DNA from: a virus
DNA length: 33,287 nucleotides
Direction: 5' to 3' (one strand)
IMG/VR virus record: IMGVR_UViG_3300042451_000131
Location: 1-33,287 of that record
Below the pieces are notes generated by a model. It was not told the origin of the DNA. It saw only the letters and a list, made by a program, of their open reading frames with translations, and did not search any database. The translations under genes were made by a program, and so were the position numbers. Position 1 is the first letter of the stretch, and the number at the start of each line of letters is the position of its first letter. Shown piece after piece: positions 1 to 33,287 of this stretch.

Positions 1-95
1 TTCACATACTCTTCCTCAAAAGCATTGCCATTGGCTGAGAGTAATCCATTCAATGCCATTAACATGGCTTGCTGATAGAATTCTTTCTTATTCAT
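1..95 (-). CDS. 5' fragment of the 59-aa hypothetical gene (duplicate by terminal repeat)
   Basis: Reading leftward from the ATG at 93-95, the frame encodes the first 31 residues (beginning MNKKEFYQQAMLMALNGLL) and runs off the window edge. The complete copy is at 33065-33244 in the right-hand repeat, so this is the same gene seen again and not a second locus. On a closed circle it lies directly downstream of the exonuclease gene and its hairpin. No function recognised. Confidence 0.7.
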   Translation of the reverse strand, partial: MNKKEFYQQAMLMALNGLLSANGNAFEEEYV

Positions 96-100
96 TTTAT

Positions 101-125
101 TTATTATTTAACTGATTAATATACT
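101..125. repeat. 25-bp direct repeat, copy 1
   Basis: The 25 bases at 101-125 are identical to 198-222, where they encode the last residues and stop of the exonuclease gene. A one-mismatch version is in the right terminal repeat at 33250-33274. Copy 1 is in the intergenic spacer upstream of the 59-aa gene, so the spacer looks like a duplicated gene end flanking the hairpin at 136-178. Confidence 0.75.
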
Positions 126-135
126 TTTTTAAAAT

Positions 136-178
136 AACCCCCATGGCACAATTGCCGATTTTATGCGATGGGGGTGTT
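136..178 (-). terminator. Hairpin, probable terminator after the recombination module
   Basis: Arms ACCCCCAT (137-144) and ATGGGGGT (168-175) pair perfectly over 8 bp. The 23-base loop contains a smaller GGCA/TGCC pairing. On the minus strand the stem is followed by TTATTTT, a weak U tract. It lies just beyond the stop of the exonuclease gene (194), so it is placed to end or attenuate the replication/recombination transcript. The right-hand terminal repeat stops at the first bases of this stem. Confidence 0.55.
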
Positions 179-193
179 ACAGCTTACCAGAGC

Positions 194-814
194 CTACTTA
201 TTATTTAACTGATTAATATACTGACTGTAATATTCATTGCATGCTGTGAGCTTCTCTCTCATCTGATCAATGTAATCATCAAGCATTGCATATCTCAAGA
301 CTGTGATTCTATGCTTTGGATCAATATGACTGACCTTGTGAATGGATCTATTATCCCAGTCACCAAGCAATAAATCATCTGTATCTATCATGCAATAAAT
401 CAACTCAGCTTGCCACTTACCAAGGAGCCAGCAATATGCAAATAGTTGCCACATGTAATCTTTGTTGACTCCTTCATCTGGAGTTGCTGGCCAAGTCTCA
501 AGAGACCAGGATGTCTTGATATCAATTATCATATCATCAAGGATGATATCTGGCTCTCCAGTTAAGAATTCATTCTCAAATCTTTCCTTATTCTTGACAT
601 AGAATGTGCCTCTGACTTGATTAACAAGAGCAATTGACTCCTCCTCCCAATCCTTGCCTTTCATCATTGGCTTTGTGACTATGGTTGATGAGTATCCAAA
701 GAATTGCTCCTTTGCTATCTTTCTAATCTCAGACTTTGCCGTCTCTGATAATATCTCTGACTTTAACTTTGGAGCTGTCATGAGCTTCCCTAATGTTGAT
801 GGGTGCCATTTCAT
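194..814 (-). CDS. PD-(D/E)XK exonuclease (YqaJ/RecB/Cas4-like)
   Basis: This 206-aa protein has the layout of phage recombination exonucleases that resect dsDNA ends for strand annealing. Visible core: acidic EEES near residues 57-60, GEPD at 86-89, the D-x-K element in IDIKTSW at 97-103 and a following Gln (Q123 in MWQLFAY), as in the YqaJ/RecB nuclease fold. Its ATG overlaps the stop of the ERF annealing gene by 4 bases (ATGA), so the two are translationally coupled as an exonuclease/annealase pair. The gene end carries a 25-bp sequence repeated at 101-125. There is no four-cysteine Fe-S cluster as in Cas4, so a lambda-Exo/YqaJ-type role is preferred. Confidence 0.8.
   Translation of the reverse strand: MKWHPSTLGKLMTAPKLKSEILSETAKSEIRKIAKEQFFGYSSTIVTKPMMKGKDWEEESIALVNQVRGTFYVKNKERFENEFLTGEPDIILDDMIIDIKTSWSLETWPATPDEGVNKDYMWQLFAYCWLLGKWQAELIYCMIDTDDLLLGDWDNRSIHKVSHIDPKHRITVLRYAMLDDYIDQMREKLTACNEYYSQYINQLNNK
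198..222. repeat. 25-bp direct repeat, copy 2 (inside the exonuclease gene end)
   Basis: Identical to 101-125. It encodes the C-terminal YINQLNNK and stop of the exonuclease gene. The spacing between copies is 97 bp, with the hairpin at 136-178 between them. Confidence 0.75.
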
Positions 815-1326
815 AATTGTGCCTCTTGTTCCTTAGTTAGTGAATAGCTTGACTTTAATTGATCAAGAGTATATTTTCCTTTGGCAATAGCATCAAGAGC
901 TTTCTTGAATTGTTCATCTGACAAGGATGGATTCGGAGCTTTTACAGTTGCTGTCACTGATTGACCATCATCATCCACAGCTTGCAAGGATAAGAGAGCT
1001 TGCAATGTTGCTCTCCGATAGTAAGTTGTTGCCGAGATCATCTTTTGTGGATCCTGAATCAATGGCAATGTCAACCAGCTTTCAACCTTTTGACCAGAAT
1101 CAATGTCAATGATCTGAGTTAACAAGATATTGTCATGGATTGGCTGTAGTAATATCAAGCCATTCTCATGGAGGATTGGCTCAACTGTATCAAGCAATGC
1201 ATTGATATCAGCATATGACCTTTTGAAATGTGGATTCGTAGCGTTTTTAACTACCTTTCCAATGTGCATTTTTGCTCTGTGGAGCTTCATGTATAAACCT
1301 ACATGAGTTAATTCATCATTTTGCAT
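811..1326 (-). CDS. ERF-family single-strand annealing protein
   Basis: The 171-aa protein matches the ERF recombinase family (P22 Erf type). It has an N-terminal helix-rich segment, then the typical NPHFKRSYADINALLDTVEP stretch near residues 31-50, and a later TTYYRRATLQALLSL segment followed by DDDGQ. ERF proteins form rings on ssDNA and anneal complementary strands during phage replication or genome circularisation. The gene overlaps the partner exonuclease by ATGA. The start ATG sits in a GATATG context seen at many starts here, about 19 bases after the upstream nuclease stop. The C-terminal third looks like a low-complexity linker with a short helical tail, usual in this family. Confidence 0.88.
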   Translation of the reverse strand: MQNDELTHVGLYMKLHRAKMHIGKVVKNATNPHFKRSYADINALLDTVEPILHENGLILLQPIHDNILLTQIIDIDSGQKVESWLTLPLIQDPQKMISATTYYRRATLQALLSLQAVDDDGQSVTATVKAPNPSLSDEQFKKALDAIAKGKYTLDQLKSSYSLTKEQEAQL

Positions 1327-1344
1327 ATCTATTAATTTAAATTT

Positions 1345-1824
1345 TTACAAATGTAAAGAGAATTTTTCATACCACAATACAAAATCATCAAATGTTTTTG
1401 CAATAATGTAAGTACCTCCAGCTTTCTCAATAGCTTCTTGATATTGTTTCTGAGCATCTGACTGTTTATCATTGCCATACTTTACCTCAATCTTGACTGA
1501 TCTGCCTCTTATAGTTGCTGAGATATCAGCTGTTCCTTTGGTTGATTGTCCTGGAGTCCATTTGCCTGGTAGCTGTTTCTCATATTGTATCTCTCCAGTT
1601 CCAACCTTAATCTTTTTGCCTTCTCTGTATTGACCTTGACTACTGATCCTCTCAGCTTGTCCTCCCAAAGCATTGATGTAAAAGATAATGCACTTAGTCA
1701 ATCCATTGGCTGATGTATCCTTCCAATCAGTCAGAGGAATAAGCTCTGGTCTCATGCTGGGATATTTATCTTTGAGTTGTTCTATCTCCAGAGCTTTGAG
1801 TTTGTCCTTGTTAGCTTTGTTCAT
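1345..1824 (-). CDS. VRR-NUC-like PD-(D/E)XK nuclease
   Basis: The protein ends in a compact nuclease core: GTADI, then an E-x-K element in KIEVKYG, then KQSDAQKQYQEAIEKAGG and a final hydrophobic strand (YIIAKTFDDF). This is the usual order in VRR-NUC proteins and related Holliday-junction-type resolvases. I chose the ATG at 1822-1824, one base after the upstream stop, giving 159 aa; the longer frame to 1863 would need a TTG start and overlap the previous gene by 38 bases. It probably processes branched or recombination intermediates with the ERF and exonuclease genes. The exact DNA substrate cannot be read from sequence. Confidence 0.75.
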   Translation of the reverse strand: MNKANKDKLKALEIEQLKDKYPSMRPELIPLTDWKDTSANGLTKCIIFYINALGGQAERISSQGQYREGKKIKVGTGEIQYEKQLPGKWTPGQSTKGTADISATIRGRSVKIEVKYGNDKQSDAQKQYQEAIEKAGGTYIIAKTFDDFVLWYEKFSLHL

Positions 1825-1825
1825 T

Positions 1826-2038
1826 CTATTCTGATTTAAAGGTTTCGTTGTACCATTGTTCAAAATGCCTTTCCATTAATCCTTGCCATGATTTATTTTC
1901 ATAAGCAATCGGAACGCGTGAAAGTTTCATTTGCTCTTTCTCCATTTCTTTGGCTTGTTTAATCCATTCAGGTTTTGGGAGTGCTATGAAGTCTCCTTGT
2001 GTCATTTGCTCAACCAACCATTCTACTGCTGTTTTCAT
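1826..2038 (-). CDS. Conserved-type hypothetical protein, 70 aa
   Basis: A small charged protein beginning MKTAVEWLVEQM, with a Trp- and Glu-rich C-terminus. The opening resembles short hypothetical proteins I associate with flavobacterial phages, but no function is known to me. It sits between the small membrane protein and the VRR-NUC-like gene in the replication operon. The ATG is preceded by TCATGAT, so the stop of a possible 26-aa ORF is immediately upstream. No membrane segment or metal-binding motif is visible. Confidence 0.65.
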   Translation of the reverse strand: MKTAVEWLVEQMTQGDFIALPKPEWIKQAKEMEKEQMKLSRVPIAYENKSWQGLMERHFEQWYNETFKSE

Positions 2039-2039
2039 A

Positions 2040-2120
2040 TCATGAATATTTAGTTACATAAATCAATGCATCCAATGCCAAGCATATCTGTTGGACTTTC
2101 TTTCTTTGTTTTGTTGTCAT
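2040..2120 (-). CDS. Possible 26-aa ORF
   Basis: Reading leftward from the ATG at 2118-2120 gives a basic 26-residue peptide (begins MTTKQRKKVQQICLALDALI) whose TGA lies two bases before the ATG of the 70-aa gene. It fills the gap between the membrane-protein gene and that gene. Size and lack of a clear ribosome site make it uncertain; it may only be a coupling leader. Confidence 0.3.
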   Translation of the reverse strand: MTTKQRKKVQQICLALDALIYVTKYS

Positions 2121-2132
2121 TTTGTCTAAATT

Positions 2133-2375
2133 TTAGTTAATACTATAAACAATAAAGGATCCAATTGCATAGCCAATTGATGAAGCCAAAGCCATTAATA
2201 TTCTTTCTTTCCAGTTTTTACTTTCAACCATATAACCAACAAATGGCAATCCAAGGAATGGACCAATAAACGCCCAGAATATCATGCTCAAAGATCTATC
2301 AGCAACTGTTGCAATATACATTGTTGATGCTATCTCAATGATCAATGCTGATATAAAAATGATTAGGTATTTCAT
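2133..2375 (-). CDS. Small membrane protein, 80 aa
   Basis: An N-terminal hydrophobic helix (about residues 3-25), a second hydrophobic stretch around 30-50 and a third near 60-79 are separated by a short charged loop (ESKNWKERI). This looks like a two- to three-pass inner-membrane protein. The start overlaps the primase-polymerase stop by 4 bases (ATGA), so it is translated from the same message. Function unknown. It is too far from the lysis genes to call a holin, although replication-linked membrane proteins do occur in phages. Confidence 0.7.
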   Translation of the reverse strand: MKYLIIFISALIIEIASTMYIATVADRSLSMIFWAFIGPFLGLPFVGYMVESKNWKERILMALASSIGYAIGSFIVYSIN

Positions 2376-4603
2376 TTTTTATCTAATTTATTTATCCAAT
2401 TAATAACTGTTCTTCGGCTAACTTGTAATATCTCAGATGCTGTTGTTCTGTTTAGTTCAGGATCTGATTGATACATTGCCATAAATTGGTCAAATTTATT
2501 AGATCCAGTTGAGGCTAACTTTCTAAGATCAGCTTTCTCTTGAGCATCTTTCTTAACAAGTTTACTCATGTTAACAAAGTAATCACTTAACTTCTCAGCT
2601 CTTATCATTGCATCCTTGCAAATTTGAAGAGCATTAACATCATCATATTCTGAGCTCATCAATATGTTCAGCATCATTGCAAATCTTGGAATGTAGCTTT
2701 TTTGTTTTGGGAGCATTGACTTCATGTATTCATTCTCATCATCTGAATTCTGCATGTCTGATATCTTATCATGAATCCGAATCCATTCATCATTTGCATC
2801 ATGTGAGAATCTGGCAACATGTGGTAAAATTTCACCTTTCTCATCAGTTATAAAAAAGTTTTTAGCAAGTGATTCCTTAAGTCTGATTAAAAAATTTTCA
2901 TACCAGTAAATTAATTTATCATCCAAAACATTGGTATTGTATTTATCCACACTCAGCTCTGGATATGATATAAGAATCCTATCAATGAATCCATTCTCTT
3001 TATTGGCTCCAGTTGCAAATTGCTCAAAGACATCTGGTTGAATACCTCCAATCACTGGAATAAAAGGCTTGTCAACGAATGCACTCTTTGATGTTTTACG
3101 ATTCAATGAAATGCTCTGACCATTCCAAGATGATAGCCAGAATTCCAAGTCTGATCCAGCTCTGTATTTATTCATATCCTTAAACCAACCAGCAAGCTCA
3201 TCTTTAAATACTCCAATGCAATTAGGATTGGTCTCATGCAAATCAATCAAAGCCTCAAGAGTAATATCACCAACAATAAACTGCTCTGATTTTGGCTTAA
3301 TAATCTCCTCAGCATATTTCTTTGCATCCTTATCAAGCCTCTCATATTCCACAAACTTAGCATAAGACTTTTGAAATTCCTTTTGCTTTCTTATGTTTAA
3401 CTTTTGAAGAGGAAAGATAATCTGATTCAATGATGGTGTTTTACCAATTCCTGGCTTTCCAACAACTGCAATCCACAATGTTGCTGTTTCTCTCCATCCT
3501 GGTTTAATCTCAACAATGAATGAGTTTCCAATACATACTGATAATGACCAAAGAAATGCACATCCCATATAGTCAATTGACAATCCAAGAGTCTCAGAGC
3601 TCTGGAGGATGTATTGTTGAATCTCTTGACTAAAAATCTCTATTGGAAATTGAACTCTATCAATGTTTATCTTTGGCTCAATTTGTTTTATCTTAATTTT
3701 TTTCTCTAATCTTGCTCCAAATCCATCAGAATAAATTGCTTTTGCTGATGCATTGAAATCACCATTGTGATATCTCCAAGTGTATGCTATGAATGGAGTA
3801 ATCAATTGCTCATGTGGATATATTGATCCTGTTGAAAATAGATACATGCATCCACTATTCTTATAGACATACCCAGAATGTGGTGATGTGCCTCCATTCC
3901 TCTTGATGATATCCTTGTCATGTGTTTTTGAAACAATCTGAAAGTCATCTGATATGATGTCCCAGATGGATGTCCTTTGATTATAATCTTGCCAAGGAGT
4001 CAATGTTGATTCATAAACTTCCTTAACTTCCTCTTTTACTGGCTCATCACCAGTGTAGTTGTAAGTTTTACAGATTGTCCAAAGTATTTCCTTATCCTTA
4101 TCAGATATCTCCTTGACATCAAGATATGTCAACAGATTGATGTTATTGGAATAAACAACACAATATCCACCAACTCCTCTGGATTCAATCACTGCCTCAC
4201 TATGTCCATTTAATTTAGCAATCTTTTGATTTGATTTGACATCCTTTGTCTTGTAAAGGATATGATATCCTTGATTGACTGTTTTATAAATTACAAATTT
4301 AAAGTCAAAGTCGTCAATATTATCTCTAAGCAACTGAAGGAATTCATTCCAGAAATCATTCTGCTCTTTCAAAGTTGCAAATACCTTGAGATCAACATCA
4401 ATACATTCAATCCCATTGAATCCAGTAATCAATCCAACATAGTTAGCCCTTGCTGATTTGTACTTTTCTTCAAATTCATCTTTTGTAAAAGGTGTTTTTT
4501 GACATTGTTTCCAGGATCCTATTGGTATCTTTTTATCATCAGAGACAATCAGAGAATATCCTGAGTCAATAAGTTTTTTAGCATAAGTTAAAGCTATTAG
4601 CAT
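2372..4603 (-). CDS. Primase-polymerase fused to DUF3987-type helicase/ATPase
   Basis: A 743-aa replication protein. The N-terminus resembles archaeo-eukaryotic primase-polymerases: GLITG then ECIDVDLK (66-73, acidic D69 and D71) and GYHILYK (112-118). The middle and C-terminal part look like the DUF3987 P-loop family, with Walker A GKPGIGKT at 382-389, a Walker-B-like VFKDELAGWF at 465-474 and a GGIQPD sensor-like stretch. The last 40 residues form an HTH (RTTASEILQVSRRTVINWI). It likely primes and unwinds at the phage origin immediately upstream. A structured leader and promoter box lie at 4620-4710. Alternatively it could be a primase/helicase without polymerase activity; the domain calls are by eye. 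Confidence 0.82.
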   Translation of the reverse strand: MLIALTYAKKLIDSGYSLIVSDDKKIPIGSWKQCQKTPFTKDEFEEKYKSARANYVGLITGFNGIECIDVDLKVFATLKEQNDFWNEFLQLLRDNIDDFDFKFVIYKTVNQGYHILYKTKDVKSNQKIAKLNGHSEAVIESRGVGGYCVVYSNNINLLTYLDVKEISDKDKEILWTICKTYNYTGDEPVKEEVKEVYESTLTPWQDYNQRTSIWDIISDDFQIVSKTHDKDIIKRNGGTSPHSGYVYKNSGCMYLFSTGSIYPHEQLITPFIAYTWRYHNGDFNASAKAIYSDGFGARLEKKIKIKQIEPKINIDRVQFPIEIFSQEIQQYILQSSETLGLSIDYMGCAFLWSLSVCIGNSFIVEIKPGWRETATLWIAVVGKPGIGKTPSLNQIIFPLQKLNIRKQKEFQKSYAKFVEYERLDKDAKKYAEEIIKPKSEQFIVGDITLEALIDLHETNPNCIGVFKDELAGWFKDMNKYRAGSDLEFWLSSWNGQSISLNRKTSKSAFVDKPFIPVIGGIQPDVFEQFATGANKENGFIDRILISYPELSVDKYNTNVLDDKLIYWYENFLIRLKESLAKNFFITDEKGEILPHVARFSHDANDEWIRIHDKISDMQNSDDENEYMKSMLPKQKSYIPRFAMMLNILMSSEYDDVNALQICKDAMIRAEKLSDYFVNMSKLVKKDAQEKADLRKLASTGSNKFDQFMAMYQSDPELNRTTASEILQVSRRTVINWINKLDKK

Positions 4604-4698
4604 AGTGTTAAAAATAAAATTGCCCCACCAAATCCACAGGATCTCACTACCGTTTCATTGATGAGGCAAAAAATATCTTTGTTAATTTGTGAGATCAT
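4597..4698 (-). CDS. Possible 33-aa leader peptide before the primase-polymerase
   Basis: An ORF starts at the ATG at 4696-4698, four bases after a TATATTTG promoter box, and ends in TAA overlapping the start of the primase-polymerase gene (4603) by 7 bases. The peptide begins MISQINKDIFCLINETVVRS and has a hydrophobic C-terminus. Translation could be leaderless and couple to the main gene. The same bases also form strong RNA stems, so this may instead be an untranslated leader. Confidence 0.3.
   Translation of the reverse strand: MISQINKDIFCLINETVVRSCGFGGAILFLTLC
4620..4696 (-). promoter_or_regulatory. Structured RNA leader of the primase-polymerase gene
   Basis: Three pairings are visible in the minus-strand RNA. 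Stem A is GATCTCAC (4696-4689) with GTGAGATC (4647-4640), 8 bp. Stem B is TTGCCTCATC (4669-4660) with GGTGGGGCAA (4629-4620), 10 bp with two G-U pairs, ending 16 bases before the start codon. Stem C is ATCC/GGAT (4642-4639 with 4635-4632), which competes with stem A. A plus B would form a pseudoknot; B plus C forms a nested hairpin. This is the shape of a switchable or autoregulatory leader. I do not recognise it as a known riboswitch class. Confidence 0.45.
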
Positions 4699-4702
4699 AC
4701 TG

Positions 4703-4710
4703 CAAATATA
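4703..4710 (-). promoter_or_regulatory. Bacteroidota -7 promoter box (TATATTTG) for the replication genes
   Basis: TATATTTG on the minus strand matches the Bacteroidota -7 consensus TAnnTTTG. It lies four bases before the ATG of the possible leader peptide. No exact TTTG is seen about 20 bases upstream, so the -33 element is weak or absent. Transcription would start near 4697-4699. Confidence 0.4.
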
Positions 4711-4755
4711 AATAATTTTCTTTGATTGATACATTTTTTAACTTTTATTGATTAC

Positions 4756-4769
4756 TGTGAAATTTCACA
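4756..4769. repeat. 14-bp perfect palindrome TGTGAAATTTCACA
   Basis: The palindrome is built from two TGTGAAA half-sites and overlaps the first iteron. Imperfect relatives occur at 4844-4858 (TGTGAAAATTGCACA) and 4910-4927 (TGTGAATGCAATTTCACA). It could bind a dimeric regulator or the phage initiator. Confidence 0.65.
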
Positions 4770-4810
4770 CCTACTTTCACACCATTTTTCACACCTAATT
4801 TCACACCATT
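4763..4810. repeat. Four tandem 12-bp iterons (TTTCACACCnnn), candidate replication origin
   Basis: TTTCACACC starts at 4763, 4775, 4787 and 4799, exactly 12 bp apart, with variable 3-base spacers (TAC, ATT, TAA, ATT). A fifth TTCACACC occurs at 4936-4943, facing an inverted GGTGTGAA at 4908-4915. The array lies in the 333-bp non-coding gap 4604-4936 between a DnaA-domain-like gene and the primase-polymerase gene, with A/T-rich runs beside it (4862-4900). Tandem iterons of this kind are typical initiator-binding sites, so this is the best origin candidate. An operator array is the main alternative. Confidence 0.65.
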
Positions 4811-4936
4811 TTTCTAAGTACAGTCGGCATTACAGAGGCTTACTGTGAAAATTGCACACTTGAAAAAAAAAAAGTTTTTAAATTTAGTTTTATTTTTCAT
4901 TTTATCTGGTGTGAATGCAATTTCACAGTTCACAGT

Positions 4937-5326
4937 TCACACCTTTTCATATCCTCCAGCCATTATCTTATCCTTAATCATCCTCAATTGAGTAGTATTA
5001 TGGCAATTCATCACATCATCATAGATTGTATCTTTCTGCACCTCAATAATTGGTCTGAAGATCAGATCATAATGTTTAACATTTCGCATGTATATTTTAT
5101 CACGTCCATAGAATGCATCATGAACTTTCAGAGCATTGATAACTGTTGCATGGTTTCTGTTGAATAATCTTCCAATCTTTGACAGATGCCAACCTTCATC
5201 TCTGAGAATAGCATAAAGATAAGATCGCTTATAAATCATATCTCGATATCTATCCTTGCTGTCCAGTCTATCTATCTGAATCAGTTCTTTAATTCTCTCC
5301 TCCATGGTATAATTGTCTGGACTCAT
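4937..5326 (-). CDS. DnaA domain IV-like DNA-binding protein (putative initiator)
   Basis: The 129-aa protein contains HLSKIGRLFNRNHATVINAL (residues 47-66). This closely follows the DnaA domain IV signature, in which an HTH (IG..F..R.H.TV) contacts DnaA boxes. No AAA+ ATPase domain is present, so it is only the DNA-binding part with a short C-terminal extension. It lies right next to the iteron region and directly upstream of the primase-polymerase, suggesting origin recognition or autoregulation. The start is supported by one of the few clear Shine-Dalgarno sequences here, AAAGGAG ending about 6 bases before the ATG. The last codons overlap the fifth TTCACACC box. Confidence 0.7.
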   Translation of the reverse strand: MSPDNYTMEERIKELIQIDRLDSKDRYRDMIYKRSYLYAILRDEGWHLSKIGRLFNRNHATVINALKVHDAFYGRDKIYMRNVKHYDLIFRPIIEVQKDTIYDDVMNCHNTTQLRMIKDKIMAGGYEKV

Positions 5327-5552
5327 CTTGTACTCCTTTAAATAAATCAGTATTTGTTCTAATCATGCCGGTTGCTTTTATGAATTCAACCTCAATTTTT
5401 GCACTATTGATGATGACATTGCCAATCTGTGCAACAGCTTCAGCCTTGTCAAGTTCCTTCTGGAGCTCCTCAGCTGATAGTTCATCATTGTCTAATCTCT
5501 CTAATGCAGCAAAGAGATGATCTCTAAGATCATTGATTTTGTTTCTTGCCAT
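5289..5552 (-). CDS. Conserved-type coiled-coil hypothetical protein, 87 aa
   Basis: A charged, helical protein beginning MARNKINDLRDHLFAALERL, followed by an ELSAEELQKELDKAEAVAQI segment and INSAKIEVEFIKATG. This pattern resembles short proteins that I recall next to HNH and regulatory genes in Bacteroidota phages and prophages; no function is established to my knowledge. It overlaps the HNH endonuclease stop by 23 bases and the DnaA-like gene start by 38 bases, so it belongs to the early operon. Confidence 0.7.
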   Translation of the reverse strand: MARNKINDLRDHLFAALERLDNDELSAEELQKELDKAEAVAQIGNVIINSAKIEVEFIKATGMIRTNTDLFKGVQDESRQLYHGGEN

Positions 5553-6156
5553 TGATTTTTCTTTTAAGTTTTGATTTTAATTTAATTACTTCTTGTATTT
5601 CTTGAGGAAATCTTTGAATGGTATTTTTATTCATATTATCAACCATTGATATAAGCTCAAGATTATCCAACACACAGTTGAATGAATCACCATCCTTGAA
5701 TCTTAGAATGCATCCTTTTGGAATTGGACCATTAACATCTGTCCAGATTTTATGATGATATAGAATCCAATGAGAATCTTTTACTTTATAATGAAGATAC
5801 TTTCTTCCAGTTGAATCTATTCTTTCAACTACTGATCCATCTGGCTTCCAGTTGTTTGGTCTATTTCCTTTTTTAAACATTGAGACCTTGACTTTATCAT
5901 AAACTTCTGGACTCATTTTCTTTCCTTTGTTGGCTGGTATGTGACCAGGTTTATATTGGAATGCTTTACCACCTTTAATGAGATTAGCTCTGCCAGATAA
6001 TTCTGATTGCTTGAATTCTTGACTCTTTCTTAGGCCCATTGTGAAAGCTCTGTTTGCCACTTGAGAATAAGTCATTCCAAGTTCATTAGCAAGATCCTGT
6101 GTCCTCTCGTTTGGAAATCTCTTTCTTATTATTTCGTTGATATTCATAAAACGCAT
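5530..6156 (-). CDS. HNH endonuclease with N-terminal HTH
   Basis: The 208-aa protein has a short N-terminal HTH-like region (residues 15-40), a basic linker and a C-terminal HNH_3-type core: HHKIW (134-138), VNGPIPKGCILRFKDGD and then N/D-rich CVLDNLELIS (161-170). Such stand-alone HNH proteins are often homing endonucleases, or nick DNA during packaging. The location in the early region, away from the terminase, favours a homing element. It overlaps the end of a 52-aa ORF (6086-6244) by 71 bases, as if inserted over that gene's 3' end. An alternative start is the Met at residue 4 (6147). Confidence 0.8.
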   Translation of the reverse strand: MRFMNINEIIRKRFPNERTQDLANELGMTYSQVANRAFTMGLRKSQEFKQSELSGRANLIKGGKAFQYKPGHIPANKGKKMSPEVYDKVKVSMFKKGNRPNNWKPDGSVVERIDSTGRKYLHYKVKDSHWILYHHKIWTDVNGPIPKGCILRFKDGDSFNCVLDNLELISMVDNMNKNTIQRFPQEIQEVIKLKSKLKRKINGKKQNQ

Positions 6157-6244
6157 CTATTGTTGTTGGTAAATCATTCTCAATAGCCATTCTGCTATAC
6201 TCCCACGCCTCTTCGATCCAGGACTTTTGTTCTTGCTCTTTCAT
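6086..6244 (-). CDS. Hypothetical protein, 52 aa, overlapping the HNH gene
   Basis: The ATG at 6242-6244 overlaps the stop of the preceding 71-aa gene as ATGA. The peptide begins MKEQEQKSWIEEAWEYSRMA and stays acidic and helical for about 42 residues before a basic tail that runs into the HNH reading frame region. The coupled start argues it is real. The tail may be a new C-terminus created when the HNH gene moved in. No function recognised. Confidence 0.55.
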   Translation of the reverse strand: MKEQEQKSWIEEAWEYSRMAIENDLPTTIDAFYEYQRNNKKEISKREDTGSC

Positions 6245-6456
6245 AGTTCCTCAACATGATATCCATTTTCAATATACCACAAAAAGTGATCCCTCTCTTC
6301 ATCTGGATAGTTAGGATCAAACAAGCATTGATTCTCATCCATGACACAATTCCACCAGAACCCACCTTCCTCTTCCATTTCATCCTCAAGCCAGACTCTG
6401 TATCTTCTCATTAGTGGATTTGGCTCATTTGTGTAGTTAGCTATTGTAATTTTCAT
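6241..6456 (-). CDS. Hypothetical protein, 71 aa
   Basis: An acidic, aromatic-rich small protein (MKITIANYTNEPNPLMRRYR at the start, many Trp, Asp and Glu later). The start has the AAGATATG context common in this operon and lies 6 bases after the stop of the previous gene. The stop overlaps the next start by ATGA. A competing frame at 6195-6389 lacks these junctions and was discarded. Function unknown. Confidence 0.65.
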   Translation of the reverse strand: MKITIANYTNEPNPLMRRYRVWLEDEMEEEGGFWWNCVMDENQCLFDPNYPDEERDHFLWYIENGYHVEEL

Positions 6457-6462
6457 ATCTTC

Positions 6463-6684
6463 TCAACTTTTAAAATTAACGGTGGCCACATATCCATCCG
6501 CTTGATTGCATCCTCTGGACTGTTGGCTTGAATTGTTTTCTGTTGGATTGTCCACTTGACATCCTTGACTTTGAATGTTACTCTGAAATTCTTCATCTCT
6601 TTTTGCTCTTAAAAAATGGTTATATAAATCAATGTTGAATCTGCCTGACTTCTGCCACCAGTATTCATAGTGTGCTGTGCTCAT
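6463..6684 (-). CDS. Hypothetical protein, 73 aa
   Basis: Begins MSTAHYEYWWQKSGRFNIDL and becomes polar, with Gln, Ser and Asn predominating in the second half. Its ATG overlaps the stop of the double-HTH gene (ATGA, 6681-6684), so it is co-translated. No recognisable domain. The polar C-terminal half suggests a disordered tail. Confidence 0.6.
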   Translation of the reverse strand: MSTAHYEYWWQKSGRFNIDLYNHFLRAKRDEEFQSNIQSQGCQVDNPTENNSSQQSRGCNQADGYVATVNFKS

Positions 6685-7106
6685 ATCTTTATTTTTTTTG
6701 TTCTAACATAACTTAGTATTTCTTTATTGTATTTCTCTTTGGCACCCTGGAATAAATGCTTCCAACTTTTACCAGTACAAATGTTTGAAACGGTTGACTG
6801 ATCAATGTCAAATAATTTTGCAATACTAATCTGAGTCATTCCATATTTTAATCTCATGACCATTATTCTTTTGACAGATAGATTGCTCAGCTTAGTAAAA
6901 TTACAATCATGTTCAATTGCTCCAGTTCCTCTTTTTTTATTATCTGTTTCAATGTCTTTCACTAATCTGCAAATGGTTGTCATTGTTACATTGTATTCAT
7001 TTGCCAATTCTTTCATTGTTACTTTTGATGATCCATATCTTTTTTGGATATCTTTAACTTGATGAATGTCAAGCTTTGCTGCATTACTGAATCTTCCTTC
7101 TTTCAT
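6681..7106 (-). CDS. Double helix-turn-helix DNA-binding protein
   Basis: Two HTH units are visible in 141 aa. The first (about residues 15-50) contains TMKELANEYNVTMTTICRLV. The second (about 74-115) contains TQISIAKLFDIDQSTVSNIC followed by GKSWKHL. This arrangement resembles resolvase-type HTH proteins and DNA-binding halves of homing endonucleases, but no nuclease domain is present. A regulatory role in early transcription is likely. The ATG overlaps the upstream stop by 4 bases and has the AAGATATG context. Confidence 0.65.
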   Translation of the reverse strand: MKEGRFSNAAKLDIHQVKDIQKRYGSSKVTMKELANEYNVTMTTICRLVKDIETDNKKRGTGAIEHDCNFTKLSNLSVKRIMVMRLKYGMTQISIAKLFDIDQSTVSNICTGKSWKHLFQGAKEKYNKEILSYVRTKKIKI

Positions 7107-7312
7107 ATCTTGTTTTTATAAATGGTTAATCTTCCAATGGCTCTTGCACATGTGTCAATCCGATCATCATATTTCTCAGCAAGCTGATTAAGACCAGATC
7201 TTTTCAAGTCTGGAATCAAAGATTGATACATTTTGATTCTGTAGGTGAATCCATTGATAATGGCATTGATATTCTCAATCTTTTCAAGTCTTGTAATTAT
7301 CTCCTCTCTCAT
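7103..7312 (-). CDS. Hypothetical coiled-coil protein, 69 aa
   Basis: I start this protein at the Met of MREEIITRLEKIENINAI because its ATG overlaps the stop of the upstream membrane protein as ATGA (7309-7312). A longer frame to 7357 has a hydrophobic N-terminus that would overlap that gene by 49 bases. The protein is mostly helical and ends with ARAIGRLTIYKNKI. Function unknown. Confidence 0.6.
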   Translation of the reverse strand: MREEIITRLEKIENINAIINGFTYRIKMYQSLIPDLKRSGLNQLAEKYDDRIDTCARAIGRLTIYKNKI

Positions 7313-7455
7313 GACATTAAATTTAAGAAGGTAAACAATCCACCACAAACAATACAAACTATTGTCAGAAGGCTTAAAACTGCACTCAAAAAAGATTTGT
7401 GTTCATCATTCGCTGGAAGGAATGGCTCAATAATGGTAATTAATTTTGCTTTCAT
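7309..7455 (-). CDS. Small membrane protein, 48 aa, first gene of the early operon
   Basis: From the ATG at 7453-7455 the product is 48 aa: a short amphipathic start (MKAKLITIIEPFL), a charged stretch and a hydrophobic helix (LSAVLSLLTIVCIVCGGLF). This start has the AGATATG context typical of the region. An upstream GTG at 7503 would add 16 residues but lies before the TAACTTTG promoter box at 7482-7489. One membrane span, function unknown. Confidence 0.55.
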   Translation of the reverse strand: MKAKLITIIEPFLPANDEHKSFLSAVLSLLTIVCIVCGGLFTFLNLMS

Positions 7456-7481
7456 ATCTGTTTTGTTAATTATTATGTCAT

Positions 7482-7489
7482 CAAAGTTA
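7482..7489 (-). promoter_or_regulatory. Candidate early promoter (TAACTTTG)
   Basis: TAACTTTG matches the Bacteroidota -7 box TAnnTTTG. A TTTC, one mismatch from the -33 TTTG, is 18 bases upstream. It sits between the terminator at 7544-7576 and the first early gene at 7455, the right position to start the replication operon. Confidence 0.4.
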
Positions 7490-7543
7490 ATTACTTTTTT
7501 CACTTATGAAATAATTTTAACATATTTTAACATATTAAGGAAT

Positions 7544-7576
7544 AAAAAAAGGGAATGATTGCCGTCACTCCCCTTT
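7544..7576 (-). terminator. Rho-independent terminator at the end of the late/lysis operon
   Basis: On the minus strand GGGAGTGA pairs with TCATTCCC (one G-U pair) around a 6-base loop CGGCAA, extended by AAA/TTT, and is followed by a run of seven T. It lies 41 bases past the stop of the AT-hook-like gene and separates lysis from early transcription. Confidence 0.85.
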
Positions 7577-7616
7577 CATTTTATTAACCTAAAACAGATA
7601 TGCGTTACAAATATAG

Positions 7617-7898
7617 TTATTTTTTGAATCTCTTCAATAAAATTTTTGCTATTTTACCAATCAATCCAGATTGCTCTGAGACATCAAGCTTCACCTCACC
7701 ATTATTAATCTCAACATCAACCTTATCAGAGTCAACTTTGATGCTCTTATTGTCCTTATCTTTGTGTAATTCAACATCAACCTTTGGAGTATCAACCTTA
7801 ACATCAGTAACTCCATCCTTTCTGGTGATCTTAATGTCCACATTCTTTGTGTCAATGTTTATATTCAAGTTCTTTTTTGGTCTCCCTGGTTTTTTCAT
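7617..7898 (-). CDS. Short AT-hook-like protein with repetitive beta-rich core
   Basis: The 93-aa protein opens with KKPGRPKKN, which contains the P-G-R-P core of an AT-hook minor-groove binding motif. Then comes an alternating valine/charged pattern (DVKVDTPKVDVELHKD, later IKVDSDKVDVEINN), suggesting repeated beta strands, and a basic amphipathic tail (GKIAKILLKRFKK). It is the last gene of the late operon, starting TAATG at the endolysin stop. Functions that fit include DNA condensation or a membrane-active role from the C-terminal basic helix; neither is proven. Confidence 0.6.
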   Translation of the reverse strand: MKKPGRPKKNLNINIDTKNVDIKITRKDGVTDVKVDTPKVDVELHKDKDNKSIKVDSDKVDVEINNGEVKLDVSEQSGLIGKIAKILLKRFKK

Positions 7899-8416
7899 TA
7901 TGCTTCATTTGTTGTTACTATTCCTTTTGGCTCAAGATGCACAACTCTCACAGATGCTGGCTGTGCAATCTTCCATGCTGTCCTTCTTGCTTGGCTTAAT
8001 CTGTCCTTTGCAATGCGAGATACACTAACTGAATTGTTCTGGTTACCTCCGAGCACATGATAATGTGTTGCATCCTCACCAACATAGATGCCGACATGAC
8101 CTCCTCCATTCCTGGTGAACGTCAACACATCACCAAGCATTGGCACCTGAGCGACATTTCCATACTTATTCCAGTTCAATGCCCACAATGGAGCCTTGAC
8201 AACTTGCAATCCAGCAGCATGAGCACAATAAGCTATGAACAGACCACACCAAGGTATCTCATCATTGGTATATACCTTCTCAAGACCAAGAGCTTTTGCC
8301 CAGGATAGAATGGTTGGATTGTGTTGCTTGCCAACTATCTCCTTAACACCAATGTGCTTGACTGCCTCAACCAATATCTTTGGAGCTGTTTCTTTTTTCA
8401 GCCATGCATAGCTCAT
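7898..8416 (-). CDS. Endolysin, cysteine peptidase of the NlpC/P60-CHAP type (TIGR02594-like)
   Basis: The 172-aa protein carries a catalytic Cys in IPWCGLFIAY (C57), a His in GGGHVGIYVGED (H107) and a downstream LGGNQNNSVSVSRI segment with a likely polar third residue. This is the typical order of TIGR02594 peptidoglycan peptidases found in phages. It would cleave peptide links in the host wall at lysis. No signal peptide or anchor is visible, so it needs a holin or pore for release. Its start overlaps the upstream membrane/coiled-coil gene as ATGA, placing it in a lysis cassette. Confidence 0.85.
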   Translation of the reverse strand: MSYAWLKKETAPKILVEAVKHIGVKEIVGKQHNPTILSWAKALGLEKVYTNDEIPWCGLFIAYCAHAAGLQVVKAPLWALNWNKYGNVAQVPMLGDVLTFTRNGGGHVGIYVGEDATHYHVLGGNQNNSVSVSRIAKDRLSQARRTAWKIAQPASVRVVHLEPKGIVTTNEA

Positions 8417-8658
8417 ATTGAATCTCTTTGGATGTAAATGTACTTAATTTTTCTTTTGATTGTCAATAGGCTGTCCACATCATGCTTAAGTATCTCAACC
8501 TTATGATTGTTTTCCTCCTCAAGATCATGCAGATATTTCTCTGCCTTGATTGTGGTTGCATCTTTCTTTGGTGCCTTGTATTCATGTGTTGGCATTGGTG
8601 CCAGAATAGCAAATAAAGAGCTCACAATTGTGGCTATCAATAGAATCTTATTCTCCAT
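8413..8658 (-). CDS. Membrane-anchored coiled-coil protein (spanin/Rz-like candidate)
   Basis: An N-terminal hydrophobic helix (MENKILLIATIVSSLFAIL) is followed by a long charged helical region (KAEKYLHDLEEENNHKVEIL and on). One membrane span plus a periplasmic coiled coil is the layout of inner-membrane spanins. It overlaps the endolysin by 4 bases and the next upstream gene by 11 bases. A lipoprotein partner spanin is not obvious, so the role is inferred from position. Confidence 0.6.
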   Translation of the reverse strand: MENKILLIATIVSSLFAILAPMPTHEYKAPKKDATTIKAEKYLHDLEEENNHKVEILKHDVDSLLTIKRKIKYIYIQRDSI

Positions 8659-8890
8659 TTAGTTTTCTGTTAAGTTCTTTTTGAAATAGTATATCTTGCA
8701 TGAGTTTTTTATCTTCCTTTCTCTCATCATCACAATCATCAATTCTCTGTTGTTGAGTCTGAATCTCTTTATCCTTTGAATTGATTAGATACCTTCCAAT
8801 GAATATGAGAATTGTAAGTAATATAAAAAAAATGTAAGTGAATGGACTCTTGATAAAAGTTTTAAAATCTAATTTGAAAATGTTTTCCAT
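8648..8890 (-). CDS. Single-span membrane protein with coiled-coil tail (holin or spanin candidate)
   Basis: The 80-aa protein has a basic N-terminal segment, a hydrophobic helix at about residues 17-36 (TYIFFILLTILIFIGRYLI) and a strongly charged coiled-coil tail (DKEIQTQQQRIDDCDDERKE). It is first in the lysis cassette, where a holin would be expected, but the long charged tail is more spanin-like. One of this gene and its downstream neighbour probably supplies the membrane disruption step. Confidence 0.6.
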   Translation of the reverse strand: MENIFKLDFKTFIKSPFTYIFFILLTILIFIGRYLINSKDKEIQTQQQRIDDCDDERKEDKKLMQDILFQKELNRKLNGE

Positions 8891-8900
8891 ACTTATTATG

Positions 8901-9578
8901 CTAATATGTTTTATTCAGCACAAAGATATCTGAGTAAATTGAATTGTTTGCATTGGTTGAGCTCCATTGACCTGTGATGTCTAAGGTATTACTGATGGTA
9001 GTATCAAATGTTGTTGAGTTCACTGTGTTCCAAGCGAATCCTTGTTGAGTCCCAGATGCTAACTTTAAGATGTGAAATTGTGCCAATGATACAACTGATG
9101 CAACACCAGCTGCTCCAATGGCTCTGATTGTGAATGTGACATTGAGCATCCAGACTTGATTGGTTATTGCTGGCATTGTTAATGGACCTGAATCACCTAA
9201 ATCCACAGAGCCAGACTTCAATCTGATTCTTAATGTATTGTTGTTCTGAGCACTCATAACTCCTCCCATATCAACTCTGAATGAATCACCAACTTTAAAA
9301 CCATTCGCTGGCACAGATAAAGTTCCAACACCTCCATCAATCAATGTTCCTTCTGTTGTTGTTGCTGTTAATGTTGGACTATTGGCTGTCTGAGCAAAGA
9401 GACCTACATTTGTTGTGGCTGATGAACCAGGAATTGTGACAACTGTTTCTCCTCCACTATCTGCTGCTGTGACTCCAGCTCCTGTGAATTTTAAAGTTGA
9501 TCTCTGAGTTAATGATGTGCTCTCATCCTTGATGGTATCATAAGCCTGAGCTGTCACATTGATGGTTGTTGTTGCCAT
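8901..9578 (-). CDS. Virion structural protein, fibre-like
   Basis: A 225-aa Thr-, Ser- and Gly-rich protein starting MATTTINVTAQAYDTIKDES, with alternating beta-rich segments and a C-terminal SIYSDIFVLNKTY, which resembles tips of phage tail-fibre or decoration proteins. It ends the structural block before lysis. The ATG shares its last base with the stop of the tail-terminator-like gene. Exact role (tail fibre tip or capsid decoration) cannot be told from sequence. Confidence 0.6.
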   Translation of the reverse strand: MATTTINVTAQAYDTIKDESTSLTQRSTLKFTGAGVTAADSGGETVVTIPGSSATTNVGLFAQTANSPTLTATTTEGTLIDGGVGTLSVPANGFKVGDSFRVDMGGVMSAQNNNTLRIRLKSGSVDLGDSGPLTMPAITNQVWMLNVTFTIRAIGAAGVASVVSLAQFHILKLASGTQQGFAWNTVNSTTFDTTISNTLDITGQWSSTNANNSIYSDIFVLNKTY

Positions 9579-10162
9579 TATAAGTTGATATTTATTGTGT
9601 TATTGGTTGTTGTGTCTTGTGTGAAGGTATCCTCAAGAGTTCCATTGACATAAACTTGATATGTTGTTGTTGGATCTCCACAATCACCAGCTGGAGGATT
9701 GCCATTCTCAAAGTCATAATCATCATAAGGAATGGAACACCAATCATTGTAGTCATAGATTGATAGTGATGCATTGATTGTCCATCCAGCTGTTACATCT
9801 GGACCACGATTAATGAATGGTTGTGTTGTGATATCACCAACAATATCCATGAACTCCTCAAATCTCCATTGCTGGAATGTGATTCTAATGTCATTGCAGA
9901 TGCTAAGACAATCAGAATGGATCTCATTGATCTGTCTATATTCTTGAATGTTGTATTTATCACAGATAGATATCACCACATTAACATTCACAGCTTGATC
10001 AGTCATGGATCCTGGTTGCAAAGTTACAACCATCAAAGGATATTGAGCCGCATCTCTTGACACAGCATCAATGTAATCACCTTGAAAGAACTCGTTTATC
10101 TGACGATGCTGTGTTGCTATTGTTTCCAGCTCTTTCATTAGCTGGTTTAATGTTTTTTCCAT
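9578..10162 (-). CDS. Tail terminator/completion-like protein
   Basis: The 194-aa protein opens with a helix (MEKTLNQLMKELETIATQHR), followed by strands typical of tail-completion proteins (AAQYPLMVVTLQPG, VNVNVVISICDKY). Its C-terminus is an Asp- and Thr-rich extension (DTFTQDTTTNNTININL). Position after the head-tail connector supports a neck or tail-terminator role. The C-terminal 60 residues with a YQVYVNGTLEDTF strand could be an added beta domain. Confidence 0.55.
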   Translation of the reverse strand: MEKTLNQLMKELETIATQHRQINEFFQGDYIDAVSRDAAQYPLMVVTLQPGSMTDQAVNVNVVISICDKYNIQEYRQINEIHSDCLSICNDIRITFQQWRFEEFMDIVGDITTQPFINRGPDVTAGWTINASLSIYDYNDWCSIPYDDYDFENGNPPAGDCGDPTTTYQVYVNGTLEDTFTQDTTTNNTININL

Positions 10163-10214
10163 CCTTATTGAGATATGCTTTTAATTTATCAATCTGTTTC
10201 TTTGAGAATTTCAT
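10077..10214 (-). CDS. Possible 45-aa ORF overlapping the tail-terminator gene
   Basis: The ATG at 10212-10214 overlaps the stop of the connector gene as ATGA. The peptide is basic (MKFSKKQIDKLKAYLNKDGK) and then polar, ending within the next gene, which it overlaps by 86 bases. The coupled start and filling of the 48-base gap argue it is translated; the long overlap argues for caution. Confidence 0.45.
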   Translation of the reverse strand: MKFSKKQIDKLKAYLNKDGKNIKPANERAGNNSNTASSDKRVLSR

Positions 10215-10723
10215 TGCATCCAATTTATTGGTCTATAACCAGTCTTATCTTTTTTCACAAATTCATTGCAATGATCAGAGCACATATCACAATATTCAGG
10301 ATATTTGGTTGCTTGATCATCCATAAGGAATCCAACAAGTCTCTGTTTATAAAAATAGGCATCTTTTCTCAATTGATCTCTGAGCTCATTAACCTCATCC
10401 AAAGTATTGGCTTGCAAGTTCTCATCAGATACTCTCCCAGCTGATTTGTTTGTTAGCTTCTCAGTAAGGAACAGAGCTGCTCTGTAATCAACGAATGCAA
10501 CCAAACAAGGAACAACATAATCATTCATCAATAAGAGATAATCAGCTGTCCATGTGGATGTCTCTACTCTATCAAGCAAGGCTCGATATAAGGGAGTCCC
10601 AAGAGCTGGCTGAATATGCATGTCTTGACTTCGCTTGATAGCAACTGCCAAGAGTTTTGTATCTGTATTGCTGTGGATTAATCCTAATTTTTTAAGATTC
10701 TCCACTGAAAGTAGGTAGTTCAT
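10211..10723 (-). CDS. Head-tail connector (DUF6712-like)
   Basis: The 170-aa protein is mainly helical, with QPALGTPLYRALLDRVE (residues 38-54) and a VPCLVAFVDYRAALFL segment. This pattern matches the DUF6712 connector family I associate with Bacteroidota phages, structurally equivalent to gp6-type adaptors that extend the portal. It directly follows the portal gene (3-base gap), as expected for an adaptor. The start has the AAGATATG context. Confidence 0.65.
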   Translation of the reverse strand: MNYLLSVENLKKLGLIHSNTDTKLLAVAIKRSQDMHIQPALGTPLYRALLDRVETSTWTADYLLLMNDYVVPCLVAFVDYRAALFLTEKLTNKSAGRVSDENLQANTLDEVNELRDQLRKDAYFYKQRLVGFLMDDQATKYPEYCDMCSDHCNEFVKKDKTGYRPINWMQ

Positions 10724-10726
10724 ATC

Positions 10727-12700
10727 TTATCTTTTTACAACTAATTGCTGAATCCATTCATGTCTACACCATGGAGTTGATGCTTGAGTATCTGGATTGG
10801 TGTACCATCCACCTCTGTACTTCCACACATCTCTGTATGGTGTTAACCTATTAGAGATAGTATTGATCTCATCCTTTGTGTAGAGTCTATTAAGTGACAT
10901 TAATCTCTCGCAGAATTGTCTTGAGCCACTCTTTGCTGGTGGAACATCAAGTCTTGTTCTGTATCCATAACGAACCTCAAATCTTTCAATAGGAATATCA
11001 ACCTCTCTGACCAATGACTTTCCCAGATCAGTGACCTCTCCTTTTGTGATGACCTCCCATCTCATAAGCTTAGCCATTGACTTGGCAATCTCCTCAATGT
11101 TTGTGTTGAGAGCCTTGGCAATGCCATTGGAATCTTCACCATCTCCAATCAACTTAAGTACATTCTTATCAAAGTCATTTAGCTCTGCTGAAATTTCTCC
11201 AATGGTTGCAAATAATTGGTCTTGCTTTGTGAATACCTCAGCTGATGGTGTATCCCATGCAATTGGAAATGTGGCAATCACCTCATAGTCATGAGCTGGC
11301 TCACCATATTGTGCAAAGTATCCTATCTCATCATCTTGGTGTTCAAACTTGCATGAGCTCATTTGCTGTGCTCCTGGTTGCAATCCAACAATTCTCCTCG
11401 CTTGTGCCTCATCAATGGTTGGAAATGATGCCAAGACAATGCTCAATGCACTCTCGCTGGTCAATACTCCTTCTTTAATCTTAGCAACCACATCAATAAG
11501 TGATGCAATCTGAGCTCCATTCAATGCTGATTTTGCAACATCAATTGGTGCCTCTGATGTTGGTTGATCAATGGCTGTTGGTTGTGCTGCCACTGGTGCA
11601 GTCTCAGTTGTTCCGATTGGTTTAACATCTCTTAGCTTAACTGTTCCAACATCACCAGACAATTTAATCATTTCGTTTAACATCCACTCAAGCCTTCTTT
11701 GTCTTGTGTCAACATAAGTCTTTTTGAATATTTCGAATAACTCAGCTGATTCAGCCGCATTGAATGATCCTTCAGGAGCAACTCCAAACAAAGATGGAGA
11801 GACAACCGCATGAGCAACAAGGATGTTTTGTTGTACGCTTGACTCAAGAGATTCATATCTCTTATCCAAGTCATTTCCAGTCAGACTCTCAACTCTGGGA
11901 GCTTGATCTGCTGATGGTGCAAATGTGATGATGATATCACCTGAATTCTCAATGTTGGATGCTGGTCCTTTAATTTGATTCTTGAATGACTCAGCTTCCT
12001 CTTGAGTTTCTGGAAAGCCATCCATGAAAGTGATCATAGTTCCTGACTTAAATCCATTCTGTAATTCATACATGTGGAATTTAGAGATGTCAACATCAGT
12101 CTGAATTGCTGTGACTCCTCCATTGTAAGGTGGCTTTGGATAGACTCCTTGCTCTTTACGTCCTTTCTTAGCTGGATCCTTATAATACATAACAAATGAT
12201 CCGACCTTATTATTCTCATCAAGAGCTGGGATAGTTCTGAGATTTGTTTTCTCAGCTGATTGCTGTTGAACAGTCCAGTCATCTGATAGATAGTACATTC
12301 TTTCATCCGCTGATATTCTTATCATATCAATGGCAAGATACTCCCATCTGACAACTCTTGTCCCTTCCTTATTCCAGGTCCCTTTGACTGCGAATGCACC
12401 AAACAACTCATAATCAAATGCCAATTGCTCAACAATCTCATTCATATTGAAATCAGAATAAGGATTGGCAATGAATCTTGCAAGCTCTCCAGATACAACC
12501 TCAAGACCTCCACCAGCAATGTAATGCGTTTTGTTCTTTATGATACCTTGGTGCCAGGCTGATCCATTGTAAAGATCCACTAAAAAATAACTATAGTCAT
12601 TCTTTTTTCCCCACTTAATAAAGCCAAGCATTCTATCTTGCTCCTCAATTGGAAGGACAAAATCCTTTCTGAATGACATTGATTCAAGTTTCTTATTCAT
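10727..12700 (-). CDS. Portal protein with C-terminal winged-helix and MuF-like extension
   Basis: The first 400 or so of 657 residues look like an SPP1/HK97-type portal (SYFLVDLYNGSAWHQGIIKN, then NILVAHAVVSPSLFG and NAAESAELFEIFKKTYVD). This is the dodecameric ring through which DNA is packaged. Residues about 500-565 form a winged helix (NDFDKNVLKLIGDGED then KSMAKLMRWEVITKGEV). The final 70 residues (SGSRQFCERLMSLNRLYTKD, ending TPWCRHEWIQ) resemble the C-terminus of MuF/gp7 head-morphogenesis proteins. A normal portal is about 400-500 aa, so this is a likely fusion. It overlaps the upstream gene by 8 bases. Confidence 0.8.
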   Translation of the reverse strand: MNKKLESMSFRKDFVLPIEEQDRMLGFIKWGKKNDYSYFLVDLYNGSAWHQGIIKNKTHYIAGGGLEVVSGELARFIANPYSDFNMNEIVEQLAFDYELFGAFAVKGTWNKEGTRVVRWEYLAIDMIRISADERMYYLSDDWTVQQQSAEKTNLRTIPALDENNKVGSFVMYYKDPAKKGRKEQGVYPKPPYNGGVTAIQTDVDISKFHMYELQNGFKSGTMITFMDGFPETQEEAESFKNQIKGPASNIENSGDIIITFAPSADQAPRVESLTGNDLDKRYESLESSVQQNILVAHAVVSPSLFGVAPEGSFNAAESAELFEIFKKTYVDTRQRRLEWMLNEMIKLSGDVGTVKLRDVKPIGTTETAPVAAQPTAIDQPTSEAPIDVAKSALNGAQIASLIDVVAKIKEGVLTSESALSIVLASFPTIDEAQARRIVGLQPGAQQMSSCKFEHQDDEIGYFAQYGEPAHDYEVIATFPIAWDTPSAEVFTKQDQLFATIGEISAELNDFDKNVLKLIGDGEDSNGIAKALNTNIEEIAKSMAKLMRWEVITKGEVTDLGKSLVREVDIPIERFEVRYGYRTRLDVPPAKSGSRQFCERLMSLNRLYTKDEINTISNRLTPYRDVWKYRGGWYTNPDTQASTPWCRHEWIQQLVVKR

Positions 12701-13061
12701 AAATGTTAAATGTTATATTTGTTGAGAATTCTGTGGAAGGTGAGTCAATCTCAAATACATGAGCTCTACCCTCCTCAACCAAGCCATCTGACAATTCTGG
12801 ATCAAGATTGGTTGATGATGTTTGCTGATAGATTCTATATGTGTAGTAACCATCATAATCAAAGGTAACATCAACCCCATCCACAAGCAAAAATTCATCA
12901 TATCTGGATGTCCCTGTGCTGATATTAGTCAGGATGCAATAGTATTTTAAGAATGATTGTTCATGCTCAAATTCAAATAAATAGTAAACTGGACTAACTG
13001 TTGTTAATTCCGTTACTGTTACTATCAGATTTGAAGATGTTGCCTTCTGTATTCTCAGCAT
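12693..13061 (-). CDS. Hypothetical structural protein, 122 aa, beta-rich
   Basis: Alternating strands (SSNLIVTVTELTTVSPVYYL, then FTFDYDGYYTYRIYQ-like region) make a small immunoglobulin-like beta protein. Similar proteins sit near tail genes in Bacteroidota phages, but I cannot name it. It overlaps the upstream 71-aa gene by 68 bases and the portal gene by 8 bases. A minor tail or head decoration role is an inference from position. Confidence 0.55.
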   Translation of the reverse strand: MLRIQKATSSNLIVTVTELTTVSPVYYLFEFEHEQSFLKYYCILTNISTGTSRYDEFLLVDGVDVTFDYDGYYTYRIYQQTSSTNLDPELSDGLVEEGRAHVFEIDSPSTEFSTNITFNIYE

Positions 13062-13209
13062 TTTTAATTAGTTTAGGTTTTCTTTTTTCAAATATGTGAA
13101 GGAATCCAAGAGATACATAATATTCCTCTTGACCTCTCTTAATATCAACCCATTTACTCAATAGATTTGACCATTGTTTTGTTCCAATAAACTTTGCTTT
13201 TATTTCCAT
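12994..13209 (-). CDS. Hypothetical protein, 71 aa, starting the portal operon
   Basis: Begins MEIKAKFIGTKQWSNLLSKW with a basic central segment and a polar tail (IFKSDSNSNGINNS) that overlaps the next gene by 68 bases. It follows the terminator at 13222-13252 and the promoter box TATATTTG at 13215-13222, five bases before its ATG. It therefore starts the portal-connector transcript. No function recognised. Confidence 0.55.
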   Translation of the reverse strand: MEIKAKFIGTKQWSNLLSKWVDIKRGQEEYYVSLGFLHIFEKRKPKLIKNAENTEGNIFKSDSNSNGINNS

Positions 13210-13214
13210 GGTTT

Positions 13215-13222
13215 CAAATATA
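13215..13222 (-). promoter_or_regulatory. Promoter box TATATTTG fused to the tail-tube terminator
   Basis: The minus-strand TATATTTG matches the Bacteroidota -7 consensus, directly follows the terminator T run and lies five bases before the ATG at 13209. The implied mRNA would be almost leaderless. No clear -33 TTTG is found at about 20 bases upstream, which is inside the hairpin. Confidence 0.45.
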
Positions 13223-13252
13223 CAAAAAAAGGAGGGACACTGCCCTCCCTTT
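13222..13252 (-). terminator. Strong rho-independent terminator after the tail tube gene
   Basis: On the minus strand AAAGGGAGGG pairs with CCCTCCTTTT over 10 bp (one G-U pair) around loop CAGTGT, followed by further T. It lies 22 bases past the tail tube stop. Confidence 0.88.
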
Positions 13253-13274
13253 ATGATAAGAGTTTATTCAATTT

Positions 13275-13805
13275 TTAAATTGATGGAGATTGCTGTGCTA
13301 ACAATGATAAGTAAACAGATCCAAGAACATCTGGCACTGGATCATTTTCTAATCCACCCATGATGATATCATGACCTAATCTGTCAGACTTCAATACTCC
13401 AGATCCATAGGCGGAAGCTTCAGCAATCTGAAGACCTTCACCGAATCCAAGAGCAACAACAGTCCCATCAGCTTTCTCAACAAGAGCAACAACCTCATTC
13501 TGTCCAAGCAAGTGAATCTCTGATCTCAACTCCTTTGTATCTGATGCTAAGATCATTGTCAAAGTTTGTTCATACCAAAGTGTTCCATTTCCTTTGTTAA
13601 CTCGGATTGGTGCAGTGTAGCTTGATAAGTTAGATTTCAACTTGTACAAAAACACTTCACCAGTTACAGTCAAAGCAGTGATCTCATTGTCAAGAACTGT
13701 GGATGCAGAAACATTTCCTAATGGAAATATCATCACTGATTTGATTCCACCCTTTCCATTGGTACAAGTTCTATCATTGTAGCCAAGAGTCATATTACAA
13801 GACAT
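13275..13805 (-). CDS. Major tail tube protein (probable)
   Basis: The 176-aa protein is beta-rich with MSCNMTLGYNDRTCTNGKGG at the start and EVVALVEKADGTVVALGFGE in the middle, then ASAYGSGVLKSDRLGHDIIM, a layout like siphovirus tail tube proteins that stack into rings. It is flanked by terminators on both sides (13831-13858 and 13222-13252), so it is likely monocistronic and strongly expressed, fitting an abundant virion protein. Cysteines at 3, 14 may pair. A decoration protein is the alternative. Confidence 0.6.
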   Translation of the reverse strand: MSCNMTLGYNDRTCTNGKGGIKSVMIFPLGNVSASTVLDNEITALTVTGEVFLYKLKSNLSSYTAPIRVNKGNGTLWYEQTLTMILASDTKELRSEIHLLGQNEVVALVEKADGTVVALGFGEGLQIAEASAYGSGVLKSDRLGHDIIMGGLENDPVPDVLGSVYLSLLAQQSPSI

Positions 13806-13830
13806 AAGATATTTTTTTTTAATGTTTATA

Positions 13831-13858
13831 AAATAGGGAGCAGTTGCCCACTCCCTTG
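13831..13858 (-). terminator. Terminator after the major capsid gene
   Basis: AGGGAG (13840-13835 region) pairs with CTCCCT (13851-13856) over 6 bp with a 10-base loop. On the minus strand it is followed by ATTTTAT. The same AGGGAG-type stem recurs in the terminators at 13222, 28343 and 7544. Confidence 0.6.
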
Positions 13859-13865
13859 TTAATTT

Positions 13866-14837
13866 TTAGTTAGGTGAACCAGTTCCATTCCACACTCCGA
13901 TTTGGCTCAAGAAAGGTACCTGAACACCAGCTCTGAACTTAGAACGTAGGTAAATCACATCATCATCTTGAGAATACCACAAATCAAAGTTTTCAAAGTC
14001 TGAACTTAAGTCAGTTCCGAATACAAATTGAGATGCTCTACCAGTGTAGATGTTATCAAGACCATTCAATCCGTTAACTTTAACAATTCTCATGTTTGTT
14101 CCTGGAAGGATCAACTCATTCAAGTCACCAATGTTAGCTGGATTGTAGTGGAATAAGTTATCATCAACCAAGTTCTTAGTCAAGAAATTAAAGTTCTCAC
14201 GACCAGTGAAACAGATAAAGTCATTAGCCTCAGCAACATTTGCTGGAGTATTAACGAAACACTCATAGAAAACATCAAACGCATTTGTAGCAGAGATTGA
14301 TGCAGTTGAAGATGTATTCAATTGAACACAACCATTTGCAACAGTTAAGAACTGACGGAATCCGTTCATCTTAGCCAAGTTACCTGATCCAGTAGCTTTG
14401 TTACCTTTCCAGATTAACTTGTCTAATTCAAATGAATGTAATTGCAATAAGTAGTTGATGATTTGAGCTTCAAATGGAAGAGTCTTATCTTCAGCCATAG
14501 CTCCTGGACGTAAACCTAATTGAGTCCAAAAACCATCAAGATCTTTTTGACAGAAAGATTTCATATAACCAAGAGTCTCAACTGCAATTGCACGATCAGT
14601 GAATACAGTATCTCCATCTGGAGTCATTGTACAATCACCATCTTGGTAAACAATTGAATCATCCATCAATTTCAATTCTTGAGATCCCTTGATCCCTTGT
14701 TGAATTGATACATATTGTAATGTGCGAGCTTCAGTAACTGACTTAACAATTAAGTCCTCTCTTTGCTCATCAACATAAGCTGCAAGACCAGATACATCCC
14801 AGTCGAATTTTGTGCGTAGATATTTTTTTAACGACAT
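13866..14837 (-). CDS. Major capsid protein
   Basis: A 323-aa protein with a typical capsid layout: a charged N-terminal helix (MSLKKYLRTKFDWDVSG), a long central region with FEAQIINYLLQLHSFELDKL and an NDFICFTGRENFNFLT segment, then a C-terminal beta part (DDDVIYLRSKFRAGVQVPFL). It is preceded by scaffold and protease genes in the standard order and is followed by a terminator. HK97 fold is expected from neighbours but not proven from sequence. Codon and base use seems more regular than in neighbours, as in highly expressed genes. Confidence 0.82.
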   Translation of the reverse strand: MSLKKYLRTKFDWDVSGLAAYVDEQREDLIVKSVTEARTLQYVSIQQGIKGSQELKLMDDSIVYQDGDCTMTPDGDTVFTDRAIAVETLGYMKSFCQKDLDGFWTQLGLRPGAMAEDKTLPFEAQIINYLLQLHSFELDKLIWKGNKATGSGNLAKMNGFRQFLTVANGCVQLNTSSTASISATNAFDVFYECFVNTPANVAEANDFICFTGRENFNFLTKNLVDDNLFHYNPANIGDLNELILPGTNMRIVKVNGLNGLDNIYTGRASQFVFGTDLSSDFENFDLWYSQDDDVIYLRSKFRAGVQVPFLSQIGVWNGTGSPN

Positions 14838-14842
14838 TTTAT

Positions 14843-15577
14843 TTATACTTTAGAATTTTTCAAAAACATTTGTCTGGCTGTCAAGTTGCCAACTTTGCTG
14901 AATTTCTCAGCCTCTTTGGTTTGTACTGATGGTTGAGCTTTGAAAGTCTCGAAATCACTTTTCAATGAACTCAACTCATTAACCAATGTTGTGTTATTCT
15001 CTGCAATAGCTTTTGTCATTTCTGCTAAGCCTTCGACAGCTTTTGAGAATGATTCTAACTTTGCATTTATAATTGATTCAACTTTCTCTGCACTCATTGA
15101 TTGTTCAACTGGCATTGTAGTCTCTTCATTTATCTTAGCTATCACAGCAGATGCTACATCATAAGCAACTCCCATCTCAAGTCCTAATCTTTCAGCAATC
15201 ACCTCGGTGATATCTTCCAATACTTGTGGTAACATCTCAGCAGAGATTGCTTGAAAGTCAGAGCTTGTCTCTTCGACAGCAACCTCTCCCTCTCCTTCAT
15301 TCTCTCTCTCATCAATGATCTCTGTGATGATACCTTCAGCATCAACAACAATAGATACACCAGCAAGATCACCAGACAATGAATGTGTGCCTTCTGGAGC
15401 TGGAATTCTTTCACCATCAGCAACAACAAAAACTGGCATACCTACCTCAAGAGCATCATATTCAACTATGGTTGTTCCATCAGCAAGAGTTGCCTGTTCA
15501 AATGTGTCAACTGACTTTGAGAATTGTGCTTTCATTTCAGCTATCAATTCCTTAATCGTTTGCAATTCTTTGTTCAT
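14843..15577 (-). CDS. Capsid scaffold protein (probable)
   Basis: The 244-aa protein has an N-terminal helix, a small beta domain (FEQATLADGTTIVEYDALEV, then RIPAPEGTHSLSG and GIITEIIDERENE), an acidic linker (ENEGEGEVAVEET) and a long C-terminal coiled coil (AKLESFSKAVEGLAEMTKAI and on). The DGT...PAPEGTH domain is one I associate with scaffold proteins adjacent to XkdF-like proteases in Bacteroidota phages. It lies between protease and capsid, and would be removed by the protease during maturation. Confidence 0.7.
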   Translation of the reverse strand: MNKELQTIKELIAEMKAQFSKSVDTFEQATLADGTTIVEYDALEVGMPVFVVADGERIPAPEGTHSLSGDLAGVSIVVDAEGIITEIIDERENEGEGEVAVEETSSDFQAISAEMLPQVLEDITEVIAERLGLEMGVAYDVASAVIAKINEETTMPVEQSMSAEKVESIINAKLESFSKAVEGLAEMTKAIAENNTTLVNELSSLKSDFETFKAQPSVQTKEAEKFSKVGNLTARQMFLKNSKV

Positions 15578-15589
15578 ACTTATTATAAT

Positions 15590-16492
15590 TTATTGTTCGA
15601 AAATCCCTAACTCTTTTAGCTTAGCCTCTGACCATCTCTTTGCAGCAAGCCCACCCCATAATAAATAGGAGATAGTTCCACAGGCTGAATTGTCATCTGG
15701 ATTGTAGTATTCCTCAGCTCTTGACAAATAAGAATACATCCTTTTGATCACAGCCACAGATACTGTCTGTCTATTGGCCAAAGTAGTTGCTCTTAATCTG
15801 CCAACTCTTGTGGCACATTTATTCCCATACTTCTGATTGAGCTCAATTCCTTTCTTAGCATTGTTGCTCACAGCTTCTGGATAGTCATTGTAAAATGTGA
15901 TGTATTCTTGGACCTTCTTAAGCTCTTGATAAATGGTTGAGAATTCATGCTCCCATCCTTTGCCAGTCTCAAGCAATTGAAACACACCCTCAATTGAGAA
16001 GCCAGTAAACATTCCAGCCTTGGCTGCATCATAGACATCCTTATTTGTGACCTTATAACTCACAATCCAAGAGCCATCATTCTCATCCTTGAATCTTTCT
16101 GGAGCTGTGAATCCTTTTGACTCATCAATGATATATGACATAATCATGTATATTCCATCAACCACTCTCTTGCTATCATGCTCAAGATTAACATTGTTAA
16201 AATTCTCTCTCCTTGCATAATCAAATACAATATCCTTGATTGATGATGGTGAAAAGTTTACATAATACTCCTCGCCAGTCTGAGGATCTCTTCTGAATAT
16301 GGGAGTGTTCGCAGATATAGCAACTCCAGTGATGACTTGCTCCTCATCATTGAATTGATAAGCAATCTTTTTGGAAAATGTTTCAAATGATTTCTCATGT
16401 GCTGGATTAGCCACAAGGCTGTTGAATGATACTGTTGTTTCTGGATCATCAAGATCAATCACAATATCATATAGTGGTAACTCTCTAAGCAT
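15590..16492 (-). CDS. XkdF-like prohead serine protease with C-terminal extension
   Basis: I start at the ATG at 16490-16492, giving 300 aa beginning MLRELPLYDIVIDLDD. The longer frame to 16573 would cover the divergent gene. Protease motifs: GVAISANTPIFRR, an NLEHDS with the probable catalytic His, and MFTGFSIEGVF with the probable catalytic Ser, as in XkdF/PBSX-type prohead proteases. The last 110 residues (AVSNNAKKGIELNQKYGNKC, then IKRMYSYLSRAEEYY and SACGTISYLLWGGLAAKRW) form a separate helical domain often attached to such proteases. It cleaves scaffold and capsid during maturation. Confidence 0.78.
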   Translation of the reverse strand: MLRELPLYDIVIDLDDPETTVSFNSLVANPAHEKSFETFSKKIAYQFNDEEQVITGVAISANTPIFRRDPQTGEEYYVNFSPSSIKDIVFDYARRENFNNVNLEHDSKRVVDGIYMIMSYIIDESKGFTAPERFKDENDGSWIVSYKVTNKDVYDAAKAGMFTGFSIEGVFQLLETGKGWEHEFSTIYQELKKVQEYITFYNDYPEAVSNNAKKGIELNQKYGNKCATRVGRLRATTLANRQTVSVAVIKRMYSYLSRAEEYYNPDDNSACGTISYLLWGGLAAKRWSEAKLKELGIFEQ

Positions 16493-16502
16493 AATTATTA
16501 TG

Positions 16503-16510
16503 TATATTTG
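16503..16510 (+). promoter_or_regulatory. Promoter box TATATTTG for the inverted gene
   Basis: TATATTTG on the plus strand matches the Bacteroidota -7 box and lies six bases before the ATG at 16517, in a 24-base divergent spacer. No exact TTTG at -33 is seen. It would give a near-leaderless mRNA. Confidence 0.4.
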
Positions 16511-16516
16511 TTCGAA

Positions 16517-17164
16517 ATGATTTTTGTTTATCCATACCACAGCAGAGCTGAGTCTGACTTTGAAATCAAGCAATCAATTGCAATTATCCTCAAAGTTTAT
16601 CCTGATGCAGAGATCTGGACAGTTGGCAAAGCTGTGTCTGGCATCAACAACATACCATGCACTCAACACAACAACATCAGAGGCTGTGATGTGACCAATA
16701 GAATTCTGACCTTTGCTAAGAAAATTGGTGGAGAGTTTATCTATATGAACAAAGATTTCTTTATCACTGAGTCATGGCAACCACATGTTGCTATCAATAT
16801 GAAGAGCCTCATTGTCAATGATGACCATCCTCCACATACAAAGGTAGCTCAGTCAAACACATTGGAATTCCTTAAGCATAACAGCTTCACCGCTTATAAT
16901 TATGAGACACATACTCCATGTGTCATGGATAGCAAAAAGCTGATTGATCTATTTGACAATATCAACTGGCAGAATGACAATCATTTTATCAAGTCAATCT
17001 ATTGTAATGTGTATCAAGTCCCATCAAAGGAAGGATTCAATTGTAAGGTATCAACTCCATCCATTGCCAAGGCTCAAGAATTCATTGCACTCCAGGGATG
17101 TTTCTCAACTGGAGATCAGTTCTGGAATAAGCCTTGTGTTGAATGGATTAAAAGCTTGACTTAG
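16517..17164 (+). CDS. Glycosyltransferase/Stealth-like protein, lone plus-strand gene
   Basis: The 215-aa product starts at ATG 16517 (MIFVYPYHSRAESDFEIKQS) after a TATATTTG box. An N-terminal Rossmann-like beginning (DAEIWTVGKA) and FIYMNKDFFIT (about 74-84) resemble the D-x-D region of sugar-transferring Stealth-type or GT-A enzymes. This is the only gene on the plus strand: its 3' end overlaps the tape-measure stop by 17 bases and its 5' end faces the protease gene 24 bases away. That pattern is typical of a later-acquired moron gene. It may act on host surface glycans together with the sugar cassette at 28839-31537. The family call is tentative. Confidence 0.6.
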   Translation: MIFVYPYHSRAESDFEIKQSIAIILKVYPDAEIWTVGKAVSGINNIPCTQHNNIRGCDVTNRILTFAKKIGGEFIYMNKDFFITESWQPHVAINMKSLIVNDDHPPHTKVAQSNTLEFLKHNSFTAYNYETHTPCVMDSKKLIDLFDNINWQNDNHFIKSIYCNVYQVPSKEGFNCKVSTPSIAKAQEFIALQGCFSTGDQFWNKPCVEWIKSLT

Positions 17165-19796
17165 CCTCTTGCAATTGTACTTTATTTTGTGTATTGGTGA
17201 TGTCAGATTCCAAGACTACCACTTGTGATGTCATTGTCTGACTTTGTTGACCTTGACCAAGTTGATTCAAGTCAGTTGTCTGAGCTTGTGTGTTGGCTGT
17301 GAATGAACTTGCACCAGCTCCACTCAATGCACCTCCGCCTCCAGATGATAATTGTGGAGGAGTGGGAGCAGAACCAGCTTGATATTTCTGATTCATGATA
17401 GCCATTGCCTGAGTTATTCCAATCAATGAGGCTGATGCAATTGCAGCAATACCAGCTGGCGATGGAGGGGGTCCAAATTGTGCAATACCTTTGACAATAG
17501 CGGAGGCTGTATCAATACCAACTTGAGCCAATCTCAGAGCTTTGTCTCTTGCAAATTGTGCCTTCTTAATTTTCTCTTCCTCATTGAATGCCTTGAGCTC
17601 TATCTGATATTTTTGCTGTGCAAAGTTCTGCTCAATCTGAGCCTTTTGATCAGCTGTCAATCCTTCTTGACTCAACTGAGCTTGCAAGTTCTTATCAAGA
17701 TTGGCAAGATCCTCATCTCGATTCTTAGCAATGTTGTTGAGCCTTGCTTGATCTATCTCATTTACAAGAGCATTAATCTTCTTAAGTTCATCCAATCCTT
17801 TCTGAGCTCCCTCAATTGCTTGAGTAACTCCCTTAAGTGATTCTTCTCTTGCCTTAATTTCGTTGCCCTTGGCTTGCTCATCATATTTCTTATCAAGCTC
17901 CCCCTTCTTTTTTCTGTACTCTTCCTGAGCTTTTAATCCAGCATCATAGAACTCCTCCTCATCAATGGCACCAGCTTGAAATGCTTTTAAGTTCAAAGCC
18001 TCTTGCTCTTTGTACCATTCCTCAAGATCAAGCAATTCATTCTCTCTCTCATTGTTTGTAAATCGGATGATCTTATTTCTGAGATCTCTTTTCTTAGCCT
18101 CATTCTCTGCAATCTTGTCAAGCTCAATCTTATTGTACTTATTGACAATGGCAATCCTTTCTGCTGCCTCTTGCACAGCAATTTGATTCAATAGCTCAGC
18201 ATTGCCATGAGCTTGATCTCTGAGCTTATCATATTTGATGGTTGACTCAAAGAGCTCTTTCTCTTGACCTTCCTTCATCAACTGGAGGCTCAATTGGAAT
18301 TGGTCATCCTCAGCTTTGATTCTGTCCTCATTTGCTTTGCGTTCAATCTCAGCCAATCTCTCAGCCTCTTTCTTGGCTGCCTCTCTTCTCTTCTCAGCTC
18401 TGGCTTTTGCCTTATCAGCTCTCTCTTTTGCTGATTCATCTTCAGCCTTTGCCTCCTCAATTCTTAATATTTCAAGATCTTGCTTAGCTTTAACATTCTC
18501 TTTGTATTGATCATTTTTATTTTTCTTAACTTCCTTCAAAGATTTCTCAAGCTGTTTAACTCTTTCCTCATCAACATTCTTAAGTGACTTTTGAATCTTT
18601 ATTTCATCCTCATAAGCCGCAATCTTTTGCTTTTGAATTTCAAGAATTGCCCTTCCAGATTTTAAAGCTGATTGCAGTTTCTTTTCCTCAATTGCTTCAG
18701 TTTCTTTTCCAGCCGCTTGAGACTTTCTGATTTCAAATGCAAGAGATTCCTCAACCTGTCTTGCTTTTCTCTTCTCAGCGGATAGCTTCTTGTTTAGTTC
18801 TTTCTCAGTTGCCTCAGTTCTTTCCTTGGCATTTTGTTTCATCTTAGCTGTGACCTCATCATCAATCACTCCGAAATATTCTAATGCAGCAGTAACTCCT
18901 TTTATAATTGGCAGTAATCCGAATGAAAGAATTGACATAACTGCCTTTCCAGCTGGTCCAAGTTTGTCAAACCATTTTATTGTGTTCCTGACTGCCTCAG
19001 TAACTTTATCCCAGTTGGCTATCAATAAGCCAAGACCAACAACAAGAGCTCCAATACCAGTTGCAATCAATGCCAATCTGAACAACTTCATTGCTGTGGT
19101 TGATGCTGTTGTCGCTGTTGCAAGTCCAACATTGGCACCAGCCTGAGCTGTGGTTGCTGCCGTGTTGGCTAATGTCGGAGCAATGGATCCAGTCAAGACA
19201 AGATTCTTAACTTTCTCAAGACCGTTTCTTATTTGCAATCCAAGGATTGATTCCTTATTCAAATTGTTAGCAACAATACTCACAGCATTAACCAATCCTT
19301 GAGCCGCTTGCAGCTTGACCATTGTCTGAGTCAAAGCCTCAGACTCAACACCAGTCAATGCAACCGCTGATTGTATTCCTTGGAATGCAGCTGCTCCAGT
19401 CTCAACTCCTTTCAATGCTGTATCAACACCAACAAAGTCAGATGATAATGCTGTTGTCTGAGCCTTAAGATCACCAATCTCATCCTTAAGATTTGCAGCG
19501 TTTCTGATTGCTTGTGCTCCGATGGGAGTCTCAGTCCCAGCTTGTGCAGCCAAGTTCTGATATTCCTTCATTGTCCTGGTCAGATCTCGCATTGTCAACC
19601 CTCCAGCCTCAACTCTTGCATTGAGCTCCTGGAGTTTTTGATCAAAGGTATCTATGCCAGTATTATCTGCCGCTGTTTTTTGTGTTGCCTTGAGATCTTG
19701 ATTCAAGTCATTGACAGCCGCATCCATAGCTTGGATGTCCTGAACACTGTTGCCAGTATTGACCTTAAGTGAGAATACAACTGACTTCTCTGCCAT
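17148..19796 (-). CDS. Tape measure protein
   Basis: At 882 aa this is the longest protein in the window. It has an N-terminal helical region, a hydrophobic span (residues about 235-262, KLFRLALIATGIGALVVGLG), a long coiled coil rich in Lys, Glu and Ala (about 310-680), a second hydrophobic region (GIAAIASASLIGITQAMAIM) and a low-complexity tail. This is the usual tape measure layout that sets tail length. By the common 0.15 nm per residue rule it would fit a tail near 130 nm, so a siphovirus. Its 3' end overlaps the inverted gene. Confidence 0.9.
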   Translation of the reverse strand: MAEKSVVFSLKVNTGNSVQDIQAMDAAVNDLNQDLKATQKTAADNTGIDTFDQKLQELNARVEAGGLTMRDLTRTMKEYQNLAAQAGTETPIGAQAIRNAANLKDEIGDLKAQTTALSSDFVGVDTALKGVETGAAAFQGIQSAVALTGVESEALTQTMVKLQAAQGLVNAVSIVANNLNKESILGLQIRNGLEKVKNLVLTGSIAPTLANTAATTAQAGANVGLATATTASTTAMKLFRLALIATGIGALVVGLGLLIANWDKVTEAVRNTIKWFDKLGPAGKAVMSILSFGLLPIIKGVTAALEYFGVIDDEVTAKMKQNAKERTEATEKELNKKLSAEKRKARQVEESLAFEIRKSQAAGKETEAIEEKKLQSALKSGRAILEIQKQKIAAYEDEIKIQKSLKNVDEERVKQLEKSLKEVKKNKNDQYKENVKAKQDLEILRIEEAKAEDESAKERADKAKARAEKRREAAKKEAERLAEIERKANEDRIKAEDDQFQLSLQLMKEGQEKELFESTIKYDKLRDQAHGNAELLNQIAVQEAAERIAIVNKYNKIELDKIAENEAKKRDLRNKIIRFTNNERENELLDLEEWYKEQEALNLKAFQAGAIDEEEFYDAGLKAQEEYRKKKGELDKKYDEQAKGNEIKAREESLKGVTQAIEGAQKGLDELKKINALVNEIDQARLNNIAKNRDEDLANLDKNLQAQLSQEGLTADQKAQIEQNFAQQKYQIELKAFNEEEKIKKAQFARDKALRLAQVGIDTASAIVKGIAQFGPPPSPAGIAAIASASLIGITQAMAIMNQKYQAGSAPTPPQLSSGGGGALSGAGASSFTANTQAQTTDLNQLGQGQQSQTMTSQVVVLESDITNTQNKVQLQEAKSSF

Positions 19797-20020
19797 TAGC
19801 TAAAAGGTGGTGGTGTTGGTTTCGGTTCGTAAGGAATCAAATCAAGATCTTTAACCCAAAGATAGTCTGGATTAACACATTGCTCCATTTCCTCTACTGA
19901 GATTACCCAATTGTCAAAATTATCTTGCAGTGGGTTGAAGTAGCTATCTGGAGCATACCACTGCCCAACAAGTTGGTCTTTCTGTTCAACGGTTAATAAA
20001 CCTACATATATTGTACTCAT
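19796..20020 (-). CDS. Hypothetical protein, 74 aa, before the tape measure
   Basis: Begins MSTIYVGLLTVEQKDQLVGQ and is acidic and aromatic, ending in a proline-rich KPTPPPFS. Its start overlaps the HNH-type gene stop as ATGA, and its stop overlaps the tape measure ATG as TAATG. It may be a fibre-associated or chaperone-like small protein, but there is no recognisable domain. Confidence 0.6.
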   Translation of the reverse strand: MSTIYVGLLTVEQKDQLVGQWYAPDSYFNPLQDNFDNWVISVEEMEQCVNPDYLWVKDLDLIPYEPKPTPPPFS

Positions 20021-20613
20021 GCTTTATATTCTTTTAAAATTTGTTCAATTGGTTTTTCAGCTCTGCATCTACTTACTAATGTTCTAACATGAACACCAAT
20101 CATATCTGCCCATTCAGCTCGTGTTTTTGTTAATCCTTTATAAGTTAATAAATAATTTGTTCTTCTATTATTAGCTTGTTGTTTTTTAGTAGCCCAAATG
20201 CAATTATCTTTCGAGTAACCTTTATTAACATCTAATCTTTCAATAGTATGATTTTTAGAAGGTTTGTTTCCCATGTCATTTAAAAATGATTCAAAACTAT
20301 TTACCCATTCGTTACAAACATTGATACCTCTTTCACCATAATATTTAAATGATGGATTGTTTTTATTTATACACCTATCTTTTATTCCTTGCCAAGTTTT
20401 ATATTCAGGTGTTTTTGTTTTTCCATGAGTTTTATTATGATTATATTCATTCATACATCCACATGAAATATTCTTTTTTAGATATTGAGTAGTTAATTTT
20501 TTCTTTTTACCACATATACAAACTGCATCAAAATATTTAATATAATATTTATCAGTATGACTATATCCTATTATTGTATAATAGCTATTTTCTTTTTGAG
20601 TTATATTTTCCAT
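20017..20613 (-). CDS. HNH/AP2-type homing endonuclease-like protein
   Basis: From the ATG at 20611-20613 (MENITQKENSYYTIIGYSHT) the product is 198 aa. It has two CxC-type segments (AVCICGKKK and NISCGCMNE) and the pattern HGKTKTPEYKTWQGIKDRC, then FKYYGERGINVCNEW and HTIERLDVNKGYSKDNCIWA, characteristic of HNH proteins with AP2-like DNA-binding parts. A C-terminal HTH follows (TRAEWADMIGVHVRTLVSRC). Base composition is clearly more A+T-rich than the flanking tail genes, and it has its own promoter, both signs of an inserted mobile gene. Coupled by ATGA to the 74-aa gene. Confidence 0.8.
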   Translation of the reverse strand: MENITQKENSYYTIIGYSHTDKYYIKYFDAVCICGKKKKLTTQYLKKNISCGCMNEYNHNKTHGKTKTPEYKTWQGIKDRCINKNNPSFKYYGERGINVCNEWVNSFESFLNDMGNKPSKNHTIERLDVNKGYSKDNCIWATKKQQANNRRTNYLLTYKGLTKTRAEWADMIGVHVRTLVSRCRAEKPIEQILKEYKA

Positions 20614-20616
20614 ACT

Positions 20617-20648
20617 CAAAGATACTAATAACAATTGGATTATACAAA
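20617..20648 (-). promoter_or_regulatory. Promoter of the inserted HNH gene (TTTG-N20-TATCTTTG)
   Basis: On the minus strand TTTG (20648-20645) and TATCTTTG (20624-20617) are separated by 20 bases, a good match to the Bacteroidota -33/-7 consensus. The -7 box is three bases before the ATG at 20613, implying a leaderless message for the mobile gene. Confidence 0.5.
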
Positions 20649-20661
20649 TTAATTTCATAGT

Positions 20662-21471
20662 CTAAATATTTCTGGACAAAGCCACTTGAAATGCTTGAAC
20701 TGCTGTATAAAAGTTAGCTGCTTCAGTATCTGTTAAACCGTCACCGATTGAGGCGAAAGCATAATTTCTTAATGAATATGAACTAATAGCACCACTTGCG
20801 TTTATAGCAGATATAACTAATGCAGTAGTGCTTAATTGTGAACTTGTTTGTGCTGTATCAATTACTTTAATTCCATTCTTGTAACCTATTGTATTGGTTG
20901 CTGAATTTCTATTAGCTATAAATAAACCTCTTGAATCTGTATTAGCTACATTTGGATAAGTAGGCGTTCCATATTGAGAATAAAATTTATTATCAGTCCA
21001 TCGTGAAATCAAACTATTTTCAACAGCACCTGTGCCCGAAGCCGAACCCATATCATATCCACCAGAAACATTTGTCCTTGAATATATTGATAAATGTCCG
21101 CTTGATATGCTTAATACTGAATTAGGGATTAATCCTGTGTTACCATAACCATTTGCACTACCAGTAACACCATTAGAATTCCAAGTCCATCCGCCAAACC
21201 AACTTATTTGATATTGTGCTGTATTTTTAAGGTTATAACTTGTACTTGTACTTGTTCCACCAACAAACGGATAAACCGCCTTCATCTTAGTCCAAATAGA
21301 ATACCCTTTCAAGTCAACTACCAAAGTATTAATAGCCGCTTGTTGAGTAGGGTCTGTAATTGCAGCCGCTGTTATGAATGCTTGTGCATCGGGGTCAACT
21401 ACTCCACCTGATGTTGATCTGGCTAAGATGCCATGTGTTGCTAAAAACATACTATTGCCGTAACCAATCAT
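20662..21471 (-). CDS. Tail fibre/receptor-binding-like protein
   Basis: The 269-aa protein starts at ATG 21471 by ATGA overlap with the preceding gene (MIGYGNSMFLATHGILARST). It contains DPDAQAFITAAAITDPTQQA, then VDLKGYSIWTKMKAVYPFVG and repeated beta strands with Trp and Asn, resembling fibre proteins with lectin-like or laminin-like modules in Bacteroidota phages. A role in host glycan recognition at the tail tip fits the position after the tail-tip proteins. The HNH gene is inserted directly after its stop. Confidence 0.7.
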   Translation of the reverse strand: MIGYGNSMFLATHGILARSTSGGVVDPDAQAFITAAAITDPTQQAAINTLVVDLKGYSIWTKMKAVYPFVGGTSTSTSYNLKNTAQYQISWFGGWTWNSNGVTGSANGYGNTGLIPNSVLSISSGHLSIYSRTNVSGGYDMGSASGTGAVENSLISRWTDNKFYSQYGTPTYPNVANTDSRGLFIANRNSATNTIGYKNGIKVIDTAQTSSQLSTTALVISAINASGAISSYSLRNYAFASIGDGLTDTEAANFYTAVQAFQVALSRNI

Positions 21472-21734
21472 AATACTAAACAAACAGATCCAGATGTCAA
21501 TGTGACACCACTAAACTTTGCACCTCTCAATGGTCGGATGATTGCACCAGCTTTTACTGCTGTGCCAGTTGCCGCAATGTAAGTTGACTTAACATCTGTA
21601 CCAGCAACTCTAATTGCTGAGAATACTGTATCCTCAAGCACTATAATTGCATCATGATCAACAGTCTTTGCAACTGTATTATTTACTATAAAAGTTCCTT
21701 GTTGTGCTGTTAAAACACTATTTGAATTTGCCAT
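21468..21734 (-). CDS. Small structural protein, 88 aa
   Basis: Begins MANSNSVLTAQQGTFIVNNT, continues in short beta strands (AIIVLEDTVFSAIRV) and ends TSGSVCLVL. Such short beta-rich Ala/Thr proteins sit beside tail fibres and may be fibre caps or chaperones. The stop overlaps the fibre gene start as ATGA. Confidence 0.55.
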   Translation of the reverse strand: MANSNSVLTAQQGTFIVNNTVAKTVDHDAIIVLEDTVFSAIRVAGTDVKSTYIAATGTAVKAGAIIRPLRGAKFSGVTLTSGSVCLVL

Positions 21735-21745
21735 TTTTATTTATT

Positions 21746-22303
21746 TTAAGTTGTTATATCTCCAGCTAAATACCATTCGTTTGTGCCTCTCTTTATTAAT
21801 GTAGCCATTCCATATTGAGCAGCAATCTTTGTCTTGCCTCCACTTGATCTCAATGTGACTCCTGTATTTGGCACAATTGTAACTTGACCAGCACCATATT
21901 GAGAGATCAATATATTAGCTCCAATTGGTAAAGGTTGAGCTGCATTGGTTGGTATTATGATATTGTTTGATGATCCAAAATTACACTCAATTAATTTGCA
22001 ATTATCACTGGTTGTCAATGTATATTGCAATGTTTGTGTGCTAATTGGAATTAGAATCACAACAGCTCCAGTTCCATGTGGAGTTATGTTAATATTCCCA
22101 TTTGATGTGCTCACAATACTATTGCCATTTATATCAAGATTGCCACCTAATTGAGGCGATGTATCAAGACTAAGCTCATTTGCTTGAGCTCCAGTAATTG
22201 ATCGAGAAACATAACCAGGTCCAGATACAACAGAAATCTCAATGAGATCTGTTGCTGCAATCTTGCTACCTTTCGCTGTTAAGTCTGATATTTTAACTCC
22301 CAT
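21746..22303 (-). CDS. Tail-associated beta-rich protein, 185 aa
   Basis: A protein beginning MGVKISDLTAKGSKIAATDL, followed by LEISVVSGPGYVSRSI-like strands, a GNLDINGNSIVSTSNGNINI repeat-type segment and a compact C-terminal beta domain ending NEWYLAGDITT. The last domain resembles capping domains of phage fibres and virion proteins. It lies between tail-tip and fibre genes, so it is probably a tail-tip or fibre-base component. Confidence 0.6.
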   Translation of the reverse strand: MGVKISDLTAKGSKIAATDLIEISVVSGPGYVSRSITGAQANELSLDTSPQLGGNLDINGNSIVSTSNGNINITPHGTGAVVILIPISTQTLQYTLTTSDNCKLIECNFGSSNNIIIPTNAAQPLPIGANILISQYGAGQVTIVPNTGVTLRSSGGKTKIAAQYGMATLIKRGTNEWYLAGDITT

Positions 22304-22306
22304 TAT

Positions 22307-24664
22307 CTATGGATTTATGAATCTAATTTGACCATCTTCTGTCAACCTTGTTTGACTATCTTCTGTGAATCTTGCCTCTGGATCTGTATATGGATCATAT
22401 GGTGGAGTCACAATTGTTGTCTGGATACCTTCTCCTTCTATTATGCGAATCAGTTCGACAACTGTTGATACATTCTTTCCGCTCTGATAGTCACTGACTT
22501 TCAGCAACCTATAAACAACTCCATCAATCTGAATTAAGTTTCTGAAATCAAGGCTATTGATGTCTGATGGTCTCAGCATTACTGAACAAGTAACTTGCTT
22601 TCCAAATCTTGATATCAACTCTTTGATGAACTTCTCATGATACAGATACAAGTTGTTGGTTGGATAGTTGCTTGTGGACCAGAACACATAATCCGGAACA
22701 CCAAAGTTGAAATCAAATGTCGGAGAGTCTAAGCTATTGAGATGACCCACATAAGGATAATCAGTCTCTGCATTTGACACACCATTCTCATCTCTATGAG
22801 TCCATGCTCCAGTTCTTAATCCACCTAACTGCACAATGAATGGCTTGCCTTTTTTCTTTTCAATCAAGCTGGTGCCATCCTCATTGAATTTAACCTGGAA
22901 TGATCTCGGAACAATCAAGTCAGTGAATGATGATGGTGAATCCTCTGGAATACGAACCAACAACTTTTGGCTGAATGGTAACTTGAATTGAGTATCGCTT
23001 GTTGCAAATTGACTTTGACTCTGAATCAAGAATGAGCCATATTGCTTTTGAACATCATCCAGATATCTTGTGTTCCAATAGTCATCATCTTGCTCAAAAT
23101 TAAACTTGTAATTCTTTGAACTAAAATTAATGGTCGGCTCAATTGTAATATCCTTGGATCTGTCAAGTTTATAAGTCCAATCAATAGCATCTCCACTGGC
23201 ATTGTAAAAATCAGCCAATGGCTCAATCTCCAATATTGTTGGATCAGCTGTTGATGGCTTGACATACAAGTTGAATGCTGTGATGATACCCTTGAGGAAT
23301 TGATCACATGTCATGTCAGGAAGGAATGCATCCAGATAAACTGTGCCTCCAGCTGTTAATGTTTGTGGTTGCTTTAAAATGTCAAGAGTTGCTATGTTGC
23401 TAACAATCTCAGTTGTTATTCCTTGCAATCCTGTTGCCCCTCCAATTATTTGAGCTTGAGTTAACTGATATACAATTTTAAATGTTAAAGTATCATTTAT
23501 TAAAAGATTGATTTGTCTTGTGTAATCAAAGCTATATGTAACAGAGTATCCAGTTAAGTTACCATCAAGAACACCTTGATAAATCAAGTCATCTGATATT
23601 TGTATATTGTTTTTAAATATTAATAATTTAACTTTATAATTTCCATACATTAATGTCCCTCCAGTTGTGAAAGTTACATCATGATCTCCGACATAGTTTA
23701 TTGTAAACAATCCATCAGATGCAGCTACAAATTGAATTGGTGATGTTGATTGAATCTGTCCGAGATTATCTTGAGTTACTGATCCATCATAGTCATCAAA
23801 TAAAGTTAAATCATTTAAAAACCAAAGTCCAGATCCATTGTTTTGAGTTGTGCCATTTATGATTTTACCAGATGTATTATTCTGCTCCTCTGTGAATGAA
23901 CTATCATTATCAGCTTGAGCTTGTGTAATGGTTGGAAGATCTCCTCCAGGATAAGCCATTAACAGCTTCTTGAATAATTGACTCTCAAGGAAATTACTAT
24001 CCCATGTGATGCCAGCATAGTTAAATGCTTTCTCCAATATCTCATAGCAAAACACTTGAGGAGGAATGTGCTCAACTCCAAAGGTGGAAGGTGCTGGACG
24101 CGTGAACCCGTAATCAATCAAGCCGTAGTAATACCCCCGACCAGTCCACCCTTGAGAGTCTTGGTTGCTGGAAGGAGATCCATTCAACTGGATGATTCCA
24201 TTCCATGTGTCTTGTTGGTTGTTGTATGTCAGAGCATGATTGTACTCTGAGAATCCAAGCTCATTAACCTTGATCTTTGTTAATCTGGAGATATAGTCAA
24301 TTGTATCACTGACAAGAGTAATGTCAAATGACCATATTCCATTAAGTAATTTACAGCTCATCAACTGAGCAACACCATTGAACTCAAGTAATCCATTCTG
24401 GTAGTATTGTGCCTCTGCCTTAATGCTTGGATCAAAGTCAACGAAATCACTATCTGCATTGCTTATTTTATCTGTTGCACTCAAGGTGAACACACTCAAC
24501 ATCAGAGATGTGTTGTTCTTTGTTCCTGGCAATGTGATGGTCTTGGACTTGTTGCCCTTCCTTGCATTGAGATCCTTGATATCACTGATATTGAATGTCA
24601 ATGGAAATGGAGCATCTTGGTTTATGTCAACAAGCCTCCCATTTATGAATAACTCTCCAGCCAT
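22307..24664 (-). CDS. Tail-tip/baseplate hub-like protein, 785 aa
   Basis: The N-terminus (MAGELFINGRLVDINQDAPF, then NARKGNKSKTITLPGTKNN) belongs to a class I recognise in tail tips of Bacteroidota phages, where a large protein forms the distal hub. The middle has long beta-rich stretches, and the last part has repeated EARFTEDSQTRLTEDGQIRF-type turns. It follows the Dit-like protein (TAATG overlap at 24664) and precedes the fibres, so it is probably the tail hub carrying the receptor-binding proteins. Confidence 0.65.
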   Translation of the reverse strand: MAGELFINGRLVDINQDAPFPLTFNISDIKDLNARKGNKSKTITLPGTKNNTSLMLSVFTLSATDKISNADSDFVDFDPSIKAEAQYYQNGLLEFNGVAQLMSCKLLNGIWSFDITLVSDTIDYISRLTKIKVNELGFSEYNHALTYNNQQDTWNGIIQLNGSPSSNQDSQGWTGRGYYYGLIDYGFTRPAPSTFGVEHIPPQVFCYEILEKAFNYAGITWDSNFLESQLFKKLLMAYPGGDLPTITQAQADNDSSFTEEQNNTSGKIINGTTQNNGSGLWFLNDLTLFDDYDGSVTQDNLGQIQSTSPIQFVAASDGLFTINYVGDHDVTFTTGGTLMYGNYKVKLLIFKNNIQISDDLIYQGVLDGNLTGYSVTYSFDYTRQINLLINDTLTFKIVYQLTQAQIIGGATGLQGITTEIVSNIATLDILKQPQTLTAGGTVYLDAFLPDMTCDQFLKGIITAFNLYVKPSTADPTILEIEPLADFYNASGDAIDWTYKLDRSKDITIEPTINFSSKNYKFNFEQDDDYWNTRYLDDVQKQYGSFLIQSQSQFATSDTQFKLPFSQKLLVRIPEDSPSSFTDLIVPRSFQVKFNEDGTSLIEKKKGKPFIVQLGGLRTGAWTHRDENGVSNAETDYPYVGHLNSLDSPTFDFNFGVPDYVFWSTSNYPTNNLYLYHEKFIKELISRFGKQVTCSVMLRPSDINSLDFRNLIQIDGVVYRLLKVSDYQSGKNVSTVVELIRIIEGEGIQTTIVTPPYDPYTDPEARFTEDSQTRLTEDGQIRFINP

Positions 24665-25845
24665 TAGTTCAGTTGAGATCTATATGTGAATGTTCTATCT
24701 ATGTTGACAGTCTCTTGAATCAGACCATCTCTTCTGCGTTGCTTCAATGTATAGTTTGAATTAGTTACCTTAACTGGCTCAAACTCAGTTCCATTCTCTC
24801 TCTCAAGATATACCAATGGACTATCATACAAAGATTTCACCAACCATTGTTGAATGTCCTGGTTGATCCAATCAGAATTCAATGTCAATGTCTCAGTCTT
24901 AGTCTTGGCAAAATTAATTCCTTGACCAGCATACAATGGATATGTGTAGCTGGTGCCATCCCATACTCCAGGATCTCTCTGATATCCATAGCTCTGCACA
25001 TTGGCAGCTTCTGTTGAAACAAGACTGAATGTAAATGAATCAAATGATCCAAACTTATTCAACCAATGCAATCTATAGGTATCATATCTCTTGCATTCAA
25101 GATCCATGTATATTACAAATGGTCCAACAAATGAAACGCCAGAAACATCAACAGAAACTGAATATCTATAGCAGTCATCAAAATCAGTCTGAGTTATGGT
25201 TGAATTTGCTATGATCACTTGTGGCCCAACATTTAAGATATTAAACTCAACAGATGTTATATTAATATAATCACTTGCAATTGTATTATTTTGAATGTCA
25301 AGCAATTCAACGTATAGTAAAACTGGAGCTGATGCAGTTTGTTCTAAATAGCCAAGAAAGAAATTCTCATCCATTCCACACAAAGCTCTTTTGCTTGTTG
25401 GAAAGTAAGTCATGAATACTGCATCTTGAGTTAGGTTGGGATCATAGATTGTATAGTCCCAGTTTACCCAATCTTTATATTCAAGAGCAGCATTAATAGC
25501 TTTCAATGTTGTGCTTGTATCACTTGCTTGAATGGTTGGAGTTGTGCCATATTTCTCATAGACAATGATAGCATAAGTGACCATTGATGTTGATGCATCA
25601 TTCTCAATGGTTGTTGTTGGGATGATATTTGATATCACACTTTGCACCGCCTCCGATACATCGATACGTCCAAGAGTATTAAATTGTCTAAATACCTCTT
25701 GAGTCAATCTCAACTGGCTATCAACATACAGCTCAACAATAAAACTGAAATTTGGTTGAGCAGTCTGATCGCTGCTAAAAGTGAATACCAAAGGATTGCC
25801 AGCTGGTGCAATCAATTGTGGCTCATCATATATTGTTACTGCCAT
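24664..25845 (-). CDS. Distal tail protein-like (Dit-like) structural protein
   Basis: The 393-aa protein begins MAVTIYDEPQLIAPAGNPLV and consists of beta-rich segments (AQPNFSFIVELYVDSQLRLT, later YDTYRLHWLNKFGSFDSFTF). The latter part has the KFG-S-DSF turn seen in distal tail proteins of Bacteroidota phages. It overlaps the gp10-like gene by 20 bases and is coupled to the hub protein. A role linking tail tube to the hub is inferred from gene order. Confidence 0.6.
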   Translation of the reverse strand: MAVTIYDEPQLIAPAGNPLVFTFSSDQTAQPNFSFIVELYVDSQLRLTQEVFRQFNTLGRIDVSEAVQSVISNIIPTTTIENDASTSMVTYAIIVYEKYGTTPTIQASDTSTTLKAINAALEYKDWVNWDYTIYDPNLTQDAVFMTYFPTSKRALCGMDENFFLGYLEQTASAPVLLYVELLDIQNNTIASDYINITSVEFNILNVGPQVIIANSTITQTDFDDCYRYSVSVDVSGVSFVGPFVIYMDLECKRYDTYRLHWLNKFGSFDSFTFSLVSTEAANVQSYGYQRDPGVWDGTSYTYPLYAGQGINFAKTKTETLTLNSDWINQDIQQWLVKSLYDSPLVYLERENGTEFEPVKVTNSNYTLKQRRRDGLIQETVNIDRTFTYRSQLN

Positions 25846-26350
25846 TCTTTGTAAAATTTATTTGAAACATTAAACCAGTCATCTCTGCCAAGTCATTTGC
25901 AATCCTATCCAGAACCTGGTCATTGATTACATTCTCAGTGATATTCTTTGGTCTCAATCCTCTTTGCTTGATGTTGGATGCCACAGCGTATGCATGACTC
26001 ATGTCCAACCCTTTCCACTGACTGATGGCTGTTGCCATGTTGTGAGATACTCCAGGATAGTTGAATGAGAATTGGCTGCCATAGTTGTTGGTGCCAACAG
26101 CATTAACCCCTTCATCCACAAATGGAAAGTAATCCTCTGCCTCTAATCTGAATGACAGCTGTCCAGTTGGGACTGGAATGATTGAAGCCGCCAATGCTCC
26201 AGTATTCTGAGCAACTTTCTTTGTGTAATCTCTGAACTCAGTTGCAAGCTGATTGGAAAGCTCAATGATAAACCTATCATAAGCGTTCTTTGGTTGCTCT
26301 GCATCTTGAGCCGATATACCAAAGTCCTCAAGAAAATCAAAATCAGCCAT
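25826..26350 (-). CDS. HK97 gp10-like tail/neck completion protein
   Basis: The 174-aa protein has an N-terminal helix (about 20-50, NAYDRFIIELSNQLATEFRD), then TGALAASIIPVPTGQLSFRL, a strand with DYFPFVDEGVNAVG, and an alpha-helical C-terminus. The order helix, G-x-L/I-S strands, EDYFPFVDEGV is typical of HK97 gp10-like proteins that finish the neck or tail. It follows the chaperone candidate and overlaps its small -1 frame ORF by 8 bases. Confidence 0.75.
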   Translation of the reverse strand: MADFDFLEDFGISAQDAEQPKNAYDRFIIELSNQLATEFRDYTKKVAQNTGALAASIIPVPTGQLSFRLEAEDYFPFVDEGVNAVGTNNYGSQFSFNYPGVSHNMATAISQWKGLDMSHAYAVASNIKQRGLRPKNITENVINDQVLDRIANDLAEMTGLMFQINFTKNGSNNI

Positions 26351-26459
26351 TTCTTAATATGCGTTTTTGTTCGTTCTCATCCACTATTCTAAAATAGTTC
26401 ATCCAGAATAGAGTTGTCACATAAGGCTGTTGTGTAATCTTTGCCACACTGACTCCCAT
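26343..26459 (-). CDS. Small ORF (38 aa) in the -1 frame after the chaperone candidate
   Basis: An ATG at 26457-26459 opens a 38-aa frame (MGVSVAKITQQPYVTTLFWM then NYFRIVDENEQKRILRNG) that overlaps the 237-aa gene by 43 bases and bridges the 66-base gap to the gp10-like gene. The frame is -1 relative to the upstream gene, so it may be a separate protein or a -1 frameshift extension, as in lambda gpG-GT type tail chaperones. No clean X-XXY-YYZ slippery heptamer was found, so independent translation is slightly favoured. Confidence 0.45.
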   Translation of the reverse strand: MGVSVAKITQQPYVTTLFWMNYFRIVDENEQKRILRNG

Positions 26460-27130
26460 TTCTTTGGATAGTCTATGAATGATAGTTGTCCAACTGAACC
26501 ACTCTGAATCTTTAAGTCCTGCTCCATCATCATCATTTCCATCCTCTGCCTCGCCATCTGTATCCCTAATATAGCGAGCCTCCGCTTGTCCGATAAGTCC
26601 AAAAAAAAACTGAAGAAATTTAAGAACTCATCACCTGGAAAGTTTTCTTTGAATTCTTTGTATCTCACCTCATTAGGATTCAGCACTCTTCCTCTGTCAT
26701 CTTCTTGGCAATACTCCATACCTTTCTCAACATACATGATTGCCAATGCTTGACATGGATCTTGGCTGATATCCTCAATCAGTTTCAAGTCAATGATCTG
26801 ACCAGTTGACACATAGCCAAAGTTTTTCTCAAAACAATACACCTTGCCATTGACCTCAATCTCAGGCTGTGGCTCTTGGTATTTATAAGTGACCAACAAC
26901 TGGAGGAGATGGTTGGCAGCAACTTGTATGGATTCAATATCAGCTCGCTTGATCTTGTTGATTGACTCTCCACTGAATAGACTCAGCAACTGACATTGGA
27001 AGATCAACAGTTGTGTGATGTCATCATCCCTTTGCTCCTTCATTGCCTCTGCCATCATCAGCCATCTGGTCATCTGTTCAGGGGTGCATGCTGATAATGT
27101 TGTTGGTAGTTTTATCTCAAGTTGTTTCAT
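26417..27130 (-). CDS. Putative tail assembly chaperone
   Basis: I start at the Met of MKQLEIKLPTTLSACTPEQM because the ATG (27128-27130) overlaps the TerL stop as ATGA; the longer frame would overlap by 58 bases. The 237-aa helical protein has DITQLLIFQCQLLSLFSGES followed by a helix, reminiscent of tail chaperones that count residues on the tape measure. The C-terminal helix is Met- and Gln-rich (ARQRMEMMMMEQDLKIQ). The short overlapping -1 frame ORF strengthens this reading. The gene sits next to TerL, not next to the tape measure, so the call is tentative. Confidence 0.45.
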   Translation of the reverse strand: MKQLEIKLPTTLSACTPEQMTRWLMMAEAMKEQRDDDITQLLIFQCQLLSLFSGESINKIKRADIESIQVAANHLLQLLVTYKYQEPQPEIEVNGKVYCFEKNFGYVSTGQIIDLKLIEDISQDPCQALAIMYVEKGMEYCQEDDRGRVLNPNEVRYKEFKENFPGDEFLNFFSFFLDLSDKRRLAILGIQMARQRMEMMMMEQDLKIQSGSVGQLSFIDYPKKWESVWQRLHNSLM

Positions 27131-28329
27131 ACTCTCAAAGCCATATATCTCCCTCGGTTGGCGAATTCCTTTCTGCTGTGCCAAGCCAATGCTGTTGAGA
27201 TGACACCATCATCATGCAATCCAGCTGGTGCAGAATAACTCACATTCCTGGTATTTGGATTGTAAATATAGGAAAAATTATCAAGCTCATCAATCAACCA
27301 TTGCTCATTGATAATTGAGATTGCTGATTGCTCAAATGCCACAGCGAGATCCTCAATGATGATTGGCTTTGTTTTGGATGTTGTGACAAATGGATGGATC
27401 AGATTCTTGCATCTCACCTGAAGCATCTCAAAGAACACATCACCTTGATTGTTGACTTCCACCAATGTGGTTGCATTGTATTGCTTAATCAACTCAGCAA
27501 CCTTCTCAATGATCTTGCTCCACTCATCATGCCTCCATCTGTGAGCAGCGACCATCTGTCCATCCTGGTTGATGATAGTCAGAACAGTGTAGTCATCAGC
27601 TCGACCAATGTCCAGACCAGCATACATCTTTGCAGTCTTGGATCCAGTACCAATGCATTCAGATACGTTTCTGAATATACCACTGGCATTATCAATGAAC
27701 TCAGCCAAGTACTCTTGCCGGAACACATAATCTGGGAGGGATCGCTTTCTCTCATCCAATTCTCTGGGATCAATCATGGGATTGTCATAAGATGTGAAAT
27801 GAAAGTAAGCATATCTCTCATCATAGTTTGGTTGCATGCAAAGCTTATGGAAATGATTCTTGCCTTTCGGAGTTGATATAAAGATAATCTTCTTTCCTTT
27901 CACTAAGACAGTTGCACTCAATACCTCATCCCATAACTCTGGTCTGGTGAATGCCATCTCATCAACAACCATGTAATCAAATGTATTGCCTCGGATGTTG
28001 TCTGGTCTCTCCCCTGAAAAGAATTCAATGGTTGATCCAAAGCCAGAGATCATCAGATCAGATCTATTGAAAGTAAACAATCCACTGGCTGTGGTTGCTC
28101 TCTCCATTTCAGAGAATACTTTTTTGCCTTGCTTATAAACTGGAGTTACCCAAGCAATCTTGCAACCTTTGTCATTGATGGCCCACCATAATAATTGATT
28201 GATGCCGAGCATGGTCTTGCCAAACTGCCTACCAATATTCAGAGCATAGTACTTCTCATGGCCATGGTTGATGGCATCATGAATGCTCCTCTGATTATCA
28301 TGAGGCTTGTAGCCTTTGATTGTACTCAT
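27127..28329 (-). CDS. terL: Terminase large subunit
   Basis: The 400-aa ATPase-nuclease packages DNA into proheads. Walker A GRQFGKT is at residues 33-39 from the chosen start and Walker B FDYMVVDEMAF at about 114-124. Nuclease residues are AGLDIGRADDYTVLTII and LHDDGVISTALAW. I chose the ATG at 28327-28329 (MSTIKGYKPHDNQR) since the longer frame uses TTG. Length is normal for T4/T7-like small terminases of siphoviruses. It follows a terminator and TATCTTTG promoter box, so it opens the late operon. Confidence 0.93.
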   Translation of the reverse strand: MSTIKGYKPHDNQRSIHDAINHGHEKYYALNIGRQFGKTMLGINQLLWWAINDKGCKIAWVTPVYKQGKKVFSEMERATTASGLFTFNRSDLMISGFGSTIEFFSGERPDNIRGNTFDYMVVDEMAFTRPELWDEVLSATVLVKGKKIIFISTPKGKNHFHKLCMQPNYDERYAYFHFTSYDNPMIDPRELDERKRSLPDYVFRQEYLAEFIDNASGIFRNVSECIGTGSKTAKMYAGLDIGRADDYTVLTIINQDGQMVAAHRWRHDEWSKIIEKVAELIKQYNATTLVEVNNQGDVFFEMLQVRCKNLIHPFVTTSKTKPIIIEDLAVAFEQSAISIINEQWLIDELDNFSYIYNPNTRNVSYSAPAGLHDDGVISTALAWHSRKEFANRGRYMALRV

Positions 28330-28335
28330 CTGATA

Positions 28336-28343
28336 CAAAGATA
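28336..28343 (-). promoter_or_regulatory. Promoter box TATCTTTG for the late operon
   Basis: The minus-strand TATCTTTG matches the Bacteroidota -7 box and lies six bases before the TerL ATG, right after the terminator T run. The -33 element is weak (TTGA rather than TTTG at about 20 bases). The implied leader is only a few bases long. Confidence 0.45.
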
Positions 28344-28369
28344 ATAAAAAAGGGAGCTATCAACTCCCT
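28343..28369 (-). terminator. Terminator between small and large terminase genes
   Basis: AGGGAG (28351-28356) pairs with CTCCCT (28364-28369) with a 7-base loop; on the minus strand it is followed by TTTTTATTAT. It separates the early/sugar operon ending in the small terminase from the late operon. Confidence 0.8.
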
Positions 28370-28413
28370 CACATCGATCTGGCAACTGTTCAAATGGTAA
28401 GTACCCAGATACC

Positions 28414-28812
28414 TCATTCAAAATCAAACTTCTCTACATTTCTGGTCTCAACTTGTTGTCTGTCATGCATGCCGAGTCTGTTCTTTGCGTAGAATATTCC
28501 TTTGCCTTCATTGCCCACAATATCAATGGCTAAGCCTTTGAATAGATCATCTATTTTTTTGATAGTGTCGGATTTGAGTTTATTATCTGAATTCAACCAA
28601 GCATAATAAGTATCTCTATGAATAGTCTTATCTTTCCTCACAATAGGAATCCAAATTCTTAGAAAATAGTCTATCGTTGGAATATGTCTATCTAACACCA
28701 TTACAATATCTCCTTTATTAGATATCATTTCTTTCTTATGGTTAAGACACTCCTCAATATAGATATGAGCAAGTTCCTCCAGATGTATTATAAACTCATC
28801 GGAATATGCCAT
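28414..28812 (-). CDS. terS: Terminase small subunit (probable)
   Basis: The 132-aa helical protein ends its core in IVGNEGKGIFYAKNRLGMHD, a pattern typical of small terminases of Bacteroidota phages (DNA-packaging gp3-type). It has an HTH-like region with TIHRDTYYAWLNSDN before it. It sits directly before TerL, although a terminator and promoter lie between. It would recognise the packaging site and recruit TerL. Recognition is from motif and position, no homologue search was possible. Confidence 0.7.
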   Translation of the reverse strand: MAYSDEFIIHLEELAHIYIEECLNHKKEMISNKGDIVMVLDRHIPTIDYFLRIWIPIVRKDKTIHRDTYYAWLNSDNKLKSDTIKKIDDLFKGLAIDIVGNEGKGIFYAKNRLGMHDRQQVETRNVEKFDFE

Positions 28813-28838
28813 TGTTCTTAATATATATTATTGTTCGG

Positions 28839-29906
28839 TTATTTACAGTACTTAACATAAAACGTATATGGCACCACTTTAAGCTTAGCCAGTATCCAGA
28901 TCAGATGCTTGTATCTTTTAAAGTCATATTTATCAAAGAATGATCTATCTCTTTTGTGTAGGTTAACCAATCTTAGCATTCTCTCAGCTGATGCTCCGAG
29001 CTTTGTGAAATCAAACTCTGACTTTTGTTTGAATTGTTCCTTTGCATCTTCTTTGCTAAGCTTGCCAGATCTGACTTGAGCAGCTAAGTAAACAATCCTC
29101 TTGTCAATACCAAACTTCTCTGGCAAAAGGAATGATCCCACGAATTCAGTGTAAACATTCTCACAATGCTTGCCACCGTAATCTTGCCAGTTTATGAATC
29201 TCTTCATCTCAGCCTCCATTGAGTCTCTGTCAAATCCATAGTGAAATGGTCTAACATTTTTGATGCCTAACAAGGCATAGAATAGCTGATCCTTGAATGT
29301 GAATAGAGGATAGTTGTGGAGCTTGAGTCCAGTGTATTTATTATAAACTGATTCAATGTATTTGGCATCCATATAAGTCCATCCTTTTGGAGTTGATCCT
29401 TCGGTTCTGAAATCATGCCCATTGAGGATGTATTTGATGTTGTATTTAAATGCAGTATCATACATGAGCTTGGTCATTGCAATATCATTTGGGATATCAG
29501 CATCTGGAATACCAGCCCAAAGGAAAGCATCATTGAGTCTATCGTACTCAGCTTTGTTCACATTGTATGTAATGCAATCAACTCCGAGCTTCTCAACCAG
29601 TGTTCTCATGTTATGTATTGCCTCTGGAGCATTCCAGTTGTTGTCAAAGTGAATGACAAGCGGCTTGAGATTCCAATATCTGACTGCTGTGAATAGCAAT
29701 GTTGAGGAGTCAATGCCTCCAGAGATACCCATGATGCAATCATATCTTTTACTCTCGCCAGCCTTCTTGATCTTGGCAATGATATGCTTCAGTTCATGTG
29801 GATTGGCTTGAAGCTCCAGTTCATCATGGAGATCACAATATTCGCATTGTTCTGGACCTATATGAGCTATGGTCTCATCAAATAAACAGCGTGGACATTC
29901 TTTCAT
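28839..29906 (-). CDS. N-acetyl-sugar amidotransferase (PseA/WbpG-like PP-loop enzyme)
   Basis: The protein starts at ATG 29906 (MKECPRCLFDETIAHIGPEQ), 355 aa. A CPRC...CEYC zinc site (Cys 4, 7, 21, 24) leads into the PP-loop ATPase signature SGGIDSS (62-68), then FDNNWNAPEAIHN and the NGHDFRTEGSTPKGW segment. This is the layout of N-acetyl-sugar amidotransferases that convert an acetamido to an acetamidino group on surface sugars. Such enzymes need ammonia from a HisH-type partner, which is not present in this phage and would have to be supplied by the host. It lies with two glycosyltransferases and ends the cassette before TerS. Confidence 0.8.
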   Translation of the reverse strand: MKECPRCLFDETIAHIGPEQCEYCDLHDELELQANPHELKHIIAKIKKAGESKRYDCIMGISGGIDSSTLLFTAVRYWNLKPLVIHFDNNWNAPEAIHNMRTLVEKLGVDCITYNVNKAEYDRLNDAFLWAGIPDADIPNDIAMTKLMYDTAFKYNIKYILNGHDFRTEGSTPKGWTYMDAKYIESVYNKYTGLKLHNYPLFTFKDQLFYALLGIKNVRPFHYGFDRDSMEAEMKRFINWQDYGGKHCENVYTEFVGSFLLPEKFGIDKRIVYLAAQVRSGKLSKEDAKEQFKQKSEFDFTKLGASAERMLRLVNLHKRDRSFFDKYDFKRYKHLIWILAKLKVVPYTFYVKYCK

Positions 29907-30618
29907 AGTTAACAAAGTTATGATAAATTTTACTAATATACACATTATCCACATGTCGAGTGGAATACTCTCTCATGATTGATTGACAGATATCATCCAC
30001 TGATTCCCAAGGGATTGATCCTGGAAGATCACCATTGTAAATGGAACGCCTTCCCATGAGTCCCATCTCAATGTTTGTGTTTGGACAGCCATCATGCTGA
30101 GTAAGTCTGAGATTTAGGAAGCATTGAGAGTAAACATCTTTGAGTTCCTCCTTGGTGAAGGTATCATGACCAGCTCTTATGATAGGGATTTTGATTCTTT
30201 CTTTGATTTCGTTGATAAGTGACTCACCATAATACTCTGGAGAGTTACCTGAATACCAAAATATCTTCTCTCCATTTGGTACAAGCTCCCAATGATGAGG
30301 GACAACAGCATTGAATGGATAGTATATTGCATCCACTCCTTTTGATTCTAATGTGTCCATGACTTGATGACTAACAGCTATGTTCACAAACTTGTTAACC
30401 ATATCAACCCAATCCTCTCTGAGATCTTTGGCATCTGAGCCAAACCAAACAATGGTAGCATCTCCAATGTGTCCAGATAGGAGATTCAAATCTTCATCCC
30501 TATACATTCCCATGAAGATCGTTGGCAATATTGGAGAGATGTATTCCATGAGTTGATACTTCTCAATGAGACCTTGATCGAGTCCAGTAAGGGATTCTGA
30601 TATATGGGATTGGTTCAT
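29878..30618 (-). CDS. GT-B-like glycosyltransferase
   Basis: The start at ATG 30618 (MNQSHISESLTGLDQGLIEK) overlaps the previous stop as ATGA, giving 246 aa. A Rossmann-type N-terminal region (ATIVWFGSDAKDL) and a C-terminal block LRLTQHDGCPNTNIEMGLMG resemble the donor-binding domain of GT4/GT1 enzymes. It is shorter than a complete GT-B enzyme (350-400 aa), so the acceptor domain may be trimmed. It probably transfers a sugar in the same pathway as its neighbours. The acceptor (host glycan, virion protein or DNA) is unknown. Confidence 0.65.
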   Translation of the reverse strand: MNQSHISESLTGLDQGLIEKYQLMEYISPILPTIFMGMYRDEDLNLLSGHIGDATIVWFGSDAKDLREDWVDMVNKFVNIAVSHQVMDTLESKGVDAIYYPFNAVVPHHWELVPNGEKIFWYSGNSPEYYGESLINEIKERIKIPIIRAGHDTFTKEELKDVYSQCFLNLRLTQHDGCPNTNIEMGLMGRRSIYNGDLPGSIPWESVDDICQSIMREYSTRHVDNVYISKIYHNFVNYERMSTLFI

Positions 30619-30842
30619 AGTTTCTCTATCTCTTGTCTGACATCTAACAGCCATTGATGAGCAATACTACCCTCGTTAATATATAAGCCGTTTCTAATAT
30701 CAATCATCTCATCAACTGCAATCACTGCGCATTTTTTAGCTATCACAGTACATAGTATCTCATCACCGCATTCAGTATCTTCATTCATTAAAATGATTCG
30801 ATAGCTATCAACCAATTCTCTTGCTTTCTCTTCTGCACTCAT
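30615..30842 (-). CDS. Hypothetical protein, 75 aa, in the sugar cassette
   Basis: An acidic helical protein (MSAEEKARELVDSYRIILMN) with AKKCAVIAVDEMIDIRNGLY and a C-terminal WLLDVRQEIEKL. The KKCA-I-VDEMI pattern is one I associate with short hypothetical proteins in Bacteroidota phages. It is coupled by ATGA on both sides, lying between the two glycosyltransferases. No sugar-related function can be assigned. Confidence 0.6.
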   Translation of the reverse strand: MSAEEKARELVDSYRIILMNEDTECGDEILCTVIAKKCAVIAVDEMIDIRNGLYINEGSIAHQWLLDVRQEIEKL

Positions 30843-31537
30843 AATAAAGTTTTTAATTCACTAAATCCATTCTCAATCAGACTCACATCACATCTCTCTG
30901 ACTTTAAAGATCCAGTCCAATGATCTGTGAACTTATGCTTGTTGCTCCATTTGTTTGTTGAGATGGATAGTAATTGAACTGAGTTGTCACATTCCAGGAT
31001 GCCGATCTCTTGATTTGATTTCATAGCCTTCAGCCACATTGACCAATCAAGACCAGAGTTGAGTTGAGCATTGAATGGAGTCCAGTTGATTGCCTCAAGG
31101 AATTCTCTATTAAGAAAGCGACCAATCCCTATTGGCTCATTTTGTCTCATTTGATCCTTGTATCCTTTCCAATGCACCAGTCTAATCTCATCAGATACAT
31201 CAGCGAAATGACAGCCAAGTTGACCAATCATCCCAAAGTCCTTGCTGTGCTCTTTGCATCTTTGAATGTATCCATCACTGCACCAGTCAGATGATCCCAT
31301 GAAGATGACAGCATCTGCATTGTAATTCTTTGAGGCCTGGAATCCTTTATTCCATTTGTTACCAAGGGGATCATTGTCAATGGAGATGAATTCAACATTC
31401 ATTTGTTGAGCAATATCCATTGCCTCTCTCTCATGACCTAAAACAATCGGAGTTACTCCTTGCCTCTTAAGTCTTGAGATAGTTAGTCTGACAAGAGGAA
31501 ATCTGCCAAATACTGGTATTGGAGCTGTGACTATCAT
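30839..31537 (-). CDS. GT-A-like (family 2-type) glycosyltransferase
   Basis: The 232-aa protein begins MIVTAPIPVFGRFPLVRLTI and has ADAVIFMGSSDWCSDGYIQR (residues about 74-94), where SSDW occupies the D-x-D metal/sugar-binding position of GT-A enzymes, and a later FNAQLNSGLDWSMWLKAMK segment. Similar SSDW proteins are known to me from Bacteroidota phages. Its ATG overlaps the previous stop by 4 bases. It starts the sugar-modifying part of the operon. The donor and acceptor are unknown. Confidence 0.7.
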   Translation of the reverse strand: MIVTAPIPVFGRFPLVRLTISRLKRQGVTPIVLGHEREAMDIAQQMNVEFISIDNDPLGNKWNKGFQASKNYNADAVIFMGSSDWCSDGYIQRCKEHSKDFGMIGQLGCHFADVSDEIRLVHWKGYKDQMRQNEPIGIGRFLNREFLEAINWTPFNAQLNSGLDWSMWLKAMKSNQEIGILECDNSVQLLSISTNKWSNKHKFTDHWTGSLKSERCDVSLIENGFSELKTLL

Positions 31538-31770
31538 TGTTTGATCCCTATAAAATGAATACGAGGTTTAAGTTGCTCACCATCATTAATTGACTTCAGT
31601 AGTTTACCCATTGCATTTCTTATGCAAGTTGAGCAAGCCACATTGAGCTTTCCGAATCCCATTGCTTTGTACCAATCACTGAGCTCTCTTTTCATTCCAG
31701 CATTCAGAGCAAAGGATCTTGTTGAGCTATATCTCTCAGCTTGCTGATGAAGCTCCTCACTTACTTTCAT
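31534..31770 (-). CDS. Hypothetical protein, 78 aa, with C-x-x-C
   Basis: A basic helical protein beginning MKVSEELHQQAERYSSTRSF, with SDWYKAMGFGKLNVACSTCI in the centre, a C-x-x-C pair that could bind a metal or be redox active. The SDWYKAMGFGK element is one I associate with Bacteroidota phage proteins of unknown role. It overlaps the upstream membrane protein by 14 bases and the glycosyltransferase by ATGA. Confidence 0.6.
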   Translation of the reverse strand: MKVSEELHQQAERYSSTRSFALNAGMKRELSDWYKAMGFGKLNVACSTCIRNAMGKLLKSINDGEQLKPRIHFIGIKQ

Positions 31771-31969
31771 AGATCAATATTAAGTCAGACAATAAATACG
31801 TGATGAATGCCAATCCAACCAGGTGCCAATCAAAGAATGATGTACCAATGACTGCTATCCAAAAAGATAGACAGCTCTGACAGCTGAATGGTTTAATATC
31901 AGGAAGATTGAAGCTCTGGAGAGCTCTCGCAAATCCTATTGGTAAAATTATTATAATCAGATAAATCAT
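31757..31969 (-). CDS. Small membrane protein with C-Q-S-C motif, 70 aa
   Basis: Two hydrophobic helices (residues about 1-20, MIYLIIIILPIGFARAL, and about 36-66) flank a KPFSCQSCLSFW motif. The Cys pair at the membrane edge resembles DUF1360-like or C-x-x-C membrane proteins in phages. It overlaps the sigma-like gene by 71 bases. Function unknown. Confidence 0.6.
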   Translation of the reverse strand: MIYLIIIILPIGFARALQSFNLPDIKPFSCQSCLSFWIAVIGTSFFDWHLVGLAFITYLLSDLILIYESK

Positions 31970-32405
31970 ATTTGAATTGTTTTATTGCTAAGTGAATTGT
32001 GTCAAGACTGATGCCAGTCAATGTCCTTATCTCTCGATATGTCATTCCCATCAGATGCATCTTTGTGATCTCCTTTGTGAACATCTTCTGATCATCTTCA
32101 GGACTCTGATGAAGATAGTCATCCAAGAGCTCTTGAGCTTTTGTGACTTCGTATGCCTCTTCATCTGATTGCCTTGAGTCCATATCTGGGAGCTCATCGT
32201 ATGTCTTGAATAACTTATTGAATGTGGAATCTCTCCAGTTGTACTGGTTGTATGCATATCTTGCAAAGACTCTTGGAAGATCCTCTGGTCTGATGTTAAG
32301 CTCATGCACCAATAGATAGACGTGGCTGACCAAGTCTGAAGATATTGGATTCCCTCCAGTGATTTTACTGGCAATGAGATAGGCTTCTTTTTTCCAAAAT
32401 TCCAC
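31899..32405 (-). CDS. Sigma-factor-like protein
   Basis: The 168-aa protein resembles a small sigma-70/ECF factor. Residues about 5-65 form a region 2-like helical segment (LIASKITGGNPISSDLVSHV then FARYAYNQYNWRDS), and residues 115-147 form a region 4-like HTH (HLMGMTYREIRTLTGISLDT). It starts with GTG at 32405. A phage sigma could redirect host RNA polymerase to the TAnnTTTG-type late promoters, or it could be only a DNA-binding regulator since the -35/-10 contact residues cannot be confirmed by eye. Confidence 0.6.
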   Translation of the reverse strand: MEFWKKEAYLIASKITGGNPISSDLVSHVYLLVHELNIRPEDLPRVFARYAYNQYNWRDSTFNKLFKTYDELPDMDSRQSDEEAYEVTKAQELLDDYLHQSPEDDQKMFTKEITKMHLMGMTYREIRTLTGISLDTIHLAIKQFKYDLSDYNNFTNRICESSPELQSS

Positions 32406-32414
32406 ATTGCTAAG

Positions 32415-32633
32415 TTATGATATTTTAGAATACCATTTGAACCACTTGATGTAAAAGTCCTCAGATACCTTTGACTCATTCATAAATCTCCAGAGCTGAG
32501 TTGTATTCACTCCGATATCCTCAGCAATGTGGATCTGTTTATATCGGTTGCTGATTCGTGACTTTGTTTCTCTGATCATCCATTCCTTGATGTTGTCATC
32601 TGGAGTCTTGAGATAGATTGTTATGGTTTTCAT
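32415..32633 (-). CDS. HTH transcriptional regulator, 72 aa
   Basis: A Cro/C1-like HTH is visible (YKQIHIAEDIGVNTTQLWRF) after a short N-terminal segment (MKTITIYLKTPDDNIKEWMI). Single-domain size suggests a small repressor or activator of early genes. The ATG overlaps the membrane protein stop as ATGA. There is no dimerisation or peptidase domain as in CI repressors. Confidence 0.6.
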   Translation of the reverse strand: MKTITIYLKTPDDNIKEWMIRETKSRISNRYKQIHIAEDIGVNTTQLWRFMNESKVSEDFYIKWFKWYSKIS

Positions 32634-32788
32634 TTTTTAAATCTTATTAATACCAGCCAGAAGGTAGTTAAGGCTATGAACGTGAATACTCCAATAGCTC
32701 CGAAAAAAAAGTATAGGCCATAATAGAATAACCCTACTCCCGCAACAAGCAAGAATAGGGATAGGATCCAAACAGTTATATCTTTCAT
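32630..32788 (-). CDS. Small membrane protein, 52 aa
   Basis: From the ATG at 32786-32788, which shares a base with the DUF3127 stop (TGATG), the peptide starts MKDITVWILSLFLLVAGVGL and is hydrophobic almost throughout, with two likely membrane spans. Its stop overlaps the HTH gene start as ATGA. Tight couplings at both ends make it convincing. Confidence 0.65.
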   Translation of the reverse strand: MKDITVWILSLFLLVAGVGLFYYGLYFFFGAIGVFTFIALTTFWLVLIRFKK

Positions 32789-33060
32789 CAGAATATGCTT
32801 GACTCTATTTTTAAAGCATTCAAGGTATTGTAATACTTACCATTGTGCTCTCTTCCTCTGACATCAAACGACACCTCAACCTCTTCACCAATTGTGAACT
32901 TATCCATCTCTTGGATGCGATCATTCATCACTTGGAATTGGATTGATTGAGGATATTTCTCATCTGGAGTTTGAATTACGAAATCCATTACTCTGAATTT
33001 ATCAGTGATTTGTCTTGGCTCAGATTTTAGGATGAGCTTTCCTTTTGCTTTGTATTCCAT
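32788..33060 (-). CDS. DUF3127 OB-fold protein
   Basis: The 90-aa protein starts MEYKAKGKLILKSEPRQITD and has QSIQFQVMNDRIQEMDKFTI then VSFDVRGREHNGKYYNTLNA, the typical DUF3127 pattern, a small OB-fold family found in Bacteroidota and probably a single-stranded DNA-binding protein. It would support replication/recombination. It lies 4 bases after the 59-aa gene. Confidence 0.82.
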   Translation of the reverse strand: MEYKAKGKLILKSEPRQITDKFRVMDFVIQTPDEKYPQSIQFQVMNDRIQEMDKFTIGEEVEVSFDVRGREHNGKYYNTLNALKIESSIF

Positions 33061-33064
33061 TTTA

Positions 33065-33244
33065 CTACATTTTACTTAATTCAATAAAGGTCTTTTTTGT
33101 CAATGCCTCAGCATATTCATGTGCCATTACAGCAACTGTTGCATTTGGTTTCACATACTCTTCCTCAAAAGCATTGCCATTGGCTGAGAGTAATCCATTC
33201 AATGCCATTAACATGGCTTGCTGATAGAATTCTTTCTTATTCAT
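33065..33244 (-). CDS. Hypothetical protein, 59 aa (complete copy)
   Basis: From ATG 33244 the frame runs to TAG at 33065-33067 and encodes 59 aa (MNKKEFYQQAMLMALNGLLS first, then an acidic helix and MAHEYAEALTKKTF). The 5' part is in the terminal repeat, so the truncated frame at 1-95 is the same gene. Its helical, Ala-rich sequence resembles short Bacteroidota phage proteins of unknown function. It sits between the exonuclease hairpin and DUF3127. Confidence 0.7.
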   Translation of the reverse strand: MNKKEFYQQAMLMALNGLLSANGNAFEEEYVKPNATVAVMAHEYAEALTKKTFIELSKM

Positions 33245-33287
33245 TTTACTTATTATTTAACTTATTAATATACTTTTTTAAAATAAC
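33150..33287. repeat. Right copy of the 138-bp terminal direct repeat
   Basis: Equivalent to 1-138 with two mismatches (33249 c, 33263 t). It ends at the first C of the hairpin stem (136-178), so closing the genome at the repeat restores a complete hairpin. Of the two variable bases, the right copy shares c before TTATTATTTAA with 197, whereas the left copy shares the g at 114 with the repeat at 198-222. Confidence 0.9.

Follow-up and report, generated by a model that had tools for sequence, protein, structure and literature searches.

The repeats at ~4754-4943 of the window are probably iterons, and the replication origin of which they are part would belong to a 743-amino-acid (aa) primase-helicase that reads them with its C-terminal helix-turn-helix (HTH); they would also form part of a cassette that is swapped between phages. 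Comparison of ~100 related viral loci shows cosegregation of repeat type and primase type, uncoupling of the repeats from the DnaA-like protein encoded beside them, and tracking of the repeat sequence by the recognition helix of the primase. The window, that is, the whole stretch of DNA analyzed, comprises all 33,287 bp of its IMG/VR record. Nearly all of its genes lie on the minus strand, where an HNH endonuclease gene is followed by the genes for an 87-aa protein and the 129-aa DnaA-like protein; after ~333 bp of intergenic DNA come the gene for the 743-aa primase and a block of recombination genes (ERF annealing protein, exonuclease). A scan of genomes with the primase led to four Bacteroidota MAG contigs, and a scan with the DnaA-like protein gave no relatives; the hosts appear to be Bacteroidota. 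The features of the region are as follows.

2372-4603, minus strand: 743-aa predicted replication initiator, with an AEP primase-polymerase N-terminus, a DUF3987 P-loop ATPase, and a C-terminal HTH
2375-2437, minus strand: end of the HTH (residues ~723-743) with recognition helix SRRTVINWINKLDKK, the proposed iteron reader, which covaries with the repeats
4604-4702, minus strand: 99-nucleotide (nt) 5' leader with interleaved stems, layout S1-S2-S1'-S2'
4689-4696/4640-4647, minus strand: leader stem S1, GATCTCAC/GTGAGATC
4662-4669/4620-4627, minus strand: leader stem S2, TTGCCTCA/TGGGGCAA
4703-4710, minus strand: TATATTTG, match to the Bacteroidota -7 box, 99 nt before the primase start
4754-4771, no strand assigned: palindrome ACTGTGAAATTTCACACC on the promoter side of the array, retained in class A relatives
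4763-4807, minus strand: core iteron array of four GGTGTGAAA units, kept in class A relatives
4840-4861, no strand assigned: second inverted-repeat site TTACTGTGAAAATTGCACACTT, at a position conserved in relatives
4860-4909, no strand assigned: stretch of 86% A+T flanked by the outer sites, ranking within the 0.35% of 50-mers in the window that are richest in A+T
4908-4943, no strand assigned: outer site cluster GGTGTGAATGCAATTTCACAGTTCACAGTTCACACC, whose last repeat shares bases with the 129-aa stop codon
4937-5326, minus strand: 129-aa stand-alone DnaA domain IV protein, neighbor of the candidate origin, uncoupled from the iterons

An earlier note on this DNA had described four units spaced exactly 12 bp apart, together with a palindrome, two relatives of it, and an inverted pair, all between the 129-aa gene and the primase gene. 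Copies of TTTCACACC, the plus-strand form of GGTGTGAAA, start at 4763, 4775, 4787, and 4799, confirming the units and their period. Also confirmed were the palindrome TGTGAAATTTCACA at 4756-4769, the two sites related to it at ~4842-4859 and ~4908-4929, and the inverted pair formed by GGTGTGAA and TTCACACC. The repeats begin inside the end of the 129-aa gene, where GGTGTGAA (4936-4943) overlaps the stop codon.

The array extends over ~190 bp 5' of the primase gene, comprises several inverted sites and the AT-rich stretch, and ends ~45 bp before a Bacteroidota-like promoter box, without overlapping the promoter. In the 33-kb window, TTCACACC occurs six times, always within 4764-4943 (expected, 1.04 copies; 0 of 100 shuffles reached six), and when the intergenic region was resampled 2,000 times with a first-order Markov model, no 9-mer exceeded three copies. 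When one mismatch was allowed, the count over the whole window was 11 versus 9.0 expected, which is not unusual; the repeat signal is therefore one of local clustering, not of abundance. By nearest-neighbor stability, the AT-rich stretch falls only within the top 3-4%; we infer that it is a possible unwinding region. The combination of direct repeats, inverted sites, and an AT-rich stretch fits the anatomy of an iteron origin. A check of GC skew revealed no change at the array. Skew is negative almost throughout the window, and with nearly all genes on one strand, such one-sided skew neither supports nor refutes an origin.

The 743-aa protein matches PF13148 (E = 6.5e-55), and the fold of its primase-polymerase N-terminus matches that of pRN1 ORF904 (1rni, E = 1.6e-6). 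Invariant in its relatives are D69 and D71 of the DVD motif (69-71), H114, and the Walker A residues G382, G385, G387, K388, and T389. An AlphaFold model of modest quality (mean pLDDT 70, ~75 in the HTH) places the HTH helices at residues 703-713, 719-726, and 730-742, the last being the recognition helix.

Relatives of the 129-aa protein were collected from IMG/VR. Downstream of the DnaA-like gene, 31 related loci carry three unrelated repeat types, which are listed here with the accompanying primases.

Type A, repeats GGTGTGAAA/ACTGTGAA: primase-polymerase, DUF3987, and HTH
Type B, repeats AAACTTTAC (ACTTTAC): primase-polymerase and another helicase
Type C, repeats TGTCATG/CGTGACAA: BT4734_N, PriCT_1, and a DUF5906-like domain

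Repeat type corresponded to primase type at all 31 loci, at 30 of them automatically and at L017 via its full 626-bp intergenic region. Automatic labeling had assigned L017 to type A in error, owing to a gene inserted behind the repeats; when the whole intergenic region is counted, the locus is type B. This small gene (MLVYRYDGVTYIDKR...) separates the type B repeats from the primase and is preceded by a leader of another sequence. In addition, a DNA-only scan for two repeat units GGTGTGAAANNNGGTGTGAAA returned 42 contigs, 31 of which encode a relative of the type A primase (46-100% identity) with the array just upstream.

Loci L029 and L030 differ in repeat type. Their DNA is 96.6% identical up to the DnaA-like stop codon, shows no identity over the repeats, is 89% identical over the leader, has little identity over the primase, and reaches 92% beyond it. 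Type B and type C primases have only the helicase core in common (33-39% identity), and both of their ends differ. Types B and C are each seen repeatedly, in contigs from many different samples, which makes assembly chimeras an unlikely cause of such swaps. As judged from these sequence comparisons, the data indicate that repeats and initiator gene are exchanged between phages as a cassette. The unit that moves among phages of the group would comprise the iterons and the promoter as well as the leader and the initiator gene; it would sit after the end of the DnaA-like gene and before the genes that follow the primase.

The relation between repeats and HTH was analyzed within the primase family. 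We collected 84 further loci of primase relatives and examined 60; the comparison set consisted of 29 nonredundant primase relatives with clear repeats, drawn from the new and the earlier loci. Repeat similarity was controlled for protein identity up to residue 690, and 14-residue windows were used. Residues 730-743 tracked the repeats best among all such windows of the primase (partial r = 0.535; permutation test, p = 0.0005; largest value in 2,000 permutations, 0.372). The next best window starts at residue 151 (partial r = 0.457), and the N-terminal part may therefore contribute as well.

GTGTG[AC]A repeats are accompanied by R731, I, Q, or L at 734, and N735 in 12 of 12 cases, and all three residues are found in 0 of the 17 others, a rule that was derived from the same data it describes. 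The R731 primases of L128 and L137 have other repeats, and both differ at 734/735. The two loci with glutamine at 734, L119 and L167, represent separate lineages and are also the two whose repeats are rich in GTGTGCA. Either Q or T at 731 pairs with GTGTAAA (L117, L158, L159, L168, and L169), and SR[IM]TIxR (I/M731, arginine at 735) pairs with GTGTAAC in two separate lineages (L094/L095 and L130). On a tree built without the HTH, repeat type changes four times. Independent pairs on this tree agree in four cases and disagree in none, and two do not differ; four informative pairs are too few for a sign test to reach significance (p = 0.125). Based on this covariation, we propose that the C-terminal HTH of the primase is specific for the iterons.

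We infer physical binding, helicase action, and a start of replication at the array. According to this model, the 743-aa protein would bind the iterons with its C-terminal HTH, then assemble an ATPase ring and open the adjacent AT-rich DNA, and would prime synthesis after opening. An initiator helicase that reads its own iterons is an established scheme, which is extended here. The P4 alpha protein combines primase, helicase, and a C-terminal winged-helix domain in one polypeptide, which binds origin repeats, unwinds, and primes (PMC4234260, with reference to Ziegelin and Lanka 1995 and to Yeo et al. 2002). The same combination of primase, helicase, and C-terminal DNA-binding domain in a single protein is predicted here, but with an AEP primase and a DUF3987 ATPase in contrast to the Toprim primase of P4 alpha, and with binding being predicted. 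In SaPI Rep and SCCmec Cch2, the C-terminal domain of the initiator helicase reads short iterons beside its own gene (PMC7581432). Iteron binding in the P4, SaPI, and SCCmec systems leads to unwinding and then to priming, either by the initiator itself or by a primase that acts after it (PMC4234260, PMC7581432). Those iterons are located downstream of the gene, whereas the array described here is upstream, and the SCCmec primase is a separate protein, whereas primase and ATPase are fused here. Shared with the P4-alpha/SaPI-Rep type are the primase/ATPase domains and the iteron array beside the initiator gene.

Fusion of an AEP primase-polymerase, a helicase, and a C-terminal winged helix is also known from pRN1 ORF904 (PMC4234260), which has the same protein architecture and provides the 1rni fold match. 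The origin of pRN1, in contrast, lacks iterons and consists of a large stem-loop that lies downstream of the gene, and the helicase is of the SF3 type. In domain makeup, the 743-aa protein resembles the AEP-DUF3987 fusions PrimPol-PV1 and PrimQH/All3500 of mobile elements, in which DUF3987 is a predicted replication helicase; the passages of PMC5862659 on these fusions describe no origin or DNA specificity for them. On comparative grounds, the following would be new: an assignment of DNA specificity to AEP-DUF3987 proteins of Bacteroidota phages, and with it to DUF3987-type primase-helicases, whose role was previously predicted; a testable recognition-helix code (R731 for GTGTG[AC]A, Q/T731 for GTGTAAA, and I/M731 with arginine at 735 for GTGTAAC, the last from three loci); and natural swaps, in which origin-plus-initiator cassettes would be exchanged intact between Bacteroidota phages.

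The repeats could also be operators instead of an origin, with the primase-helicase or its HTH regulating its own promoter TATATTTG. This explanation accounts for the position of the array, which is followed immediately by the one obvious primase promoter and by a structured leader, and it predicts the same HTH covariation. We consider it unlikely, because an array of this length that does not overlap the promoter is more than a simple operator requires, and because characterized proteins of the same architecture bind origin iterons (PMC4234260, PMC7581432). The two roles may coexist: as iterons of the primase-helicase located beside its own promoter, the repeats could serve autoregulation.

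To the earlier note, array and 129-aa protein together looked like a stand-alone initiator plus origin. The array remains a good origin candidate, while the 129-aa protein is very improbable as the initiator that binds the TTTCACACC repeats. The proposed fold, DnaA domain IV without an ATPase domain, was borne out. In an AlphaFold model built from 32 relatives (mean pLDDT 85), the 129-aa protein has a DnaA domain IV fold: the closest solved structures are DnaA domain IV 1j1v and 3pvp (Z = 10.7, 86-88 residues aligned), and ParB/KorB is the next structural family (Z = 7.1). The predicted model was needed for this fold call because a sequence search of solved structures gave chance matches only. 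PF08299 (Bac_DnaA_C) was matched with E = 3.2e-7 and 30.7 bits versus a gathering cutoff of 31.5, and the scores of relatives range from 29.2 to 31.3 bits. It is the only convincing Pfam match across the 129 aa; an AAA+ ATPase domain is absent. The protein shares its fold with DnaA domain IV but differs in having neither the AAA+ domain nor a link to the repeats.

DNA that resembles the DnaA box would be the expected target of domain IV. In the window, the DnaA box TTATNCACA is present only at 2943 and 29945 and not in the array; DnaA boxes were rejected as the target of the 129-aa protein, since TTATCCACA occurs only twice in the window, unclustered. Fold and adjacency are in favor of the 129-aa protein as the reader, as is the TTCACA core of class A repeats, which resembles the 3' half of the DnaA box (TNCACA). 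However, B and C repeats lack TNCACA, and an identical recognition region (LREEGWHLSKIGRLFNRNHATVINAL) is found in L019, L029, and L030 beside type A (GGTGTGAAA), type B (ACTTTAC), and type C (TGTCATG) repeats, respectively. The recognition region of the window protein is the same as in L011, a type C locus. The tree of the DnaA-like protein needs nine repeat-type changes, the minimum being two (with L017 counted under its wrong label A).

The DnaA-like protein is common beside these cassettes, yet the array is also conserved where no such protein was detected. A DnaA-like profile search of L051, L056, L079, and L090 (8.8-12 kb) found nothing at E values up to 10, and these four records keep the same repeats and the same primase family. 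L063, L066, and L081 have the same repeats next to a diverged DnaA-like protein (23-30% identity). The repeats switch with the primase, and their sequence tracks its C-terminal recognition helix instead. For annotation, the lesson is that a DnaA-like protein beside an iteron array need not read that array. A reader encoded by the host or by an unlinked phage gene, for which the apparent Bacteroidota hosts could be adduced, is hardly credible, as it explains neither the exact coincidence of repeat-type switches with those of the primase gene nor the tracking of the repeats by the recognition helix.

Several further observations concern the DnaA-like family. Its C-terminal motif DxxNCHNTTxLxxIKxxIxxGxY (residues 100-127) is conserved outside the DNA-binding domain, and the L014 gene has a stop codon shortly before the usual protein end (AGGY*KV). 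A literature search turned up no relevant paper on phage-encoded stand-alone forms of DnaA domain IV. In Pelagibacter phages, some short proteins carry a DnaA-like annotation (HTVC024P gp26). A spacer block, GCTCTGTAACCCTTATAAACACTGA, is conserved upstream of the primase in L119, L138, L079, L090, and L105, whatever the repeat sequence. It was rejected as the site of the DnaA-like protein, since it occurs with and without this protein and is degenerate in the window.

The consensus of the Bacteroidota -7 box is TAnnTTTG, and the promoter box is located at a similar distance in many relatives. Sequence comparison suggests that the leader between this box and the primase gene is pseudoknot-like. 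In 11 close relatives, four of the eight S1 pairs are changed on both sides with 100% pairing, while slid controls of the whole leader structure gave 30-66% paired cells. In a second set of relatives, three of six S1 pairs are compensatory. S2 varies on one side only, so its assignment is based on conservation and recurrence. The layout recurs with unrelated stem sequences in L117, L056, L079, L051, L017, L130, and some type B/C leaders. A 33-codon open reading frame (ORF) overlaps the window leader; the stem changes alter its peptide, and pairing is kept. Rfam gave no match for the window at the gathering threshold or for five type B/C loci at E values up to 0.1.

One leader (GGGGTTTGCGGTTAGCTGCCCAGTAAAAGG...) is common to type B and type C cassettes (L029:4645-4724, L030:4569-4650, and other loci) despite their differing repeats and primase ends, and a second version, GTCGGAGGCATCCACG, alternates with it. 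We tentatively suggest, with some doubt, that a pseudoknotted leader RNA in the swapped cassette precedes all three initiator types, controls the amount of initiator, and has moved between unrelated initiator genes. If true, it would be a new RNA class setting the timing of phage replication.

Elsewhere in the window, a 218-aa ORF without a Pfam match (16508-17164, plus strand) lies on the opposite strand in a gap among the minus-strand genes. The region 28839-31537 (minus strand) encodes a PP-loop ATPase-like protein with weak NAD_synthase/PAPS_reduct matches, followed by two proteins without a Pfam match, which may be products of surface-sugar genes.
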